From: Oceanococcus sp. HetDA_MAG_MS8 | GTDB lineage: Bacteria > Pseudomonadota > Gammaproteobacteria > Nevskiales > Oceanococcaceae | Assembly (NCBI GenBank): GCA_019192445.1 | Contig: JAHCMK010000004.1 | Location: 124,001 to 188,000, forward strand | DNA length: 64,000 nt | Direction: 5' to 3' | Shown: piece by piece, positions 1 to 64,000 of the stretch | Layout of the letters: each line of letters begins with the position of its first letter | Numbering within the stretch: the stretch's first letter is position 1 | Position numbers and translations under genes: made by a program | The notes under the pieces: model-generated | Database searches by the model: none | Seen by the model: only the letters and a program-made list of their open reading frames with translations | What the model was told of the DNA's origin: nothing

Positions 1-1349
1 AGCTGGGCGACCTCCAGAGCCAGAGCGGTCTGTGCTTGCAGCGAACTGGTCAGCGGCAGATTCGGGCATGCCTGCAAAAACTCAAAGGTGTTCGTTGCAT
101 CAATTCCTGCGGTATTGCCTTCGCGACGCGCACAGCTGGCGTCAGCTGCATAGAAACTCGCATACGGCAATTTGGAATGATAGTTCATGAAGTACAGACC
201 AAACTCCGTACCGTTATTCAGGTCATAGAAGTAACGCTTCAATGCGACACCAAACTGGCCACTGTCTCTGGCTCGTCTTTCTGGCAGCAGTTCACCCGTT
301 GGAGACAAGGGCGTAATCAAAGCCAATGGGTTGTCCACGAAGGACGCGACGCCATCCGGGTCTTCATGGCCACTGAATGTCAGGTTGACGTTGTCGCGCA
401 GGTTGTCACTACCCACATCAATGAACGACATAAAGGAGCCCGGCGTGGGTATCTCGATGGGCTCCCATTCGTACTGGTAGTACACCTCAAGATCGATGTC
501 CCAGAATGCCTGGGTACTTGCCCGGATCATTCCGACAGGCAGGAAAAGCTCTTCCAGCAAGCCGAAGCCAAGGCGATACAGGCTGTTGGCATTCACGGGC
601 TGGGCCTGATTCACGCTGTTAACGACGGCCACTGTGCTCTGCCCCCAGTTAACCGTTTGCCGTCCCACCCGGAAAATGAGGTCACGGTCACCAAAAAATG
701 GTGTCGTCCCGTAGAAATTGAAGTCCAGCAGGTCATACCGCAACCCCGCCTGTTCGGCTGTCCGATGATCGCGATCTTCCCGAACAACCTCACCGGGACC
801 ATAGACCTGATCAAAATAGCGGTTTGAGGTCTGCGTGTTCCCTGTCGTGCCAGTGCGGTCGACATTCTCTGCCGTGACCCGGTTTGGGTGAAACTCCTCG
901 AAGTCGTAGTTGACGTAGTCGTATATCCCGATTCCGCGTGCGAAGAAGCCGAAGTTTCCCCATTCAATCGTGATGTCGTTGTTGATCTTCAACGGGGCCT
1001 GGGTGATGTCGCCGCGGTCGTAGTTCAGGTTGCCGTCATCCAGGTTGACGGAGGCGACACCTGGCGCACGCGCCAACTGCTGAGCCGGGTGAATCTGCTC
1101 GCGGTGCACGCCCTGACAGTACTGGTATGGGCCAGAACACAGATCAGGGTCCAGGTTGAGCTTGCCCACGAGAAAGTCCTTGCGGTTCTCGATTCGCCAG
1201 CTGTACCCGAAGGTCCCGGTGTTATTAAGCACCCCGGAGAAGTTCTCACCGAAGGCCGAAAAATCAAACTGAATCGCCTGAGCCCCGAAACTGAGGGCAA
1301 CCAGGGTCACTCCGGACGCAGCCCGGCTTAGCAAGTTGGTAGCACGCAT
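1..1349 (-). CDS. DUF1302 family outer-membrane protein (3' end cut by window)
   Basis: From an ATG at 1349 the frame stays open to base 1, so the C-terminus lies outside the window (about 449 residues visible). A GGGAG ribosome site lies about 8 nt upstream. The N-terminus is a classic signal peptide ending near FGAQA. The rest is rich in aromatic and alternating polar residues typical of a beta-barrel, with NWGQS and the stretch NANSLYRLG that I associate with DUF1302 proteins. It starts 23 nt after the DUF1329 stop. DUF1302 and DUF1329 proteins usually sit together with an RND/MMPL pump in loci for steroids, terpenes or alkanes. A role in passage of hydrophobic substrate through the outer membrane is inferred from that context only. 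Confidence 0.8.
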   Translation of the reverse strand, partial: MRATNLLSRAASGVTLVALSFGAQAIQFDFSAFGENFSGVLNNTGTFGYSWRIENRKDFLVGKLNLDPDLCSGPYQYCQGVHREQIHPAQQLARAPGVASVNLDDGNLNYDRGDITQAPLKINNDITIEWGNFGFFARGIGIYDYVNYDFEEFHPNRVTAENVDRTGTTGNTQTSNRYFDQVYGPGEVVREDRDHRTAEQAGLRYDLLDFNFYGTTPFFGDRDLIFRVGRQTVNWGQSTVAVVNSVNQAQPVNANSLYRLGFGLLEELFLPVGMIRASTQAFWDIDLEVYYQYEWEPIEIPTPGSFMSFIDVGSDNLRDNVNLTFSGHEDPDGVASFVDNPLALITPLSPTGELLPERRARDSGQFGVALKRYFYDLNNGTEFGLYFMNYHSKLPYASFYAADASCARREGNTAGIDATNTFEFLQACPNLPLTSSLQAQTALALEVAQ

Positions 1350-1372
1350 TTGTCTGTCTCCCAGAAGCTCGG

Positions 1373-2734
1373 TTACTTCGATGCCTGCTTCTGAACAGTG
1401 TTTGGTTCAAAGTGGCGATCGGAGAAACTCACGGTCTGGTCGTAAGGCCGCCCTTCATTCTGCATGGCAGTCGCAAAGTAACGCCCGCTATTCAGGTGGT
1501 AGATGATTTCGGGCTGCGTGCTCGTGGCCTGGATATTGGTGTTGTCCATCAGATGTCCTTCCTGGAACTGCATCAGCTTGCCTTCGTGGTCGTAGGCGTC
1601 AATGGCGACGACATTCCAGGAATCTTCATCCAGGTAAATGGTTCGCTTGCTGAAGGTATGACGGTTATCCGGTTTGTTATTGGCTTCGACAACCCACACG
1701 CGACGCAACTCGTAACGCGGCAAATCCTGGTTCACATGATTCGGCGAGGCAATTTCGTCATAGGTCGTCGGCGGCGTGCCGATCTTGTAAGAGTTGGCCG
1801 GGATATACATTTCCCGCTTTCCAATCATCTTCCAGCTGAAACGCTCCAGGACGCCGTTGTACATGTCCACCTGGTCATAGAACTGGTGGCCGTCGGTGCC
1901 CTCGTAGGGGTTGTCACAACAGACCGCTGGGGCGCGACGAATCCGCTTCAGCGCCGGGGCATACAGCCAGGCCGAACGACCTTCCGGTCCGAATCCAGCT
2001 TTCTCGTGAACCAGAATAAAGGTTCCGGCGATGCGCGGCGGAGCAACGGTCTCCGACAGGTAACGCAGGAAATCCACACCCGGTTTCAGCTCGGGTGGGT
2101 TTTCCTCTTCAATATTTGCGTAGTAGAACTTTACGTCCTCGATGATCTTGGTCACCTTGAAGCTGCCGTCCTGCTGCACGATCATCTGGTCGTTTGGCCG
2201 GATCAGCGCATTACCACGCCATTTGGTCCGGTGATTCCAGATCGGCTCCGCGCCGGATTTCGGAATCGGGAACGGAAAACCCACGTAAGCCCCGCGTGGA
2301 TTGTCGACCCCTTCGAGCTCGGCACGCGTGGCGTTCTTGATAGTTTCATCAAGAATCTTCTGCGGAAAGTTGGTCTTGCGTACGGATGGATACACGTTCA
2401 TCTTGTAGCTGTCCGGAAACCGGCGCATCAACTCTTTGTGTCCCTCGGTCAACTTGGCCGCATAGTCATCGACGTTTTTGGCACTGATGGTGAATATGGG
2501 CTGCTGGGCTTCCAGCTCCGGGTCACCCGGAAATGCGTTGAGCTCTCCAGATTGTGGTGCCGGCGTCCACGCAGGGATCGTCCCCTCGGCATTCCCTGCA
2601 CGTTCCGCCCCCACGGGGGTCAGTTCGTTGCCCAGTTTCGCAGCCTCTTCTGCTGGTACTTTTCCAATACCGGCTTGCGGCAGCATCATGCCGGCCATCA
2701 AACCCATTGCAACAAGTAAACGTTCGGTATTCAT
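1373..2734 (-). CDS. DUF1329 family periplasmic protein
   Basis: The product has 453 residues counted from the ATG at 2734, preferred over the ATG at 2752 because GGGAG lies 6-10 nt before it. A signal peptide (MNTERLLVAMGLMAGMM..) is followed by the family pattern: an early ELTPVGAERAGN segment, then NVYPSVRKTNFP, an APALKRIRRAP segment, and a C-terminal YFATAMQNEGRPYD stretch. DUF1329 proteins resemble LolA/LolB-type lipoprotein-sorting folds and occur beside DUF1302 and RND genes. It lies between the RND gene (42 nt upstream) and the DUF1302 gene (23 nt downstream), so the three form one transcription unit. Carrying a hydrophobic ligand or envelope component through the periplasm is an inference. 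Confidence 0.85.
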   Translation of the reverse strand: MNTERLLVAMGLMAGMMLPQAGIGKVPAEEAAKLGNELTPVGAERAGNAEGTIPAWTPAPQSGELNAFPGDPELEAQQPIFTISAKNVDDYAAKLTEGHKELMRRFPDSYKMNVYPSVRKTNFPQKILDETIKNATRAELEGVDNPRGAYVGFPFPIPKSGAEPIWNHRTKWRGNALIRPNDQMIVQQDGSFKVTKIIEDVKFYYANIEEENPPELKPGVDFLRYLSETVAPPRIAGTFILVHEKAGFGPEGRSAWLYAPALKRIRRAPAVCCDNPYEGTDGHQFYDQVDMYNGVLERFSWKMIGKREMYIPANSYKIGTPPTTYDEIASPNHVNQDLPRYELRRVWVVEANNKPDNRHTFSKRTIYLDEDSWNVVAIDAYDHEGKLMQFQEGHLMDNTNIQATSTQPEIIYHLNSGRYFATAMQNEGRPYDQTVSFSDRHFEPNTVQKQASK

Positions 2735-2775
2735 GGATATCTCCCCTGTCATGAATAAAAATCAAATGCCGAGCT

Positions 2776-5370
2776 TCAGGCCGGGTTGGCCACTGGCTCG
2801 GGTTTCGAATCTGAAGGCCCCACTTTGAGCAGGAAGGCCGCGAAGGCCGGCAGCATCACTACTGCGGCAACAGCGTTGGCGATGAACATGATCGTGAGCA
2901 GAAAGCCCATATCCACCTGAAACTGCAGCGTTGAAAAAAACCAGGTGCACACGCTTGCAGCCAGCGTTGCGGCGGTAATCACCACGGCTTTGCCCGTCTG
3001 GTGCAAGGTTTCTTCATAGGCTTCGCGTAGTGCCTTGCCTTTGTTGCGCACCTCGTCCTCGAGCACGCTGAGGATGTAGATGCCGTAATCCACACCGATG
3101 CCTGCAGCAAATGCGGCCATCGCCAGATTGGACACCTTCACCCCGATCTGCAGGTACACCATCACCGCGTACGACACGACGGAAACCAGCCACAACGGGA
3201 CCAGAATGCAGATCAAGCTGGTAATGCTGCGAAAGGCAAGCAGGATGCACAGCCCAATACCGAGGAACAGCCAGGCCAGAACGGTCGGCTCGGTCTCGCG
3301 GATCACGTCATTGGCGGCGGCCATCACCCCGACATTGCCGGTAGCCAGCTGAAACTGAACCGGCGAATCCTCTGGCTGCTCGTCGATGAATTCATTGGCT
3401 GAGGCGACGATCATATCAATCGTCTCGGCCTTGTGATCCGATGAATAGACGAAAATCGGAATTGCGCTGCAATCCTCGTTCAGCAAACCGGTAGAGCTCG
3501 GGAACGGCTGGATAGTGACGACCAGAGCCCCGGACTCCCGCGGCAATACATGCCATTTCGGATTGTTCTCGTTGTAGGCGTTGTAGACCTGTTTGGAGGT
3601 CTTGGCCAGCGACATGGTCGACTGCACACCAGACACGTTTTCCATATGCCAGGCAAAGTCATCGATTGCATTCATGACCGTGTGATCGATACAGCCATCC
3701 GCCTTCGACTGGGCAATGATCTTTATGACATCGACGCCAATAGAGAAGTCTTCGGCAATCGTTCGCGAATCCACGTTGTAACGAGCGTCAGGGCGCAGTT
3801 CCGGAACGCCGTCGTGTAGCTCGCCGAACTTCAGATCCTGGGCAATGTGCTCTGCGCCTGCCCACAAGGCAACACCGCCAGCCAGCACCACAGCCGCAAC
3901 CGGCTTTTTGGTGATAACGGACAGCCCTCGCCACAGCGGACGCAGGCGTTGGTCGCGACGGTGCTGGTGATCACGAAACTTCTGCGGATTCTTGATAGGG
4001 GCGAAGGACAGCAGGCACGGCAGCAACACCTTTTTGCAGAGCACGATGGCGATCAGACCGAACATGGCGTTGATTGCCATCTCCTGCACGATGCCAATGG
4101 GAATCAGCAGAATCGTGCCGAAACCGACAAAGTTGGTAGCAAGCGCCGAAAGACCGGGAATCACCAGCCGGCGATAAGTTGCCCGTGATGCTTCAAAACT
4201 GTCGAGTCCAGAGTCGGCCACCTCATTCAACCAGAAATTTGTGATCTGGATTCCATGTGAGGTACTGATTGCCAACACGATGAACGGCATCAACACCGCA
4301 AATGGATCCAGCCCGAAGCCGAACAGGTGCAGCATGCCCAGCTCCCAGACCACCGCCAGCACACCGCAGGCCAGCGGCAGCAGCCCCACGCCGAGTGAGC
4401 CGCAGTACCAAGACAACAGCAACCAGACCAGGATCAGGGTGATCCCGAAAAAGCCGAAGACTTCCAGCGCGCTGTCGGCAATATCGCCGACCGCCTTGGC
4501 AAAACCGATAATGGCGATATCGATGTTCGGGTTGTAGTCCGGGTTGTCGCTCTCGCGCACCTCGAACTGCCGAGCCAATATTTCCAGCGGTTCAGCCCCC
4601 GGATCATCGAGTTCGTAGGTCACACTCTCGAAACGCAAGGTCAGTCCGCGTGGGTCCGTGTAATCAGTCCGGACAACCGCCCCTTGCTCCAGAGGCCCCA
4701 CCTTCTCGGTCAGAACATATTCATAGCGTGTTGGCGACAGGAAACGCTGACGAACCTGCTCAAGCCGATGCGCTGTCTCAATGTAGTCCAGCCGTTCCCC
4801 GGTGACGGGGTCGGTTTCAACGAGTTCGGAGAACACCATGGCTCCGGACTGGTCGTTCGACACCAGGCGACCGATCGCGTCAGAACGGGCAACATTCGAT
4901 TTCACCCGCGCCAGCATTTCCGGGCTGGGGGTGTAGTTGGATGGAACAACATTGCCGCCCTGAAAGCCGGATTCGACAACTTCCATGTAGCGCACATTAG
5001 GCGTGAACAGCGAACTTACCCGCGAGCGATCCACACCTGGCATGAAATAGATCGCCTTGGTGGCCTGCTCCAGAGTGGCCATGAACTCGGCTGAATATAT
5101 GGACTCATCGTTCTTCTGGCTGACCGCCAACAGCACCGTGTTGGCCCCGCCAAACTCCTTCTGGTAGTCCTGATAGACACCCATATACGGGTGCCCCAGC
5201 GGCAACTGCTTATCGAAGCCTGTGTCCATGCGAAGCTTCATGGCCTCCATGGCGAAAAAGGCCGTGATCACCCCAAGTACCAGAAGCGTCAACCACCGAC
5301 GACTGAATATAAGCGGTTCCGTATAGCGGACAAAAAGCTTGGCCGCCGTGCTGTTACTGTCTCCGTGCAC
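2776..5370 (-). CDS. RND/MMPL-family transporter
   Basis: This 864-residue inner-membrane protein starts at a GTG, with GGAG 6 nt upstream. It shows the RND/MMPL duplication. A first transmembrane helix (about residues 28-46) is followed by a large periplasmic loop to about residue 300, a cluster of about five helices to about 470, a second periplasmic loop (about 520-690), and a last helix cluster to about 850. Polar residues inside helices, such as GVDYGIY in the second bundle, fit proton relay positions. It lacks the length (about 1,030 aa) of AcrB-type pumps and is closer to the HpnN-like lipid/hydrophobe exporters. It heads the RND-DUF1329-DUF1302 set downstream of CYP153. Substrate is unknown; alkanes, their oxidation products or lipids are guesses from context. 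Confidence 0.88.
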   Translation of the reverse strand: MHGDSNSTAAKLFVRYTEPLIFSRRWLTLLVLGVITAFFAMEAMKLRMDTGFDKQLPLGHPYMGVYQDYQKEFGGANTVLLAVSQKNDESIYSAEFMATLEQATKAIYFMPGVDRSRVSSLFTPNVRYMEVVESGFQGGNVVPSNYTPSPEMLARVKSNVARSDAIGRLVSNDQSGAMVFSELVETDPVTGERLDYIETAHRLEQVRQRFLSPTRYEYVLTEKVGPLEQGAVVRTDYTDPRGLTLRFESVTYELDDPGAEPLEILARQFEVRESDNPDYNPNIDIAIIGFAKAVGDIADSALEVFGFFGITLILVWLLLSWYCGSLGVGLLPLACGVLAVVWELGMLHLFGFGLDPFAVLMPFIVLAISTSHGIQITNFWLNEVADSGLDSFEASRATYRRLVIPGLSALATNFVGFGTILLIPIGIVQEMAINAMFGLIAIVLCKKVLLPCLLSFAPIKNPQKFRDHQHRRDQRLRPLWRGLSVITKKPVAAVVLAGGVALWAGAEHIAQDLKFGELHDGVPELRPDARYNVDSRTIAEDFSIGVDVIKIIAQSKADGCIDHTVMNAIDDFAWHMENVSGVQSTMSLAKTSKQVYNAYNENNPKWHVLPRESGALVVTIQPFPSSTGLLNEDCSAIPIFVYSSDHKAETIDMIVASANEFIDEQPEDSPVQFQLATGNVGVMAAANDVIRETEPTVLAWLFLGIGLCILLAFRSITSLICILVPLWLVSVVSYAVMVYLQIGVKVSNLAMAAFAAGIGVDYGIYILSVLEDEVRNKGKALREAYEETLHQTGKAVVITAATLAASVCTWFFSTLQFQVDMGFLLTIMFIANAVAAVVMLPAFAAFLLKVGPSDSKPEPVANPA

Positions 5371-5511
5371 TTGTGTCTCCGGTGCGATTTTCTTCGGCTT
5401 ATTGGGTTGAGGCGAATGCGTTCATGCGGCTGGGAACCCAGCTCGGATACGTTTGCCGAGTGGCGACGCTCAATGTCTCTCTCCTCAATAGTCCATGATC
5501 ATTGGGCCCGC

Positions 5512-5539
5512 GAAAAGGAAGGGCCGCCCCTTCCTTTTC
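5512..5539 (-). terminator. Strong hairpin between CYP153 and RND genes
   Basis: Bases 5512-5523 and 5528-5539 form a perfect 12-bp inverted repeat with a 4-nt loop. It lies 54 nt downstream of the CYP153 stop. No T-run follows on the minus strand, so this is not a textbook intrinsic terminator. It could stabilise the 3' end of the ferredoxin-CYP153 message or partly separate it from the RND unit. Confidence 0.5.
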
Positions 5540-5592
5540 ATAGGTATTTCTATCTAACCGGTTGTTTGAAACCGGCGCAAGCAGCACCGGCT

Positions 5593-6972
5593 TCAAGATT
5601 TCGCCGTGAGCTTGACAAGCATCCGCGAGTAGCCGCGGACAAAGTTGGACTGCACCCGCTGAGGCTCCTCGATCACCTCGATTGCGTCAAAGCGTTGCAA
5701 CAGCTCTTCCCAGAGAATGCGCAGTTGCATCTCCGCCAGTCGGTTACCCATGCAGCGATGGACTCCGAAGCCGAAGGCAATATGATTACGGGCGTTCTTG
5801 CGGTCGATGATCAGCTTCTCAGCATCCTCAAAGACCGCTTCGTCTCGGTTGCCGGATGCATACCACATCACAACCTTGTCGCCCTTTTTGATGATCTGGC
5901 CGCCCAGTTCCACATCGGTCTTGGCAATCCGTCGCATGTAGGCCAGTGGCGTCTGCCAGCGAATGATTTCCGACACCATGTTCGGGATCAGTTCCGGGTT
6001 AGCCTTGAGCTTTTCGAACTGGTCCGGGTATTTGTTGAGGGCATATACCCCGCCCGTCATCGAATTTCGCGTCGTGTCGTTGCCACCGATGATCAGCAAT
6101 GCCAGATTGCCCAGAAACTCCATGGGATTTTTCACCATGTGCTTGGTTTCGTCTTTGGACAGAAGCAAGCTGATCAAATCGTAGGAAGGCGGAGCCCCTG
6201 CGTCGAGTCGTGTTTTCTTTTCCCAACACAAGCGTGAGAATGATTTGACGACCGAAGCGGCCGACTCAAAGAAGCTGTCGTGGTCACTTGGCCCACCCGT
6301 GGCTTCCGGGCTTGCAGCAAGCACGTCAGACCACCTCACAAGGTCGGCGCGTTGTTCATAGGGAAAATCAAACAACGTAGCCAGCATGCGGGCTGTCAGT
6401 TCGATGGAGACCCGGCTCACCCAGTCAAACGGCGTATCGAGCGGAAGATTGTCGAGGACATCAGCCACCCGTGATCGAATCAACCCCTCCATTTCGCGAA
6501 GGTTTTTGGGGGCGACCACACCCTGCACCGCCATGCGCTGCTCATCATGTCGCGGGGGGTCCATCGCGATGAACAATTCAGGGGCAATGCCCTGAATTTC
6601 ACCAATGAGGATCAGGGGTTCTGCCGAGAACAGCTCATGATGCTTGTCGACAAACTTGATGTCAGCATGCCGAGTCACTGACCAGAATGGGCCGAAGGGG
6701 GAACTCTTGGCGAAGTGAACAGGACATTCCTCGCGCAGTCGTTTGAAATAGGTATCCGCCTTGTCCTGACGAAAAAGGAAAGGATTGCTCACATCGATCG
6801 CGTCGATATTCAGACCATTCACATCCGGCAGGTCTGTTTCGATAAAAACCGGAGGCGCTTTAATCAGACCCAGTTTTGTCCGAGCCTTTTGCAGTGTATG
6901 CAGTCCTTTTATCTGCAGATCTGCGGGCACGATGGTAGACGCAGCCTGCATTGCCTTGGCTTGAATACTCAT
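5593..6972 (-). CDS. cyp153A: CYP153A-type cytochrome P450 alkane hydroxylase
   Basis: This 459-residue P450 hydroxylates the terminal carbon of medium-chain alkanes using electrons from a 2Fe-2S ferredoxin. The match to CYP153A proteins I remember (for example from Marinobacter) is very close along the whole length: DVSNPFLFRQ, FGPFWSVTR, MDPPRHD, the I-helix GGNDTTRNSM, the E..R pair in SEIIRWQTPLAYMRRIAK, and the haem loop FGFGVHRCMG with the cysteine ligand. I chose the ATG at 6972 over 6993 because GGAG lies about 10 nt before it. It follows the ferredoxin gene by about 50 nt and probably shares its promoter. No ferredoxin reductase, alcohol or aldehyde dehydrogenase is in the visible part of the locus. 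Confidence 0.95.
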   Translation of the reverse strand: MSIQAKAMQAASTIVPADLQIKGLHTLQKARTKLGLIKAPPVFIETDLPDVNGLNIDAIDVSNPFLFRQDKADTYFKRLREECPVHFAKSSPFGPFWSVTRHADIKFVDKHHELFSAEPLILIGEIQGIAPELFIAMDPPRHDEQRMAVQGVVAPKNLREMEGLIRSRVADVLDNLPLDTPFDWVSRVSIELTARMLATLFDFPYEQRADLVRWSDVLAASPEATGGPSDHDSFFESAASVVKSFSRLCWEKKTRLDAGAPPSYDLISLLLSKDETKHMVKNPMEFLGNLALLIIGGNDTTRNSMTGGVYALNKYPDQFEKLKANPELIPNMVSEIIRWQTPLAYMRRIAKTDVELGGQIIKKGDKVVMWYASGNRDEAVFEDAEKLIIDRKNARNHIAFGFGVHRCMGNRLAEMQLRILWEELLQRFDAIEVIEEPQRVQSNFVRGYSRMLVKLTAKS

Positions 6973-7023
6973 TTTTGTCTCTCTCCATGACACCTGTCAG
7001 GGCGCAGACGTATGCTGCGACGT

Positions 7024-7344
7024 TTACATTTGAAATTCCGGCATCCGGACAACTAGGCCGTCCAGGTCATCGCTCATCACGATCTGGCATGACAGCCGGG
7101 ACGTCGGTGTCCGTTCGGGCGTCATGCTCAGAATCTGATTCTCGTCATCGGAAGGCGTGCCGGTTTTGCCCGACCAGGCCTCATCCACCTGTACATGGCA
7201 TGTACCGCAAGCACATTCCCCACCGCAGTCAGCATCAATTCCGGGCACCATTCTGTCGATGGCGACCTGCATCAACGGCTGTCCATTCTCGGCTTCAACC
7301 TGATGCTCCGTTCCGTCAAACTCGATAAATGTGACTGTCCCCAC
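7024..7344 (-). CDS. Adrenodoxin-type [2Fe-2S] ferredoxin, partner of CYP153
   Basis: This small electron carrier has 106 residues from a GTG at 7344. The GTG is preceded by GAGGAG with 6 nt spacing and gives the normal family length; an ATG at 7371 would add nine unneeded residues. The cluster ligands follow C-x5-C-x2-C (in DCGGECACGTC) with the last cysteine in RLSCQIV. It is the first gene of the unit ferredoxin-CYP153 and reads away from the AraC gene. In CYP153 systems this protein passes electrons from an FAD reductase to the P450; the reductase must be encoded elsewhere or outside the window. Confidence 0.93.
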   Translation of the reverse strand: MGTVTFIEFDGTEHQVEAENGQPLMQVAIDRMVPGIDADCGGECACGTCHVQVDEAWSGKTGTPSDDENQILSMTPERTPTSRLSCQIVMSDDLDGLVVRMPEFQM

Positions 7345-7440
7345 CGATCGCTCCTCATTTACTGAAATCACCGGGAGAATCCGCTAGCTCCAGCAGCCCC
7401 CAATTGGTGGATTATCCGGAATCACGGATTAGTTGAATTG

Positions 7441-7474
7441 TCTTTTTTCGCCATATAATTATCTTTTTACGCCA
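7441..7474. promoter_or_regulatory. Two 13-bp direct repeats in the cyp153 / araC divergent promoter
   Basis: TCTTTTTTCGCCA at 7441-7453 and TCTTTTTACGCCA at 7462-7474 differ at one base, with start points 21 bp apart (two helical turns). They lie about 97 bp before the ferredoxin start and 57 bp before the AraC-type gene. Direct repeats at this spacing are how AraC-family dimers usually bind. Assignment to the adjacent regulator is inference. Confidence 0.6.
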
Positions 7475-7530
7475 CACACCCGGCCGAAGACCGAGAGGCA
7501 TATGCATTTCAATCTGGCCCCCTTCACGCC

Positions 7531-8559
7531 ATGAAAACCCAGGACCCCGGCGTTCCTGCTCGCTACTATCTGCGCATGCTGGAATACCTCGAGCTGCAGG
7601 ACATCCCGCTGCGTAGGGTTCTGAAGCATTCGGGCATCAATCCTCAAGGACTCCAGGCACCCGATGCACACCTGCGTTTGAGCCAAATCGAATCGCTCGT
7701 CAATGTCCTTTTCGACGACTTATCGATCAGTAACGACATTGCCCTGGACTGGGGGGCGCTGCTTGGTGTGTCCACCCACAGCATTGTTGGCTTCGGCATG
7801 CTGAACAGTCCGAATATCGAGCACAGCCTGCAGTTTGTTGCACGGTTTTTCCGTCTGGTGATGCCAACCTTTTCCATGCGCTACGTTCGGCACAACGGCG
7901 GGGCCACCATCACCTGGCGTCCTATCGTTGGAATGAGTCCTCGCTGTCTGGACTTCCACATTGAGAGTATCGCCAACGCGGCCTACCGTGAGATTCGTGA
8001 ACTGGCTCCAGGCTTGCCGATCTTTCGAGTGGACCTGTCCATCAAGGAGCCGGCGCACAAGGCCCGCTACCGAAAACTGACCGGGGCAAGCTGGCGTTTT
8101 GCTTGCCTAGAACGACCAGGCGCCATGATTCACTTCGACTTCGATGCGTCGATGTATCCCTTGAATACTGCCGATACCAATGCCTTCCGCGTTGCAGAGG
8201 AAAGATGTCGAGCCCTGCAACAGAGCGTTGCGGTAAAAGGTGCCTTCAAGAGCTGGGTGAGAATGATGTTGAGGGATGCAGGAAACGGCCAGCCCGACCT
8301 GAAGGATCTGGCCGGCGTATTGAATATTTCTACCCGAACCCTCAACCGGCACCTGCAGAATGAGGGCACCACTTTTCGTGAGATCGCTGGTCAGGTTCAG
8401 CACGAACTCGCCTGCAAGCGCCTGTGTGACCCGCATCTCAGCGTAACGGAGATTGCCTTGTCATTGGGCTTTACCGAAACAGCGAATTTCTCCCGCTTTT
8501 TCAAATCCAAGCAAGGCGTGAGCCCGCGTGCTTTTCGAAACCAGCAGCTTCGAGGCTAA
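7531..8559 (+). CDS. AraC-family regulator of the CYP153 locus
   Basis: The 342-residue protein has an arabinose-binding-type sensor domain (about residues 15-210) and a C-terminal double helix-turn-helix (about 240-335). The latter contains the LNISTRTLNRHLQNEG recognition segment and the family signature IALSLGFTETANFSRFFKSK. It is divergent from the ferredoxin/CYP153 genes with a 186-bp gap holding two direct repeats. AraC regulators next to CYP153 genes commonly activate them in response to alkanes or oxidation products. The inducer here is not known. Confidence 0.88.
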   Translation: MKTQDPGVPARYYLRMLEYLELQDIPLRRVLKHSGINPQGLQAPDAHLRLSQIESLVNVLFDDLSISNDIALDWGALLGVSTHSIVGFGMLNSPNIEHSLQFVARFFRLVMPTFSMRYVRHNGGATITWRPIVGMSPRCLDFHIESIANAAYREIRELAPGLPIFRVDLSIKEPAHKARYRKLTGASWRFACLERPGAMIHFDFDASMYPLNTADTNAFRVAEERCRALQQSVAVKGAFKSWVRMMLRDAGNGQPDLKDLAGVLNISTRTLNRHLQNEGTTFREIAGQVQHELACKRLCDPHLSVTEIALSLGFTETANFSRFFKSKQGVSPRAFRNQQLRG

Positions 8560-8592
8560 GTGTTCAACGGCTACTCCCTGCTGGAGATTTTT

Positions 8593-8645
8593 ATAGCATT
8601 TATCGGCTATCTGCATCCTAGGGTTGAAGGATCAGGGCGTTCAAC
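8593..8645. repeat. Right half of a large palindrome, probable mobile-element end
   Basis: A hairpin, ATAGC (8593-8597) / GCTAT (8606-8610), is followed by a 24-base segment (8605-8628) that matches 21 of 24 bases of the inverse of 12923-12946. A further hairpin follows, GGTTGAA (8622-8628) with TTCAACC (8640-8646). The inverted partner lies beside the IS91-type integrase gene, so this is likely the outer end of a related, decayed element that extends right into the transposase fragment at 8962. Confidence 0.5.
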
Positions 8646-8961
8646 CATGGCGAGTGTCGGCAGTGGGCGCATAGGGGTCAGTCGCCTTTTCGACGGCCTT
8701 TCCCGATTGCGGTCATTCGTTGATCACATTTCTGGCTAGGTCCGCATCACGAATGCGGTAGTTTCGTTGGTGGTCGGCGGCCAGAACATTGCCGTCAGAC
8801 CAGTTGGGGACGGGTACGTATTTGAATCGCTGAGAGCAGCCATTCAGACGCCGCATCACACGTCCGGGTCAATCCAAGAATCTCGTTGAAACCCTTATCG
8901 AGGAAGACAAGGGTGAAGCGAGATCGGATCAGCAAGTGCTGCGCAGGCGAAAGTGCATGCG

Positions 8962-9180
8962 CACAGTTACCAGCGCCACCGACCCGAGCAAACGCTGTTC
9001 TACAGGCTCGTGGAGGAACACTATCCGGCGTTCTCGGAGCGGATAGCGGACGAGGGGAGGCCGCTGCCAGAATACGTACGCCGTGAGATTGACTAGTTCC
9101 TGCGCTGCGGGCGCCTGGAGCACGGCTTCCTGCGAGTGCGTTGCGTAAAATGTCAGGCTGATCTGGCGCTTCGGCTATAG
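8962..9180 (+). pseudogene. Remnant of an IS91-type transposase N-terminus
   Basis: In one frame from 8962 the DNA reads YQRHRPEQTLFYRLVEEHYP, then further family-like sequence, then an in-frame TAG at 9097-9099. After it the frame resumes with FLRCGRLEHGFLRVRC and ends at a stop at 9178-9180. This is the N-terminal zinc-binding region of IS91/IS801-type transposases. The internal stop and absence of the rest of the protein show a broken fragment. It belongs to a different subgroup from the intact transposase at 10670-11866. It reads rightwards from the palindromic end at 8593-8645. Confidence 0.65.
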
Positions 9181-9220
9181 TCGACCAAGCAAAAGAAGAG
9201 CTTTTTTCCTCCTGTAGACC

Positions 9221-9472
9221 GTGACTGCCGCCATGAATATCGCGCCCCCAATTGTGGAAGCTCTGGAAGCCTTTCTGCTGGATGCCGAAGATGATGCGCT
9301 GGAACTGGCGCTGGATCTGGCTAGGGCCGCAAATCTTGAACCCGTGGTTCTGCTGGAAAAACTGCCCACTCTGCGGGGCGACCCCGCTCGTAAGCGCCAA
9401 GCCGTGACCGCCGTACGTCGAAGCTACGGCTTGCCGCTGATACCGGGGCCTCCATGCCGATCATCGGCGTGA
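9221..9472 (+). CDS. Possible small hypothetical protein
   Basis: The open frame has 83 residues (ATG at 9221 or 9233). Codon choice looks gene-like in the middle (Leu/Ala/Asp-rich helix, LELALDLARAANLEPVVLLEKL). No family is recognised and there is no clear ribosome site. It lies in element debris, so it may be a fragment of a lost gene. Confidence 0.25.
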   Translation: MTAAMNIAPPIVEALEAFLLDAEDDALELALDLARAANLEPVVLLEKLPTLRGDPARKRQAVTAVRRSYGLPLIPGPPCRSSA

Positions 9473-9805
9473 ATACCGTCCGCATCCGCGTCATTGGCCA
9501 TGCCGATCAGTGAACGGCTTAGGGTCCGGAAAAGGCACAAAGCACGGGTGGCAATTCACCGGATCAACGTCGGCAACGTTCTGACTGCGGACTATCTGGC
9601 AGACGTGCAGCAACGACCGCTCCCAGAACTCTGCGGACTACTAACTTGTGTAGGGATACATGCCCTTCGCGGCTCTTGTTGTTCGTCAGCTGTTTTACTT
9701 TTGTCACTTGGTCAACCTTTTTAGAGGACATTCTCCATTGCCTAATTAGTGCATCTGTTTCTGGGCAGAGTGCGTATTCACCCCGAACATTAGATATCGG
9801 GAGAG
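9473..9805. other. Gap without a convincing gene
   Basis: Between the small frame and the MAPEG gene I see no coding pattern, RNA or terminator that I can defend. The last 60 bases are more AT-rich and end in GGGAGAG before the MAPEG start, so they probably carry its promoter. The rest is probably decayed insertion DNA. Confidence 0.4.
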
Positions 9806-10213
9806 ATGATGACGGCATACGGTGCGGTGTTGCTCTACGGAGCATTGATGATGGTGCTCACCCTGAGCTATGCGTTTCCTCGGGTGCCGCTAGCTCTATT
9901 GGGGAAGAGACAGCTAGACAGTTGGGAAAGGGACAAAGTCAACCCTGATTCAGCCATCTTTCAAAGGATGAAGCACGCCCATCTCAATATGACCGAGTCC
10001 TTTCCGGTCTTCGCGAGCGTCATCGTCATCGCCGGCTTACTAGATAATCTGCCTGCGGTTACGTCGCTAGCGCCATGGGTGCTCTATCTCCGCGTGGGTC
10101 AAGTAGTTGCTCACATTAGCGGAACGGGAGTAGCCTCGATTGGCGTTCGAGCAACATGCTTCGTCGGCCAAGTGCTCATTATTGGGATCATGATTTTTCA
10201 GATTCTGAGTTAA
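9806..10213 (+). CDS. MAPEG-family membrane protein
   Basis: This 135-residue protein has four hydrophobic helices (about residues 3-28, 58-76, 84-104, 112-134). The MAPEG hallmarks are in the loop after helix one: RMKHAHLNMTESFPVFA, where the conserved Asn/Glu pair binds glutathione in eukaryotic members. The start at 9806 (or the ATG at 9809) follows GGGAGAG. Bacterial MAPEG proteins are mostly of unknown substrate. It is the only apparent passenger gene between the two element ends at 8.6 and 12.9 kb. Confidence 0.85.
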   Translation: MMTAYGAVLLYGALMMVLTLSYAFPRVPLALLGKRQLDSWERDKVNPDSAIFQRMKHAHLNMTESFPVFASVIVIAGLLDNLPAVTSLAPWVLYLRVGQVVAHISGTGVASIGVRATCFVGQVLIIGIMIFQILS

Positions 10214-10669
10214 CGAAAAATGGCCGTTATAACTCCCGGGCGCTCAGAAACCTAAACCGCGAAGTCTGCTTATCACATGAAACGGCCTGCCACCACTGGC
10301 GACCGAACGGCCGCTTCTGTTGAGGATTGTCTGACGCCCGCCCGCGAGCGGGGTTGAAGGGTTGGCAGAGAGGCGTCCGGCGGGTGTCGGAAAATCCCCG
10401 AGGGACGAAACCGCGGAGTCAGTGCGGTGAGCCTCCGGCGGGCACTGCCGCTATGGGGATTGGATATGGCGGTGGTGTCTGATTTTGGCCTGGCAACCGT
10501 TGGATCGTCAGCTTATAAGGTGGTTGATCGGGTATCGGTCGTTCGTAGAGCCTGTCGGGATGACCGTTTCTGGAGCGAAATGGCCTCGTTTTCCGGGCTG
10601 AGCACAAAGGGTTCCCCGCCACTCTGCGAGGTGACGTTTCCATGGGCGATGTTGTGGACGCAAACGAGA
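10214..10669. other. Non-coding gap holding the distal end of the IS91-type element
   Basis: No gene is supported here. A long minus-strand frame across it is a shadow of the transposase gene. The sequence is rich in short GC dyads. The 3' end (replication origin end) of the IS91-type element must lie in this stretch, but I cannot place the boundary from one copy. Confidence 0.35.
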
Positions 10670-11866
10670 TCATGGTGACGCCCGTGCAGGAGGCCCGGTG
10701 GAGCGATCCGGCAGCAGGATCTGCACGATGCCCATGGGCTTGCCGCAGTGCGGGTACGCAAAGGGGCTTTGCACCGGGCCGTGCGTGTTGATTTTCGGCT
10801 CGTCCGTATGGGGAGGGGCTTCGGGGGCTTGGACGCCAAGGCACTGCCGAGCTGTCTCGATGTGTTTCCGTCGGTCGGCATTGGCCAGCAGGCCGTAGTG
10901 CCGAATGCGATGGAAACCCTTGGGCAAGACATGCAGCAGAAAGCGCCGCATAAACTCTTCCGGGGCCAGTGTCATGGTCTTGTGCCGGGTGCGTCCTTTG
11001 GCGCGGTAGTCTTTCCAGCGGAAGGTCACGCCCTCGGCATGGATGGCTTTCAGCCGGCTGTTGGCAATGGCGACCCGGTGGGTGTATCGAGACAGATAGG
11101 CCAGCACTGCCTCCGGCCCGGCAAAGGGCTTCTTGGTATAGACCACCCATTCGCTTCGACGAAACGGGCGGAGCCATTCCCGGAAAGTGTCCGCATCCGC
11201 CAGCGATCGGTGCTCGCCAAAGAAATGCAGCCGTCGCTCGGCATGGGCAGCGGTGAGTCCGTCCAGGAAGAGCCGGCGAAACAGTCGGGATAGCACCCGG
11301 ACCGGGAGGAAGAAACCCGGTCGGCATCCGATCCACTGCGTTCCGTCTCGGGATAATCCACCGCCCGGCACAATGCCGTGCACATGGGGATGATGGGTCA
11401 TGGCGGATCCCCAGGTGTGCAGCACCAGCGTGGCCCCGATCCGGGCCCCGAGATGCTTCGGGTCGGCGGCAATCGTCCGCAAGGTTTCCGCGGTGGCCTG
11501 AAACAGCAAGCCGTACACCACGTCCTTGTTGGCATACGCGATGTCGCTGATCGCCGCGGGTAACGTAAAGACCACGTGGTAGTAGGCCACCGGCAGCAGA
11601 TCCGCTTGCCGGAGTTCCAGCCAGCGTTTCGCAGCACTGCCCTGGCATTTGGGGCAATGCCGGTTGCGGCAGGAGTTATAGGCGATGTCATCGCCGCCAC
11701 AGCTTTCGCAATGCAGCACATGCCCGCCCAGGGCGGCACTGCGGCATTGCTCGACCGCCGACATGACCTTGAGCTGACCGAGACTCAGGTGCCTGGCCTG
11801 CTGTTGGCGCCATCCGGCGCCGTAGCGGTGAAAGACATCGGCGACCTCCAGAGAAGGGCGCCCCAT
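10670..11866 (-). CDS. IS91-family HUH transposase
   Basis: This 398-residue rolling-circle transposase starts with an N-terminal zinc-binding region: CESCGG, then NSCRNRHCPKCQ at about residues 54-75. The HUH metal site is MTHHPHVHG at about residue 157. The catalytic tyrosine lies in AYLSRYTHRVAIANSRL at about residue 240. The length is normal for the family and the frame is intact. It follows the integrase gene by only 3 nt and is probably translated from the same message. It should nick one strand at the element origin and move it by single-strand replication. Confidence 0.92.
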   Translation of the reverse strand: MGRPSLEVADVFHRYGAGWRQQQARHLSLGQLKVMSAVEQCRSAALGGHVLHCESCGGDDIAYNSCRNRHCPKCQGSAAKRWLELRQADLLPVAYYHVVFTLPAAISDIAYANKDVVYGLLFQATAETLRTIAADPKHLGARIGATLVLHTWGSAMTHHPHVHGIVPGGGLSRDGTQWIGCRPGFFLPVRVLSRLFRRLFLDGLTAAHAERRLHFFGEHRSLADADTFREWLRPFRRSEWVVYTKKPFAGPEAVLAYLSRYTHRVAIANSRLKAIHAEGVTFRWKDYRAKGRTRHKTMTLAPEEFMRRFLLHVLPKGFHRIRHYGLLANADRRKHIETARQCLGVQAPEAPPHTDEPKINTHGPVQSPFAYPHCGKPMGIVQILLPDRSTGPPARASP

Positions 11867-11869
11867 GAC

Positions 11870-12748
11870 TCACGCCGGCGGGGCCACATCCTCCAGCGGG
11901 CTGATCACCTCGCGCAGGGCTTCGGTGGCGACCTGGGCGTACAGCGCTGTGGTGTCCAGTTTCTTGTGACCGAGCAGCACCTGTATCCGTCGGATATCCA
12001 CCTTCCGCTCCAGCAGGTGGGTAGCGAAGCTGTGCCGCAGGGTGTGCATCGAGATCGACTTTTTGATGCCGGCTTCATCGGCGGCTTGCTGAATGATGCG
12101 GCTCAGTTGCCGCGTGGTCAGCGGGTTGATCGGATTTATCCCGGGAAACAGCCATCCGTGATCGAGCATCTTTCCCTGGCGCCGGGCGATCCGCCACCAC
12201 GACCGCAGCAGCTCCAGCATCACCGGCGAGAGCATCGCGTAGCGATCCTTCATGCCCTTGCCTTGATCCACCCGCAGCGTCATCCGCTCGCTGTCGATGT
12301 CATCGACCCGCAGGTGCACCACCTCGCTGGCCCGCAGGCCGGCACCGTACGCCACCGACAACGCCGCGCGGTGTTTCGGATGCAGAGCACCCCGGAGCAA
12401 ACGACCCACTTCCTCCATGCTGAGCACCACCGGCATCCGCCGCGGCACGCGCACCGAGCTCATCTTCTTCATCACTTCCGGCTTGTCGACGGTGTGATCG
12501 AAGAAGAACTTCAGGCCCGTGATCGTGACATTGATGGTGGTGCCGGTCGTACCGGTTTCGACCAGATGGAGCTGGAAGGCCCGCAGCTCCTCGGCGGTCG
12601 CCGTATCCGGTGAGCGTTTCAAGTACGCCGTCAGCTTCTTCACGGCGCGGATGTATTGAATCTGCGTCTTATCGCCCAGCTTGCGCATCCGCATGTCTTC
12701 AATCATGCGTTGACGCAACGGGCTTACGGCTTCGGGGGATGCGTTCAT
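11870..12748 (-). CDS. Tyrosine recombinase paired with IS91-type transposase
   Basis: A 292-residue phage-integrase-family protein, counted from ATG 12748 (GGAG about 8 nt upstream; the ATG at 12808 has none). An N-terminal SAM-like core-binding domain (RMIEDMRMRKLGDKTQIQYI..) precedes the catalytic domain. The conserved residues are R in GAGLRASEVVHLR, HxLR in MHTLRHSFATHLLE, H in LLGHKKLDTT and the nucleophile Tyr in ALYAQV. Some IS91-family elements carry such a recombinase directly upstream of the transposase, as here. It may resolve circular or dimer intermediates; that role is inferred. Confidence 0.92.
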   Translation of the reverse strand: MNASPEAVSPLRQRMIEDMRMRKLGDKTQIQYIRAVKKLTAYLKRSPDTATAEELRAFQLHLVETGTTGTTINVTITGLKFFFDHTVDKPEVMKKMSSVRVPRRMPVVLSMEEVGRLLRGALHPKHRAALSVAYGAGLRASEVVHLRVDDIDSERMTLRVDQGKGMKDRYAMLSPVMLELLRSWWRIARRQGKMLDHGWLFPGINPINPLTTRQLSRIIQQAADEAGIKKSISMHTLRHSFATHLLERKVDIRRIQVLLGHKKLDTTALYAQVATEALREVISPLEDVAPPA

Positions 12749-12902
12749 CGTGAGTCTCCATGTCCGAGGCACATGCCTCAAGGCACAGACCTCAAACAGA
12801 GACCACACGCATCACGCCAACACCAACCTCAGCCGAAGGCACCCCTACCGCGCGAGCGGTTTAGTCCATAGGCACGGAGCGGAAGTCCGTACTTTGCAAC
12901 CG

Positions 12903-12958
12903 AGGGTTGGAATCGCTAGTCATTCAACCCTGTGTTGCAGATAGCCCATTTATCGGGC
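12903..12958. repeat. Left half of the large palindrome next to the integrase gene
   Basis: AGGGTTG (12903-12909) pairs with CAACCCT (12925-12931 region). The segment 12923-12946 matches 8605-8628 inversely at 21 of 24 bases. It runs into a hairpin GCCC (12944-12947) / GGGC (12955-12958) around the loop ATTTATC. That loop with its flanking bases, ATTTATCGG, recurs on the same strand at 8598-8606. Confidence 0.55.
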
Positions 12959-13192
12959 AAATAGCCGTCACTATGACGACCCCGATCACGGCCGCATAGA
13001 AGGTTGCATAGGAAATCTGATTTGGTCAATCCTCCTAAACGGAAATACCCACCCAGTCCCAAGTCATTTGACGACGGACACCCGTACCTGCGGCGTCTGT
13101 ACTGCCCCGAGTCTTTACGGCACTTGTTTGGTGTAACGCCGTAACTCTAAGCCGAATCACTCAGCCAGAAAAATCGATTTGCCATAAACGGG
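12959..13192. other. Gap between transposon end and XRE gene
   Basis: No gene seen. An imperfect terminator-like inverted repeat, TTACGGC (13115-13121) with GCCGTAA (13138-13144), lies just after the XRE stop on its strand. If the Tn7-like element ends at 12928-12939, TnsB sites are expected in 12940-13060. I see only ATAGCC-type fragments there, not copies of the 17-bp repeat found at the other end. Confidence 0.35.
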
Positions 13193-13918
13193 TTAGAACG
13201 GCTTCTTAAGCCACTCAGCTTCCGCGGTTTTTATCGCCCCTTCCCATGCGTTGAAGTTGGCCGAGATGCTACTGGGATGTATTGGCTGACCATTGGCCAT
13301 CACCTCCTGCATCAAATATGCAGTCACTAGTGAGATTTGGCTGATTCGCTCTTGCCTTGAAAGATCAGGGGCCCACTCCGTCGCATGATGGTGAGCGAGA
13401 TTAATTGCCGTTGCAATAAACCTGATCAGGTTCGACTTGTCATTCCCCTTGACCTTACCCAGCCTGTTCCGAAACGTGTGAGTCACGAACCCTAGGTTCC
13501 CCAAAGCATGCATATTTTCGTTTGGATGCCAGTTAAACCATTTCCGAACCAAGCCATCAGGGCGGATTTCGAGGGCAACGCATACCTCAATGACAAATTC
13601 TAAAGGTGGGTATCGCCTGCCCGCCTCGTAGTCGAGCAAGGTGTTTTTACTCACCCCAACCTTCTTTGCAAGTTCCCGAATGGATGTCGTTTTCATCCCA
13701 ATTTTCTTTGCTCTGCGGGCCTGAAATTTTGGGTCATCGATTTTTTCAATCAGTCGCTGGTAACGCTTTTCGGTATCCGAATAGGGCAACGACTCACTCA
13801 ATTTCAAATTGAGTTGCCGGTCAGCTTTTTCTGTGCGCGCCAGGTACTCGTACTCCTCTGGCCCCCTGGCTCTCCTCAATGCGTCCCCAAACCTGACTGA
13901 TCCGCGATATCTTTTCAT
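13193..13918 (-). CDS. XRE-type helix-turn-helix regulator of the transposon
   Basis: This 241-residue cytoplasmic protein has a central HTH of the Cro/C1 type at about residues 88-140: TSIRELAKKVGVSKNTLLDY, then EAGRRYPPLEFVIEVCVALE. The N-terminal 75 residues are charged and helical. The C-terminal 100 residues form no domain I recognise and may dimerise or sense a signal. It is divergent from tnsA with a 144-bp gap carrying an inverted repeat. Transcriptional repression of the tns operon is the simplest role but is inferred. Base composition is more AT-rich than in the chromosomal genes, as in the tns genes. Confidence 0.8.
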   Translation of the reverse strand: MKRYRGSVRFGDALRRARGPEEYEYLARTEKADRQLNLKLSESLPYSDTEKRYQRLIEKIDDPKFQARRAKKIGMKTTSIRELAKKVGVSKNTLLDYEAGRRYPPLEFVIEVCVALEIRPDGLVRKWFNWHPNENMHALGNLGFVTHTFRNRLGKVKGNDKSNLIRFIATAINLAHHHATEWAPDLSRQERISQISLVTAYLMQEVMANGQPIHPSSISANFNAWEGAIKTAEAEWLKKPF

Positions 13919-13993
13919 GTGGCGTTGAAATTTTTTTTCTTCATCTTTTTCATAGCCCTGCTGGATTTAGAGCTCGGACTTTCCTGATTTTAC

Positions 13994-14010
13994 GTCCCTC
14001 ATTTTGGGAC
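13994..14010. promoter_or_regulatory. Candidate operator between XRE gene and tnsA
   Basis: GTCCC (13994-13998) and GGGAC (14006-14010) form a perfect dyad with a 7-bp centre, in the only intergenic space shared by the two divergent units, about 53 bp before tnsA. This size fits the short dyads bound by XRE repressors. No binding evidence exists. Confidence 0.45.
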
Positions 14011-14062
14011 ATCGAATTTTTGCCTGTCAATCTGAACTCCTCGCAACCCGAAGGAGGTTTCA

Positions 14063-14872
14063 GTGCAAATCCAACCCACCAGATTGACGCGTGTTCTACA
14101 CGCCCCGCCCCAGCTCCCAAGCAACCCGAAGCTTGCCGCACGGCTTCGAAATCAGATCAATGACGTGTTCGCGAAGCCAAAGGACGACGCAGGGATTCTG
14201 TACGGCGTTCGCAAGTTTCGAGGCGGTCGGCCACACGCAAAGACGGTCCTTGTTCCATCCCGGAAAAACGGCGGCCTAATTCCTTGCGAGGCGGGCCTCG
14301 AACCTGAACTAGCCAAAGCTCTGGAAATTGATCCTGATGTGAAAGGGTTTCGAAGTCAGGCCCTCGGCCTCATGGGTCCGAAAGGACGAGAACTGGTTAT
14401 CGACTTCGTAGCGGTGCGAACGACGGGCGAATTCCTCGTGATAGACGTCAAACCACATGGGCGCCTCTCGGCCCCTGATGTGATTGATCGAATGCGTTTT
14501 GTCCGTGAAACGCTGTCATCTGCGGGACTCCCTCACCGGATTGTGACCGAAAGACAACTGGAAGAGTGGCCAAAAAAACAAATCCGGGACTCTCTCCGAA
14601 AAGGCATCACAACGGTGATTCCCAACAGCGAATCCAGGCATCTAACGGAATTCATCAGGTCAGCGCCCTGCGATGTTGGATCGGCCCGCCTGTTCGCCAT
14701 TAACTGTGGCATCGACCCTTTTTCCATCGAGCAGATGGTGATTCAAAACCAATTGCGCTTCTCGATCAACCACGAGTGGAGCGCCTACACAAAACTGGAG
14801 ATTAACCATGGAACCAATCAAGAACCTGGCTCAAATTGGGGCACGATTCGAGATTTACGAATCAGCATTTGA
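14063..14872 (+). CDS. tnsA: TnsA-like transposon endonuclease
   Basis: The product has 269 residues from a GTG preceded by AAGGAGG with 6-nt spacing. It looks like the restriction-endonuclease-fold TnsA that cuts the 5' ends of Tn7-type elements: CEAGLEPELAKALEIDP supplies the Glu, LVIDFVAV the Asp, and FLVIDVKPHG the D/E-x-K catalytic lysine (about residues 77, 117 and 132). The C-terminal half is a winged-helix-like region as in TnsA. Its last 65 bp overlap the start of tnsB, so the two are translationally coupled. With TnsB it should give cut-and-paste transposition rather than copy-in. Confidence 0.88.
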   Translation: MQIQPTRLTRVLHAPPQLPSNPKLAARLRNQINDVFAKPKDDAGILYGVRKFRGGRPHAKTVLVPSRKNGGLIPCEAGLEPELAKALEIDPDVKGFRSQALGLMGPKGRELVIDFVAVRTTGEFLVIDVKPHGRLSAPDVIDRMRFVRETLSSAGLPHRIVTERQLEEWPKKQIRDSLRKGITTVIPNSESRHLTEFIRSAPCDVGSARLFAINCGIDPFSIEQMVIQNQLRFSINHEWSAYTKLEINHGTNQEPGSNWGTIRDLRISI

Positions 14873-16160
14873 AGTCGCCTCTTTCAATGAAAGTGGGCTT
14901 CGCGCTGCAGCAGTGCTTGGAGGCGATACACGTCACTACAAGTGGGCAGCTGTCAAAAAGCTGCTGAGCGACGGGCACCTGAACATCACATACGTTCCTC
15001 GAGAACTGGCCGCACTGGATGAAGAATGCACACGTGCGTTGACATCTAAACAACTGGTCAGTCGCAACCGTCGGAAACACTACGTCGAATCGATTGTTCG
15101 CCTAGAACCCGACAGGTGCTGCTCGAAAAAGGTTATCGCCGAGCTCATTCCATCGATCGCTCAGCAGATCAGCGACACCAAGCCGCCGAGCCCATCTTCT
15201 CTTGCGGAGTGGGTGAAGAAATGGCGGGACGCCGGTGGCAACTGTGCTGCGTTGACAGACAAGCCAAAACCGAGCCGAGCTGAATTTCGCGATGTCTCCC
15301 CCGAAGTCTTAGAGATCGTTCGTAACGCAATCAATACGGACTATTTGACGACTCAGCGGAAACCAAAGAAAGCGGTCTTCGTGGAAGTCATGCGTCAAGT
15401 AGCCAACTTAAACGCGAGCACCTCAAAGCCCCTGGATGTGCCATCTGAGTACATCGTCAACAAACTGATCAACAAGATCGACCTGTACGAGCGTGATCGC
15501 AAACGATTTGGGACCGCGAGAGCGAACAGACTCCACAAGGCTGCAGGGCGTGCCTTTGTTGCATCCGAGCCGCTGGAAACATGCATGGCCGATGGTCAGC
15601 TCATGGATGTGATTCTTATCGACAGCCCAATGGACGGAAGTCCGCCAAATTATTTGGGCCGCCCGTATCTGACTGCAGTTATTGATGTCCGGACCCGCTG
15701 CATTCTTGCCGCCTTCATTAGTTTGCAGCCTTTCAGCGGCGGAACACTATTGAAGGCGATGCAGATGGCCATGGTCGCTTCACCGGGGCGCCCCAGGGGA
15801 ATCATGCAGAAACTGATCGTAGACAACGGTTGCGATTACACGGACTCGGGATTCATCAGGTTCATGGACGACCAATTTGTCACCGTCGAACACTGCAAAC
15901 CAAATGATCCCAACAAGAAGGGGATAGTTGAGCGCTGGTTCCGCACCCTTAACGACCGACTCATCCACCAGCTACCCGGAACGACCTTCTCGAACCCGGC
16001 AGATCGAGGTGACTATCGCTCCCAGGAATTCGCAACCATCACGCTCGCCGAACTGCAGGAGAAGGTTCAGAACTGGATCGATAACAAGTATCACCAGAAC
16101 CGCCATGACTCCCTGGGCCGCGCTCCTATCGACGTGTGGAATGAGGAGACAATTTCGTGA
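14808..16160 (+). CDS. tnsB: TnsB-like transposase, N-terminal and DDE catalytic part
   Basis: The 450-residue protein starts at an ATG after GGAG. Helical DNA-binding domains occupy residues 1 to about 250. The RNase-H-fold DDE core follows, with D262 (in MADGQLMDVILID), D339 (VDNGCDYTD) and E375 (GIVERWFRTLN). It stops just after the core, at RAPIDVWNEE, where the beta-barrel (Mu-transposase C) domain should begin. That domain is encoded by the next gene in the -1 frame. The two together give 690 residues, the length of a one-piece Tn7 TnsB. Stop and next start overlap as GTGA. Confidence 0.9.
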   Translation: MEPIKNLAQIGARFEIYESAFEVASFNESGLRAAAVLGGDTRHYKWAAVKKLLSDGHLNITYVPRELAALDEECTRALTSKQLVSRNRRKHYVESIVRLEPDRCCSKKVIAELIPSIAQQISDTKPPSPSSLAEWVKKWRDAGGNCAALTDKPKPSRAEFRDVSPEVLEIVRNAINTDYLTTQRKPKKAVFVEVMRQVANLNASTSKPLDVPSEYIVNKLINKIDLYERDRKRFGTARANRLHKAAGRAFVASEPLETCMADGQLMDVILIDSPMDGSPPNYLGRPYLTAVIDVRTRCILAAFISLQPFSGGTLLKAMQMAMVASPGRPRGIMQKLIVDNGCDYTDSGFIRFMDDQFVTVEHCKPNDPNKKGIVERWFRTLNDRLIHQLPGTTFSNPADRGDYRSQEFATITLAELQEKVQNWIDNKYHQNRHDSLGRAPIDVWNEETIS

Positions 16161-16879
16161 GAATCCCCATTCGAACACTGTCGGCTGAAGACGCCGAGGT
16201 CACAGCACGAACGACCGTCAGCCGCATCGTTACAAATGGCCGTGTCGAGTGTCATGGCTTGCATTGGTATTCACATGCCCTGAGGTCCTGGGAGCAGAAG
16301 CAAAAGGAATCCAGACGGTCACGTCGCGTCGAACTGCGAGTTGATGAGCTCAACCTTGGCATCGTCTATGTTGATGTGCCCGATCGAGGCTATGGCCCAA
16401 TAAAGGCCAATTCGACTCAACCTGAGTTCACCGAAAATCTCTCGCTGTACGAGCTCAACAAGCTAAAAGCCGAACTGAAAAAGAAGCACATCGCCAGTCG
16501 AATTGGACGACTGGCCGACACTGACGCTCTGGCACTTCGCATAGAGCATTTTGAGGCACTGGATCACAAAAACGATCCTGTCGCGTTTCGCCGTTTTTCC
16601 GAAAACAGAGCCCAAATGCGCGACCAGCGAATGAAGCTCAACGAGAAGAAGAAGCGGACCGGGCCAGCTGAGGACACAACACTCAAACATCCGCCAGAAA
16701 GCACTAAACCGGAGGCACCGAAAAGTGGCCCTCCCGATCCAACAACCACAAGGGCAAACCCCAAAAGTTCTACACCGGTGACGCCGCCGGGCTCCTTTGA
16801 GAAGGAAAAACCCAGCGCAACGCACTGCACTCAACCGAGAAAGATGAAATCTAGCCAGATCAAAAGGAAAGCAATGTGA
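16157..16879 (+). CDS. TnsB C-terminal domain encoded as a separate gene
   Basis: The 240-residue protein begins at a GTG overlapping the stop of the DDE gene. AGGAG lies 8 nt before the GTG, so this is a genuine start. Residues 1-75 match the beta-barrel after the DDE core in TnsB/TniA/MuA: IPIRTLSAEDAEV leads to the typical GRVECHGLHWYS and NLGIVYVDVPD segments. A helical stretch follows (about 95-165), and then a Lys/Pro/Thr-rich disordered tail ending in basic residues. In Tn7 the TnsB C-terminal tail contacts TnsC, so this protein may bridge catalytic TnsB and the ATPase. The frame is open upstream only from 16145, so a simple recent frameshift has a 15-nt window at most. Confidence 0.85.
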   Translation: MRIPIRTLSAEDAEVTARTTVSRIVTNGRVECHGLHWYSHALRSWEQKQKESRRSRRVELRVDELNLGIVYVDVPDRGYGPIKANSTQPEFTENLSLYELNKLKAELKKKHIASRIGRLADTDALALRIEHFEALDHKNDPVAFRRFSENRAQMRDQRMKLNEKKKRTGPAEDTTLKHPPESTKPEAPKSGPPDPTTTRANPKSSTPVTPPGSFEKEKPSATHCTQPRKMKSSQIKRKAM

Positions 16880-17964
16880 GCACCCAAGCCAAAACTGAAT
16901 CCGAATACCGCCGTTTTCTTGCTCCGGATTCGAAATGCCTCAATGACGACGAACGCAAGATCGTTCGGTCCATCAGCGAGGAAGTCCTCTACACCCATCA
17001 GATAGAAGCAACGTTGCAGTTCATCGACGAAATCGTCGATAAAAACGCTTCTCAGTCAGAACCCCGCAGTGGGATCGTCGTAGGCGATGCGGGCACTGGA
17101 AAAACAACGACAATCGAGATTCTCAAAGGCCGATTTCCCGAAATCACCGATGAATTCCATTTCGGCCACCAACGCCGACAGCCACTCTTGGCAGTCAGCC
17201 TTCCGGCAAACATCACGCAAAAAAGTATGGCTCAGACCTTACTCCAGACTCTGGGGCATTACGCGAATCTGAGTGGGAACACCAAGCAGTTGACAGACCG
17301 TCTGTGCGAAACCATTAAAGCTTGCGAAGTTGAGACGATCATCATTGATGAGCTTCAACACTTGCGCGGCCTGGGTAATGTGTCGCGGAATAGTGCTAGC
17401 GCAAGCCTCAGGGCGGCTAGAAACTGGATCAAGGATTTGGTTAACCGACTTCCACACTTGTCGGTGATTCTCATGGGTGTGCCCGAAACCTTGATGCTAA
17501 TTGATGGCGAAAGCCAACTCGAACGAAGGTTTACGAAAGTCCATGAGATCAAGCCATTTGCACCGCCGCAGACCGGTTGCACTGAATTCGCAAGTTTCGT
17601 TGATTGCCTTGTCGATGCGGTGATTCAACATTCCGGCGTCATCAAAAGCGCCGAGCAGATTTACGACAACCCTAACTGGGCAGCTCGGTTTTTCGGCACG
17701 ACCGTAGGTAATCCGAGCAGGACCAAGGATGCAGTCACGGATGCCGCTCTTTATGCATATCGAGATGGCCGAGACCACATCTTGCTGACCGACTTTCATG
17801 CTGCGTTTGCCATACGACGCCAATCTCGAACTCGGCTGGAGGAGATCCAACGACGCCGCGAAGAATCAGACGCCGTCCTGCGGTCGGTGAACAATGGTGA
17901 TGTCGATCCATTCACAGCAACCGATGATGCCGTGAACAACCTCATCATGCCGCTGGCTGCTTAA
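16876..17964 (+). CDS. tnsC: TnsC/TniB-type AAA+ ATPase
   Basis: This 362-residue transposition regulator has Walker A GDAGTGKT at residues 70-77 and Walker B TIIIDELQHL near 155. A sensor-1 segment, LSVILMGVPE, is followed by the arginine-rich ERRFTKVHEI. TnsC links the target selector TnsD to the TnsA/TnsB transposase and confers target immunity. The start GTG overlaps the preceding stop as GTGA. The C-terminus (about 300-362) is charged and would contact TnsA/TnsB in Tn7. The gene is intact. Confidence 0.93.
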   Translation: MSTQAKTESEYRRFLAPDSKCLNDDERKIVRSISEEVLYTHQIEATLQFIDEIVDKNASQSEPRSGIVVGDAGTGKTTTIEILKGRFPEITDEFHFGHQRRQPLLAVSLPANITQKSMAQTLLQTLGHYANLSGNTKQLTDRLCETIKACEVETIIIDELQHLRGLGNVSRNSASASLRAARNWIKDLVNRLPHLSVILMGVPETLMLIDGESQLERRFTKVHEIKPFAPPQTGCTEFASFVDCLVDAVIQHSGVIKSAEQIYDNPNWAARFFGTTVGNPSRTKDAVTDAALYAYRDGRDHILLTDFHAAFAIRRQSRTRLEEIQRRREESDAVLRSVNNGDVDPFTATDDAVNNLIMPLAA

Positions 17965-17966
17965 AA

Positions 17967-20048
17967 ATGCCCCAGCCGCTGCCATTTGTTCCGAAGCTGC
18001 AACCAGGTGAATCGCCTCTGAGCCTATTTAGGCGAGCATGTATGGGTAACTTCTATGGTTCCCTGACGCAGTTGGCTTTCGCCGTGAATCCGGATATCGA
18101 ACATTCAGCATCGGCCCTGCCGGCTATGGCTCGCAATCCCAACAAATTGAGGAAGTCGCTCGCCGCAATGGGCATCGATGATGCGAGCATCACGCAAGTG
18201 GAGTACGCCAGAACTGGACGGGGTCGCAGTGACGACATCATTTGGAATGGATTGGCCGTTCGGCTCGGCGATCTGCAATTGTCGCACCCGAAGTTCTGCG
18301 CGCGATGCCTGATGGACAAGGGCTACGCGGCGTCTGTCTGGGATCACGTGGCCTCTGTGGCCTGCGCCGAGCACCGAGTACTTCTTGTCGACAGCTGCCC
18401 ATGTTGTGGCGCGAACTGGCCTGTTCAAAGTGCTCGATTCGAATGCGGCTGCAATCTGTCAGAAATGGCCGACGCACAGAAGCAGTGTTCGGATGCAGCG
18501 GCTCGCCTGTTGCCGAAGATTGTTTCCGCTCAGGACCAATCAGGCATCGAGCGACTCACCGAACTGCGTCGCCTGACACGCTACTGGAAAGCGCTCGGCA
18601 TCGAATTCTCCGATGAGGTCCTGGCAGAGTTGTACCCTGTTTTATTTGATGGCAATTGGCCGGATGCCCTGCCAACCTGTTCATCTAGTCAGGCTGTTCA
18701 TCCGCGAATCCTTCTCATGCCCTTGCTTGCAAGCGGCTCGCCGCAGACACGTGATCTGGCAAAAAATCTGCTCCATCAATATGCAAAGCCACTCCACGCA
18801 AGGAATCTCGGATTCACATCGCTCGGAGCCGCTGAGACCGCGGCAGTCCTCGGAATCGGATTGTCATGCCTGAAGTCGTTGGTTAAGGCTAATCAGTTGG
18901 CACACCTCGCCGATGGGCGATACTCCGCATCCGAAGTAAACGCTCTCTTGATCGGACTTCGCGGACATCCCTTGCCGGATGGGGACGGATTGCCGCTGCG
19001 CCTCATTCGGACAGGAAAGTACAAGCGTTCGCTCAGCTGGATACTTGATCGAATCAAATCGAACGAGATCTCTGCATACAACTGCCCTGATGTCGGCGGG
19101 CTCGGCCAGATCGTCGTGGATAAAGCAGAAGTTGCTCCTCGCCACAAATGCGAAATACCCGACGCATATGACCTCGCTTATGCAGCAGATCAGCTCGGGA
19201 CGAATACCGAATCGGTTAGGAAACTCTTAAAAATTGGCTTGTTACCCGCACATCGCGGATCAAGTTCAAGTGCGGTGCAGTGGCGAATCAGTGCAAGTGA
19301 ATTGAACAAGTTCGAGGAACGGTACGAATTTGGATCTTCCTACGCCAAGCGGTGCGGGGTTCCGACCCGATCTGCCATCTACAAACTTCGGGCACGCAAC
19401 ATCCAACCAGTCAGTGGGCCGGGAGTCGACGGCGGGGCGACTTACCTTTTCCGAAGAAGTCAGCTTGCCGGAATCGACATCAACGATCCGTCGACCGTGA
19501 CGTATCCGGACGCGAACATACGGGGACCGCATACTCGTTTCACCAGCAAAATTGCTATGTGGTCGAGCAAGCAAGTAGCGACTGAACTCGGCTTGTCGCC
19601 GCGATACATCCGCGAACTGGTCAAGCAGGAATGGCTAGTTGTAGCGTCTGTTTTCGGCAGGCGTTGGATGTTCAGATCAGAGGATGTCCAAAATTTGCGT
19701 CGGCGAATCGCTGAAGAGTTCGTTGAAGTCAGTAAGGCCTCGCAGAGGTTCAAACAATCCCCGCGTCAGTTTCAACGCACCTGGTTAGACACAAAGCAAA
19801 TTCCAGTCAGGCTGTTCGCAAACAAGCGCTTGATCAGTAAGACTTCGATCGAAGCAGCGCTGGCAATTTGGCAGAACTCCGGCAGTGCGTCATCCATCGG
19901 CAACAAAATTGATCGAGGGCGCTGGCTCTGCCCGAACCTCACCAAGATGTCCAAGCTGGAATCGTGCACTCAAATGGGCACCAAAGATCTTTTCGTGAAG
20001 CTCTATCCGCGCAATGCGGAAGCATACCCACACTACGAAAAGTTCTGA
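17967..20048 (+). CDS. tnsD: TnsD/TniQ-family target-selection protein
   Basis: The 693-residue product begins 2 nt after tnsC. The TniQ domain (about 1-170) starts with LPFVPKLQPGESPLSLFRRA. Its zinc-finger cysteines include FCARC, ACAEH, CPCCG and CGC. The long C-terminal part holds repeated winged/excisionase-like HTH units: LGAAETAAVLGIGLSCLKSL (about 290), DLAYAADQLGTNTESVRKLL (about 400), SYAKRCGVPTRSAIYKL (about 460) and SSKQVATELGLSPRYIREL (about 535). That size and a DNA-reading tail mark a TnsD that recognises one specific chromosomal site, unlike short TniQ proteins. Which site is unknown. Confidence 0.9.
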   Translation: MPQPLPFVPKLQPGESPLSLFRRACMGNFYGSLTQLAFAVNPDIEHSASALPAMARNPNKLRKSLAAMGIDDASITQVEYARTGRGRSDDIIWNGLAVRLGDLQLSHPKFCARCLMDKGYAASVWDHVASVACAEHRVLLVDSCPCCGANWPVQSARFECGCNLSEMADAQKQCSDAAARLLPKIVSAQDQSGIERLTELRRLTRYWKALGIEFSDEVLAELYPVLFDGNWPDALPTCSSSQAVHPRILLMPLLASGSPQTRDLAKNLLHQYAKPLHARNLGFTSLGAAETAAVLGIGLSCLKSLVKANQLAHLADGRYSASEVNALLIGLRGHPLPDGDGLPLRLIRTGKYKRSLSWILDRIKSNEISAYNCPDVGGLGQIVVDKAEVAPRHKCEIPDAYDLAYAADQLGTNTESVRKLLKIGLLPAHRGSSSSAVQWRISASELNKFEERYEFGSSYAKRCGVPTRSAIYKLRARNIQPVSGPGVDGGATYLFRRSQLAGIDINDPSTVTYPDANIRGPHTRFTSKIAMWSSKQVATELGLSPRYIRELVKQEWLVVASVFGRRWMFRSEDVQNLRRRIAEEFVEVSKASQRFKQSPRQFQRTWLDTKQIPVRLFANKRLISKTSIEAALAIWQNSGSASSIGNKIDRGRWLCPNLTKMSKLESCTQMGTKDLFVKLYPRNAEAYPHYEKF

Positions 20049-20193
20049 TTCTCCTGCGGCACTGACTGTGCCGATCACCAGCAGTCAGTAATTTTTCCCG
20101 AGGCACGCGCTGCCTCGGCTCCCATGCGTACCTGTCTCGAAACGCCCCATTTCGCGTGCCGATCGCGGTGTTTCTAGCCATCTGGCGACCAAA
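20049..20193 (+). other. Non-coding DNA after tnsD
   Basis: No gene seen. It leads into the repeat array at 20194 and probably belongs to the subterminal region of the transposon. Confidence 0.4.
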
Positions 20194-20311
20194 GCAAATC
20201 CAGTCATAGCTGCCAATAGCCTTTTCGGCGAATCCAGACGTAGCAGACTGACCCCAGCGTGTTGCAAATCCGACCATAGCCGCTCTATTCTCAGGCGAAT
20301 CCGGGCGTAGC
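20194..20311 (+). repeat. Four 17-bp direct repeats, candidate TnsB-binding sites
   Basis: Copies of GCRAATCCRGNCRTAGC lie at 20194-20210, 20228-20244, 20264-20280 and 20295-20311, with start-to-start distances of 34, 36 and 31 bp (about three helical turns). One exception to the consensus is GA for RG in copy three. They sit between tnsD and the candidate right terminus. Multiple oriented repeats inside an end are the normal form of TnsB sites in Tn7-like elements. Confidence 0.6.
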
Positions 20312-20440
20312 TGCGCTATGAGTCCGAAACCTGATGTTGCACAAATTCATAAGTCACTGATTTTTAAACCACGCCGATCCAGCTAGAATGCAATGCCTAC
20401 GCTTTGCCCTTTGCAACACAGGGCCAAGTTTGGGGGTACA

Positions 20441-20500
20441 GGGCTGCAACGACAGCCCGACCACAAAACACCGCCGGCTTTTTAGTCGGCGGTTTTTTTT
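20441..20500 (+). terminator. Intrinsic terminator beside the transposon right end
   Basis: CCGCCGGCT (20471-20479) pairs with AGTCGGCGG (20484-20492) around a TTTT loop, followed by eight T. This is the best intrinsic terminator in the window. A second perfect hairpin, GGGCTG/CAGCCC (20441-20446, 20453-20458), precedes it. No protein gene ends here, so it may close a small RNA whose body is interrupted by the transposon, or stop transcription leaving tnsD. Confidence 0.75.
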
Positions 20501-20731
20501 GCGCAGATCATGCCGATCTCTAGGGCGGGGTCGGCCATGCTCTCGTGAGTAATCGCTGCTCGCTCTATTCAGGCAAAGCGCGAAACATTCCTAGTTCTCG
20601 ATCAGAGAAATACGCAGCTCAGCAACGAATAAAGCTGCCTTGGGAACTTGCCCTATTCGCCCATAGTCGCACTGCGGGTGGCGCCAGCTAACTGGCCCAT
20701 TTCTGATCTGTGCAAGCAATGGAGACACGGC
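20501..20731. other. Gap before the prohibitin-like gene
   Basis: No gene or RNA recognised. The promoter of the following gene should lie here; I see no clear -35/-10 pair. Downstream GC content and codon use are those of the chromosome. Confidence 0.4.
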
Positions 20732-21505
20732 ATGGGCATACGCATTTTGAGTTTAGGTCTCAGCTTAGGGCTGTCAGCATGCGCCACCATCCAACCGGAT
20801 GAAGTTGGGGTGAAAAACACCTTTGGCAAGCTTGATGACAAAGTCCACCCTCCGGGATTGGTTGTCATTAATCCGCTGTTTACCAAAGTGATGCGGCTAC
20901 CCGCGCGCACCGAAAACTATGAGGTGGACCTTGCACTCCCCTCCAAAGAAGGTCTGAATGTGCAGACCGAAGTGTCCATTTTGTATCGCATACAGCAAGA
21001 TCAAATTTTTGACATTCTCACGCAGTCGGGCACGCGCTACGAAGATGACATCATCCTTCCGGTGTTCCGCTCGGCGGCAGCTGATGTGTCCTCCAAATTC
21101 ATGGCCAAGGACATGCACAGTGCCCAGCGTGCACGCATTGAATCTGATATCCGGGATTTGATGCAGAAGTACCTGGCCGAGCGAGGGCTGGTCATCGAAG
21201 CGGTCCTGCTCAAAAGTGTGCAGCTACCACCTGGTTTAGCCAGAGCCGTTGAGCAAAAGCTGGAGGCCGAGCAAGACGCGCAGCGTATGGCCTTTGTTAT
21301 TCAGCAAGAAGAACTGGAAGCCAAGCGGATGCTCATCGAGGCTGAAGCAACCCGTGACGCCCAACAGGTACTGTCGCAGGGGCTCACACCAATGGTGTTG
21401 GAGTTTCGGCAGATTGAGGCTATGGAAAAGCTCGCCACCTCGAATAACAGCAAGGTGGTCATTACCAACGGCCAAACGCTATTTAGCCTAGAAGAAGACG
21501 ATTAG
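20732..21505 (+). CDS. Prohibitin/SPFH-domain lipoprotein
   Basis: From the ATG at 20732 (GGAGA about 8 nt upstream) this is a 257-residue protein. A lipoprotein signal peptide with lipobox LSAC puts the mature N-terminal Cys in ACATIQPDEVGV. The SPFH/band-7 domain follows to about residue 190. A charged coiled-coil (EQKLEAEQDAQRMAFVIQQE, EAKRMLIEAEATRD) gives way to a C-terminal tail. This layout matches bacterial prohibitin-like proteins that assemble membrane scaffolds. A lipid anchor instead of a transmembrane helix is a known variant. It appears monocistronic. Confidence 0.88.
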   Translation: MGIRILSLGLSLGLSACATIQPDEVGVKNTFGKLDDKVHPPGLVVINPLFTKVMRLPARTENYEVDLALPSKEGLNVQTEVSILYRIQQDQIFDILTQSGTRYEDDIILPVFRSAAADVSSKFMAKDMHSAQRARIESDIRDLMQKYLAERGLVIEAVLLKSVQLPPGLARAVEQKLEAEQDAQRMAFVIQQEELEAKRMLIEAEATRDAQQVLSQGLTPMVLEFRQIEAMEKLATSNNSKVVITNGQTLFSLEEDD

Positions 21506-21654
21506 TCTGGTGCTATGGAGCCAAGCTTGCCCTACTGCTGTTGCTAGATGGGCGGCTTCAGGGTGTGTACATCGTCGGCCCCTGGGTTGATGACTTGAGG
21601 CCGCTCTAGGCGAAGAACTGCGCGCGTCTGCATTCTGGGAGGATAATCCAGCGT

Positions 21655-22233
21655 ATGGATGAACGAGTAAAACGCGCTATGGCGCAGTGGCCTGATGTGC
21701 CGGACGCTTATGGGTGGCTTTCCCTCGATCGACGCGGGGGCTGGCGCCTTCAAGGAGAGCGCATCACCAATCCCGCGCTCGTCGCTTTCATCGGGCGCAA
21801 TTATGGAGCCACCGGCGATGGGGGCTTTGCCTTTCAGAATGGGCCGCAGCGTGTGCATGTGCAACTCGACATCGCCCCGTGGATTGTGCACTTAGCTCCT
21901 AGCTCGGCCGCGCAAGAACCGGCGCTCATCGATCACACAGGCAGGCTCTGCGATGACCTGAGTGCTGCCTGGCTGGATGGGGATGGCCAGCTCTGGCTGC
22001 AAATGAACCGCGGCGCCGCTGTACTGCGAGACGATGCATTAATCCATGCCTTGGACATGATTCGTGGACCAAGCGCTAAAGGCTGGGACGAAGATCTACT
22101 GAGCCAGCCCGATCAGTTGGATGCCGCCGATTTGCGCTGGAGAACCACACAAGGAGATATCCCCCTGCGCGCGCTCAAAACCTCCCCTGAAGAAGCATTC
22201 CACTTCATACGAATCCCGCAAGCGCCTTCCTGA
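21655..22233 (+). CDS. Conserved hypothetical protein (DUF2944-like)
   Basis: The 192-residue soluble protein starts after GGGAGGAT. The N-terminal pattern, a MDERVKRAMAQWPDVPDAYG start then GWLSLDRRGGWRLQGE, FIGRNYG and FQNGPQRVHVQLD, is that of a proteobacterial family of unknown function. I recall the family as DUF2944, but the name is from memory. Repeating beta-hairpin-like WxLxLDxxGxW units suggest a small beta-rich fold. No catalytic motif is visible and there is no partner gene in an operon. Confidence 0.65.
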   Translation: MDERVKRAMAQWPDVPDAYGWLSLDRRGGWRLQGERITNPALVAFIGRNYGATGDGGFAFQNGPQRVHVQLDIAPWIVHLAPSSAAQEPALIDHTGRLCDDLSAAWLDGDGQLWLQMNRGAAVLRDDALIHALDMIRGPSAKGWDEDLLSQPDQLDAADLRWRTTQGDIPLRALKTSPEEAFHFIRIPQAPS

Positions 22234-22388
22234 TACCCGCCGTTCACTCTGAAGGCTCCCAGCGCGCAGAATCGCCAGTGGCGATTGCAACAGCTTGGAC
22301 ACCGTCATGGAGCCGTCATCTGGCTGACATGCGGGTCACTCGGCGGCATGTCACAGTCGCTAAACATCATTATCGAGATTACACAGTC

Positions 22389-23243
22389 ATGAGTACCAAT
22401 CAGACCTATACCCCGCCTGCCGTGTGGACCTGGAATCCCGACAACGGCGGCCGCTTCGCTGCAATCAATCGCCCAGTCGCTGGATCTACTCATGACAAAG
22501 AGCTTCCCAAAGGGCAGCACAACCTGCAGCTTTACTCTTTGGCGACGCCGAATGGTGTGAAGGCGACTCTGATCCTTGAGGAACTTCTGGAGCTAGGGGT
22601 GGACGCTGCAGATTACGATGCTTGGCTCATCAATATCGGCGAAGGCGATCAGTTTGGCTCAGGCTTTGTAAACATCAACCCCAACTCCAAAATTCCGGCA
22701 CTTGTTGACCATAGCTCTGAGAGCCCCATTCGGGTTTTTGAGTCGGGCTCCATCCTGCTTTACCTGGCCGAGAAGTTTGGGCACTTCCTACCCGATGATC
22801 CGCATGGGCGCACCGAGACCCTGAACTGGTTGTTCTGGCAGATGGGCGCAGGCCCCTACCTGGGCGGAGGCTTCGGACATTTTTACGCCTATGCGCCCGA
22901 AAAAATTGAGTACGCCATTGACCGCTTTGCCATGGAAACCAAGCGCCAACTCGATGTGCTGGATCGCTGCCTGGCTGAGCGGGAATTCCTCAACGGACAG
23001 GGCTATAGCATTGCCGATATGGCGGTTTGGCCCTGGTACGGAGCCCTCGTGCGTGGCCTGCTATACGACGCCGGCGAGTTCCTGCAGGTGCAGGAATACC
23101 GCCATGTGCAGCGCTGGGCGAAGACCATTGCTCAGCGCCCCGCCGCACAGCGGGCGCGCATGGTCAATCGCACCTGGGGCGACGCCAGCGAGCAGCTTCC
23201 AGAACGACATAGCCGCGCCGATTTCGCGCGCCTCAAACGCTAA
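22389..23243 (+). CDS. yghU: YghU-type glutathione S-transferase / disulfide-bond reductase
   Basis: From the ATG at 22389 the protein has 284 residues and follows E. coli YghU closely: PPAVWTWNPDNGG, INRPVAGSTHDKELPKGQH, LQLYSLATPNGVKATLILEE, VNINPNSKIPALVDHS, RVFESGSILLYLAEKFG and the C-terminal WPWYGALVRGLLYDAGEFL. The thioredoxin-fold N-terminal half binds glutathione and the helical half supplies the second subdomain. YghU reduces organic disulfides and peroxides with two bound glutathiones. It appears monocistronic and is followed by a terminator for the opposing gene. Confidence 0.93.
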   Translation: MSTNQTYTPPAVWTWNPDNGGRFAAINRPVAGSTHDKELPKGQHNLQLYSLATPNGVKATLILEELLELGVDAADYDAWLINIGEGDQFGSGFVNINPNSKIPALVDHSSESPIRVFESGSILLYLAEKFGHFLPDDPHGRTETLNWLFWQMGAGPYLGGGFGHFYAYAPEKIEYAIDRFAMETKRQLDVLDRCLAEREFLNGQGYSIADMAVWPWYGALVRGLLYDAGEFLQVQEYRHVQRWAKTIAQRPAAQRARMVNRTWGDASEQLPERHSRADFARLKR

Positions 23244-23252
23244 ACCGCCGCC

Positions 23253-23278
23253 AAAGAAAACGCGCCCCAGGGGGCGCG
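23253..23278 (-). terminator. Intrinsic terminator of the CocE-type gene
   Basis: On the minus strand CGCGCCCC (complement of 23271-23278) pairs with GGGGCGCG (complement of 23261-23268), followed by TTTTCTTT. It lies 35 nt after the stop of the hydrolase gene. Confidence 0.75.
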
Positions 23279-23312
23279 CTTATGAGCTCAGCTTGGCGCT
23301 GAATGCGCCTAC

Positions 23313-25031
23313 TTATAGACCGGGCCGCAGCTTGTCGGCAGGAACACGCCGTGTGTTGTCGGCCAGGGGTAAATGCAGCACCGTGCCCTCCAGCCCCAGG
23401 TCGACCTCACTGGTGGCGTAGGTACTGTCCTGCTCTACCCAGTCATCTACATTGCGCAAGGTGAGTCGCAGACTGTGATCGGCGGGCACCACATCATCCT
23501 GCGGGAACATGCGGATATCGGCCACATAAGTGTCGCCCGGTGTCAGCTCGTGGATGTCATCGGTGCCATGTAGCTGACGGGTGCTCAGGTACCCTCGGTT
23601 GATCCAGGTCGCATTCCCATCAGGGCTGACCTGCTCCAGCAATACGGCCCAGCGGGTTTGGGTGGCCTCCGTACGCACCTTCAAACTCAGAACGGGTCGC
23701 CCGCGCAGATACAAGGGCTCGCTCAGGGGCGCGCTCTGGAAGACCAACCGATCTGGAGTGCCGAGCAGTCCAGCCAGCCCCTCGCCGACTCCAGGCAATT
23801 CGTTGCCTTCTACACTTTGGGGGATATCTTGAATGGCCTGCGCCACAGCGGCGTCGGCCACCGGCCCCATGCTGCCATCGGCATTGAGATGCCAGCGCAG
23901 CTCCTCGGCAGCTAGGGGCGGGAAGCTGTCCGCGGCATGCCAGAAGCCATCCGAATTTTGGATCAGAACCGGCGGCAGATCCTGCAAGATGCCGGTGTCG
24001 ATGTCGTGCAGGTAATGGTCAAACCAGCGGTGGCGGATGAAGTTCCAATCCTCGCGGTTGGGAAAGGCATGGCCCCATTGACCAAACAGAGCGCGCTTCT
24101 CGCTGGTAAGCGCGTTGTACCAACCATCCACATGGTTGGGTTTCACGTTCCAGTCCTGCAAACCATGGATGTGCAGCACGCTGGCCTGGATATCCTCAGC
24201 CCCCACGCGGTAGTCGCGCTCCTTCCAGTAATCGTTCCAGTCGCCGCTGCGGTCCAGCGCGTTGATGAAGTTCTCTGGCATGCACAGCAGGCGCTCGTGA
24301 TAGGTCGTGAGGGCATTTTGGTGCACACCCGGCGCCAAGCTGATGGCCAAGTAGGCGGCATTGGTGGGAATGGCGCCCAGCGAATACGGCACACCGTCAT
24401 AGAACGAGTATTCGTACTGATTGCTCACGCTGGCGGTGGGAATGATGGTCTTGAGGCTGGGCGGATTCAGCAGGGCCGCGCCCATCTGGGTCTCGCCGTC
24501 ATAGCTGGCTCCGTACATGCCAACCTTGGCGTTGGACCACTCCTCAGCCGCTAGGAACTCCACGATGTTGTAGGCGTCCTGCCACTGCACCGGGCCCGTC
24601 TGCTCGATGCAACCACCGGAGTTGTAATTGCCCCGCACATCCGCGAAGGCGACGGCATAACCACGCGGTGCGAAGTAGTCCACCAGCGACTGGGAGTAAG
24701 CCGCCTCGTGCTGAACCGGGTCCAAATTCAGAATTTGGTAGGGCGTTTTGACCAGGATCACCGGGACTTTGATGTCGGCATCCACCGGGCGATACACATT
24801 GACCCACAAGGAGGCTCCATCGCTTCCCTCAACCAGGTACTCGCTGCGCTGAATATCGGAGTACACCGGCTGGGTCAGCATGGACTCGATGGTGGCCTTG
24901 TCCAGCGCCTGTGCGTTGGAGTCCTGCCGGAACTCGGCTCCGGTGGTTGTGTTGGTTGGGGTTCCACCCTGACAGGCGGCAAGCACTAAGCCGGTGCAAA
25001 GCGCACCCGCTACATGGGCAATACGATTCAT
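23313..25031 (-). CDS. CocE/NonD-family hydrolase, lipoprotein
   Basis: The 572-residue protein has a lipobox (LVLAACQGG), so it is probably anchored to the envelope. The alpha/beta-hydrolase core carries the nucleophile elbow GMYGASYDGETQMG (Ser near residue 180), and HAFPNREDWNF may provide the catalytic His. A C-terminal jelly-roll domain (about 400-572) is typical of the X-Pro dipeptidyl-peptidase S15/CocE group: LYLRGRPVLSLKV, then INRGYLSTRQLH. Members cleave esters, amides or Xaa-Pro peptides; the substrate here cannot be told. It has its own terminator. Confidence 0.9.
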   Translation of the reverse strand: MNRIAHVAGALCTGLVLAACQGGTPTNTTTGAEFRQDSNAQALDKATIESMLTQPVYSDIQRSEYLVEGSDGASLWVNVYRPVDADIKVPVILVKTPYQILNLDPVQHEAAYSQSLVDYFAPRGYAVAFADVRGNYNSGGCIEQTGPVQWQDAYNIVEFLAAEEWSNAKVGMYGASYDGETQMGAALLNPPSLKTIIPTASVSNQYEYSFYDGVPYSLGAIPTNAAYLAISLAPGVHQNALTTYHERLLCMPENFINALDRSGDWNDYWKERDYRVGAEDIQASVLHIHGLQDWNVKPNHVDGWYNALTSEKRALFGQWGHAFPNREDWNFIRHRWFDHYLHDIDTGILQDLPPVLIQNSDGFWHAADSFPPLAAEELRWHLNADGSMGPVADAAVAQAIQDIPQSVEGNELPGVGEGLAGLLGTPDRLVFQSAPLSEPLYLRGRPVLSLKVRTEATQTRWAVLLEQVSPDGNATWINRGYLSTRQLHGTDDIHELTPGDTYVADIRMFPQDDVVPADHSLRLTLRNVDDWVEQDSTYATSEVDLGLEGTVLHLPLADNTRRVPADKLRPGL

Positions 25032-25965
25032 GATGTCGGCTCTCTCAATTAAGGGCGCAGGTTCTCGGTGCGCAACTTCGCAAAAAGCATGCCGACATCA
25101 AAATAGTGCCGGTTGCCCCTCCTGTTGAAATTTTGCCCGTAGAAAGACGCGGTTCGCAAATCGCTTCTTACCCATCTCACCTACTGAGTAGCCGTGTTCA
25201 GTTGCAAAGCAAGACCACACAACGAAGCTTAATCTTCAGGTCGCTCCAGATGCTCAAGCGGTGGAATTATGCTTCCACCCAAGGGCAATGCAAGCCAGCC
25301 ACCTTCCCAGGAGGGGAACAACACTAGGCCAAAGCCTCGCAACGGCAACTTCGATTGTTCGGCGTTATCCAGTGGATGGAAGGCGCTCACCTCAGGGCGT
25401 TCTTCAGACGGACAGTACGCTGAAACTGGAGCCTGAGCAGCTGGGCTCCTGCAGGTGCTGAGGCGGGACCAAGCCAAAGGAAGAGAAGAATAGTGTAGGC
25501 CTACATAGTCCGCTTCTACGGCCCAGCGAAAACTACCGCGCGACGGACTCATCCTTGCCGTTGCCGCGGACACAGCTTGTGGATGCTCGCGACCGAATGG
25601 TGTGTGCTGAGGTAGTGTGGTTTGGAACCTGGGAGGCGTCATAACACTTTGGCCAAGGTGCATTGACTCGGTGTGGAATGGTTTCTGTTCTGTGGCCCGC
25701 TCCAAGGCATCTTTTGATGACGCTACTTGCGGCTGTGCCAACGCGAATACACACGCGAAGGCCAACGAAGTGCAGAAGCCAGAGAGGACAAAACCGTCGC
25801 GGCGGAACCAAATCTCTCCGATAGGCGGGATTTCAGACATGCGGCAATCCTGAGCATCGTATGATTACCAATCAACAACGCTGGCCATGCAATGTGCAGG
25901 CCGAGCATCTGCCCCGCGCAGAATAATGTGGCTCAGGACTTCCAAACTTCATCTCAGGACTCACG
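25032..25965. other. 934-bp stretch with no confident gene
   Basis: This gap separates two divergent genes, so it must carry both promoters. The only long frame is the doubtful one at 25229-25840. No Fur-box-like 19-bp dyad was found before the iron-binding protein gene; the closest piece is GAATAATG near 25920, not convincing. No RNA or repeat recognised. Confidence 0.4.
25229..25840 (-). CDS. Doubtful hypothetical protein
   Basis: An open frame of 203 residues. Residues 17-36 (VLSGFCTSLAFACVFALA) could be a signal anchor. The remainder is Pro/Ser-rich with no family resemblance, no clear ribosome site and weak codon bias. I list it because it is the only candidate in a long gap. A chance frame is as likely. 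Confidence 0.25.
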   Translation of the reverse strand: MSEIPPIGEIWFRRDGFVLSGFCTSLAFACVFALAQPQVASSKDALERATEQKPFHTESMHLGQSVMTPPRFQTTLPQHTPFGREHPQAVSAATARMSPSRGSFRWAVEADYVGLHYSSLPLAWSRLSTCRSPAAQAPVSAYCPSEERPEVSAFHPLDNAEQSKLPLRGFGLVLFPSWEGGWLALPLGGSIIPPLEHLERPED

Positions 25966-26982
25966 ATGGTTTCCCTTCTTCGCGTTGCTTCTTTTTGTCT
26001 CGTTTTAGTGCTCGGCGCGTGCGGAGACAAAGCAGGCTCGAATGTCACAACTCTAACCGTGTACTCCGCACGCAATGAGCAATTGATTGGTCCCATGCTG
26101 GAGCAGTATCAACAACTCCACCCGGAGCTAAAGTTGAACCTGGTTACAGGCAGCGCAGGGCCATTACTCGAGCGTTTGCGTGCCGAGGGCAACACCAGCC
26201 CAGCCGATTTATTGATTACCGTCGATGCTGGAAACTTGTGGGAGGCCGCCCAAACCGGCCTACTTGCCGAACTGGACTCACCCACTCTAGAAACGGCCAT
26301 CCCCAGCCATTTGCGCGATCCCAATCTGCAATGGGTGGGTTTGTCGGTGCGTGCCAGAACCTTGGTGCATCATCCCCAGCGGGCTCCCGCTTCAACTCTG
26401 AGCAGCTACGCCGCCTTAGCGAAGCCAGAGTGGAAAGGACGCTTATGCTTGCGTACGAGTAAGAAGGTGTACAACCAGTCCTTGGTGGCCATGCTGATCG
26501 CCGAATACGGCGAAGATACCGCCGAAGATATCGTCCGCGGCTGGGTGGCCAACTTGGCAACGCCACCGTTTTCCAATGATACGGCCGTACTCAAAGCCAT
26601 TGCGGCCGGTCAATGTGATGTGGGTATCGTGAATACCTATTACTACGGGCGATTGCTCCGCGAGGACCCGGAGCTCCCTCTGGCCATTTTTTGGCCAGAC
26701 CAAGATGGCTCTGGTGTGCATGTCAATGTCTCTGGTGCGGGCGTGCTCAAGGCCTCCGACAATGCCCAAGCGGCGCAGAAGCTCCTGGAATGGCTGGCTT
26801 CGCCGCAGGCCCAAGGCGATTTTGCCGGAATGAACCTTGAGTACCCGGCCAACCCTGCCGTAAACGCAGTGCCCGCGGTGGCCGCATGGGGAGAGTTCAA
26901 GCCCAACCTTATTAATGTCAACGAAGCCGGTCGCCTACAGGCCACTGCCGTCAAGCTCATGGACCGGGCTGGATACTACTGA
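25966..26982 (+). CDS. fbpA: Iron(III) ABC transporter substrate-binding lipoprotein
   Basis: The 338-residue FbpA/IdiA-type protein is a lipoprotein (LVLGACGDK). The family start LTVYSARNEQLIGPMLEQY is present, as is the paired-tyrosine iron site in VNTYYYGRLL (about residue 225). The segment WVGLSVRARTLVHHP is also typical. It captures ferric iron in the periplasm and hands it to the permease encoded next. The permease gene starts 86 nt downstream. A small AACACA-tgat-TGTGTT hairpin (27005-27020) lies in that gap. No Fur site was identified. Confidence 0.92.
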   Translation: MVSLLRVASFCLVLVLGACGDKAGSNVTTLTVYSARNEQLIGPMLEQYQQLHPELKLNLVTGSAGPLLERLRAEGNTSPADLLITVDAGNLWEAAQTGLLAELDSPTLETAIPSHLRDPNLQWVGLSVRARTLVHHPQRAPASTLSSYAALAKPEWKGRLCLRTSKKVYNQSLVAMLIAEYGEDTAEDIVRGWVANLATPPFSNDTAVLKAIAAGQCDVGIVNTYYYGRLLREDPELPLAIFWPDQDGSGVHVNVSGAGVLKASDNAQAAQKLLEWLASPQAQGDFAGMNLEYPANPAVNAVPAVAAWGEFKPNLINVNEAGRLQATAVKLMDRAGYY

Positions 26983-27067
26983 GCCTGATTACCGCTAGCG
27001 GGTTAACACATGATTGTGTTCGGCGTTGGCGTTGGTGCGGAATCATGTCTATGAAAGGCAGAACTTG

Positions 27068-28681
27068 ATGCTGGCAACGGTGCTGAGAGCTGGCTGGGCG
27101 CCTCGGTTGGGTTATGCAGCTTTGGCGCTGGCCTTGGGCATGCCCACACTCATCGCCATCAGTGCCAGCCTGGCGGCCCTGGGTAATCCGCTCACACAGC
27201 ATTGGCAGCACCTGTGGTCCGTGGTGCTGCCTCTGGTCAGCCGGAACACACTGATTTTGATGCTGCAGGTCGCCGTCATTGCCGGTTCATTGGGTACCGG
27301 ACTGGCCTGGGCAACGGCCCGCTATGACTTCCCAGGCCGCGGTCTCATCCATGTGCTGCTCCTGCTACCTTTGGCTCTACCGGGTTATGTGCTGGGCTTC
27401 GTGGCTATCGCTGGGCTGGATTTTGCCGGCCCCGTGCAAACGGCATGGCGAGCGTGGACCGGTGCCGACACCGCCCTGTGGCAGTTTCGCAGCTTAGCCG
27501 GAGCTGGGCTGATTCTTGGCCTTACGCTCTACCCTTATGTGTATCTGATTGCCCGGAATGCCTTTGTCAGCATCAGCCCTAGCATGCTCGACATGGCATC
27601 CAGTCTTGGCCGAAGACGGGTGTTTTGGAGTCTGGCCCTGCCCTTGGCTGGTCCCTGGATTGCTGGGGGACTGATGCTGGTCTGTATGGAAGTGTTGGCC
27701 GACTTCGGCACTGTCGCCCTGTTTAACGTGCAAACCTTCACTACCGCCATCTACAAAAGTTGGTACGGCTTCTTTGACCTACAGGGCGCGCTGCAACTTG
27801 CCTCGGTGCTGGTCCTATCCGCCCTGGGTTTGGTCCTACTCCACCGCTTGAGCCTGGGTGCCAAACGCTTGGAACAAGATGGTCATGGCCAACTCCCTTT
27901 GCGAAGTCTGTCACCTTTGAAGCGCTGGTTACTCAGCCTGAGTTTGACGAGTTTTGTGGTTGTTGTTGCCGGCATCCCCTTAGCCACCTTGCTGAGCTGG
28001 TCATGGTCCAGCGCAGCAACCGAACTTGACTCCAGATATTTTGAATGGCTTCGCCGCTCTCTAATGATCGCTGGTTTGGGCGCGGCGCTACTCACCATGA
28101 TGGCGATTACCATGGCGTACTTAGCCCGCCGTCAACCAAGCCGCGGCGTACTGATCGCAGAGCGAGTGGCCGGCATAGGCTATGCCCTGCCCGGCACGCT
28201 CATCGCTGTGGGGTTGTTCGCTCCATTGGCCGACTTAGAGCAATGGACTAGTTCTTGGTTTGGCCTTGGCTGGCTCACCCAGTCTCTGGTGGTCTTATTG
28301 CTGGGGTACTGGGCACGGTTTTTTAGCGTGGCCCACACCCCAATTGCCCAACAGCTAACGCGAATTCGACCCAGTATTGACCAAGCAGCGCACCTCCAGG
28401 GTTATACCGGGCTGCACCTACTCCGTCGAGTCCACCTCCCACTGATCGCCAGTACTGTGGCAGGTGCGGTGGCTCTGGTTCTGATCGACATCATCAAAGA
28501 AATGCCCATCACCCTGATGCTGCGCCCCAGTGGCTTCGATACCCTGTCGACCCGCGTTTTTGAACTCACAGCCGAAGGAGAATATGAGCGCGCCGCACTC
28601 CCCGCCCTCACCATCGTGCTTGCGGGGTTAATTCCCGTGAGTCTTTTGCTCCGCAACAGGAATAAGGCCTCCAGCCGTTAA
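27068..28681 (+). CDS. fbpB: Iron(III) ABC transporter permease (fused two-domain)
   Basis: From the ATG at 27068 (AAAGG about 9 nt upstream) the product has 537 residues and about 12 membrane helices. It has two copies of the permease domain, as in FbpB/SfuB. Each half carries the EAA-type cytoplasmic loop: MASSLGRRRVFWSLALPLAG in the first and AAHLQGYTGLHLLRRVHLPL in the second. It forms the inner-membrane channel between the binding protein and the ATPase, whose gene starts 4 nt after this stop. Confidence 0.92.
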   Translation: MLATVLRAGWAPRLGYAALALALGMPTLIAISASLAALGNPLTQHWQHLWSVVLPLVSRNTLILMLQVAVIAGSLGTGLAWATARYDFPGRGLIHVLLLLPLALPGYVLGFVAIAGLDFAGPVQTAWRAWTGADTALWQFRSLAGAGLILGLTLYPYVYLIARNAFVSISPSMLDMASSLGRRRVFWSLALPLAGPWIAGGLMLVCMEVLADFGTVALFNVQTFTTAIYKSWYGFFDLQGALQLASVLVLSALGLVLLHRLSLGAKRLEQDGHGQLPLRSLSPLKRWLLSLSLTSFVVVVAGIPLATLLSWSWSSAATELDSRYFEWLRRSLMIAGLGAALLTMMAITMAYLARRQPSRGVLIAERVAGIGYALPGTLIAVGLFAPLADLEQWTSSWFGLGWLTQSLVVLLLGYWARFFSVAHTPIAQQLTRIRPSIDQAAHLQGYTGLHLLRRVHLPLIASTVAGAVALVLIDIIKEMPITLMLRPSGFDTLSTRVFELTAEGEYERAALPALTIVLAGLIPVSLLLRNRNKASSR

Positions 28682-28685
28682 GCCT

Positions 28686-29720
28686 ATGCAGCTACAGTGC
28701 AAAAACATCGACATCCATCATGCCGGACGGCCGATTCTCAGCGACATCAGTTTCACCTTGCCCAGTGGAAGCCTGGGTTGCCTGCTGGGGCCGTCTGGCT
28801 GTGGCAAGACCAGCTTATTGCGTGCCATTGCCGGCTTCCACGAACTAAGCCGCGGCGAAATCATCTTGGGTGAAGGTGTGATCAGCCGGCCTGGAATGAC
28901 ACTCGATCCCAGCCAAAGAGGCGTGGGGATGGTGTTCCAGGATCTGGCCCTGCTGCCTCATCTCAGCGTTGCGGGCAATGTTGGCTTTGGCTTGCACGAC
29001 CGTCCGCGCGCGGAAGTTCAGCAACGCACGCAGCAAATGCTAGACCTCACAGGTCTACGCGGGCTAGGTGAACGCTATCCGCATCAGCTCTCTGGTGGTC
29101 AACAGCAACGCGTTGCGCTGGCACGCGCGCTGGCACCGCAGCCAGCCATGCTTTTGCTGGATGAGCCTTTTTCCAGTTTGGACTCCAGTTTGCGCCCCGT
29201 TTTAGCGCGCCAAGTTCGGGATATCGTCAGTCAAACGAAGACCACAGCCTTATTGGTCACCCATGACCAACATGAAGCCTTTGCCATGAGCCAGCATGTT
29301 GGCGTACTCGGCGGTGGAGTCTTACACCAGTGGAGCTCCGCCTACGATATTTATCACCGACCGGCCAACCAATTCGTCGCCGAGTTCGTGGGCGACGGCG
29401 TATGGCTCAAAGGCCAGCTCGATGCAGCCGGGCGTGTCCATACAGCCATCGGTGAACTGCCGGCCGTATGCCCTTTGCCCCCCAGTCAAGGGGAAGTGAT
29501 GGTGCTGTTACGACCGGATGACATTCAACATGATGACCACAGCCCGCTCAAAGCACGCATCGTCGACGCCAGCTTCCGCGGCGCCAACATCCTATTCGAG
29601 CTGGAGATAGCCGACGGGCAAAGGCTGAAAACCCTGACACCCAGCCACCATAACCATCAGGTCGGGCAGGACCTGGGCATCCGGGTTGCAATGGACCACG
29701 TGATTGCTTTTCCAGCCTAA
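28686..29720 (+). CDS. fbpC: Iron(III) ABC transporter ATP-binding protein
   Basis: The 344-residue ATPase has Walker A GPSGCGKTS (about residues 35-43), Q-loop VFQDLALLPHL, signature LSGGQQQRVALARAL, Walker B MLLLDEPFSSLD and the switch His in LLVTHDQHEA. A C-terminal TOBE-like domain (about 240-344) is as in FbpC/PotA-type proteins. Last gene of the fbpABC-like operon. Confidence 0.93.
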   Translation: MQLQCKNIDIHHAGRPILSDISFTLPSGSLGCLLGPSGCGKTSLLRAIAGFHELSRGEIILGEGVISRPGMTLDPSQRGVGMVFQDLALLPHLSVAGNVGFGLHDRPRAEVQQRTQQMLDLTGLRGLGERYPHQLSGGQQQRVALARALAPQPAMLLLDEPFSSLDSSLRPVLARQVRDIVSQTKTTALLVTHDQHEAFAMSQHVGVLGGGVLHQWSSAYDIYHRPANQFVAEFVGDGVWLKGQLDAAGRVHTAIGELPAVCPLPPSQGEVMVLLRPDDIQHDDHSPLKARIVDASFRGANILFELEIADGQRLKTLTPSHHNHQVGQDLGIRVAMDHVIAFPA

Positions 29721-29773
29721 GCCCTCCGCAGCACTCACCCGCTAGCATGACCGACCAGGCCACCCCAGCAGGC

Positions 29774-30772
29774 TTAATCCAAGTAGCCTTCGGCGGAGAA
29801 CCAGTCTAGGGCCCGATTCACGGTGCTCGCTAAGTCTAGCTGCGCGCTAAACCCCAGCTCTTCACGGGCTTTACTGCCGTCCAAATGTTGTCCTGCGCTC
29901 ATCACAGCGAGTGCTGTTGGGGTGATCTTGGGAAATGGCCCGCCCCGCCTATAACGCAGGCTTTGCCAGGCGCCGAGTAAACGGGCCAGAGCAAGCGGCA
30001 CTTTTTTGGGTGGACTCCGCTTCGCCCAAGCCGAGGCTAAGGCCACAACTTCATCCATATCAGTATTGTGGCCGGTGAGCAGGTAACGCTGGCCACTCCG
30101 CCCGCGTTCAGCCACGGCCAGAATGCCACGACCGGCATCGCTGGCGGCAATGACGTTGCGCTGGCCCGCCACGTAGCCTGGTAAATCACCACGGGCGACA
30201 CCAAGCAATAATTGCCCGGTGCTGGGCCCGTAGTCATATTCCCCAAAGGTCATCGAGGGAATCGCGATACTTAAGGGCAAACCCTTATGCGCCTGTTCCA
30301 ACGCCAACTCATCTAAGGCCCACTTCACTTGGATGTAGGGGTTCTTGTTGGCAGGTGGACCGGAATAGCGCAAGTCCGCATGCGCAAGCTGGCCCGCCCC
30401 GGCCATTGGCAATGCGATAGCAGCCCCGAGGTACACCACTTTACGCAGCGTGGGTACCTGAGCACAGGCCTTGTAGAAGCTCTGCATTTGCTGTGTGGCT
30501 TGCAGAACATCCTCCTGCCAGGGACGAATATCGCGTGGATAGAAGCCTGCGCATTGAATAACCGCTTCGACATCCTGCAGAGCATCTGGCCAGGATTCAG
30601 GCTGGTCGAGATCCGCAATGCGCTGCTGCGCTTTCAAGCCATGCAGACGCTCAGAACTAGGCCCGCCGCGGTGAATCAATATCAGTTCGTGCGCACTGGC
30701 CGCGATGGCATCGGCCACATGGCGGCCCAGCATGCCGGTCGCGCCGACGACAGCAATTCGCATAAGGTTCAC
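29774..30772 (-). CDS. NAD(P)-dependent epimerase/dehydratase-like protein
   Basis: The extended SDR protein has 332 residues (or 329 from the ATG at 30763). The Rossmann nucleotide site is IAVVGATGMLGRHVADAI. Next come the central VIQCAGFYPRD and the YxxxK pair in NPYIQVKWALDELAL (about residues 145-160). It resembles dihydroflavonol-4-reductase/HpnA-like sugar or lipid reductases. Substrate unknown. It converges on fbpC. Confidence 0.85.
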   Translation of the reverse strand: MNLMRIAVVGATGMLGRHVADAIAASAHELILIHRGGPSSERLHGLKAQQRIADLDQPESWPDALQDVEAVIQCAGFYPRDIRPWQEDVLQATQQMQSFYKACAQVPTLRKVVYLGAAIALPMAGAGQLAHADLRYSGPPANKNPYIQVKWALDELALEQAHKGLPLSIAIPSMTFGEYDYGPSTGQLLLGVARGDLPGYVAGQRNVIAASDAGRGILAVAERGRSGQRYLLTGHNTDMDEVVALASAWAKRSPPKKVPLALARLLGAWQSLRYRRGGPFPKITPTALAVMSAGQHLDGSKAREELGFSAQLDLASTVNRALDWFSAEGYLD

Positions 30773-30807
30773 GCAAAGGTCTCAGCGTGCAGTGTAGATC
30801 AGGGAGC

Positions 30808-31353
30808 TCAAATCACGATATTCAACTGAGACTCCCCCGCTCTATCGTCAGCGGCCAACTCGAATTGTGCCGTCAACTCGCGACGCTGAGCTTCGCTGGC
30901 GATGCGGCGATCTGCAGGCGAGGGCTCCATGGGAGCGAGAGCTGCCGCCTGCACAATTTGCATCTTCTCAATGGTGGCTGCGGGGTCATTCGGAACCGGA
31001 GCGGTATCGATGTCCACCTTGCCGCCAATAGCGTAGTAAACGCCATCTGGACCGCGCTCGAAGGTATAAACCGGATTACCCGCATAGCGCCCGCCTACGC
31101 TGGCATGCGCCTGTTCATGGGCGCGCACCTCGCGGTCAATCGCCCGTAGGCTTTGAATTTGCGCTTGCTCCTGCCGCTGTTGCTGAGCCTCAGTTGTGGC
31201 GTCACCTTGGTCAGCCGATACATCAGGCACCTCGCTAGAGCGATCTTCCTGCTCGATAGTTGCAGCGGGCTGCGGCTGCGGCACGGCGGCCCTACTTAGA
31301 GTGGGTGCGACGACGCTAGCGACAGAAGCAGAACTCAGTGCGGACACGGCCAT
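30808..31353 (-). CDS. SprA-related putative metalloprotease
   Basis: The 181-residue protein starts after GGAGGAG. Low-complexity Ala/Gln-rich residues fill the first 75 positions. A compact domain follows with the zinc-type motif EVRAHEQAHASVGGRYAG, then YTFERGPDGVYYAIGGKVDI. This is the conserved signature of the SprA-related family, a presumed metalloprotease catalytic domain; HEQAH supplies the metal ligands and the general base. No signal peptide is visible. Function in bacteria is not established. Confidence 0.85.
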   Translation of the reverse strand: MAVSALSSASVASVVAPTLSRAAVPQPQPAATIEQEDRSSEVPDVSADQGDATTEAQQQRQEQAQIQSLRAIDREVRAHEQAHASVGGRYAGNPVYTFERGPDGVYYAIGGKVDIDTAPVPNDPAATIEKMQIVQAAALAPMEPSPADRRIASEAQRRELTAQFELAADDRAGESQLNIVI

Positions 31354-31496
31354 GCGCCCTCCTCCGAAGGCTAGTGCTCCTCAACAGGGTCTAGTGTCCC
31401 GCTCCTTGGCAAGGGAATAACCATTCCCGGCGGAGCGCGCCTTGTATCAGACGATTTGAGGGGCTCATATATGCAACGAACTTCTGTTAAGGGGCG

Positions 31497-31745
31497 CTAG
31501 GCATACACATCCAGGTTAGGACCACGTTCCGACGCCGGCGGCTGCTGCGACTCAGACTGGGCACCGCCCTGCTCACTGCTAGCCGAGCTCGCTGCCACGG
31601 TGGTTGCTGCAGAGTTTTCCAAGGGCGTGGTGGGCGTAGTTTGATCGGTTTGCACCGTATCTTGAGAGGGGTTCGCCACTTCGTTAATGCTGAGTGCCGG
31701 CCGCATGTAGGCCGAGGCTCCAGTGGCTGCTATCGCATCTGTCAT
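31497..31745 (-). CDS. Small low-complexity protein
   Basis: The 82-residue protein starts at an ATG with GGAGG about 6 nt before it, which is why I accept it. Composition is Ser/Thr/Gln/Ala-rich (TTPTTPLENSAATTVAASSA) with no hydrophobic segment. No family recognised. It lies upstream of, and on the same strand as, the SprA-related gene, whose N-terminus has similar low complexity. Confidence 0.55.
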   Translation of the reverse strand: MTDAIAATGASAYMRPALSINEVANPSQDTVQTDQTTPTTPLENSAATTVAASSASSEQGGAQSESQQPPASERGPNLDVYA

Positions 31746-31859
31746 TGTTGGCCTCCATCAAAGTTAGCTCCACTCATCAGGCTGCTCTTCGCGGCATCAA
31801 GAAAAGGTCAACCCAGTTGGGTACAACGAATGCACTGGGCAAACCTACCGCACTGCTCA

Positions 31860-32288
31860 TCAGCCACTGCCCGTCTGGGGTGGGGATGTGTGGTGGAAGC
31901 GGTGTTGCTGTTCAACGCTGAGAGCAGCGCAATAGTCACTGCGGCCGAATAACTGGTAGCGGTAACGGCCAATGGCGTCATACACCACATTCCGTAGAAT
32001 TCGCGGCACCCATACCAGTGGTGCCAAACCTCTCCACGGCCAGCGCAGATGGCGAACTATCCGTAGCGCCGCGTCCGAGCGCTCCCAGAGCTGCCCATCT
32101 TCAAGAACGTAAACTGAATCGAGATTCTGCGGGTCGCGTTGAAAAGGCCCAAGCAGCGCAGCTGCCTCTGAGCTTTGCAAGGGCATGAAATGGTAGTGCG
32201 GCCCTTGCTCATAACGCAGGATGAAACGTACCCAGGAATTGCAGAAGCTGCAGTATCCGTCATAAAGCACTAGAGGCGTTGGAGGCAT
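31860..32288 (-). CDS. DCC-family thiol-disulfide oxidoreductase (DUF393)
   Basis: This 142-residue protein opens with the family motif LVLYDGYCSFCNSWVRF, whose CxxC is thioredoxin-like. Later family segments include FMPLQSSEAAALL and the C-terminal YDAIGRYRYQLFGR with CAAL. DUF393 proteins are inferred to be thiol-disulfide exchangers; partners are unknown. Confidence 0.9.
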   Translation of the reverse strand: MPPTPLVLYDGYCSFCNSWVRFILRYEQGPHYHFMPLQSSEAAALLGPFQRDPQNLDSVYVLEDGQLWERSDAALRIVRHLRWPWRGLAPLVWVPRILRNVVYDAIGRYRYQLFGRSDYCAALSVEQQHRFHHTSPPQTGSG

Positions 32289-32529
32289 AGTTTTCGTCCG
32301 TCATCGCTAGGCTCGGAGCTGGGCGCTTTGTGGGCCAGGCTTCCAGAACAGCCCACTCGCTCCGTACTCCGCAGCAGCGCGGTCATGGTCTTCGACAACA
32401 ATCAAAACGGGGCTTAGGCGGGGCATCGTCAGGGGATGCCATTCAGAGTCTATACGTCTTTGGCCAGGGACAGCGGCGGGTAAATTGCATGACAGGCACG
32501 ACCCTTCAATCCGTTCCCGTTCTGACCCT

Positions 32530-33711
32530 ATGCCCGCCAATGACCGACCAGTAATTCTCTGCGTGGACGACGAGCCTGAGGTGCTATCAGGTCTGCGTTT
32601 AAACCTACGCAAGGATTATCAGGTCTTAGTCGCGCAGTCCGGACAGCAGGGCTTAGAGTTGCTGAGACAGAACCCGGACGTCGCCGTAGTCCTGTCCGAC
32701 ATGCGCATGCCCCAGATGGACGGAGCGGAGTTTTTAGCCAAAGCGCGCAAACAAGCTCCTTTGGCTATTCGTATGCTTCTAACCGGCTTTGCAGATACAC
32801 AAGCTGCGGTGCGCGCTGTGAACCAAGGACACCTGTTCCGGTTCTTGACCAAGCCCTGCCCCCCTTCAGAATTACTCACGGTGATGCGCGCCGCAGCTGC
32901 GCAGCACCGGTTGATCAAGAATGAGTCCACGCTTCTGGATCAAACTCTCAGCGGGAGCATCAAAACGCTGTGCGACACCTTGGCCCTAGTCTTACCTGAG
33001 ATCTATGGGGGCCTAAGTGGCATTCGCCGGGTCGCAGAGAGCCTTGGCAGCATCCTGGATATCCAACCGCTATGGCCCTTGCGCATTGCCTCAATGCTGG
33101 TGTTTACCGGTTATGTGAGCCTCCCCAAAGAAACAGCCATACGAGCTGCCGCAGGAGAGCCATTGGGTACGCACGAACAGCAGATGTTGCGCGGTATTCC
33201 TGCGCTCACCCAGCGCCTTCTTGCGCCAATTCCGCGTTTAGAAGATGTTTGCGACATCATTGCTGGCGCCCATGATGCACCGGCAGATAATAGCCCCGAC
33301 ATCAAGGATGCACAGGCGCAAATGCTGCATCAGTCAATTGGGGTGTTGAAACTCAGTTTGGATTACATCCGTCTGCGTAACCGTGACCTAGCACCGGCGC
33401 AGGCCCTCAAGCATCTAGACGAACACGCGCATTGTTATGACCAAAGCGCTATGGCCGCTCTACGTGAGTACATTCACAGCCATGGTGAAGATCAGGTCAT
33501 CGAGATCCCCTTGAATGAGCTACGCCAAGGCATGGTTTTGGCCCGCGGGTTACGTACTGTCAAAGGCGTGTTGGTTGCGGCGCGTGAACATGAGGTAACA
33601 CAGAGCCTGCTGGATAGACTGCAAAACTTCCCCGCAGAGAGCTTGGCGCAGCCCGTCCATGTTCATATACCCAGCACCTTGTTGACCTTAGCCAAGAGCG
33701 AAAAGCCGTGA
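32530..33711 (+). CDS. Response regulator with degenerate HD-type output domain
   Basis: The 393-residue protein counts from the ATG at 32530. An N-terminal receiver domain (about 8-125) has the acidic pair DDE, phospho-acceptor Asp in VVLSDMRMPQMDG and Lys in FLTKPC. The middle (about 150-290) resembles the HD/HD-GYP fold of RpfG-type regulators. Where the metal-binding His-Asp belongs, I read IASMLVFTGYVSLPKE, so c-di-GMP hydrolysis is unlikely. A further C-terminal domain follows. The stop overlaps the start of the kinase gene as GTGA, so the two are translated together. Confidence 0.8.
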   Translation: MPANDRPVILCVDDEPEVLSGLRLNLRKDYQVLVAQSGQQGLELLRQNPDVAVVLSDMRMPQMDGAEFLAKARKQAPLAIRMLLTGFADTQAAVRAVNQGHLFRFLTKPCPPSELLTVMRAAAAQHRLIKNESTLLDQTLSGSIKTLCDTLALVLPEIYGGLSGIRRVAESLGSILDIQPLWPLRIASMLVFTGYVSLPKETAIRAAAGEPLGTHEQQMLRGIPALTQRLLAPIPRLEDVCDIIAGAHDAPADNSPDIKDAQAQMLHQSIGVLKLSLDYIRLRNRDLAPAQALKHLDEHAHCYDQSAMAALREYIHSHGEDQVIEIPLNELRQGMVLARGLRTVKGVLVAAREHEVTQSLLDRLQNFPAESLAQPVHVHIPSTLLTLAKSEKP

Positions 33712-35036
33712 ATGCCTCCCGCGAGAGCATTGCACCGGCGGCTTTGGATGCGACTCTGCCGCAAACACCTGTGTGCATCCTGATCGTTGATGACGACCCG
33801 GACATAGTGCTATTCACGCAGGCCCTGGTTGACGATTTGCCTGCTGAAGCGCCGCAGATTGCCACGCTGGCAGCCGCTTCAGCGGAAGAGGCTTGGAGCA
33901 TTTTGCAGCAACGCGACGATGTCGCCGTGGCCTTGCTGGATGTCATGATGGAAACGCCGCAAGCTGGACTGGAACTGGCGCGCCGCATTCGCGGCCAGCC
34001 CCGCTTGCGTTGCACCCGACTGATTCTGCGCACAGCGCGAACAGACGAAGTGCCACCCTTGCAAACTGTGACTCGCTTCGACATCGATGCCTACTGTGAC
34101 AAGAACAACCCTGATCCAGTCGCCTTGCTCACCCCACTGGTCTCGGCTCTGCGAACCTACCAATTGCTGCAGACATTGGAACAGGAACGGGCCCAGCTAC
34201 AACAGACGCTGGAGGAACGCGATGCTATGGAAATTCGGCTGCGTCAGGCGCAGAAGCTGGAGGCTGTGGGTCGATTAGGCGCGGGGATTGCCCATGAGAT
34301 CAATACGCCCATCCAGTTTATTCAGGACAACATGCACTTCATCGCACAGAGCAGTGCAGAGCTCACTGAGCTGGTGGCAACACAGCAAGAGTTGCTCACC
34401 CAGGCTGTACACCAGACTTCCGCAGGCGCCCATCTGCTGGAATCTGCGCAGACGGCCTGCGCACAGGCCGATTTCGAGTTCGTCAAAGCAGAGCTACCTC
34501 TAGCCCTGCGCCGCAGTCAGGATGGCTTGGAACGTATCACCAAAATTGTGCGGGCCATGAAGGACTTCGCCCACCCAGGCCAGGAGCGGCCACAGCCCTG
34601 TGATGTGAACCGCATCATTGATAGCACCCTTACGGTTGCCCAGCGGGACTTGGCCCATTGTGATGTGCAGCGGGAGTTGGGCGAGCTTCCTCACATTGCC
34701 GTGCACGCTGGCGAGCTGGGTCAAGCGCTACTCAACATTTTGCTCAACGCCGGCCAAGCGCTCCAGGACCAAGCGCCCCCGCGCACCATCCATCTGCGTA
34801 GCTGGAGTTCGCCGGATGCCGTTCATATACAAATTTCGGATAACGGCCCTGGCATTCCGGAGCCTATCCGTGAGCGGATCTTCGACCCCTTCTTTACCAC
34901 TAAAGATTTTGGTCAAGGCACCGGGCAAGGCTTATCCATCGCCCATAATGTGGTGGTGCAGCAACATCGTGGTCGTTTAGAACTCGACAGCACCCAGCAA
35001 GGCGCCTGCTTCACCATCTCCCTGCCTTGCAACTAG
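33708..35036 (+). CDS. Histidine kinase with N-terminal receiver domain
   Basis: The 442-residue protein starts with GTG overlapping the preceding stop. The receiver domain (about 20-140) has DDDPDI and VALLDVMME, with an insert-like CDKNNPD where Lys is expected. Then come a coiled-coil (150-185), the phospho-His region RLGAGIAHEINTPIQFI, and an HATPase domain with the N box LLNILLNAGQAL, G1 ISDNGPGIP and G2 GTGQGLSIAH. No membrane segment or sensor domain, so it is cytoplasmic and takes input through its own receiver. It forms a two-component unit with the upstream regulator. Confidence 0.88.
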   Translation: MNASRESIAPAALDATLPQTPVCILIVDDDPDIVLFTQALVDDLPAEAPQIATLAAASAEEAWSILQQRDDVAVALLDVMMETPQAGLELARRIRGQPRLRCTRLILRTARTDEVPPLQTVTRFDIDAYCDKNNPDPVALLTPLVSALRTYQLLQTLEQERAQLQQTLEERDAMEIRLRQAQKLEAVGRLGAGIAHEINTPIQFIQDNMHFIAQSSAELTELVATQQELLTQAVHQTSAGAHLLESAQTACAQADFEFVKAELPLALRRSQDGLERITKIVRAMKDFAHPGQERPQPCDVNRIIDSTLTVAQRDLAHCDVQRELGELPHIAVHAGELGQALLNILLNAGQALQDQAPPRTIHLRSWSSPDAVHIQISDNGPGIPEPIRERIFDPFFTTKDFGQGTGQGLSIAHNVVVQQHRGRLELDSTQQGACFTISLPCN

Positions 35037-35195
35037 CGCTGGCGCGATAGTTCTCTAACCCGGCTTTGGTCCTCGGGCAAAGCAGACCGAGTGCGTACAT
35101 TCCCGCATTGCCGCGCCGAGGCTTTGCTAGATAGTGTGGTCGCTGCGCGCTATCAGCATTGCTCAGCGCCGCCACCACGCCATCAGGAGCTCGCT

Positions 35196-35744
35196 ATGCC
35201 CCGCACACTCTTTTGCTTAGTCGCGCTCAGCCTTGCCGCCGTTCTCAGCGGCTGCGGCCAAGACGCCACGCCATTACCAAAACAGGCACCCGCAAATGTA
35301 CAGTCGCGCGTGGCTCAGATCGATGCTCGACGCGCAGTGATTGAGGAAATGCGCCTACAGCGGCATGAGCTGTCTGCCTCTGACTTACGGCCTAAGGTCG
35401 CGCAGAAGTGGAGCAAGCTTCATGTCTACACAGATGACGGCACGGTGTTGCGCATTAAATCCTACCCGCACGCGGGCATCAGCGAGCGCACTGAAGAGTT
35501 TTACTTCACCCAGGGGCAGTTAATCCTGGCGGTGATCGAAGATGAAGGCATCGACTCCAACGGCGACGAGGATGAAGATGTGGACAAGATGTACTACTTC
35601 GACGCGGAGCAGGTCATCTTTGAGCGACGCGATGATGATGAGGCCGAATATGGCAGCCTCGACACCGACGGTATGGAGTTGCTGCAGGAGGCGCGTGAAT
35701 ATCTTGAGCTATTCAAACGTCAGCGTAGTCAGCCGGAGCCCTAA
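35196..35744 (+). CDS. Lipoprotein of unknown function
   Basis: From the ATG at 35196 (AGGAG 6 nt upstream) it has 182 residues. The signal peptide has lipobox LSGC. The mature part is charged, with an acidic stretch (DSNGDEDEDVDKMYYFD) that could bind a divalent cation. The repeated pattern LHVYTDDGTVLRIKSYPH / EEFYFTQGQLILAVIEDEG suggests a small beta-sheet domain. No family recognised. It follows the kinase by about 160 nt and may be a separate unit. Confidence 0.75.
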   Translation: MPRTLFCLVALSLAAVLSGCGQDATPLPKQAPANVQSRVAQIDARRAVIEEMRLQRHELSASDLRPKVAQKWSKLHVYTDDGTVLRIKSYPHAGISERTEEFYFTQGQLILAVIEDEGIDSNGDEDEDVDKMYYFDAEQVIFERRDDDEAEYGSLDTDGMELLQEAREYLELFKRQRSQPEP

Positions 35745-35866
35745 GCTCAAACGCAGCCGTGGCGCCTTGCGCTGAGCTGGCGGAAATGTGGGGCAGACTA
35801 TGGCTACACTACGGCGGGTCGCATAGGGCTGCGGCTGAGACATAAAACCATGGGGAGACATCCGTA

Positions 35867-36838
35867 ATGAACCCGGCAACACAAACACTCACCTCACAAC
35901 TCGGTATTGAAGTGCCAGTGATTTGTGGCCCCATGTATCCCGGCTCCAACCCCGAATTGGTGGCGGCAGTCTCTGCGGCGGGGGGTATGGGCGTGGTGCA
36001 ACCCATTTCCATGACTCATATTTACAAGCATGACTTCCGCGCCGGCCTGCGGCTTATTAAAAATCTGACTGATAAGCCCTTTGGCGTGAACTTCACCCTG
36101 ATGGATGGAGTGAAGGCTTATGAAAAACGCAATCGCGAGTGGATGCACATAGCCATCGAAGAAGGCGTGAAATTCTTTCTCACCTCTTTGGGCAACCCCA
36201 AGCCAATCGTCAGCATGGCGCATGAGCACGACATCGTGGTCTATCACGATGTGAGCACAGCGAACTTTGCCGATAAGGCCATCGCCGCTGGCGTGGATGG
36301 ACTGAACTGCGTCAACAACCGGGCGGGCGGGCAAACCGGCCAAATCTCACCAGAGCAAATGCTCGACGAGCTCAAGGACTGTGGCCTTCCGCTGGTCTGC
36401 GCCGGGGGAGTGGGTGACGAAAATGACTTCCGGCGCATGTTGGCAGCAGGTTATGCAGGGGTACAGCTGGGGACGCGGTTTTTGGCGACGCAGGAATGCC
36501 AAATTCCTGATGACTACAAGCAGGCCATCGTGGACCATGGCGAAGAGGATATTGTCTGGACCAACAAATTGGCCGGCACCTTTTCCTCGGTAATTCGCAC
36601 ACCCGATTTGGAGAAGCTGGGCTTGCGCGTGGGGCCGCTGACTAGCCGGTTGTTACGCAACCGCAAAACCAAGAAAATCACGCGGATGATGTTGTTGCTG
36701 CGCTCCACCCAACGCTATAAGAAGGTGGCCTTGGACCCTGGCTACGCCCAGTACTGGCAGGCTGGCAAGGGTATTGGCCACATTACTGCAGTGGAGTCCG
36801 CCGGTGATGTGGTGCGGCGCTTCGCCCAAGCCGCCTGA
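35867..36838 (+). CDS. Nitronate monooxygenase-like FMN enzyme
   Basis: This 323-residue TIM-barrel flavoprotein belongs to the 2-nitropropane dioxygenase/NAD(P)H-dependent flavin oxidoreductase family. Signs are VPVICGPMYPGSNPELVAAV, the phosphate-binding NNRAGGQTG and VCAGGVGDENDFRRMLAAG, and YAGVQLGTRFLATQE. ATG at 35867 follows GGGGAG. Members oxidise alkyl nitronates or act as FMN-dependent reductases; the exact class cannot be settled from sequence alone. It converges on purU. Confidence 0.88.
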   Translation: MNPATQTLTSQLGIEVPVICGPMYPGSNPELVAAVSAAGGMGVVQPISMTHIYKHDFRAGLRLIKNLTDKPFGVNFTLMDGVKAYEKRNREWMHIAIEEGVKFFLTSLGNPKPIVSMAHEHDIVVYHDVSTANFADKAIAAGVDGLNCVNNRAGGQTGQISPEQMLDELKDCGLPLVCAGGVGDENDFRRMLAAGYAGVQLGTRFLATQECQIPDDYKQAIVDHGEEDIVWTNKLAGTFSSVIRTPDLEKLGLRVGPLTSRLLRNRKTKKITRMMLLLRSTQRYKKVALDPGYAQYWQAGKGIGHITAVESAGDVVRRFAQAA

Positions 36839-36877
36839 GCCAGAGCGCTGTGTGAGCCAGCGGCGAGCAGGGGCGAC

Positions 36878-37735
36878 TCACTCGAACACAATGGTTTTCT
36901 GGCCGTTCACGTGAATACGGTGCTCAACATACCAACGCACCGCCCGGGCTAGCACCCGGGTTTCCACTTCCCGCCCCATATTGACCATCTCTTGGGCTGA
37001 GTGCGTGTGATTCACCCGCACCACGTCTTGCTCAATGATTGGCCCCTCGTCCAGGTCGGTGGTGACAAAGTGTGCGGTTGCTCCAACCAGCTTCACCCCA
37101 TGCTCATGGGCGCGATGATAGGGCTTGGCCCCTTTGAAGCTGGGAAGAAAGGAGTGGTGGATATTGATGCAGCGCCCTTCCAGCTGGCGGCAGAGGTTCT
37201 GCGACAAAATCTGCATGTAACGCGCCAGCACCAGCAGATCCACCTGCTGCTCGCGCATGAGCGCGATAATTTGCTCTTCCTGGGCCGCTTTGCTGTCTGC
37301 ACTGAGGGGCAGGTGATAGAACGGCAAGCCGTACCACTGGGTGAGGTTGCCCAGGTCTTCGTGGTTGGAAATCACGCCCACGATATCGGTGTGCAGCAGC
37401 CCTGAACGCCAGCGATGCAGCAGGTCGTTTAGGCAATGGTCCTGTTTGGACACGGCAATCAAGCTGCGCAGCTTCTGCCCCAAATTGTGCAGCTTGTAAT
37501 CCAGCTCAAACTTCGTGATCAGGCCATCCAGCGCCTGTTGCAGCTGTTCCACGGACAGAGTCTGTGGCGCCGCCAAGTGGATACGGACGAAAAACATGCC
37601 GGTGTCCGGATCGCCGTACTGCGCCGCATCGCGGATATCACAGCCCGCCTCAAATAGGCAGGATGAGACGGCCGCGATAATCCCCGGTCGATCCTGGCAT
37701 TTGAAACTAAACACATAATCTTGGGCGGCGGACAT
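36878..37735 (-). CDS. purU: Formyltetrahydrofolate deformylase
   Basis: From the ATG at 37735 this is a 285-residue protein. An N-terminal ACT domain (FSFKCQDRPGIIAAVSSCLF) is followed by the formyl-transferase fold with IVGVISNHEDL, the catalytic region CINIHHSFLPSFKGAKPYHR, and GATAHFVTTDLDEGPIIEQD. PurU hydrolyses 10-formyl-THF to THF and formate, balancing one-carbon pools. Length and motifs are standard. It is divergent from metY. Confidence 0.95.
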   Translation of the reverse strand: MSAAQDYVFSFKCQDRPGIIAAVSSCLFEAGCDIRDAAQYGDPDTGMFFVRIHLAAPQTLSVEQLQQALDGLITKFELDYKLHNLGQKLRSLIAVSKQDHCLNDLLHRWRSGLLHTDIVGVISNHEDLGNLTQWYGLPFYHLPLSADSKAAQEEQIIALMREQQVDLLVLARYMQILSQNLCRQLEGRCINIHHSFLPSFKGAKPYHRAHEHGVKLVGATAHFVTTDLDEGPIIEQDVVRVNHTHSAQEMVNMGREVETRVLARAVRWYVEHRIHVNGQKTIVFE

Positions 37736-37959
37736 GGCTCTCACGGCAGGCAGTGGTTAGCAAAGGCCGCATAGTGACATAGCCACCCCCATCCCTCACA
37801 TGCACGCTGGCAACCTCGCTAAGCTAGATCCTGTGGGGCACGCTCAATGCGGACCCTGCCCGCCCGAGGAGTGCTATACCCATTGCATTCCCGGCTCACG
37901 CCAAACATTGCCTGGCGCGCTGCCTCAGCTGCGCCACACATCCACGAGGGGACACGGCC

Positions 37960-39231
37960 ATGAAGTTAGAAACCATTGCATTGCATGAAGGTTATACGTC
38001 GGAGGAGACCACCAAGGCCGCAGCGGTGCCGATATACCAGACCACCTCCTACACCTTCGATGACACCCAGCATGGCGCGGATCTGTTCAATCTCGCCGTT
38101 CCGGGGAATATCTACACCCGCATCATGAATCCGACCACCGCGGTACTCGAAGCGCGTATTGCGGCCATGGAAGGTGGTGTGGGTGCACTGGCAGTGTCCT
38201 CGGGCATGGCAGCAATCACCTACGCGCTGCAATGCATCACGCAGGTGGGCGACAACATCGTCAGCACCAGCCAGCTTTACGGCGGCACCTACAATCTCTT
38301 CGCCCACTCCCTGCCCCGCCAAGGTGTGGAGGTGCGCATGGTGTCGCATAGCGATTTCGCCGGCTTTGAAGCCGCCATCGATGGCAACACCAAAGCTATT
38401 TTTTGCGAATCCATTGGCAACCCGGCCGGAAATGTGGTGGATATCCGCCGCCTGGCCGAGATCGCACACAAGCAGGGTGTACCGCTGATCGTCGACAACA
38501 CCGTGGCCACGCCCTGCCTGTGTAAACCCTTCGATTTGGGTGCCGATATCGTGATCCACTCGCTGACCAAATACATCGGCGGGCATGGCACCTCCATCGG
38601 AGGCGTCATTGTGGATTCCGGAAAATTTGACTGGGTGGCGAATAAAGAGCGTTTTGCCGTACTCAATGAGCCCGACCCCTCCTACCACGGGGTGGTCTAC
38701 ACCGAAGCGCTAGGCGAGGCGGCCTACATCGGACGCTGCCGGGTGGTGCCGCTGCGCAATACTGGAGCCGCCATTTCCCCCATGAATGCCTTCTTGATTC
38801 TGCAGGGACTGGAAACTCTCAGTCTGCGAATGGAGCGCCACTGTGAGAATGCCCAAAAGCTAGCCGAGTATTTACAAAACCACCCCAAGGTCAACTGGGT
38901 CAACTATGCCGGCCTGCCCGACAGTCCCGACCATGCCACCTGCAAAGCCATCACCGGCGGCAAGGCCTCGGGTATTTTGAGCTTCGGCATACAAGGCGGC
39001 ATGGAGGCCTGCGCACGCTTTATTGATGCCCTGCAAATGATTCTGCGGCTGGTCAATATCGGTGATGCGAAGTCTTTGGCCTGTCACCCCGCTTCAACAA
39101 CGCACCGCCAGCTTAATCCTGAAGAGCTCGCCAAGGCGGGGGTGAGTGAAGACCTGGTTCGGATATCCGTAGGCATCGAACATATCGACGACATCATTGC
39201 TGATGTTTCCCAAGCCCTCGAGCAGGCCTAG
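37960..39231 (+). CDS. metY: O-acetylhomoserine sulfhydrylase (aminocarboxypropyltransferase)
   Basis: The 423-residue PLP enzyme of the Cys/Met-metabolism family starts after GAGGGGA. MetY features are AVPIYQTTSYTFDDTQHGAD, NPTTAVLEARIAAMEGG, VDNTVATPCLCKPF, the PLP lysine in IHSLTKYIGGHGT, and the C-terminal LVRISVGIEHIDDIIAD. It makes homocysteine directly from O-acetylhomoserine and sulfide. It is monocistronic, followed by a long hairpin. I looked for a SAM or SAH riboswitch in the 225-bp leader and found none that folds. Confidence 0.94.
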   Translation: MKLETIALHEGYTSEETTKAAAVPIYQTTSYTFDDTQHGADLFNLAVPGNIYTRIMNPTTAVLEARIAAMEGGVGALAVSSGMAAITYALQCITQVGDNIVSTSQLYGGTYNLFAHSLPRQGVEVRMVSHSDFAGFEAAIDGNTKAIFCESIGNPAGNVVDIRRLAEIAHKQGVPLIVDNTVATPCLCKPFDLGADIVIHSLTKYIGGHGTSIGGVIVDSGKFDWVANKERFAVLNEPDPSYHGVVYTEALGEAAYIGRCRVVPLRNTGAAISPMNAFLILQGLETLSLRMERHCENAQKLAEYLQNHPKVNWVNYAGLPDSPDHATCKAITGGKASGILSFGIQGGMEACARFIDALQMILRLVNIGDAKSLACHPASTTHRQLNPEELAKAGVSEDLVRISVGIEHIDDIIADVSQALEQA

Positions 39232-39257
39232 AACAGACGGAAAGGCGCAGCCCTAAT

Positions 39258-39290
39258 AGGCCCACTGGCAGCATCGGCGCCAGTGGGCCT
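39258..39290. terminator. Long hairpin between convergent genes
   Basis: Bases 39258-39269 and 39279-39290 form a perfect 12-bp stem with a 9-nt loop, between metY and the opposing gene. No T-run follows on either strand, so termination efficiency is uncertain. Confidence 0.55.
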
Positions 39291-39335
39291 CATAACACCA
39301 AACACCAACGTGGGCCACCGGGGCGTCAGGGCCTT

Positions 39336-39794
39336 CTAAGGCAACGGGCCTTGGTGTTGATGCGCGGTGGGCTGCGAGGCCAGCAAAAACTCGCGGCGCA
39401 CGATGAAGGATTTGGCCCGTTCCAAGGACAAGGCAAAGCGTTCATACACTTCGAACACCGTATTTCGCTTACTGCAGGTGCCTAAAGAACAAGGCCCATT
39501 CACCAGTTTGCACGCTGTGCACAGCACGGCTTCCGCCAAGGTGATGCGCTGCTCAGGGCTGTGGCAAGACGCCAGGGCCTGAATTTGCGCATGAATATGC
39601 TCCAAGTCTTTTTCCGATAAACGTGGGTCCGCTTCGAGGGCACGCCAAAGTTCGATAGATTGCCCCAGCACATCCTCGGCGGCATTCCATAGCCGAGGGT
39701 CAGCAGGCTGCTGCTTAGGTCGAAGCGCATACCATATGACACCAGCCGCAAGCATGGCCGCGGTGGCCGCGAACAAGGCCAGAATTAACGCCAT
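39336..39794 (-). CDS. Membrane-anchored hypothetical protein with conserved cysteines
   Basis: From the ATG at 39794 it has 152 residues (an ATG at 39878 adds 28 unsupported ones). One N-terminal transmembrane helix (ILALFAATAAMLAAGVIWYA) precedes a cytoplasmic or periplasmic helical domain with four cysteines in AVLCTACKLVNGPCSLGTCS. These could bind metal or form disulfides. I do not recognise the family. Confidence 0.6.
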   Translation of the reverse strand: MALILALFAATAAMLAAGVIWYALRPKQQPADPRLWNAAEDVLGQSIELWRALEADPRLSEKDLEHIHAQIQALASCHSPEQRITLAEAVLCTACKLVNGPCSLGTCSKRNTVFEVYERFALSLERAKSFIVRREFLLASQPTAHQHQGPLP

Positions 39795-40091
39795 ATTTTC
39801 AGAGGATATGTCCACAACACTCGCACATACCGCAACAAGTGAATGTAGGGGCAAGAATTGGGCCGCGCCCATCTTCACTGCCTACCAACACAGTAATCCG
39901 CGGGCTCTGCGGGTTGTCGTGTCTCAACGCAAAACAGTCACCTGGCTATGGACGCATCGAGACGCCCCTTTTATTCGTCTATGCCGCCGAACCACATGCG
40001 TTGCGGCTTCCATACCGATGATGGGTAACTGATAGCAAGGCGCAGTCAGCCTGCCGCTTTGGCCCAGGCGGCTCGCAGCACCGACCCAATT

Positions 40092-40127
40092 TCCATGCGC
40101 TGACCTTTGGCTGGGTCAGCGCATGGA
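40092..40127 (-). terminator. Long hairpin downstream of the choice-of-anchor gene
   Basis: Bases 40092-40105 pair with 40114-40127 (14 bp, perfect) around an 8-nt loop, 12 nt after the stop of the minus-strand gene. The following minus-strand bases are AAATTGGG, not a T-run. Confidence 0.55.
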
Positions 40128-40138
40128 GGCCAGGCTAA

Positions 40139-41950
40139 TTACAGGACTGAAACGGAAAACACCGCCAAGGTGCCAGACACTTCATTACTCACCAGCAACA
40201 AGGGCTGCCCGGTTGGGCTGTCGGTGGCCGGAATAAACTTGATGTCTTCCGGGCCCAGATCGCCCACCGTTTCAATGTCATTTTCGGCATCAACTCTGAA
40301 ATCGCGGGTGTTGATGTACTGCACGAAGCTGGCTGCATTGGGATTGGAGATGTTGTACACCATCACCCCACCGACCCGCTCCAGACCGATGAAGGCATAG
40401 GTGTTGCCATTGATCTCGGCAATCTCTACGGCTTCTGGTTCTGGTCCCTTATCGTCGGAGCGATCATCGCCTTCGTTGTCATCATTACTGGCATTGAAGT
40501 TTTCGCCGAGTTGGTTCGCGGTAATCACCTCGAAGTCGTTACCGCTGTCGAACACCGGCCGCAAACTGGCCACATCCCAAATGGTGAAGGAGCGCGCACC
40601 AAAGCTGTAGAGGTTTTCGTAGCTGCAGTCTGGACCGGGCTGACCCGTGGTTGCCAGGGTGGAGCAAGCCCCGGTCACGCCCAGATCGGTGATCACCTTG
40701 AGCCGACCGAGTTTGTCGTCATTGGCGAAATCCGCGCCCAATCTGGCGATGAGGTCTGGGTCAAAGCTGGCACCGGTGCCCGCAATATCGCCAATGCGGA
40801 TTTCATCTAAATAGTGCAAACAATCGCCGTCGTCGAACTCAAAGCCGCCAGCAAGGGTGCAAGCCGCCGCATCGGCCTCGTCCGTTAGATATTCGCGTCC
40901 ATCACCTTCATTGGCCGTCACTAAGTACAGGGCACCGTTCACGGCATAGGCATCAACGGCATCAGGCATGTAGGTTCCAAACACATCCCAGCTACGAATG
41001 TTCACCCCACCATCGCGATTACTGGCATCGATTTCATTGCCCGGAATGCCGTAGTTTTTGAAGCCTAAGCCATTGATGGAAAGCACTTCGGCACTGCTCA
41101 CATCAATGACGGCCACGGCATTGTTTTCCTGCATCACGGCAAAGGCCTGCGATGAGTCCGGGGCAAAAGCGATGTACTCGGGCTCAAGATCTGCAGCGAC
41201 GCTCGCCGCCTTCGCACTAATGCGCACAGGACCGGTCAAGGCTTTACTGCCACCTGCATTAAAGTCGGTGAAATCTGCCGTTTGGGCGCTCAGCCCCGTA
41301 AAGCCGTTGGATACATCAATCACGCTGATGCTGCCCTCAGGGTCGACACTATAGTCGTCATTGGGCTCGCCTTCGTTGGCGCAGAGCACGAAGTTTCCGT
41401 CCGGAGTGAAGCCCACCATATCGGGCAGGGCTCCCACCTCCACGGCCGACAAAAAGGTGCCATCGGTCTGGTAGAAGGCGATGAAGCCATTGTCCTGAGT
41501 GGTGTCTGCAGCCACAGCAACCGCCATGGTGTTGCCCGATACTGCCACGCTGTTCACGTCGCCCATCGTTACTCCGCTTACAGCGGCTTCCACATCGCCC
41601 GCCACATCAATGGAACCGGTGATCGATGGCATAGAGGGGGCGCTCAGGTCCACGATATCGATGGCACCGCTGCGGGCATTGACCACAAAAGCGCTGGAGG
41701 TCGCCGGATCATAGGCAACAATTTCCGCGGCCGACTCATCAAAGTTGGCCGGCAGCGCAGGCGTGCGGCCCAATAAGCCCAGAGAGATAGCGGCATTGGC
41801 ATCGCGACCATCGGCGCCGGGAGCACCGGCCGCACCATCTGCGCCGGGAGTGCCAGCGGCCCCTGGTGCACCATCATCTCCATCACAAGCAACCAAGCTG
41901 GCCGCCATAGTGATGGCACCAACAAGAGCAAATACGGGCTTCAGTGTCAT
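40139..41950 (-). CDS. Choice-of-anchor I family surface lipoprotein with collagen-like stalk
   Basis: This 603-residue exported lipoprotein (lipobox SLVAC) starts after GGGAGGGAG. Just after the anchor Cys comes a collagen-like run of Gly-X-Y triplets (GDDGAPGAAGTPGADG and on, about nine triplets). A beta-propeller-like body of WD/YVTN type follows (IDIVDLSAPSMP, AVIDVSSAEVL), ending with the family C-terminus PEAVEIAEINGNTYAFIGLE and GVMVYNISNP. Members are often labelled alkaline phosphatase-like, but I see no catalytic Ser/Thr motif. A four-unit PhoB-like box lies upstream, suggesting phosphate-starvation control. Confidence 0.85.
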   Translation of the reverse strand: MTLKPVFALVGAITMAASLVACDGDDGAPGAAGTPGADGAAGAPGADGRDANAAISLGLLGRTPALPANFDESAAEIVAYDPATSSAFVVNARSGAIDIVDLSAPSMPSITGSIDVAGDVEAAVSGVTMGDVNSVAVSGNTMAVAVAADTTQDNGFIAFYQTDGTFLSAVEVGALPDMVGFTPDGNFVLCANEGEPNDDYSVDPEGSISVIDVSNGFTGLSAQTADFTDFNAGGSKALTGPVRISAKAASVAADLEPEYIAFAPDSSQAFAVMQENNAVAVIDVSSAEVLSINGLGFKNYGIPGNEIDASNRDGGVNIRSWDVFGTYMPDAVDAYAVNGALYLVTANEGDGREYLTDEADAAACTLAGGFEFDDGDCLHYLDEIRIGDIAGTGASFDPDLIARLGADFANDDKLGRLKVITDLGVTGACSTLATTGQPGPDCSYENLYSFGARSFTIWDVASLRPVFDSGNDFEVITANQLGENFNASNDDNEGDDRSDDKGPEPEAVEIAEINGNTYAFIGLERVGGVMVYNISNPNAASFVQYINTRDFRVDAENDIETVGDLGPEDIKFIPATDSPTGQPLLLVSNEVSGTLAVFSVSVL

Positions 41951-42007
41951 GGGGTCTCCCTCCCTCAGGCAAATCTAGTCAAGTTGAGTTGCTAAAGATG
42001 CGGTCGC

Positions 42008-42051
42008 TTTGTGACCAAATCTTGTCGGTTTTGTGACCTTACGATGACGCA
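42008..42051 (-). promoter_or_regulatory. PhoB-box-like array of four 11-bp units
   Basis: Read on the minus strand, half-sites GTCAT, GTCAC, GACAA and GTCAC (plus-strand positions 42044-42048, 42033-42037, 42022-42026, 42011-42015) start exactly 11 bp apart. Two of them extend to GGTCACAAA. Pho boxes are tandem 11-bp units of TGTCA plus an AT-rich part. The array ends about 60 bp before the start of the choice-of-anchor gene. Confidence 0.6.
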
Positions 42052-42202
42052 TCGGTGGCAAAGCTCCGAGGCTTGACCCCATCGCCAGAGCGCCACACAG
42101 CAAACCCTCATCGAGTTCAAGAAGCACCCCATGCCTGCCTCTTGCTCACTTCACATACCAGCTGGTATGTTAAAGCGCACCTGACTCATACGGAAAGAAC
42201 AT

Positions 42203-42772
42203 ATGCCTTGGGCTCGGCTTGGCTACACGCTGGCGACTACATCTAGGCGCGGCGCTATCGGTATTGACGAAACCGGCCAATTAGCCGGGCGAGTGTTGCC
42301 CTCCGATTTGGACTTCAACCGCCACGTCAACAATGGGCGGTATTTGTCCTTGGCGGACTTAGGGCGTATCGACTGGTTTGTGCGTACGGGCATGCTGCGC
42401 ACCGCATTGAAGAATCAGTGGCGGCCCATCATTGCCTCGGGAACCGTGCGCTACCACCGACCACTCAAGCTTTGGCAGCCCTATCGTTTAGACAGCTCCT
42501 TGGTGGCTTGGGGCGCACGCTGGGCCTTTATGGAGCATCGCTTCTTTGCCAATAACCGCGATGGTGAGGAGAAGCTCTTTGCAACGGTCGCCATTAAGGG
42601 CGCATTCCAAGGCCGTGAGGGCGTGATCGAACCCGCCAGGTTAATGGCCGCCATGGGCGAGCAGCATGATTCCCCGCCCATTCCTGCCTGGATTGATGAT
42701 TGGCAGCAGGGTGAGAATCGCTGGAAAGCCATGGAAGAGGCTGTACCGCAACTTTCCGTTGGCGCTGGCTAA
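42203..42772 (+). CDS. Acyl-CoA thioesterase-like hot-dog protein
   Basis: The 189-residue protein has a single hot-dog domain. The signature LPSDLDFNRHVNNGRYLSLA holds the catalytic Asp/Asn and His-Val-Asn-Asn-Gly of the 4-hydroxybenzoyl-CoA thioesterase/THEM6-like group. Later strands include IASGTVRYHRPLKLWQPYRL. It probably hydrolyses acyl-CoA esters. ATG at 42203 follows GGAAAG. Monocistronic. Confidence 0.85.
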   Translation: MPWARLGYTLATTSRRGAIGIDETGQLAGRVLPSDLDFNRHVNNGRYLSLADLGRIDWFVRTGMLRTALKNQWRPIIASGTVRYHRPLKLWQPYRLDSSLVAWGARWAFMEHRFFANNRDGEEKLFATVAIKGAFQGREGVIEPARLMAAMGEQHDSPPIPAWIDDWQQGENRWKAMEEAVPQLSVGAG

Positions 42773-42913
42773 GCCTGAGGCGTCTTGAGAATATCGCTGG
42801 CCACTGGCCCGTGTTTATGCGAAGCCGCTACAGCCTTTTGAAGACCGGCTCTGCTGCGTTTTCCCGGGAATAGCATCGGGGTGAATACCCCTTCGCCCAC
42901 AGCGGCCGCTCGA

Positions 42914-45900
42914 TTAATGAAAATCCCGCGACACGGTGCGCAGCCGCCCTAGCAGATGATCCTGGGCCTGGAGTCGGTCCACGATGAGGTGGCGCACCCG
43001 GCCATCGCGCTCCATGTGGCCACTGGCCAGGAGCAATCGACCCTGTAGCACTTCGGCGCGATACTTCTCCAGCACCCGCGGCCAAACCACCAGATTGCTC
43101 ACGCCGGTTTCATCTTCCAGGGTCAAAAACACCACGCCACTGGCGGTGCCGGGCCGTTGCCGATTGGTGACCAAGCCGGCCACCTGGCAGCGACGCTTGT
43201 GGGCCAGGTTTTCCCATTGGGCCATGGTGAGCAGCCGGCGTGGCAGGTGGGGCCGCAAAAGCTGCATGGGGTGCTGGCCCAGGGTCAACCCCAGACTGGC
43301 GTAATCGGCCAGGCAATCTTCACCAGCTGTGGGGGCCGGTAGTGCGGCGGCCTCCTCGGCTACGGCCGGCAGGCTGGGCTCATGATCCACTGCCGCCATC
43401 TGCCAATGCGCCTGGTGCCGATGTCCAGCCAGGCTACGCAGGGCCCCAGCCCGAGCCAGAGCTTGCCGATCGCGGGTTTGTAAAGCCGCCTTTTGTACCA
43501 ACTCGGCCACGCTGCGGTAGGGCCGCTGCGCCGCCACACGCTGCGCGGCCTCGGCACCCAGTTGCTGGATCTGGTTCAGCCCCAGACGCAGAGCCGGAGG
43601 CGACGGCGCCTGCCCTGCCGGGCTGGCATCGACTTCCAGTTGGCTCTGGGCGCCAGAGGCGTTGACATCCACCGGCCGTACTTCCACGCCCATACGGCGA
43701 GCATCCTGCACCAGCTGCGAAGGCGAATAAAAACCCATGGGCTGGCTGTTGAGCAAAGCGGCATAAAAGGCCGCCGGATAATGGCATTTGAGCCAAGCCG
43801 ACACATAGACCAAAGCGGCAAAGCTGGCAGCATGCGATTCGGGAAAACCGTATTCGCCAAAGCCCTGCACCTGCTGGAAGATGCGCTGGGCAAATTCCGG
43901 GGCATAACCATTGGCAGTCATACCCTGCTTGAGGCGTTGCTCGAACACCTCCAGCCCGCCCTTGCGCCGCCAGGCCGCCATGGAGCGGCGTACCTGGTCG
44001 GCTTCTCCGGCGGTAAAGCCAGCCGCAGCCATACAAATGGCCATGACCTGTTCCTGAAAGATGGGCACGCCCAGGGTGCGGCCCAGAATACGCTCCAGCC
44101 CCGGCGGACAATCCACGGCTTCTTCGCCGCGACGACGACGCAAGTAGGGGTGCACCATGCCGCCCTGAATCGGCCCTGGCCGCACAATGGCCACCTCGAT
44201 GACCAAGTCATAAAAGGCCCGTGGTTTCAGCCGGGGCAGCATGGTCATCTGCGCCCGCGACTCCACCTGAAAAACACCGGTGGATTCGCCGCGCTGGAGC
44301 ATGGCGTAGACCTTGGGGTCTTGGTCGGCCAGCACCTGGGCCAGATCCAGGTCGCGTTGATGGGCACCGCGCACCAGATCAAAAGCCTTGTGGATAGCGG
44401 TGAGCATGCCCAGGGCCAGACAATCCACCTTGAGCAAGCCCAAAGCATCTAGATCATCCTTGTCCCACTGAATGATCGTGCGCTCGGCCATGGCGGCATT
44501 CTCGATGGGCACCAGTTGGGACAGGGGCGCATCGCTGAGCACAAAGCCGCCCACATGCTGGGACAAATGCCGGGGAAAGCCGATGAGCTGCGGGAGTAGC
44601 TCAAATAACTTTTGCAGCACCGCTGAACTCGGGTCAAAACCCAGCTCCTGCAGACGTGCGAGCAGGCTCTCCGGCTGATCCCACCAGGCCAGGGCGCCGC
44701 TGAGCCGATCCAGTTGATCCCGGCTCAGCCCCAGAGCCCGTCCCAGGTCACGCAAAGCACTGCGTTTGCGATAACAAATCACGGTGGCAGCCAGGGCGGC
44801 CCGGTCCCGACCATATTTGCGGTAGATGTACTGAAAGACTTCCTCGCGCCGGGCATGCTCGAAGTCCACGTCAATATCCGGGGGCTCGTTGCGCTCCCGT
44901 GAAATAAAGCGTTCAAAAAGCAGCTCAGAGGTGGCCGGGTTCACGCAGGTAATGCCCAGGTAAAAGCACACCGCCGAGTTGGCGGCACTGCCCCGCCCCT
45001 GGCACAGAATGCCCTGGCTGCGGGCAAAGCGAACCAGGTCATGCACGGTGAGGAAGTAGGGCTCATAGCCCAACTCCTCAATCAGGCTAAGCTCCTGCTC
45101 TACCCGCTGGCGGATGGGCGCCGGCACCGCGCCGCTAAAGCGCTGAGCCAAGCCCTCTTCGGTGAGCTGGCGCAAATAGGCGCTGGCGGTCTGCCCGGCC
45201 GGCACCAACTCCGCTGGATACTGATAACGCAGGCTATCCAAAGAAAAGTCACAACGCCGGGCAATGCGCAGGCTTTCTTCCAGCAATTCTGGTGGATACA
45301 AGCGAGCCAGCCGGGCACGTTGCCGCAGGCTACGCTCGGCATTGGCCTGCAAGGCCCGGCCGCATTGGCGCAAGGGCTTGTTCAGCCGAGTCGCACTCAG
45401 GCAATCCTGCAAGGCCTTACGACTGCGCCGGTGCATCAACACCCCGGTCGCCGCCACGGCCGGCAAGCCATGACGCCAGGCCAGAGCCTGGGCCTGGCGC
45501 AGGCGCGCCTCATCGGCACCATCGCAGAGCTGCTCCACCGCCACCCAGGCCTGCCCTGGATAATGTATCGCCAGCCAAGCCGCCAGGTCTTCATCGGCAT
45601 GCTGCGCAGGCTGATCCTGGTCCGGCTGGGCCGGCTTCAAACCCAGGGTTTGCGGCACCAGCAGGCATAAAGCCTGCGGTGCCAACTCCAGCACATCGGC
45701 TTGTGTCAGGCTGTAGGCGCCCTTCTCGGCCCGGCGTCGCCCCCGCGTAATCAAGCTGCTGATCTGCTGCCAGGCGGCGAGACTGGGCGCCAGCAGCACC
45801 AGGCAACCGCCGTCTTCGAGCTGGATTTCGCTGCCATGAATCAGCTGCATGCCCAGACTTTGGGCGCGCTGGTGCGCCCGCACCACGCCAGCCAAGCTGC

Positions 45901-46033
45901 ATTCATCGGTGAGGGCCATGGCGGTATAACCCAGCCGATGAGCCTGCTCCACCAGCTCCTCCGGATGCGAGGCCCCGCGCAAGAAGCTGAAGTTCGACAG
46001 GGTGTAGAGCTGGGCATAAGCCGGGCTGCTCAT
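42914..46033 (-). CDS. dnaE2: Error-prone DNA polymerase III alpha subunit
   Basis: From the ATG at 46033 (overlapping the imuB stop as ATGA) the product has 1,039 residues. The PHP domain comes first (YTLSNFSFLRGASHPEELVE). The DnaE palm carries PDIDVDFEHARREEVFQYIY with the catalytic acidic pair, and FGEYGFPESHAASFA is also typical. A C-terminal HhH/OB region ends the protein (VFLTLEDETGVSNLVVWP). It lacks the tau-binding tail of replicative DnaE1, as usual for DnaE2/ImuC. It extends past lesions during SOS mutagenesis, brought to the clamp through ImuB. Confidence 0.96.
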   Translation of the reverse strand: MSSPAYAQLYTLSNFSFLRGASHPEELVEQAHRLGYTAMALTDECSLAGVVRAHQRAQSLGMQLIHGSEIQLEDGGCLVLLAPSLAAWQQISSLITRGRRRAEKGAYSLTQADVLELAPQALCLLVPQTLGLKPAQPDQDQPAQHADEDLAAWLAIHYPGQAWVAVEQLCDGADEARLRQAQALAWRHGLPAVAATGVLMHRRSRKALQDCLSATRLNKPLRQCGRALQANAERSLRQRARLARLYPPELLEESLRIARRCDFSLDSLRYQYPAELVPAGQTASAYLRQLTEEGLAQRFSGAVPAPIRQRVEQELSLIEELGYEPYFLTVHDLVRFARSQGILCQGRGSAANSAVCFYLGITCVNPATSELLFERFISRERNEPPDIDVDFEHARREEVFQYIYRKYGRDRAALAATVICYRKRSALRDLGRALGLSRDQLDRLSGALAWWDQPESLLARLQELGFDPSSAVLQKLFELLPQLIGFPRHLSQHVGGFVLSDAPLSQLVPIENAAMAERTIIQWDKDDLDALGLLKVDCLALGMLTAIHKAFDLVRGAHQRDLDLAQVLADQDPKVYAMLQRGESTGVFQVESRAQMTMLPRLKPRAFYDLVIEVAIVRPGPIQGGMVHPYLRRRRGEEAVDCPPGLERILGRTLGVPIFQEQVMAICMAAAGFTAGEADQVRRSMAAWRRKGGLEVFEQRLKQGMTANGYAPEFAQRIFQQVQGFGEYGFPESHAASFAALVYVSAWLKCHYPAAFYAALLNSQPMGFYSPSQLVQDARRMGVEVRPVDVNASGAQSQLEVDASPAGQAPSPPALRLGLNQIQQLGAEAAQRVAAQRPYRSVAELVQKAALQTRDRQALARAGALRSLAGHRHQAHWQMAAVDHEPSLPAVAEEAAALPAPTAGEDCLADYASLGLTLGQHPMQLLRPHLPRRLLTMAQWENLAHKRRCQVAGLVTNRQRPGTASGVVFLTLEDETGVSNLVVWPRVLEKYRAEVLQGRLLLASGHMERDGRVRHLIVDRLQAQDHLLGRLRTVSRDFH

Positions 46034-47442
46034 GCGAAGACCCCATGCAGAAACCATTGCTCGGGTCGCTCATGCTCGCGATACACCCAGACCTGGCTGC
46101 CATCCTGCCGCCGAGCCTGGTGGTAATCCCGGCGCATGGGCGCGCCATCCCACCAGCCGGTTTCCACCCTTTCGGCCGGCCCCACCCAGGCCAACTCCGC
46201 TGCCGCCAAGGGGCGCGGTTGGGGCAGTAACCACAATGGGCGAGGATACGGCGGTGGCGGCGGCGCCTGGCTATGATCCAAAGGCTCGGCCTGCGTCCAG
46301 GCCCGCTCCGGCCGATGCTCATCCACCGCCTGCGGGCGGCCCAGGGCTTGTGGCCCCAGACGCGCTGCCAACCGTGCCCAGAGGGGGCTGCATTCGGCTA
46401 CAGCATCCGCCGCTCCTGGCAACAAACTCTGCTGCGGAGCCTCCGGAGCACAGACCTCCACCACGCGCAGGCGCAGACTGCGCACCGCCGCCGGGAGCTG
46501 CTGCCGCTCCCATTGCAAAGCACTGACCTGCTCCAGCCAAGCGGGGTCGCGACTAGGCATCCCCGGCCAGGTTTCCCAGGCCAGCTCCCCGCCACCGGCC
46601 AGATCCGCCTCCCAGCGCAGGGCCCGCGCCAGCAGGTCCTGCGCCAACAGCCAGGCTTGCAGCTCATCCAGCAAGCCCTGACGCATGGGAGCCAGTTCCG
46701 CCAGAGTGGCAATTTCGGGCTCGAAGTGGCGCTGACCCAGCCATTCCGCTGGCGGGCAAAACCATACGCGCGGGTCGGGGGCCTGGCCCAGCAGCCGATC
46801 CAGGGCATTCACAAAGGCCACCCCACAACGGCGTTTCAGCCCAGCCCGCGGCAAAGCCAACACCTGTTGCAAGTGCTGCACGCCCGAGGCCTGTAGGGTC
46901 TGGGCAGCACGGCCATCCAGCAATTCCAGCGGCAAGGTCTGCAGCGCCTGCTCCCAGTCTGGATCGGGCGCTACCACCGAGCGCGGCCGCCAGCGGGCCA
47001 GCATTTCTGCCGCCAAGGGCGTCGGTGCCAGCGCCCATTGTCGGCGCCAGCCACGGGGCCATTGCTCCAGCAGGCGGCGCAGCAGGGGTTTCAAGCCCCC
47101 AAACAAGCGCAGGCTGCGGCCAATTTCCAGCACCACGGTGCCCGGCTCCACGGCGCTGACCTGGGCACTGCTGCCATAGGCCAGGCAGAGCAGGCGTAAC
47201 TGCGCAGCCTCCAAAGCTTCAGGATCAGGCTCCAGGGCCTGCAAGCTGGGCAGCAAGGCGCGGGCAGCGGTCAGGGTCTGCCCCAAGGGAATGCCCGCAG
47301 CCAGCACCTGCGCATCGGCCTGCTGGATGCGCTGCCGCGCGTCGATCAGAACCTGTGGAGGAGCCTCGCCCTCAGGCGGCGGCCTGACCGCGGTCTGACA
47401 ATCCAGCGCCAGCGCGGGTGCGTGCAGACAAAGCCACCACAT
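46030..47442 (-). CDS. imuB: Y-family polymerase-like protein ImuB
   Basis: The 470-residue protein starts MWWLCLHAPALALDC, the usual ImuB opening. It overlaps the end of imuA by 71 nt and dnaE2 by 4 nt. The fold is that of Y-family polymerases, but the normal acidic catalytic residues are not evident, as expected of ImuB. A helix-hairpin-helix-like segment, LQASGVQHLQQVLALPRAGL, lies near residue 185. The C-terminal region, rich in Pro, contacts partners. ImuB is the hub joining ImuA, DnaE2 and the beta clamp. Confidence 0.94.
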   Translation of the reverse strand: MWWLCLHAPALALDCQTAVRPPPEGEAPPQVLIDARQRIQQADAQVLAAGIPLGQTLTAARALLPSLQALEPDPEALEAAQLRLLCLAYGSSAQVSAVEPGTVVLEIGRSLRLFGGLKPLLRRLLEQWPRGWRRQWALAPTPLAAEMLARWRPRSVVAPDPDWEQALQTLPLELLDGRAAQTLQASGVQHLQQVLALPRAGLKRRCGVAFVNALDRLLGQAPDPRVWFCPPAEWLGQRHFEPEIATLAELAPMRQGLLDELQAWLLAQDLLARALRWEADLAGGGELAWETWPGMPSRDPAWLEQVSALQWERQQLPAAVRSLRLRVVEVCAPEAPQQSLLPGAADAVAECSPLWARLAARLGPQALGRPQAVDEHRPERAWTQAEPLDHSQAPPPPPYPRPLWLLPQPRPLAAAELAWVGPAERVETGWWDGAPMRRDYHQARRQDGSQVWVYREHERPEQWFLHGVFA

Positions 47443-48070
47443 CAGCCCGCTCCGGTTGCAGGCAAACCTGCTGTGGACGCAGCCCCCGGCCCTTGAACAA
47501 GTTCAGTTGCAAACCACCCTGCTGTTGCTGCAGAGCCAGCCTTAAACGGGCCGGACTGGCCTGTTGGGCGGTGCGCGCTGGGCGAAAGGCCAGCAGCAAC
47601 ACGCCTTGTTCTTCGGCAGCCAGGCTCAAGCGCCGCAACTGTGCCGGGTTGGCTTGCTCCAGCCAGGCCAGCAGCACCGGATAGGCCCCGGACTGAGCCA
47701 CCGTCTCGGCGGCCCACAAGCGTTCTTCGGCTTTGGGCTGCACCCAGAGTTGCTGGCGCAGATCCAAACCCCATTGCTGTAAGGCCGGTGCATAGGGAAT
47801 CAGCGGCGGCGCCAGCCAGCAGCAACGTCCGGCAGCACGCAGCAGCGGTTGGAACAAGCTGATTTCGCCAATCCCCGTCGTGGCCGGGAAGCATTCCACC
47901 AAGCCCTGCCGGGGCCAGCCGCCTCCGGGTAGCGCGGCATCCAGTGCGGCAAAGCCACTGTTCCACACTCCGCGCGGCATGGCCTGCGCCCGGGCCGCCG
48001 TCCACACCTGGCCTTGCTGAAGCAAGGGTTGCAGGGCCTCGGGCAGGTCCTCCGGACGCGGGCCGGTCAT
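47372..48070 (-). CDS. imuA: ImuA (RecA/SulA-like mutasome protein)
   Basis: The 232-residue protein has a RecA-like core: GFAALDAALPGGGWPRQGLV, where an ATP loop is degenerate (CFPATTGIGEISLF), and CCWLAPPLIPYAPALQQWGL. The C-terminus, LQLNLFKGRGLRPQQVCLQP, is typical. It overlaps lexA by 4 nt and imuB by 71 nt. ImuA is required with ImuB and DnaE2 for damage-induced mutagenesis. Confidence 0.93.
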   Translation of the reverse strand: MTGPRPEDLPEALQPLLQQGQVWTAARAQAMPRGVWNSGFAALDAALPGGGWPRQGLVECFPATTGIGEISLFQPLLRAAGRCCWLAPPLIPYAPALQQWGLDLRQQLWVQPKAEERLWAAETVAQSGAYPVLLAWLEQANPAQLRRLSLAAEEQGVLLLAFRPARTAQQASPARLRLALQQQQGGLQLNLFKGRGLRPQQVCLQPERADVVALSARTRAGAGLSDRGQAAA

Positions 48071-48729
48071 GGCTCAACACTCGCCGGCTCGGTGTTCCAG
48101 GGGCGAATCACCCCCACCGCCAAGCCCTCAATCGCCAGATGCTGACGCTGCGGGTCCACCACGATCACATCGAAATCGGGGTTATCCGGATGCAGCTCCA
48201 CCCGGTCGGCCTGCGGCCGCCAGTATTTCACCGTGACCTCGTCATCCACCCGAATCACACCCATCTGCCCTGGGCGCAGTTGCTGGCTGCGGTGGACAGC
48301 CAGCAGGTCATCTTCATGAATACCGGCATCGCGCATGGACCAGCCCCGCACCCGCAGCAGGTAATCGGCCTGGGGCTGAAACAGCCGAGCATCGATGCGG
48401 TAATGGGTATCCACATGCTCTACAGCCAGCAAAGGTGAGCCGGCTGCAACCCGGCCAATCACCGGTAATTCCAGAAAGTCGGCGGGTTCGTCGGCGGGTA
48501 GCGGATCGCTCAGCCGAATCCCCCGCGCCACGCCCGGCCGCCAGTCCACATAACCCTTGCGCGCCAGCGCGCGCAGATGGTCTTTGGCGGCGGTTTGCGA
48601 AGCAAAGCCCAGCGCCTGGGCAATATCGGCCTGGGTGGGCGGCACCCCATGACGCTGCAGATGCTGGCGAATCATGTCCAGCACCTGAGTTTGCCGGGCA
48701 GTGAGGGAAGGACGTGCAGAATCATTCAT
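48067..48729 (-). CDS. lexA: LexA repressor, first gene of the mutasome operon
   Basis: The 220-residue repressor has an N-terminal winged HTH (LTARQTQVLDMIRQHLQRHG, ADIAQALGFASQTAAKDHLR). The self-cleavage site Ala-Gly is in VIGRVAAGSPLL. The catalytic Ser is in RVRGWSMRDAGI and the Lys in DEVTVKYWRP. No Shine-Dalgarno precedes the ATG; a dyad operator begins 2 nt upstream, so the mRNA may be leaderless. In many proteobacteria this imuAB-linked LexA is a second LexA with its own operator type. It represses itself and the mutasome. Confidence 0.95.
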   Translation of the reverse strand: MNDSARPSLTARQTQVLDMIRQHLQRHGVPPTQADIAQALGFASQTAAKDHLRALARKGYVDWRPGVARGIRLSDPLPADEPADFLELPVIGRVAAGSPLLAVEHVDTHYRIDARLFQPQADYLLRVRGWSMRDAGIHEDDLLAVHRSQQLRPGQMGVIRVDDEVTVKYWRPQADRVELHPDNPDFDVIVVDPQRQHLAIEGLAVGVIRPWNTEPASVEP

Positions 48730-48730
48730 A

Positions 48731-48748
48731 ACTGTGATTATTCACAGT
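48731..48748 (-). promoter_or_regulatory. LexA operator overlapping the lexA promoter
   Basis: ACTGTGATTATTCACAGT has two perfect 7-bp arms around TTAT and ends 2 nt before the lexA ATG. On the minus strand TTGCTG (complement of 48759-48764) and TAATCA (48735-48740) are 18 bp apart and would serve as -35/-10, with the dyad covering the -10. The arms differ from the E. coli SOS box CTGT..ACAG in spacing (ACTGTG-N6-CACAGT). Confidence 0.7.
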
Positions 48749-49058
48749 ATTTGGATCACAGCAAGAGGGTGCCCTCCAGAAGCACGTCAGGTGGGTTCCG
48801 GGACAGAAGCGGCTCGCGCAAAACGCAAGCTGGGTGCGCAAAGACCAGCGCCTGAACAGCACCGTTCACAGTCATACTGTGCTCTGTGATGTGATCGCTA
48901 CAGAATGTGTCCCCACCATGCGGCGAAGGGTGAGTGGCCAAGAGGCTGTGTGCGGCGGTACCCTGGTCATCATCTGGCGAATACCGATCCGCTTCGGCCA
49001 GCATGGCTCACCGACAGTAAGGGCTTCCGAGATTCAGCATGTCGATGCCTGAACGGGT
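48749..49058. other. Gap between lexA and vapC
   Basis: No gene recognised. It holds a second dyad, CACAGT-cat-ACTGTG (48867-48881), whose half-sites match those of the LexA operator but face the other way. The vapC 3' end has no obvious terminator here. Confidence 0.4.
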
Positions 49059-49439
49059 CTATGCCGCTTCAATATCCGTCTGCGAAAAGTCGTTTCCCAC
49101 AAACAACAGCGGAGCACGTCGAGACCGCGCCAAGGCATACGCAAAGCAGTCACCAAAGTTGAGCTTTGCCGGGTGTACTCCTTTGCCCCACTGCGCATAA
49201 GCATCGGCCACCGCAAGGGAGCTTCTTTGGGTTTCGGGCTGAATATGAACCGGCAAGCCCGCAACCAACTCCTCCAGCTCCGGCCGCAGGCCTCGGCTCG
49301 CACTCACGATCAATGCCTCGGCCAGGGTTCCGGCTGAGATCAACAGCTCTTCAGCCTGCTCCAATGCGGCTGCGCAGCGATCTGCCTCCTCCTCGTTGAG
49401 GAGAATGGCCATCAAGGCGGAAGTATCCACCACGATCAT
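49059..49439 (-). CDS. vapC: PIN-domain toxin (VapC family)
   Basis: The 126-residue PIN ribonuclease carries the acidic residues: D in MIVVDTSALMAILLNE, E in GTLAEALIV, and D in LNFGDCFAYALA near residue 97, with a late GNDF. It overlaps the antitoxin gene by 4 nt. Toxins of this type cut tRNA or rRNA when freed from the antitoxin. Confidence 0.93.
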   Translation of the reverse strand: MIVVDTSALMAILLNEEEADRCAAALEQAEELLISAGTLAEALIVSASRGLRPELEELVAGLPVHIQPETQRSSLAVADAYAQWGKGVHPAKLNFGDCFAYALARSRRAPLLFVGNDFSQTDIEAA

Positions 49440-49693
49440 TCCGGCATGCCAGAGTCGCCGTAGAGAAAGTCCTGGCTCTGTGCCGCAGCGGGACCGGGCC
49501 TGGCATGTTTGGCCGCGGATGCTCTGATGCGGGCCAGCAGCGCATGCCGCTGCTTCTGGCTGACAGTGGCCACTGCTGGCAGTAGCTGCACAGTCGCGCG
49601 GCCATGCTTGGTGAGCACCACCTCTTCGCCAGATTCAGCGCGTCGGACCAGCTCGGGAAGTTTGGCTTTGGCCTCTGTCACAGAGATCCGCAT
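49436..49693 (-). CDS. vapB: Phd/YefM-type antitoxin
   Basis: The 85-residue protein has the Phd/YefM N-terminal DNA-binding fold: MRISVTEAKAKLPELVRRAE then EEVVLTKHGRATVQLLPA. The C-terminal tail would wrap the toxin. First gene of the pair. Two copies of ATACACARTATWC (49719-49731 and 49775-49787) lie upstream and may be its operator. Confidence 0.9.
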   Translation of the reverse strand: MRISVTEAKAKLPELVRRAESGEEVVLTKHGRATVQLLPAVATVSQKQRHALLARIRASAAKHARPGPAAAQSQDFLYGDSGMPE

Positions 49694-49718
49694 GACTCGT
49701 CATCCATTGAGTTTGTCC

Positions 49719-49787
49719 ATACACAATATACCCCCGGATGGTGCCAAACAATGGACCATTTCTCTCCAGCGCCTATACACAGTATTC
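49719..49787 (-). promoter_or_regulatory. Repeated motif upstream of the antitoxin gene
   Basis: ATACACAATATAC (49719-49731) and ATACACAGTATTC (49775-49787) match at 11 of 13 bases and lie 26 and 82 nt before the antitoxin start. Autoregulation by Phd/VapB proteins makes an operator plausible. Confidence 0.3.
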
Positions 49788-49959
49788 GCCCACATGGAGC
49801 AAAAGCGGACAGACACGGATCCCAGCACCGTTCCAGAGGAAGACCCCTGGGGCAGGGGCAGAAATTCCTGAGCCGAAGATCGGCTCGCCAAAGGGTATAG
49901 CCCGACGTATCTAGACCTTCTCGGAAGTGTGCGTCTTGCGCGGCGATAAAATCAGGGCC

Positions 49960-50343
49960 TCACTCCGGCGCAAAGGCTTCCAGAATGGGACAAGGCCCGG
50001 AGCGACCCTGGGCACACTCCTGCACCAGTCGCTGCAAGCTACGCTGGGCCTGTTGCAGGCTGCGAATTTGATCTTGCAGGGCCTGCAGGCGCTCCTGGGC
50101 CAGTTCACGGACGCGGCTGCGGTCTTCGCAGGCATCCAGCGCCAGGAGTTCGGCAATGTCTTGCAGGCTAAAGCCTGCCGTTTGGGCCTGGCGGATAAAA
50201 CGCAGCCGGCGCAAATCGGCCGGTCCGTAACGGCGGCCACCGGGCTGTTCCGCGGGCACCTCCAGCAATCCCTTGCGCTGGTAGAAGCGCACGGTCTCTA
50301 CGCCCACGCCCGCCGCCTGGGCAAAAGGCTTGATGGTCCACAT
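49960..50343 (-). CDS. MerR-family regulator, metal-sensing type
   Basis: The 127-residue protein has the MerR winged HTH (FAQAAGVGVETVRFYQRKGL, GGRRYGPADLRRLRFI) and dimer helix. Three cysteines sit where mercuric MerR binds Hg(II): DACEDRSRV, then QECAQGR and GPCPILEAF. No merT/merP/merA follows. It faces a glutaredoxin-MauE gene across a MerR-type promoter. A thiophilic metal or thiol stress is the likely signal. Confidence 0.87.
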   Translation of the reverse strand: MWTIKPFAQAAGVGVETVRFYQRKGLLEVPAEQPGGRRYGPADLRRLRFIRQAQTAGFSLQDIAELLALDACEDRSRVRELAQERLQALQDQIRSLQQAQRSLQRLVQECAQGRSGPCPILEAFAPE

Positions 50344-50347
50344 GGGC

Positions 50348-50378
50348 TTGACTCCGTACCACGGTACAGCCCTTAGCC
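50348..50378 (+). promoter_or_regulatory. MerR-type promoter with 19-bp spacer
   Basis: TTGACT (50348-50353) and a weak TTAGCC (50373-50378) are separated by 19 bp, the long spacer that MerR activators untwist. The dyad GTACC (50356-50360) / GGTAC (50363-50367) lies within the spacer. It reads toward the glutaredoxin-MauE gene, and the regulator ATG is 4 bp away on the other strand. Confidence 0.7.
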
Positions 50379-50393
50379 TAAGGGCATACCTGC

Positions 50394-51164
50394 ATGACTA
50401 GCCAGGAGGCTACCTTGAGTACCACGCACACCGCCGTGCTGTATCGGATGAAGATGGACAAGCATCTATGCCCCTATGGCCTCAAAACACGTCACTTGCT
50501 GCGTAGCCAGGGCTATGCGATTGAAGACCACCCCCTGCGCTCGCGCGAGGAAGTCGACGCCTTCAAAGCCAAGCATGGCGTCACAACCACGCCCCAGGTA
50601 TTCATTGATGGCCAGCGCATCGGCGGTTACGAAGATCTGCGCCGGCATCTGAATCTGCCCTTGCGCGACCCTAATCAGCCCAGTTACCGTCCCGTCCTGG
50701 CCCTGTTCAGTCTTACCCTGCTGATGGCCCTGGCTAGCAGCCAGGCCGCTTTCGGCAGCCCCTTCACCATACAGGCCGCCGAGTGGTTCATTGCCTACAG
50801 CATGGTGGTACTGGCCCTGCTCAAGCTGCAAAACGTGGACAGCTTCGCCACCATGTTTTTGAACTACGACCTACTGGCGCAGCGCTGGGTGCCCTACGCC
50901 ACCCTCTACCCTTTTGCCGAAGGTCTGGCTGGCGTGCTGATGGTCGGCGGCATTCTGCATGGGCTGTCGGTACCGCTGGCCTTGTTCATCGGCAGCATCG
51001 GCGCTGTCTCGGTCTTCAAGGCCGTTTACATCGATCGCCGCGAACTCAAATGTGCCTGTGTCGGCGGCGCCAATGCGGTGCCCCTGGGCTTTGTCTCGCT
51101 CACCGAAAACCTGATGATGATGGCTATGGCGCTGTGGATGGGCTGGTCCGCCTGGGCGGGCTGA
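50394..51164 (+). CDS. Glutaredoxin-MauE/DoxX fusion membrane protein
   Basis: The 256-residue protein has a glutaredoxin domain first (about 12-95), with redox site CPYGLKTRHLL and TTPQVFIDGQRIGGYEDL. Four membrane helices follow, of the MauE/DoxX type (about 105-255), with another Cys pair in ELKCACVGGANAVPLGF. Electrons could pass between cytoplasmic glutathione and a membrane thiol. Its MerR-type promoter links it to metal or thiol stress. The exact substrate is unknown. Confidence 0.85.
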   Translation: MTSQEATLSTTHTAVLYRMKMDKHLCPYGLKTRHLLRSQGYAIEDHPLRSREEVDAFKAKHGVTTTPQVFIDGQRIGGYEDLRRHLNLPLRDPNQPSYRPVLALFSLTLLMALASSQAAFGSPFTIQAAEWFIAYSMVVLALLKLQNVDSFATMFLNYDLLAQRWVPYATLYPFAEGLAGVLMVGGILHGLSVPLALFIGSIGAVSVFKAVYIDRRELKCACVGGANAVPLGFVSLTENLMMMAMALWMGWSAWAG

Positions 51165-51254
51165 GGGTCGGCGAAAAGAGCCTGAGCGCTCCTCAACAGC
51201 CTGCGAGCTGCTAGTCTGCAAGGCGAATGGCGGTACCCGCCTGAGGAGACAAGG

Positions 51255-52817
51255 ATGACACCAACACCGTGGGCCGGAGTGGCCCGGAGCGGCTATGCCG
51301 TGATGGCAGCCTGCTTGATGCTGAGTGCCTGCCAAGGTGGCCGGGCCCCCGATGACCTGAGCCTGGAGGCGCGTAGCAGCGCCGTACTGCCGGCAGACTG
51401 CGGTCCGGGCAGTGAACCGGAAACGGGCTTGCAAGGGCAGGTACCCCGCGTTGATCGGGATAGCGGGCGGAACCAGCAGGCCTACTCCTGCAACCTGGCG
51501 CTGGTCGGTCAATATCAAGGCCAGGGTAGCTCGGTGGTCAGTGCCTCCAGTGGAGACTGCGCCTTTCTCTCCAGTGGTCCCGCTGCCGCCCTGCTCAGCC
51601 CCACGCCCGGCATGCAGGTCGTCGATGTCAGCGACCCCACCCAGCCAGAATTTGTCGGTTCTTATGCCAGCCCCGGGATGCTGCTGGGCACCTGGGAATC
51701 GTTGAAGGTGAATGAACCACGCGGCCTCGTCGGCGGCGTCGCCGTCGGCGTACTCAGTGCCCCTGCCTTCTTTGATGTGTATGACATCAACGAGGATTGC
51801 ACCCAGCCCCTGCATCGCAATGGCCTGCTGGGAACATCCCTGGAGCTCCCCGCCAATGTGCTCGGCCATGAAGGCAACTGGTCACCGGACGGCCGTACCT
51901 ATTGGTCCACCGGAACCATTGCCGGCAGCATCACGGCCATTGACGTGGAGAATCCCGACCAGCCCCGTTTGCTCTACACCGGACTCCGCGGTTTTCCGGC
52001 CAATCATGGGGTGGAATTCAATGCCGATGGTAGTCGCATGTATCTGGCCACCTGCCTGCCGGGCGGCGTCACCATCCTGGATGTCAGCGCTATTCAAAAT
52101 CGTGATCCCGTTCCACGAGTTCAGCGCGTGAGCGAACTCACCTGGAACCCGCGTAGCTGCGGCCAGCATGCCCTGCCCGTGTTCTTCGACGGCGTGCCGC
52201 ATTTAATCGTGGCCGATGAATTCGCCAGTGAAGGGGTGCGCATCATCGATATTGCGGACGAGCGCAATCCCGTCGTGGTGCAGCACCTGCAATTGGAGAT
52301 TCAGCGCCCGGAGCATGCGGCGCTGCGCGTCGATGACACCGCCAGCAATGGCGCCTTCAGCTACGAGGCACACTACTGCAACGTGGACCGTAGCGACAAC
52401 CCCACCGCGCTGGCCTGTGGCTACTTCAACTCCGGCATTCGGGTCTTCGATATTCGCGACCCACGCAGCCCCCGCGAAATCGCCTATTTCAACCCACCCG
52501 CTCAGCCCGACCGCGCGGCCCAGCTGTACGGCTCTTTGCATGCCTATGGCGGCGGCGTGCTGCCCATGGTGTCGGACCAGAATGCCAGCAACACGGACCC
52601 AGCCAATCTCGGTCCCTATCTGTTCCGCTACATCACGGCGATTCCTGAGCTGCTAGCGCTGGGCCCCAACGCCATTCATGGCGAAATGAGTGCCGATTGG
52701 TGCAGTTCACCGCCACGCTTCGTTGGTGAGCAGCTCTGGGTAAGCTGCATGGACAACGGCTTTTTGGTGCTGGAATTCCGTAACGGCGTGTACCCGCTGG
52801 AGAATGGGGCTCCGTGA
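51255..52817 (+). CDS. LVIVD-repeat lipoprotein
   Basis: The 520-residue protein has a lipobox (MLSACQGG). It contains repeated LVIVD-type blades such as GMQVVDVSDPTQPEFVGSYA, GSITAIDVENPDQPRLLYTG, GVRIIDIADERNPVVVQHLQ and GIRVFDIRDPRSPREIAYFN, forming a beta-propeller. Histidines and cysteines (CGQHALP, EAHYCNVD) could bind metal. The stop overlaps the DUF305 gene start as GTGA, so the two are co-translated. Confidence 0.87.
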   Translation: MTPTPWAGVARSGYAVMAACLMLSACQGGRAPDDLSLEARSSAVLPADCGPGSEPETGLQGQVPRVDRDSGRNQQAYSCNLALVGQYQGQGSSVVSASSGDCAFLSSGPAAALLSPTPGMQVVDVSDPTQPEFVGSYASPGMLLGTWESLKVNEPRGLVGGVAVGVLSAPAFFDVYDINEDCTQPLHRNGLLGTSLELPANVLGHEGNWSPDGRTYWSTGTIAGSITAIDVENPDQPRLLYTGLRGFPANHGVEFNADGSRMYLATCLPGGVTILDVSAIQNRDPVPRVQRVSELTWNPRSCGQHALPVFFDGVPHLIVADEFASEGVRIIDIADERNPVVVQHLQLEIQRPEHAALRVDDTASNGAFSYEAHYCNVDRSDNPTALACGYFNSGIRVFDIRDPRSPREIAYFNPPAQPDRAAQLYGSLHAYGGGVLPMVSDQNASNTDPANLGPYLFRYITAIPELLALGPNAIHGEMSADWCSSPPRFVGEQLWVSCMDNGFLVLEFRNGVYPLENGAP

Positions 52818-53470
52818 AAAGCCCTTTGGCTCTGGTGTTGGCGCTGCTCACTGGCTGGGGAATGGCCGCAGCCCTCAACGCGCGACCACACTCCGTCCCC
52901 CTGCCTGACCAGCACGACTCTGGCCACCCTATTGATGTGGGCTTTGCCCAACAGATGAGCCGCCACCATGATCAGGCCCTGATGCTCAGCCGCATCTTCC
53001 TCCAAGGGCACGGCAGCCCTCTGAGTGCCCTGGCCACGCGCATCGTCGAAGACCAACTCTTTGAACTGGGCCAGATGCGTGGCTGGCTAGAGCTCTGGCA
53101 AGCACCGCTGCTTCCTGACAGCGACAGCATGGACTGGATGCGGCTGGGCCAGGAGCCTCCAGGCCCAGACCTCCAAGCCTACCTGCTGGACTGCGCCCGC
53201 TCGGCTGGCGGCATGCCCGGACTGGCCAGTCGTGAGCAAATCGCCGCACTGCAATCGAGCGCGGGTACGGCACGAGATCAACTGTTTCTGGACCTGATGC
53301 AAGCCCACCACCAAGGCGGGCTACCGATGCTGAAATTTGCCAGCCGTGAGGCCAAACATCCTGCTGTGCGCCAGCTGGCCGAGCGTATGCTGCTCCAGCA
53401 AGGGCAGGAGATCCTGCAAATGCAGCAATACCGAACGCAGGTGAAACACACCCTTAGGCATCCAGGGTGA
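52814..53470 (+). CDS. DUF305 domain protein
   Basis: The 218-residue protein starts at a GTG overlapping the LVIVD gene. An N-terminal signal segment (LALVLALLTGWGMAAAL) precedes two halves of the ferritin-like DUF305 fold: FAQQMSRHHDQALMLSRI and FLDLMQAHHQGGLPMLKFA. The paired His and Met residues are thought to bind copper or other metals in the periplasm. It forms a pair with the LVIVD protein. Confidence 0.9.
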   Translation: MKSPLALVLALLTGWGMAAALNARPHSVPLPDQHDSGHPIDVGFAQQMSRHHDQALMLSRIFLQGHGSPLSALATRIVEDQLFELGQMRGWLELWQAPLLPDSDSMDWMRLGQEPPGPDLQAYLLDCARSAGGMPGLASREQIAALQSSAGTARDQLFLDLMQAHHQGGLPMLKFASREAKHPAVRQLAERMLLQQGQEILQMQQYRTQVKHTLRHPG

Positions 53471-53524
53471 CCGAAGCCCACGCCCCACAAGCAAGCTCAG
53501 CCGTCACATTCACTTACCCGCCAG

Positions 53525-53875
53525 CTACTCCTGCAGCCAAGCTAGAACCTCCTCTGCCTCTTTGGGCGCAAAGCCCAAACGCACCTGCCCGTCTTTGTCG
53601 ATCACGGGGCGCTTGATCAGGCTGCTGTGCTCACAAAGCAAGGCAGCCGCATCAGAGTCTGCACGGGCCTGCTGCTGTGCATCCAACTTCCGCCAAGTGG
53701 TACCACGACGGTTAATCACAGCCTGGCCACATTGCTCTAGCCACTGCTGCACCTGTGCGGCCTCCACGCCATCCACGCGGAAGTCATGAAAGCGATATGC
53801 CAGCCCGGCCTCGTCCAGGGCCTTGCGGGCGCGTTTGACGGAGTCGCAGTTCTTAATGCCGTAGAGGGTAATCAT
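53525..53875 (-). CDS. ArsC/Spx-family protein (YffB-like)
   Basis: The 116-residue thioredoxin-fold protein has one active-site Cys (ITLYGIKNCDSVKRARKAL). The family Arg is in LIKRPVIDKDGQVRLGF. It lacks the extra cysteines of arsenate reductases, so it is closer to YffB, a likely glutathione-dependent reductase. Confidence 0.9.
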   Translation of the reverse strand: MITLYGIKNCDSVKRARKALDEAGLAYRFHDFRVDGVEAAQVQQWLEQCGQAVINRRGTTWRKLDAQQQARADSDAAALLCEHSSLIKRPVIDKDGQVRLGFAPKEAEEVLAWLQE

Positions 53876-53963
53876 GCGGGTCTCTATGCGGGGGATGAAG
53901 CAGGCAGGGATAGTAGTCCATGTGGAGTCGCCACAGGCATCAACCTGCTAGGTGCAGGCTGAG

Positions 53964-54995
53964 CTAAGTCTGACCCTTGTGCTCCTGGCGCGCTTTGCGG
54001 AAAGCACTGGGTGTTTGTCCCTGCCGCTGACCGAAAGCCTGCGTAAAGCTGCGCCTGTCACTAAACCCCAGTTCCTCGCTAATTTTTTCTAAATCCCATG
54101 CGCTATTGCTCAACCAATCACAGGCCAGTTGATGACGCAGCTCCGCCAGCAGCTCGGAATAGCGACAGTTTTCGGCACGCAAACGCCTTTGCAGTGTCCG
54201 GGGGTGCATATGCAACGAGGCGGCAACGGCATCTATGCCCTGAGCAAGCAAATGTCGCTGCTGCCGAAGCAACGATTCAATTTGGGGTCGCAGTGGCTGG
54301 GCTGGGTCTACCTGGCCCAAAATTTGGCGAATATGCTCCTCCGCCCGAGCATGAGCTTGGGGCAAACGGCCCGGCAGGCGCAGATCGAGTACATCCGCAG
54401 GTAGGTGCAAGGCATTGGCTACTTGCCCAAACTCTGGCACCACCCCAAAGAACTCACGGTAAGCATCCACTGTTGCCCGTGGTGCATGCGCAAAAACTAC
54501 TCGTGGCTGGATCTGCAGTTCACCCGCAATGGTGCAGCAGCAACGCCACATCACAGCCATAATCATTTCCACGAATACAGGCAGATCGTTATTGCGGCCA
54601 CCTGGATCCAGGACCTGCACCTGCATCTGCGCGCGCTGGCCAGGGGGCTCTGCAGGAACAAAGCCAATGCTGGGATGAATCAAACTGGGTACCCAGTCCA
54701 AAAGCCGCAAGGCCTCACGCAAAGAATCCGCGCTGGTGAGGAAGGTGTTCAATGCAGGCTCTCCATCAAAATGAAAAGCGTCGGCGACGGCAAAGGGAAA
54801 ATGCTGGCGGCGCGCGCTACTCTCTAAATGCAGTAGCAACTGCGCAACATCTTGCAAAGACAAGTCACGAAACGACTGCTCGCCGCTGGGCTGGCCCGCA
54901 GAGAAGCTGTCTAAGGCCATGCCCAGGTCGCTACCACTGCGCGAGCAGGCTGCCATTAACACACTCAGCGCTGGCAGTTCCAAAGCCAGGGTCAT
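53964..54995 (-). CDS. AraC-family regulator
   Basis: From the ATG at 54995 (GAGGAG 7 nt upstream) it has 343 residues. An arabinose-binding-type sensor domain (about 20-215) precedes the double HTH: VAASLHMHPRTLQRRLRAEN and ISEELGFSDRRSFTQAFGQR. It is divergent from the PF10118 hydrolase gene across about 120 bp, which suggests that gene as its target. Confidence 0.88.
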   Translation of the reverse strand: MTLALELPALSVLMAACSRSGSDLGMALDSFSAGQPSGEQSFRDLSLQDVAQLLLHLESSARRQHFPFAVADAFHFDGEPALNTFLTSADSLREALRLLDWVPSLIHPSIGFVPAEPPGQRAQMQVQVLDPGGRNNDLPVFVEMIMAVMWRCCCTIAGELQIQPRVVFAHAPRATVDAYREFFGVVPEFGQVANALHLPADVLDLRLPGRLPQAHARAEEHIRQILGQVDPAQPLRPQIESLLRQQRHLLAQGIDAVAASLHMHPRTLQRRLRAENCRYSELLAELRHQLACDWLSNSAWDLEKISEELGFSDRRSFTQAFGQRQGQTPSAFRKARQEHKGQT

Positions 54996-55114
54996 GACCG
55001 TCTCCTCATGTCGTGATTTCTTCCCTGAATTGTCGCAGCTACACCTAGCTCTGTGGTGTACACCGACGTAGCATGCTTTAAAACATCCACCGTACTGGAT
55101 TGGAGACAACGCCA

Positions 55115-56002
55115 ATGGCCGCACCCACCCCGCAGCGCAAACAATACAAAGAACCGATTGTGGTTCGCGAAGATCTAGACTTTGGCCTGGATGGTGACGA
55201 CATTCCTCGCCATTGGCTCGCTGGCAATGCCTACAAAACCCGCATGTTCGATGCGGTGCAGGCCACCTTCCCTGATGGTGAGCGCTACTTCATTAAAGCG
55301 GTGCGTGCCTTCCGTGACCAAATCAAAGACCCCAAACTATTAGAAGAGGTCCGCGACTTCATGCGCCAGGAAGGTCAGCATGGCATGGTCCACACCCAGT
55401 ACAACCAGCGCCTACAGCGTCAGGGCATTGACGTAGAGGCCTTCACCAAACACACCCGCGCGGTGGAGCAAATGCGTATGCGCCGCTACTCCGCCGAATA
55501 CAACTTGGCGCTGACCGCTTCCTTGGAACATTTCACCGCCATGATGGCGGACCTGTTCTTTGCCGAAAAATCCATGCTAGCCGGAGCCGATGAGCGGGTG
55601 CGTGCCATGTTCGCCTGGCATGCCATTGAAGAAATGGAGCACAAGGCGGTGGCTTTTGATGTGATGAAGAGCGTGGCCAAGGTGGGTTATTTCAAACGCT
55701 GTTTGGCCATGACGCATGCGACCTTTAGCTTCAGCCTATACACGCTGATCGCACCCTGGTTCATGCTGCGCATGGACGGCTACAACCCACGTGAATGTAT
55801 GGTGCTTTACGCCAAACACATGCCTTGGCTCTTCGGCAGAGTGCTGGGCCGCTTACTGCCGATGATTGCTCGCTATTACCGCCCTGGCTTCCACCCCACC
55901 GACATTCCCACCGTGCACAACTACATGGACTGGGTACGCAGCTACCAAGCTAGCGACAACCCTCTGCGCGCAGGCGAGGCCATGTACGAGGCAGCCGCCT
56001 AA
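55115..56002 (+). CDS. PF10118-type metal-dependent hydrolase
   Basis: From the ATG at 55115 (GGAG 9 nt upstream) it has 295 residues. The family carries His/Glu metal ligands: EVRDFMRQEGQHGMVH, LTASLEHFTAMMADLFF and AWHAIEEMEHKAVAFDVM, a ferritin-like di-metal four-helix arrangement. A membrane-like helix (ATFSFSLYTLIAPWFML) follows. Annotated as hydrolase by family tradition; a di-iron oxidase role is equally possible. It lies opposite an AraC regulator, as is common in lipid- and alkane-using bacteria. Confidence 0.85.
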   Translation: MAAPTPQRKQYKEPIVVREDLDFGLDGDDIPRHWLAGNAYKTRMFDAVQATFPDGERYFIKAVRAFRDQIKDPKLLEEVRDFMRQEGQHGMVHTQYNQRLQRQGIDVEAFTKHTRAVEQMRMRRYSAEYNLALTASLEHFTAMMADLFFAEKSMLAGADERVRAMFAWHAIEEMEHKAVAFDVMKSVAKVGYFKRCLAMTHATFSFSLYTLIAPWFMLRMDGYNPRECMVLYAKHMPWLFGRVLGRLLPMIARYYRPGFHPTDIPTVHNYMDWVRSYQASDNPLRAGEAMYEAAA

Positions 56003-56019
56003 GCAACACTCGCTAAGAT

Positions 56020-57162
56020 TTAACGAATGACGAGCTGATGCCCGGAACCACTGTTGCGAGCGCTACGCAGGGCGTCTTTGGCCTTTAGCAAAAACGCCTC
56101 AGGCGCTTGCGTAGTGCTCGGATCAGCCACGGCAGCGCCAACTGCGACTTGCACCGCAACAGTGCTGTCACTGGGAGCGCGAATCACATCAGCCCCTTGA
56201 AATATGCGCCGAGCAATGACCTCGGCGGCTTTGCTATCCGCCGTCGGTAGCAGCAAGGCAAAGGTGCTGTGATCGTAGCGGGCACAGGTGTCCCCCTGCT
56301 CCCGCGTCACACCCCGCAAAGTTGCCGCAAAGCGAAGTAGTACCTCGTTAAAGCCGGCATAGTCAGCATGCGGTAGCAGTTGGGGCAAGTTGTTGAACTC
56401 CACCAACATTAAAGTGGCGCTGGACTGCGTACGACTCAGGCGTAAGAGCTCCCCGGCGATGCGCCCTTCGAGCACTGGGCGCGTGAACAGTCGGGTAAAG
56501 GGCTCGTAGCTGGCTCCGTGATGCAGCCCAATGCCTGCCTTTTGCATCCGTCGACTGGCGACGATACCCACGATGACAGCCGCCAACACAGCGGCACAGG
56601 TCACGGTGACTGATGGCGTAGCAAACTCATCGCTAAACGCTGCGGCTAATGCGCCTTGGTCGGCAAAGACACCGGCTTGACGGCCCGCAGTGAGCCCGAC
56701 CAAAGCCGCTGCCAAGCCTGCATTAGCGATAGTTGCCTCGCGCCAAGGCAAGCTGAGATAAATGACCATAATCACTAGTGGGAGGAATAATGCAATGGGC
56801 CCCGCCCAACCCCCAGTGGCATGGAAAAACGCCACCAAATGTACGCCGTCGAGGACCAGCAGTGATAACAACAACCATCGCAATCGCCCTAAGGCGGTGC
56901 GGGGCACACGTTCCAACCAGTCGCTGCGACGCAGTAGTGCCGTCAACACCACGGTAATCACGCCAAACTCCACCACAATGGTGTTGTACAGCAGGCCGAA
57001 GTGACCCCAATGTGGCCAATTAATTGCGTTTTGCGTACGCAGGATCATCTCCAGCACCACAGCGAAAACCAAAGCACTCCAATGGAGCACACAAAGCCCA
57101 TTCAGCAATGTGCGGTAATCCTCTGGCTGCATCGCAGGCGCCGGCGGAGCATTAGCATTCAT
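56020..57162 (-). CDS. Membrane protein with degenerate GGDEF domain
   Basis: From the ATG at 57162 (AGGA about 9 nt upstream; a GTG at 57204 inside the pilin gene is less likely) it has 380 residues. About six N-terminal membrane helices (30-205) precede a GGDEF fold (about 215-380). The active-site loop reads CARYDHSTFALLLP instead of GGDEF, so cyclase activity should be lost. It may be a c-di-GMP- or protein-binding scaffold. The gene directly follows a pilin gene. Confidence 0.82.
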   Translation of the reverse strand: MNANAPPAPAMQPEDYRTLLNGLCVLHWSALVFAVVLEMILRTQNAINWPHWGHFGLLYNTIVVEFGVITVVLTALLRRSDWLERVPRTALGRLRWLLLSLLVLDGVHLVAFFHATGGWAGPIALFLPLVIMVIYLSLPWREATIANAGLAAALVGLTAGRQAGVFADQGALAAAFSDEFATPSVTVTCAAVLAAVIVGIVASRRMQKAGIGLHHGASYEPFTRLFTRPVLEGRIAGELLRLSRTQSSATLMLVEFNNLPQLLPHADYAGFNEVLLRFAATLRGVTREQGDTCARYDHSTFALLLPTADSKAAEVIARRIFQGADVIRAPSDSTVAVQVAVGAAVADPSTTQAPEAFLLKAKDALRSARNSGSGHQLVIR

Positions 57163-57191
57163 GACTGCGGAATCCTGAGCAATCTGAGAGT

Positions 57192-57617
57192 TCAATTTCG
57201 GCACTCCGGTGGCACCAAACGATGGGGGATTAAGGTGCTACAGGTCCAATTCACAGCGCCTGCGGCATCCATCGACGGCGTGAATAAAAGCACTCCATTG
57301 GCCAGTGAGGCATCGTCGAACTGTATCGAGATGACTCCTCTCTCGCCCACGCTCACGCTGGACACATACTCACCGGTATAACTATTCGGCGGCTCCAGTC
57401 CAGCCTCTGCGTTGCTCTCCGGGAAGCGACCCTGAGCCTGCTGGAACACAGCAATAGCCATGCGCGCGGGTGCCACCAAGGTAATGCCATGAGCCACCTT
57501 GGCACGGGTCTGGTAGCTGAAATAGGCCGGCAGTCCAAGTACCAGTAGCACGCCGAGGATAGCCAACACCATCAACAACTCGATGAGCGTAAATCCACGA
57601 TGTGTCGATGTGTTCAT
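57192..57617 (-). CDS. Type IV pilin-like protein
   Basis: From the ATG at 57617 it has 141 residues. The prepilin cleavage site HRG/FTLIELLMVLAILGVLL, with the key Glu at mature position 5, leads into the long alpha-helix. A small C-terminal domain has CSTL..PPEC, a possible disulfide loop as in PilA pilins. It precedes the degenerate GGDEF gene. No other pilus genes are near. Confidence 0.92.
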   Translation of the reverse strand: MNTSTHRGFTLIELLMVLAILGVLLVLGLPAYFSYQTRAKVAHGITLVAPARMAIAVFQQAQGRFPESNAEAGLEPPNSYTGEYVSSVSVGERGVISIQFDDASLANGVLLFTPSMDAAGAVNWTCSTLIPHRLVPPECRN

Positions 57618-57730
57618 CTCAAGATCCAACTCCCTCACATACCCACCCCGGAGTTAGCCCGAGATACTTCTGATAGCGCCTTTGCACATTACATTCCTCG
57701 CAGGCCTGGACCAAAGGCAAAGCACGCCGA

Positions 57731-58744
57731 TCATGCAACCGATGGAGCGGCGCCGGAATGATCCAGACTACTGAGAAACCCCAGCACGGCCTGCGCGACG
57801 GAGTTTGGGTCCTCCACCTGTGGGTAATGCCCGACTTCGGGAAGCTGTGTCAGATAATCCAGCCGACAACTCAGCTCCTTGTATCGCGCCACCATATGCG
57901 CGCCTGAGACCGGGTCGGTAGAGCCATTGATGAGGCCCAATGGAAGGGCCGAGCGCTGTAAAGCCTGCACCCAGCGCTCCCGATGCTGCTTGCGGTCACG
58001 CATGTAGGTAATCAGGTTATGAAAAAGGTGTTTTCCATTGTTGTGCTGAATCAGCGCCCAGAAATTATCCAGCTCCGATGCGCTAGGTGGAGTGTTCGCA
58101 CCAAAAACGCGGGTCATTGCACGGTCGAATTGCCGGCGGCCGGCCAGTGCATTGATGAAGGGGCCCAGCGGACTCAATAACAAGCGCTGCGTGACTAAGG
58201 CGCGATGGGTTTCCGGAAATAAGCCACCGTTGAGAAAAGTCATCGACAAACACTGCCAAGCTGAGCTTTCGTTCTGCCGGGCCAATAGCTCCTGTGCCAC
58301 GGTATCTCCGTAGTCGTGAGCCACGACATGGCATTGCTGAACGCCAGCACTTGACAAAAAGGCCTCAGCCAAATCTGCCTGCTCATGAATGCTGTATCGA
58401 TGCGGGTTGGGTTTGGCAGAAAAACCAAAACCCAACATATCCCAGGTCAGGAGACGGTAATGCTGATGCAGCGGCGCCCACACCTTATGCCAGTCCCAGC
58501 TGGCGGTCGGGAAACCATGGATGAGCAGCATTGCCGGGCGATCACGCTCTCCAGAGTCTACGCAAAACATCGCATGTGCCCCAAGCTGGCGCATCTGCCC
58601 CATGGCATGCCATTGCTTCAATTGCGGTGTGATAACAGTCTCCTCCAACAGTCCGCGCCCCGCCCCTTCTGCAGGGGTTGAGGCCACGATTTCCTGGTCT
58701 GGCCACGGTTGGCGTACAGGGTCAAAAGCGGCATCAGCGGCCAA
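57731..58744 (-). CDS. Alpha/beta hydrolase with Asp nucleophile (epoxide hydrolase/dehalogenase type)
   Basis: The frame gives 337 residues; homology begins near MGQMRQLGAHAMF, so the true start may be the ATG at 58603 or 58594. The oxyanion HGFPTASWDWHKVW is followed by the elbow HVVAHDYGDTVAQEL, where Asp replaces Ser, as in epoxide hydrolases and haloalkane dehalogenases. The catalytic His lies in EVGHYPQVEDP. It is divergent from the BVMO gene, with which it may work. Confidence 0.83.
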   Translation of the reverse strand: MAADAAFDPVRQPWPDQEIVASTPAEGAGRGLLEETVITPQLKQWHAMGQMRQLGAHAMFCVDSGERDRPAMLLIHGFPTASWDWHKVWAPLHQHYRLLTWDMLGFGFSAKPNPHRYSIHEQADLAEAFLSSAGVQQCHVVAHDYGDTVAQELLARQNESSAWQCLSMTFLNGGLFPETHRALVTQRLLLSPLGPFINALAGRRQFDRAMTRVFGANTPPSASELDNFWALIQHNNGKHLFHNLITYMRDRKQHRERWVQALQRSALPLGLINGSTDPVSGAHMVARYKELSCRLDYLTQLPEVGHYPQVEDPNSVAQAVLGFLSSLDHSGAAPSVA

Positions 58745-58819
58745 GACCCACCCAACTCCTCAGCGCATCATAGGCACCAGATTGCCACATCCGGCGTACC
58801 GCGTAATGAGGAGAAGCTC

Positions 58820-60334
58820 ATGAATACCTACCAAACATTAATTATCGGCAGTGGCTTTGGCGGACAGTGCGCTGCAATGAAGCTACAGAAAATGGGCCTC
58901 AGCGATTTCCGAATTTTGGAGCGCCGCGATTTCATGGGTGGGACCTGGTGCCAAAATACCTACCCCGGCGCAGCGGTCGATGTGCAGTCGCCGTTGTACT
59001 CCATTGCTGCGGAGCCCTATGCCTGGACGCAAATGTTCGCCGAACAAGCCGAGCTTGAGGAGTACACCAACCATGTGATCGACAAACATGGGCTGCGTGA
59101 TAAGACCCTGCTTAATACAAACGTCGAAGGCATGCGCTGGGACGAGTCTGCTCAGCAATGGCAGGTGAGCACTAACCGTGGTGTGTTCCGCGCGCGCTTC
59201 ATCATTAATGCCACAGGCCCCTTGAGCACGCCGGTCATCCCCAACTTTCCCGGGCGCGATAGCTTTGCTGGGCATAGTTTCCATACCAATAACTGGGACT
59301 GGGATTACGACTACAAAGGCAAACGCGTCGCCATCATTGGCAGCGGCGCCAGCGCCGCCCAGGTCATTCCGGCCATGGTGGGCGATGTGGCCCAAATGCA
59401 TGTATTTCAGCGCACCCCGCACTGGGTACTGCCACGCCCAGATCGCAAGTTTTCTGGGTTTGAGCAAAGCCTGTTGAAGCTAAAGCCGCTGCACAAGCTG
59501 CTACGCACCGCGATTTACTGGGGCTTGGAAACACGCGTTGTGGGCTTCAAGTACTCCCAAGCTATGCTGAATATCGTGGCCCAGAAAAAAGCCGAAAAAT
59601 TCATCCAGAACAGTATTTCGGACCCCGCTCTGCGCGCCGCCGTCAGCCCTGATTACACCATTGGCTGTAAACGCATCATTCTTTCCAGCACCTTGTACCC
59701 AGCTTTGGATCAAAAGCATGTCTCGGTGCATACCAAGGACGACGGCATTGCAGAAATAAATGCCAATGGCATTGTGACGACCCAGGGCGAGCAAGTTGAT
59801 GTCGACCTGATTGTGTACGCGACGGGATACGATGCCACTGATGGCGTGATCTCCTATCCCGTAGAAGGCCGTGATGGCCAGAGCTTGGCCAAAAGCTGGG
59901 AGGAGTTCCCCCGCGCTTACCTAGGCACCAGCCTGCCCGGCTTCCCCAACCTTTTCATCATGACCGGGCCGAATACGGGCATCGGGCATACATCGGCGAT
60001 ATTTATCATTGAGTCTCAACTGGAGTACATCAGCCGTGCCCTGCAGAAAGTATTGCATGAGGATCACGGCAGCATTGAGGTGCGCCCTGAGGCGGAAGCC
60101 GCCTATACCAACATGATTCATAGCGAAATGGAGAGGACGGTCTGGAAAAGCGGTGGCTGCACCAGCTGGTACCAGAGCAAGAGCGGCCATGTCATCGCGA
60201 TGTTCCCTGGCTTTTCCTTCACCTACCGTCGCTTGGCTAGCAACTTTAAAGCGGCACACCATCGCTTTTCAGCGTTATCCGATGCGCGAGGTGAAACAGT
60301 AACCCCAGCCGACTCTGCCGTCAGTGCAGCCTGA
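58820..60334 (+). CDS. Baeyer-Villiger-type flavin monooxygenase
   Basis: From the ATG at 58820 (GAGGAG about 6 nt upstream) it has 504 residues. FAD site: LIIGSGFGGQCAAMKL. NADPH site: VAIIGSGASAAQV. The BVMO fingerprint FxGxxxHxxxWD is present as FAGHSFHTNNWD. Also LIVYATGYDATDG. It inserts oxygen next to a carbonyl to form esters or lactones from ketones. SDR gene starts 14 nt downstream, so an alcohol-to-ketone-to-ester route is plausible. Confidence 0.93.
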   Translation: MNTYQTLIIGSGFGGQCAAMKLQKMGLSDFRILERRDFMGGTWCQNTYPGAAVDVQSPLYSIAAEPYAWTQMFAEQAELEEYTNHVIDKHGLRDKTLLNTNVEGMRWDESAQQWQVSTNRGVFRARFIINATGPLSTPVIPNFPGRDSFAGHSFHTNNWDWDYDYKGKRVAIIGSGASAAQVIPAMVGDVAQMHVFQRTPHWVLPRPDRKFSGFEQSLLKLKPLHKLLRTAIYWGLETRVVGFKYSQAMLNIVAQKKAEKFIQNSISDPALRAAVSPDYTIGCKRIILSSTLYPALDQKHVSVHTKDDGIAEINANGIVTTQGEQVDVDLIVYATGYDATDGVISYPVEGRDGQSLAKSWEEFPRAYLGTSLPGFPNLFIMTGPNTGIGHTSAIFIIESQLEYISRALQKVLHEDHGSIEVRPEAEAAYTNMIHSEMERTVWKSGGCTSWYQSKSGHVIAMFPGFSFTYRRLASNFKAAHHRFSALSDARGETVTPADSAVSAA

Positions 60335-60348
60335 GCCGGAGGGTCAAT

Positions 60349-61188
60349 ATGCGCACAACACAACCATCGACCGTCGTCATCACAGGCGCAGGTTCTGGGA
60401 TGGGCCGGGCTTATGCCTTGGCCTATGCCCAACACGGCGCCCGCTTAGCATTAAATGACTTTGATGCCGCCGGCTTAGAGCAAACCCAAGCTCTGCTAAA
60501 AGCCCAGGGCTGCGATCAGATGATCGCCGAAGTTTTCAGCGTCGCCGACCGCAGCGCTTTCTCCGGCTTTGCCCACCGCGTTATTCAGCGCTGGGGCGCT
60601 CCAGATGTGGTGCTCAACAATGCTGGCATCGAAGGCGCGGTGAAGCCGGTCTGGACCACCAGCGAGCAAGACTACCGCCGCATCATGGATGTTAACTTCT
60701 TCGGTGTTGTTAACGGCACACAGCTCTTCTTGCCCGCTATGCGCGAACGTCGACGCGGCACCATTGTGAATGTCTCCAGCATCTTCGGCTTGGTCGGAAC
60801 CCCCAACAGCGCCGATTACTGCGCCAGCAAGTTCGCGGTCCGTGGTTTCACCGAAGCCTTGATGGTCGAGCTTCAAGACAGCCCGGTCAATGCCATGTTG
60901 GTGCACCCTGGTGGGATCGCAACGAATATCGTGAAAAACAGCACGGCCACAGACTTCGGGCAGAATTATCTCACCACGCCGCCGGAGAAAATTGTGGCGG
61001 TTGTGATGCGTGCTATCGACAAAGGCCAAGCCCGCGTCGTGTACGGGCACGGCGCACTGAAAACCTGGCTGGCGAGTTGGGCGCTGCCGCTGAAGCTACG
61101 CAATTGGGCAATCTGGAGAGAGTTGGCTGCGGTGACCGACCAAACCGACTATGCCTCCTCCCCACCGCCGCGCGGTCAATCGACTTGA
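60349..61188 (+). CDS. Short-chain dehydrogenase/reductase
   Basis: The 279-residue SDR has cofactor site VVITGAGSGMGRAYALAY, NNAG (LNNAGIEGAV), catalytic Ser in IVNVSSIFGL and Tyr/Lys in DYCASKFAVRGF. The Asp after strand 2 (LALNDFDAAG) points to NAD preference. It follows the BVMO gene in one unit and could oxidise the alcohol feeding the monooxygenase. Confidence 0.92.
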   Translation: MRTTQPSTVVITGAGSGMGRAYALAYAQHGARLALNDFDAAGLEQTQALLKAQGCDQMIAEVFSVADRSAFSGFAHRVIQRWGAPDVVLNNAGIEGAVKPVWTTSEQDYRRIMDVNFFGVVNGTQLFLPAMRERRRGTIVNVSSIFGLVGTPNSADYCASKFAVRGFTEALMVELQDSPVNAMLVHPGGIATNIVKNSTATDFGQNYLTTPPEKIVAVVMRAIDKGQARVVYGHGALKTWLASWALPLKLRNWAIWRELAAVTDQTDYASSPPPRGQST

Positions 61189-61210
61189 CCAACTCCCCGC
61201 ACCCAGTCGT

Positions 61211-61245
61211 TGGCCAGGCCACGTCATATCGACGTAGCCTGGCCA
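61211..61245. terminator. Long hairpin between convergent genes
   Basis: TGGCCAGGC (61211-61219) pairs with GCCTGGCCA (61237-61245) and ACGTC (61221-61225) with GACGT (61231-61235), one mismatch between them. It lies between the SDR and the opposing BNR gene. No T-run on either side. Confidence 0.55.
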
Positions 61246-61258
61246 GTCTGCGTATGCC

Positions 61259-62779
61259 CTAAGGCACCAAGCTCACGAATGGCTGCTGCTGGGCGAGCAG
61301 GCTGGGGCCACGTTCTAAAATTGCTGCAAAGCCACGGGCATCTCGGCTGCTCAATGCATCGCCCACCTCGGCACAGGGCCCAATGCAACCATCGGCGTAG
61401 GCAATGTAAACGCGGCCTTCTGCATCAATGTGCAGATCATTAAAGTCCAGCAAGTTGCGATTGCTACCGCCGATCTGGCGACAGTCACCGCTGGAAATAC
61501 AAATGCTGCCACGTTGTACCGGGTCGTCAGTGATCTTATAGGTATAGAAAACCGGCTCGTCATCCAAGGCGTTCAAGCTGAAGGTGACGTAGAGGTGGTA
61601 CTCAGCGTCATTCGGGGCCGTATGTGGGTTCCCACGCCAGGGGACATTGTCAATATCCGGCCCGCGTAAGAACTGGGCGTCTTCGCTTCCTAGGTAGGCA
61701 ACCGCAATCCGTCCTGGGTCGCCCGCGTCGATATGCGGGAAGGTGCTCGACACTACCGTTTTGGGGCTCACGCGAATGCTGTCTTGATCCCAGCTCACTC
61801 CGCTGTCGGTGCTGCGGGACATGTACACGCCCATGTCCTCTCCTACCCAAACGTGATAGGCGTTGCTGGCAGAGTCCGTACCCACTTCACTGTTCTTACG
61901 GGGACTAGGCGTCAGAGTGTCCTCGCCCATTTGGGTTTCCACCCAGGTCAAACCGTTATCTTTGGAATAGGCCACCGTAGGAATTAATGTCCGCGGAGGA
62001 ACATAGACGGTGCCGTCCGGCGCTGTGGTAATGGCGCCGTGCAGCCCACCAGAGGCGGCCACACCGGTGACTTCGGCGCCCAACGGAAAGGACGCTCCGC
62101 CATCAAGGCTGGTGTAGCAGAACACGCCAACGAGCTTGTTGAAGCAGAAGTATGTCGCCGTGTCGTGAATGGGAGCCATGTTCCCAAGCTGGCCATAGCC
62201 ACTTTGAGTCCAGGGTCCGGTAGCCAGCTTGATATGGTCATTGACGGGAATCGGCCCATTATCAAAGGGATTACCCAGCCAGGTTTCGCCATCGTCATCG
62301 CTCCATGCAATCCAGGTTGTCACCAGAGAGACCATCTGCACGTTGTAAATGCGATCGGTGATGGGGTCGACCCACAAATAGGGGTCGCTAGTGGTCGGTT
62401 GACTGAACACATCTTCCACGCTCTCCCAACTTTGGCCCTGGTCGCAAGAGCGCATCACCTTTTCTAAGGCTGTGAAAAACATGCAGCCGCTCGAGGTCAC
62501 GCCAATACTGGGCTCGGGCCCGGCTTCACCCACATCGCTGAGACGAAACTTCACATCTAAAGGCTGCGCAGCAACGACCTCGCCCTGGGCATTGGTCACC
62601 ACAGCCGGGTGCGCCGCTTCTGACCCAGGAGCCATTGTCGTGTTGCCAGAATCTGATCGGGTGTCGGCGTTAACAGGCTGTCCCCCACCGGAGTTACAGG
62701 CAGATATCGTTGTCAGTGTGCAAAGCACCACGGCAACCTGTGCCCCAAGGCGAAGCCCGGGCATCTTCGTTCGCGTCAT
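61259..62779 (-). CDS. BNR/Asp-box repeat lipoprotein
   Basis: The 506-residue lipoprotein (ISACNSGGG) is a sialidase-type beta-propeller with repeated Asp boxes: SCDQGQSWESV, WSDDDGETWLG, YTSLDGGASFPL, YSKDNGLTWVET, RSTDSGVSWDQD. I see no arginine triad clearly, so sialidase activity is unproven. Probably an exposed carbohydrate- or protein-binding protein. Confidence 0.85.
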   Translation of the reverse strand: MTRTKMPGLRLGAQVAVVLCTLTTISACNSGGGQPVNADTRSDSGNTTMAPGSEAAHPAVVTNAQGEVVAAQPLDVKFRLSDVGEAGPEPSIGVTSSGCMFFTALEKVMRSCDQGQSWESVEDVFSQPTTSDPYLWVDPITDRIYNVQMVSLVTTWIAWSDDDGETWLGNPFDNGPIPVNDHIKLATGPWTQSGYGQLGNMAPIHDTATYFCFNKLVGVFCYTSLDGGASFPLGAEVTGVAASGGLHGAITTAPDGTVYVPPRTLIPTVAYSKDNGLTWVETQMGEDTLTPSPRKNSEVGTDSASNAYHVWVGEDMGVYMSRSTDSGVSWDQDSIRVSPKTVVSSTFPHIDAGDPGRIAVAYLGSEDAQFLRGPDIDNVPWRGNPHTAPNDAEYHLYVTFSLNALDDEPVFYTYKITDDPVQRGSICISSGDCRQIGGSNRNLLDFNDLHIDAEGRVYIAYADGCIGPCAEVGDALSSRDARGFAAILERGPSLLAQQQPFVSLVP

Positions 62780-62974
62780 TATGAGTTCTCCAGCCCAGGT
62801 TCAAAGGGCGTAGTTTGCAATTTGCTATGAGCACTCTGCCGCTGGAACGCCCCATTCGTCAACAATAATCAAAGATTTTCGGAGCCTGAAGTTGATCATC
62901 ATGCGCTGCCGCATCCGAATCTGAGCGGCGTTGACAGGACTTACACGTAGCTGCGACAGCAGCTCAGCGGCATG

Positions 62975-63994
62975 CTAGGAGAGCTCGCGGCGGTAAACTC
63001 CAGGTGCCTTGCCGAACCAGCGTTTAAAAGCGCGAGCAAAGCTGCTTTGCTCGGCGAAGCCCAGCATCATGGCCACATCCAATAAGGACATATCGGCATT
63101 CTTGATGTAGCTCTGAGCTTGCTGCTGGCGAACTTGATCCAACAGCTGGCTATAACTGGTTCGCCGAGAGTCGAGTCGACGTTGGAGCGTCCGCACCGCC
63201 ACACCCAACTCCTGCGCTGCTTGTTCTAATGATGGCGTACCAAAAGCAAGGCGCTCAACCAAAAAAGCGCGTAGCTTGGCCAGTTGAGGGTCTTGCTCAA
63301 TGACCTGGCCACGAAGGTCTTGAAGACGTTTTTGCGCCTGCAGTTCGAGCATGTGCTTGAGCTGTGGGTCAGCCGCTTGTAGAGCGAGGTGCGCATAATT
63401 CGCTGCAAAGTAGATACGTACAGCAGACGCATCAAAGCTGGGTCGCACACCGAAAAGGGCCACGAGCGGAGCGATATCGCTCGGCGCTGCATAGGGTAGC
63501 TCTACCTTGGTGGGCCGCAGCTCAGGCCCCAGTAATGAGGTCTTCAGCTGCCACCAACCTGCCAGAGAATATTCATACTCTTGGCGACTCAAAGCCGGGT
63601 GTCCTGCTGGAGGCTGAACGCGCAGGCAGATGCCCTCCGGCTCTGGCAGATAAGCGGTCTCCAGGCCATTACCGACTAGGCTTTGGTAGCGCGTTTGCAG
63701 CTCAAAAACCTCTTTTACCTCACGGCAATTCACCAATAACAACCCCAAAATACCCAGATGATGCCATTGCATGGACTCCCCCATATGCAGGCCAATGTAG
63801 GGTTCATTGAGTTGCTGCTCAGCCAACTGCAAAAATTGCCGGGCACGACTGTTTGGTATGCGTATGTCTGCCTGATGCAATTGCTCGGAGCTAATACCAA
63901 GCACTTCCAAATAGGGCTCTAGCGGTTGCTGATGCCGTCGCAGATAATCCAACCCAGGGCGGAAGTAACTCAAACTGGTCGCGAACTGACTCAT
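62975..63994 (-). CDS. AraC-family regulator
   Basis: The 339-residue protein starts at the window edge with ATG 63994. An arabinose-binding-type domain (about 20-210) precedes the double HTH: AAQELGVAVRTLQRRLDSRR and VAMMLGFAEQSSFARAFKRW. Third regulator of this class in the window. Target unknown; its upstream DNA lies outside the window. Confidence 0.88.
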   Translation of the reverse strand: MSQFATSLSYFRPGLDYLRRHQQPLEPYLEVLGISSEQLHQADIRIPNSRARQFLQLAEQQLNEPYIGLHMGESMQWHHLGILGLLLVNCREVKEVFELQTRYQSLVGNGLETAYLPEPEGICLRVQPPAGHPALSRQEYEYSLAGWWQLKTSLLGPELRPTKVELPYAAPSDIAPLVALFGVRPSFDASAVRIYFAANYAHLALQAADPQLKHMLELQAQKRLQDLRGQVIEQDPQLAKLRAFLVERLAFGTPSLEQAAQELGVAVRTLQRRLDSRRTSYSQLLDQVRQQQAQSYIKNADMSLLDVAMMLGFAEQSSFARAFKRWFGKAPGVYRRELS

Positions 63995-64000
63995 CGCTCA

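Follow-up and report, generated by a model that had tools for sequence, protein, structure and literature searches.

A clade-wide two-gene TnsB in a Tn7-like transposon family that appears to home to the 3' end of nrdB

Tn7 inserts at glmS, with its tnsA side adjoining the target gene. Tn7 and Tn7-like elements combine the gene order tnsA-tnsB-tnsC-tniQ with several TnsB-type sites at both ends, a 5-bp duplication and insertion at a fixed position behind a conserved gene, and their TnsB is usually, though not by definition, one polypeptide. To our knowledge, the type V-K CAST element ShCAST has no TnsA. Its TnsB (7svw, 8aa5, 8ea3) is one chain, as is MuA of phage Mu. Tn6022-type elements encode TnsA, TnsB, TnsC and TniQ, and insert in comM with TnsF (PMC10293859). 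The element described here lies largely within a window of 64,000 nt (the whole stretch of DNA analysed) from Oceanococcus sp. HetDA_MAG_MS8. It shares with the Tn7 group the gene order, with a tnsA-like gene in first place, the TnsB-type sites at both ends and, probably, the 5-bp duplication and the fixed site after a conserved gene. However, its TnsB is encoded by two genes, whose products together follow the domain order of ShCAST TnsB, the second one also matching the barrel of MuA. Unlike Tn7, it is found at nrdB, and the cargo side of the window element (window 1-20401 plus C4:119167-124000) adjoins the target gene; unlike Tn6022-type elements, it follows nrdB and not comM, and carries a 693-residue TniQ with HTH stretches.

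Table 1. Features of the element and its insertion site; positions are those of the window unless contig C4 of the same genome (G000) is named.
Feature	Position	Strand	Remarks
nrdB	G000:C4:117939-119156 (L064:1939-3156)		before the window; NrdB model 1.7e-208
left duplication copy	C4:119162-119166		CTTTC; 4 of 5 match to right CTTTG
left end	G000:C4:119221-119311	inverted	three sites, at 119221, 119250 and 119295
tnsA-like endonuclease gene	14063..14872	+	269 aa; 3' end overlaps tnsB-N by 65 nt
tnsB-N	14808..16160	+	450 aa; DNA-binding domains and DDE catalytic domain; ORF, PDB profile match
ribosome-binding-like GAGGAG	16143..16148	+	8 nt before the GTG; inside codons of conserved ..VWNEE..
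tnsB-C	16157..16879	+	240 aa; beta-barrel (IIbeta/MD), helices (IIIalpha/OD), disordered linker, short basic C-terminal motif
tnsC-like AAA+ ATPase gene	16876..17964	+	362 aa; Pfam TniB 1.7e-21, AAA_22; GTG overlaps tnsB-C TGA
tniQ/tnsD-like target selector gene	17967..20048	+	693 aa; TniQ domain, several HTH_17/MerR-like stretches
right transposon end	20194..20311	+	four direct TnsB-type sites GCRAATCCRGNCRTAGC, at 20194, 20228, 20264 and 20295
probable right tip	20395..20406	+	last element base 20401, then 5-nt CTTTG at 20402-20406

As listed in Table 1, the tnsA-like gene, tnsB-N, tnsB-C, tnsC and tniQ form an operon-like run. The GTG of tnsB-C overlaps the TGA of tnsB-N by 4 nt (GTGA), placing tnsB-C in the -1 frame, and AGGAG is found at 16144-16148, 8 nt 5' of this GTG. 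The nearest upstream stop in the tnsB-C frame limits the stretch over which both frames are open to 16 nt. Between that stop and the conserved N-terminus of tnsB-C, no canonical start other than the GTG occurs. Since tnsB-C and tnsC also overlap as GTGA, the joint inside tnsB resembles the other operon joints. The initial annotation had given the coordinates, frames and sizes of the two parts and a combined length of 690 aa, all borne out by the sequence and the ORF check; the ribosome site that it assigned to the second part is supported by the ribosome-binding-like sequence. The tnsA-like gene scores 33 bits against NCBIfam TnsA-like (3.2e-08), compared with a family cut-off of 110 bits, and its position before tnsB fits. 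The tniQ gene matches Pfam TniQ (1.8e-07) and HTH_17 (5.9e-19, 3 stretches); the TniB and TniQ matches are both above the Pfam cut-offs, giving the combination of TnsC with TniQ/TnsD by which Tn7-like elements are recognised.

For both TnsB parts, the matches to PDB profiles and folds are firmer than those to Pfam, where tnsB-N (rve_3/rve) and tnsB-C (Mu-transpos_C, 0.0012) stay below the cut-offs. Aligned with its relatives (A4), tnsB-N gives a profile that hits solved TnsB proteins over their N-terminal and catalytic regions, namely those of Tn6677 (5.5e-44), PseTnsAB (2.5e-35), ShCAST (2.5e-17) and Tn7 (1.6e-08). In the same alignment, D262, D339 and E375 of tnsB-N occupy the positions of the DDE triad, which is intact, and tnsB-N can be regarded as a DDE transposase related to TnsB. 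The tail profile (A3) matches residues 671-762 of PseTnsAB (5.1e-05), whose catalytic match ends at 652. AlphaFold models were modest, with a mean pLDDT of 64 and 58, the catalytic part being of low confidence. The tail model (64, with about 70-90 in the barrel) folds into a barrel (about 18-92) and helices (97-167) before a disordered end, and matches TnsB of ShCAST, the Tn7 transpososome, Tn7 TnsB and MuA (Foldseek/VIA). It superimposes on ShTnsB 410-524 with a Z of 8.3 over 101 residues (3.0 A), and its barrel on MuA 480-560 (1bcm) with a Z of 6.7 over 71 residues (3.3 A). Based on these profile and fold matches, the cut is therefore placed between IIalpha (catalytic RNase H, DDE) and IIbeta (barrel, MD). 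It follows that tnsB-C holds the barrel and the TnsC-contacting tail, in agreement with the initial annotation, and in addition the helical oligomerisation region. Most split tails, like the one-piece sister, keep a basic motif (such as IKRKPK) at the C-terminus.

Relatives were sought by profile in the same order. Among 85 genomes, a split tail occurs in five, the window included, and a one-piece relative in one (G021). The four other carriers are the cultured isolate Stagnimonas aquatica (L002/L027), G062 (L021), G077 (L022) and a Gammaproteobacteria MAG (L023/L025, one genome reached twice); all have the split at the same residue, with a catalytic gene that is 45-53% identical. Their start/stop overlaps are ATGA (twice), GTGA and ATGCTGA, i.e. 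4 or 7 nt, a GAGG-type sequence precedes the tail start in 4/5 loci (window, L021, L022 and L025), and the dual open frame of L025 likewise measures 16 nt. In L025 (8093-8280), about 187 nt separate the tail gene from tnsC, which overlap in the others. A contig search with a two-row alignment gave three loci, and one with a single protein as query gave no match. In the sampled genomes of the class (369) and phylum (398), all other matches at the thresholds used read on in one frame beyond the catalytic domain, by about 110 residues or more. The tail has no relative in the plasmid collection. TnsB-N does have plasmid-borne relatives, at about 25-32% identity, and both of those inspected over their full length (L016, L018) are one-piece; viral contigs yielded a single weak match only.

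The nearest relative outside the clade is Thiocapsa roseopersicina, with a one-piece TnsB (42% in the catalytic part) that aligns across the joint without loss: ...LWAEAVAN is directly followed by KPVRTVFEDEAE, versus VWNEE.., a stop and then MxxPIRTL..DAE in the split proteins. Next, a tree of 24 TnsB rows was inspected. The five split rows lie on one side of a branch with a support of 92/89 (90% of the bootstrap trees), none of 500 label shuffles scored as low as the split grouping, and Thiocapsa is placed next to them with 100/99. This is good, though short of decisive, support for a single clade, and one origin appears the simplest reading of the split. Probably, it arose once, through a small indel that brought a TGA into overlap with a start codon within the linker between IIalpha and IIbeta. 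At codon positions 1/2/3, differences amount to 0.36/0.29/0.57 for tnsB-N and 0.42/0.35/0.63 for tnsB-C, the third position being the most divergent in both; as the pairs are only 40-60% identical, synonymous sites are saturated.

To the initial annotation, the split had looked evolved and not like a sequencing slip, and it had suggested counting neighbours with the same layout. All relatives inside the clade (4/4) share the two-gene layout, so the contrary outcome it had named, a one-piece TnsB in every close relative, did not occur. Four other assemblies are split at the same residue, each with a start codon that overlaps the stop, which excludes an indel artefact. Decay or mis-sequencing of a one-piece tnsB in the window copy is extremely improbable: the branch of the window row is somewhat longer, at 0.66, than those of neighbouring rows (0.33-0.46), but the split recurs in five assemblies, one of them from the isolate Stagnimonas aquatica, and the operon, the DDE residues and the element ends are intact. 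The two-gene TnsB is an evolved trait that at least five lineages have inherited. Transposases made by frameshifting are common among insertion sequences, such as IS3-type elements, and the second frame is -1 in 5/5 split loci, as would be expected if programmed recoding at the overlap produced some full-length TnsB, the separate tail being a by-product or second product. However, none of the five junctions has an X XXY YYZ heptamer, the frames are jointly open over the short stretch given above in both the window and L025, and each tail begins at a start codon of its own, placed across the stop and generally preceded by the GAGG-type sequence. A canonical -1 frameshift thus seems unlikely, and recoding of any kind improbable. 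Given the 16-nt dual frame and the missing slippery heptamer in 5/5, the most likely outcome is a pair of separate, coupled proteins.

The reading favoured here, to which we give a probability of roughly 0.75, is that of a complete Tn7-like transposon homing to the nrdB 3' end, whose TnsB consists of two translationally coupled proteins that reassemble. TnsB-N would bind the ends and carry the DDE active site, while TnsB-C would provide the beta-barrel, the helices for oligomerisation and, at its C-terminus, the contact with TnsC. On finishing tnsB-N, ribosomes may begin again at the GTG/ATG that overlaps its stop and so make similar amounts of both chains, which would re-associate through the contacts that join these domains in one-piece TnsB to form one transpososome. 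Recruitment of TnsC, and perhaps its disassembly and target immunity, would require this two-chain complex. Two protomers of the ShCAST strand-transfer complex use their middle and oligomerisation domains in trans, on the catalytic protomers (PMC9527255), which makes the supply of these domains by a separate chain plausible. Deleting the TnsB C-terminal domain or hook of ShCAST abolishes transposition, and isolated C-terminal fragments bind TnsC without disassembling it (PMC9371665). From these fragment and in-trans data we infer that TnsB-N reassembles with TnsB-C, and that the control of TnsC requires the two to be joined.

More tentatively, the catalytic half and the half for assembly and ATPase contact might be present in unequal numbers or be joined conditionally, in which case assembly of the halves would control transposition and target immunity. 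The initial annotation had likewise suggested that separating the tail could alter stoichiometry or regulation. A somewhat less probable reading is that both pieces cooperate in unequal amounts, with tail-less catalytic subunits as a normal part of the transpososome. It is in line with the ShCAST structure, where the OD and CTD of the catalytic protomers are unseen and the other two protomers give the OD in trans (PMC9527255), and with the tail-tnsC gap of 187 nt in L025, where expression may differ; the tight start/stop overlap, on the other hand, suggests coupling near one to one. It is quite doubtful that the tail acts on TnsC apart from TnsB-N, e.g. by inhibiting or activating TnsC assembly as a free protein, even if slightly less so than recoding. 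The split does put the end that contacts TnsC on a separate protein able to diffuse, and the C-terminal hook of ShCAST alone binds TnsC filaments (PMC9371665), but tnsB-C keeps the barrel and helices that assemble with the catalytic domain in one-piece TnsB. Moreover, C-terminal fragments of ShCAST alone leave TnsC assembled, and truncated TnsB gives no transposition (PMC9371665); by these truncation results, TnsB-N without the tail should be inactive.

With a two-chain TnsB, catalysis, end pairing and TnsC control become separately variable. Which parts of TnsB or MuA are needed on the active-site chain has so far been approached with engineered fragments; here, the cut is natural and retained, so the domain requirements of the subunits become a directly testable natural case. 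A two-chain TnsB would reveal whether every transpososome subunit needs the tail, and could provide insertion tools of the Tn7-like type with a two-part switch. The initial annotation had considered the layout possibly undescribed; in line with this, the open-access literature searched holds no description of a split TnsB (TnsB1/TnsB2 included), an absence that is weak evidence. On the sequences at hand, the clade-wide two-gene TnsB in an apparently nrdB-homing Tn7-like family is considered real.

The repeated sites at the two ends, 25 kb apart and present in the same pattern in relatives, are putative TnsB binding sites. No left end was found inside the window; the inverted set on C4 places it about 4.8 kb before the window, directly after nrdB. 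A joint search for a tip plus 5-bp duplication identified the tip CGTA(G/A)GG, common to the window element, G004 and G077, with the duplications CTTTC/CTTTG, CAAAT/CAAAT and TCGGA/TCGGA, respectively. Each single call is within chance, whereas 0/200 shuffles gave a tip common to all three, making a 5-bp target duplication of the window element probable. Under this tip call, the element spans C4:119167-144401 (25,235 bp, ending at window 20401), consistent with a complete Tn7-like transposon of 25.2 kb.

The window element is inserted 10 nt past the nrdB stop codon, which ends at C4:119156. Upstream of the split tnsB and on the same strand, nrdB is also present in G004, 18 kb away, and in G077, about 50 kb away, with inverted sites directly after its stop; in G056, nrdB and tnsB are on different contigs. 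The nrdB 3' end thus looks like the homing site of the split-TnsB element family. The one-piece relative of G021 is situated 53 kb downstream of nrdB (L079, G021:C37), and the sequence downstream of this nrdB contains GAAACGTAGCGCG plus repeats of its own. As this one-piece relative also follows nrdB, homing to nrdB may predate the split, which is suggestive only. In L079, CGTAGCGCG comes after the nrdB stop, and the short repeats there belong to a different set (CATAATTA-type). Directly after the Thiocapsa nrdB stop, no end is visible, so its one-piece element is probably located elsewhere. No RNA attachment site was detected in the window by tRNA and Rfam scans. With no nrdB-homing Tn7-like element described in the open-access literature searched, nrdB appears to be a new target for the Tn7-like group.

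Besides the transposition genes, the element carries a cytochrome P450 gene (window 5593-6993), which we take to be CYP153-like by motif, and a CypR/AraC-like regulator gene (7531-8559). Other cargo (window 1373-8559 and L064:3854-8485) encodes an MMPL transporter, DUF1329, DUF1302 and YCF48-like proteins, and the cargo resembles a gene cluster for hydrocarbon oxidation and transport. An IS91-family transposase gene (3.9e-127) with an adjacent tyrosine recombinase gene lies at 10670-12808, inside the element and upstream of tnsA. Divergent from the tns operon, an HTH regulator gene is located on the - strand at 13193-13918, a possible regulator of transposition.

Follow-up and report, generated by a model that had tools for sequence, protein, structure and literature searches.

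The locus and its upstream half-sites

We analysed a window of 64,000 nucleotides from the genome of Oceanococcus sp. HetDA_MAG_MS8 (contig JAHCMK010000004.1, positions 124,001 to 188,000), and within it the region upstream of a gene encoding a lipoprotein of the choice-of-anchor I family (Table 1). The product matches both family profiles over its full length. The earlier note had described a collagen stalk on this protein. A short tract of Gly-X-Y triplets does follow the lipobox, but the Pfam Collagen model does not match it at an E-value of 0.001.

The region upstream of the gene contains an array of PhoB-like half-sites (42011-42061) whose sense is that of the minus strand, as is that of the gene. 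From 5' to 3', half-sites 1 to 4 are each followed by a short spacer (CGTA, AAAA, GATT, and AAAG, respectively), and 60 bp separate the end of the last half-site from the ATG of the lipoprotein gene. The positions given before for four half-sites (42011, 42022, 42033, and 42044, at exact 11-bp steps) were thus confirmed and assigned to the minus strand. They had been read as a double Pho box; the half-sites are as claimed, but a fifth one upstream had been missed (42061-42055), which makes four to five in all.

Table 1. Features of the lipoprotein gene and of its upstream region in the window.
Feature	Position	Strand	Basis
Choice-of-anchor I lipoprotein gene, 603 aa	40139..41950	-	NF038117, 518.4 bits (cut-off 300); PF22494, 351.2 bits (cut-off 32)
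Choice_anch_I beta-propeller domain, aa 75-590	40181..41728	-	Profile match; predicted model, pLDDT 82.6
Collagen-like tract, nine Gly-X-Y triplets, aa 24-50	41801..41881	-	Translation; pLDDT <50 at 19-48
Lipoprotein signal peptide, lipobox LVAC (Cys22)	41885..41950	-	Read by eye from the translation
-10-like hexamer CATCTT, 3/6 to TATAAT, A2 and T6 kept	41995..42000	-	10-bp offset rule from 47 homologous promoters
PhoB-like half-site 4, TGGTCAC, closest to the gene	42011..42017	-	Sequence and scoring
Half-site 3, CCGACAA, weakest of the four	42022..42028	-	Sequence and scoring
Half-site 2, AGGTCAC	42033..42039	-	Sequence and scoring
Half-site 1, GCGTCAT; exact GTCAY-N6-GTCAY pair	42044..42050	-	Sequence, scoring, and pattern search
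Fifth, upstream half-site, TTGCCAC	42055..42061	-	Start of the best three-half-site match

Scores of the array compared with chance

The outcome of scoring the half-sites with a PhoB matrix, as the earlier note had proposed, differs between the two matrices that we used. The first was an E. coli-type 18-mer Pho matrix made from nine sites. It gave low scores to the focal pairs (3.7-6.5 bits, under many chance matches in the window) and 24.4 bits to the genome's own phoB box. After these low focal scores we dropped it for a clade matrix, and we report both. The clade matrix draws on phoB promoters of other genomes in this order; it leaves out the host genome and the choice-of-anchor I gene and comprises 21 distinct words from 31 phoB upstream regions. 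Most of the 31 regions examined have a sense box, usually near -72. We left out the host's own word, near-duplicates, and the words of three loci (L060, L071, and L073) that lack a well-defined sense box at the customary position.

With the clade matrix, the best focal pair has a score of 11.8 bits, with p = 0.001 for a region of 200 bp and p = 0.0052 for one of 252 bp. Three tandem focal half-sites reach 15.5 bits and four reach 18.7 bits, and neither score was attained in any of 5,000 simulated regions. When both strands of the window and of three other stretches of the genome were searched, the four-half-site score was reached at a single one of 221,692 positions, the focal site itself. A covariance model of the phoB boxes, built from sequence alone, gave one match over the genome (E 0.92); it missed even the genome's own phoB box and is uninformative.

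These results bear on the possibility that GTCA-like words have come to lie in this arrangement by chance. The low E. coli-type scores are what one would expect in that case, and so is the number of exact GTCAY-N6-GTCAY pairs in the whole genome, which is hardly larger than that of a reversed control pattern (30 versus 23 matches). Because of this, a single pair proves little, and it is the tandem arrangement and its conservation that carry the proof. Given the three- and four-fold scores, and the controls on conservation, spacing, and promoter geometry described below, which contradict it, we find a chance arrangement scarcely credible. We also considered the divergent thioesterase gene (42203-42772) as the controlled gene and rejected it, as the plus-strand reading in that direction has no score (-0.3 bits for k = 2, p = 0.66).

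Conservation of the box upstream of homologues

We collected 110 loci of homologues, some from related genomes and others among the top 80 loci in a wider contig search, of which 7 had no usable upstream DNA, leaving 103. Start codons were set by a simple signal-peptide rule, and some upstream stretches are therefore displaced. Phyla were assigned by hand from the record titles. This gave 73 loci of Pseudomonadota, reduced to 66 after dropping near-identical upstream regions.

Within the 200 bp upstream, 49 of the 66 non-redundant Pseudomonadota homologues carry the box on the coding strand (p <= 0.05), a count that became 48 in a rerun because p-values come from simulations and borderline loci flip between runs. 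At p <= 0.01, the box is found in 34 of the 66, and 17 have none at p <= 0.05. The controls gave far fewer matches: 2/66 on the antisense strand, 1/64 further upstream (-600 to -400), and 0/66 inside the gene. Changing the spacing had a similar effect, with 48/66 at a spacing of 11 and 3-14 at spacings of 7-10 and 12-16, and ten column-permuted matrices found a box in 1-10 of the 66 homologues. The closest full-length named homologue among those listed, from Pseudohaliea rubra (66% identity in the best segment), has a box at p = 0.001.

Across all phyla, a sense box was found in 57 of the 103 homologues (p <= 0.05) and an antisense box in 13. The 30 loci outside Pseudomonadota show no such asymmetry with two half-sites (4/30 sense, 4/30 antisense); with three half-sites, the sense count is 10/30. 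In eight cyanobacterial loci, a cyanobacterial box motif reached p <= 0.05 in 0/8 with two copies and in 1/8 with three. The four Bacillota homologues L140, L145, L150, and L156 all have PhoP-like repeats upstream (three copies, p <= 0.03; antisense 1/4), too few for a claim. We regard the comparative evidence, which is drawn from sequence, as decisive for the proposed regulation.

Promoter geometry

The upstream regions of 47 homologues could be anchored on the box. In these, the last half-site is followed after exactly 10 bp by the start of a T-A-x-x-x-T pattern (T in 62%, A in 57%, and T in 66%). Hexamers with at least four of the six positions of TATAAT occur at this offset in 11 of the 47 promoters, against 0-7 at other offsets. 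The rule points to the -10-like hexamer of the focal promoter (Table 1). No sigma-70 consensus promoter was found in the region upstream of the lipoprotein gene, which suits an activator-dependent promoter.

Phosphate genes of the host and of its relatives

The host encodes PhoB and PstB, both above the family cut-offs, and a phoR-pst-phoU operon. Its phoB carries a box and is, with the focal site, among the 30 GTCAY-N6-GTCAY matches; the 250 bp scanned upstream of its phoR-pst operon contain none. We examined seven stretches, holding 10 of the 30 matches. In three of them, the match lies upstream of OlsB-like, metallophosphoesterase, and PhoD-like genes, all below the NCBIfam equivalog cut-offs; OlsB and PhoD are usual Pho targets. 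In the other four, it lies before a TonB-dependent receptor gene, before an unscanned gene, or in or close to ordinary housekeeping genes.

The host has a second choice_anch_I gene, in which the domain stands behind a 5'-nucleotidase C-terminal domain. This fusion gene has a four-half-site box of its own (18.2 bits), and the fusion genes of two other genomes have boxes as well, in G001 (same genus) of 19.9 bits and in G002 of 19.1 bits. The paralogue (L046:8097-11870, minus strand, contig G000:C2) lies between trpE-like and trpG-like genes, named by eye, an order also found in G001.

Among the 33 related genomes with a match, seven have phoB or pst next to the choice_anch_I gene. In six of these (G008, G017, G019, G023, G033, and G048), phoB is on the same contig at 15 kb or less, and in G041 (locus L032), pstS adjoins the gene. 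The gene order is phoB-phoR-pstSCAB-phoU-choice_anch_I in G048 and phoB-phoR-porin-choice_anch_I-pstC in G019. Five loci have an adjoining pstS (L031, L032, L033, L036, and L037), four of them within the set of 66, and none has a box of its own, which would fit control from the phoB side. In the wider set, a tblastn search of the 5 kb around the best 80 loci revealed no convincing neighbour of the pst or phoBR kind: 7/80 had matches, all at 27-40% identity, e.g., to other ABC transporters and response regulators. The pho linkage is a trait of some relatives only.

The array might also be bound by another regulator of the OmpR/PhoB family that recognises 11-bp direct repeats. This geometry is common to the family; in the genome, the PhoB model has two more matches over its full length, which stay under the cut-off at 199 and 180 bits, and the third half-site is poor. 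Against this, it is a matrix drawn from phoB promoters that finds the box before most homologues, its permuted versions fail, and some related genomes have phoB or pst close to the gene. We consider another regulator very unlikely. The focal array is, with high confidence from the sequence evidence, a candidate PhoB-activated promoter. The 17 homologues with no box, the five pstS loci, the boxless phoR-pst operon of the host, the low E. coli-type scores, and the 3/6 match of the focal -10 hexamer count against this reading. Direct computation gave the array and its conservation, the geometry of the homologous promoters, and the association with pho genes; binding by PhoB and induction are what we infer. 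The placement of the lipoprotein gene in the phosphate-starvation response, which the earlier note had put forward, is supported by the clade matrix, the conservation in Pseudomonadota, the 10-bp offset of the -10 element, the box of the paralogue, and the pho linkage.

Other features of the window

The best-scoring PhoB-like site of the window is elsewhere (22302-22330, plus strand). It has three half-sites at 11-bp steps (22.8 bits) and is followed, about 59 bp on, by the likely ATG (22389) of a gene for a glutathione-dependent disulfide-bond oxidoreductase (NF008731, 505 bits). Three further half-sites (29496-29524, minus strand, 18.0 bits) are antisense within the open reading frame of an ABC transporter ATPase and probably reflect chance. 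At 42914-48070 (minus strand), there is a cassette resembling the translesion cassette imuA-imuB-dnaE2, with an error-prone DNA polymerase (NF004225), ImuA (NF033429), and between them an open reading frame lacking an NCBIfam match, which we take to be imuB.

A model for the promoter and the function of the lipoprotein

Because the same box precedes relatives in many bacteria, the lipoprotein may have a role in phosphate scavenging. Under phosphate limitation, phosphorylated PhoB would bind the direct repeats head to tail, with one monomer per 11-bp half-site. The bound protein would recruit the RNA polymerase to the weak -10 element 10 bp past the last half-site, and the lipoprotein gene would be switched on. 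Its product would be exported, anchored to lipid via Cys22, and spaced from the membrane by the short collagen-like tract. Outside the cytoplasm, its beta-propeller, which has seven blades and numerous invariant acidic residues, could then free phosphate from organic phosphoesters, the metal of the predicted enzyme being probably calcium.

The main rival to a phosphoesterase accepts that the box is bound by PhoB and gives the protein a non-enzymatic role, either as a surface or adhesion protein or as a binding or structural partner under phosphate stress. The collagen-like tract would suit such a role, and beta-propellers frequently bind ligands. In the fold comparison, the predicted model resembles seven-bladed propellers (best Z of 32.2, 2.3 A across 284 residues), most hits of the structure search are WD40 scaffolds, and no solved structure, catalytic ones included, is close to the lipoprotein by sequence. 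Other observations speak for an enzyme. Asp, Glu, Asn, and Arg abound at the invariant positions, which comprise many acidic residues and the pairs P176-D177 and P329-D330. Fusions to phosphoesterase domains recur: beyond the paralogue, cyanobacterial members have 5'-nucleotidase C-terminal, endonuclease/exonuclease/phosphatase, and RTX domains as fusion partners, and two of these members lie near phosphonate-binding proteins. There is also a weak match, below the cut-off, between PF22494 and a protein annotated with an "esterase-like activity of phytase". A non-enzymatic role is a real possibility, to which we give about one chance in three. By analogy, an exported phosphoesterase that depends on a metal and resembles an atypical alkaline phosphatase is the most likely identity of the protein, a reading that we favour with moderate confidence; its catalytic activity and metal are predictions.

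According to record titles, the family occurs in marine and soil bacteria, cyanobacteria, Bacillota, and haloarchaea. A broader and more tentative proposal is that all its members, standalone or fused, are widespread, overlooked, exported calcium-dependent beta-propeller phosphoesterases, which would be core members of the Pho regulon in Pseudomonadota (with PhoP perhaps as the regulator in Bacillota) and the bacterial source of MSP130. This animal biomineralisation protein is presumably a homologue of the choice-of-anchor I family; if the proposal is true, skeleton proteins would be tied to a phosphate-scavenging ancestor. Inventories of organic-phosphorus enzymes, built on PhoA, PhoD, and PhoX, may miss a class. 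In the open-licence literature, where older annotation names may differ, we came across no paper that connects the choice-of-anchor I family with phosphate; passages of PMC11171427 and PMC10434189 deal with choice-of-anchor K and J. The analysis would extend the Pho-regulated gene set to the whole choice-of-anchor I family, which may be hidden under the name "atypical alkaline phosphatase".

Comparison with known systems

The focal promoter shares with PhoB-activated promoters such as those of phoB, pst, and phoA the direct repeats like CTGTCAT on the coding strand at 11-bp steps, the -10-like element at a distance of 10 bp from the last half-site (as seen in the homologue set), and a host with PhoB, PhoR, and Pst. 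It differs from a classical Pho box in having four to five degenerate half-sites, one of them poor, and a weak -10 element, instead of one strong pair.

Among the phosphatases, PhoX is also a beta-propeller, described in the relevant passages of PMC11098088 as six-bladed with calcium in the active site, whereas the model of the lipoprotein matches seven-bladed ones. No PhoX is present among the sequence matches, nor in the rows shown of the fold search, which are filled by seven-bladed WD40 propellers.

A further likeness is to the atypical alkaline phosphatases, PhoA-aty, reported in passages of PMC4548154, PMC6156274, and PMC6723241 from Synechococcus (PhoA), dinoflagellates, and haptophytes. 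These phosphate-starvation proteins of cyanobacteria, proteobacteria, and algae are described as having conserved Asp/Glu residues and Pro-Asp motifs and as lacking a classical phosphatase domain; the invariant acidic residues and Pro-Asp pairs of the lipoprotein are of the kind described. The text of PMC4548154 and PMC6723241 that concerns these motifs ties Pro-Asp to calcium. A Nodularia gene named PhoA-aty is annotated as a phytase-like esterase in the corresponding part of PMC9846622, but that Pfam family is only weakly similar to PF22494. Synechococcus elongatus, our control genome, encodes a PF22494 protein. The name choice-of-anchor I refers to the varied anchors of these proteins and not to a function; the link to phosphate is what our analysis adds, and with it the family would gain a physiological address in phosphate starvation.
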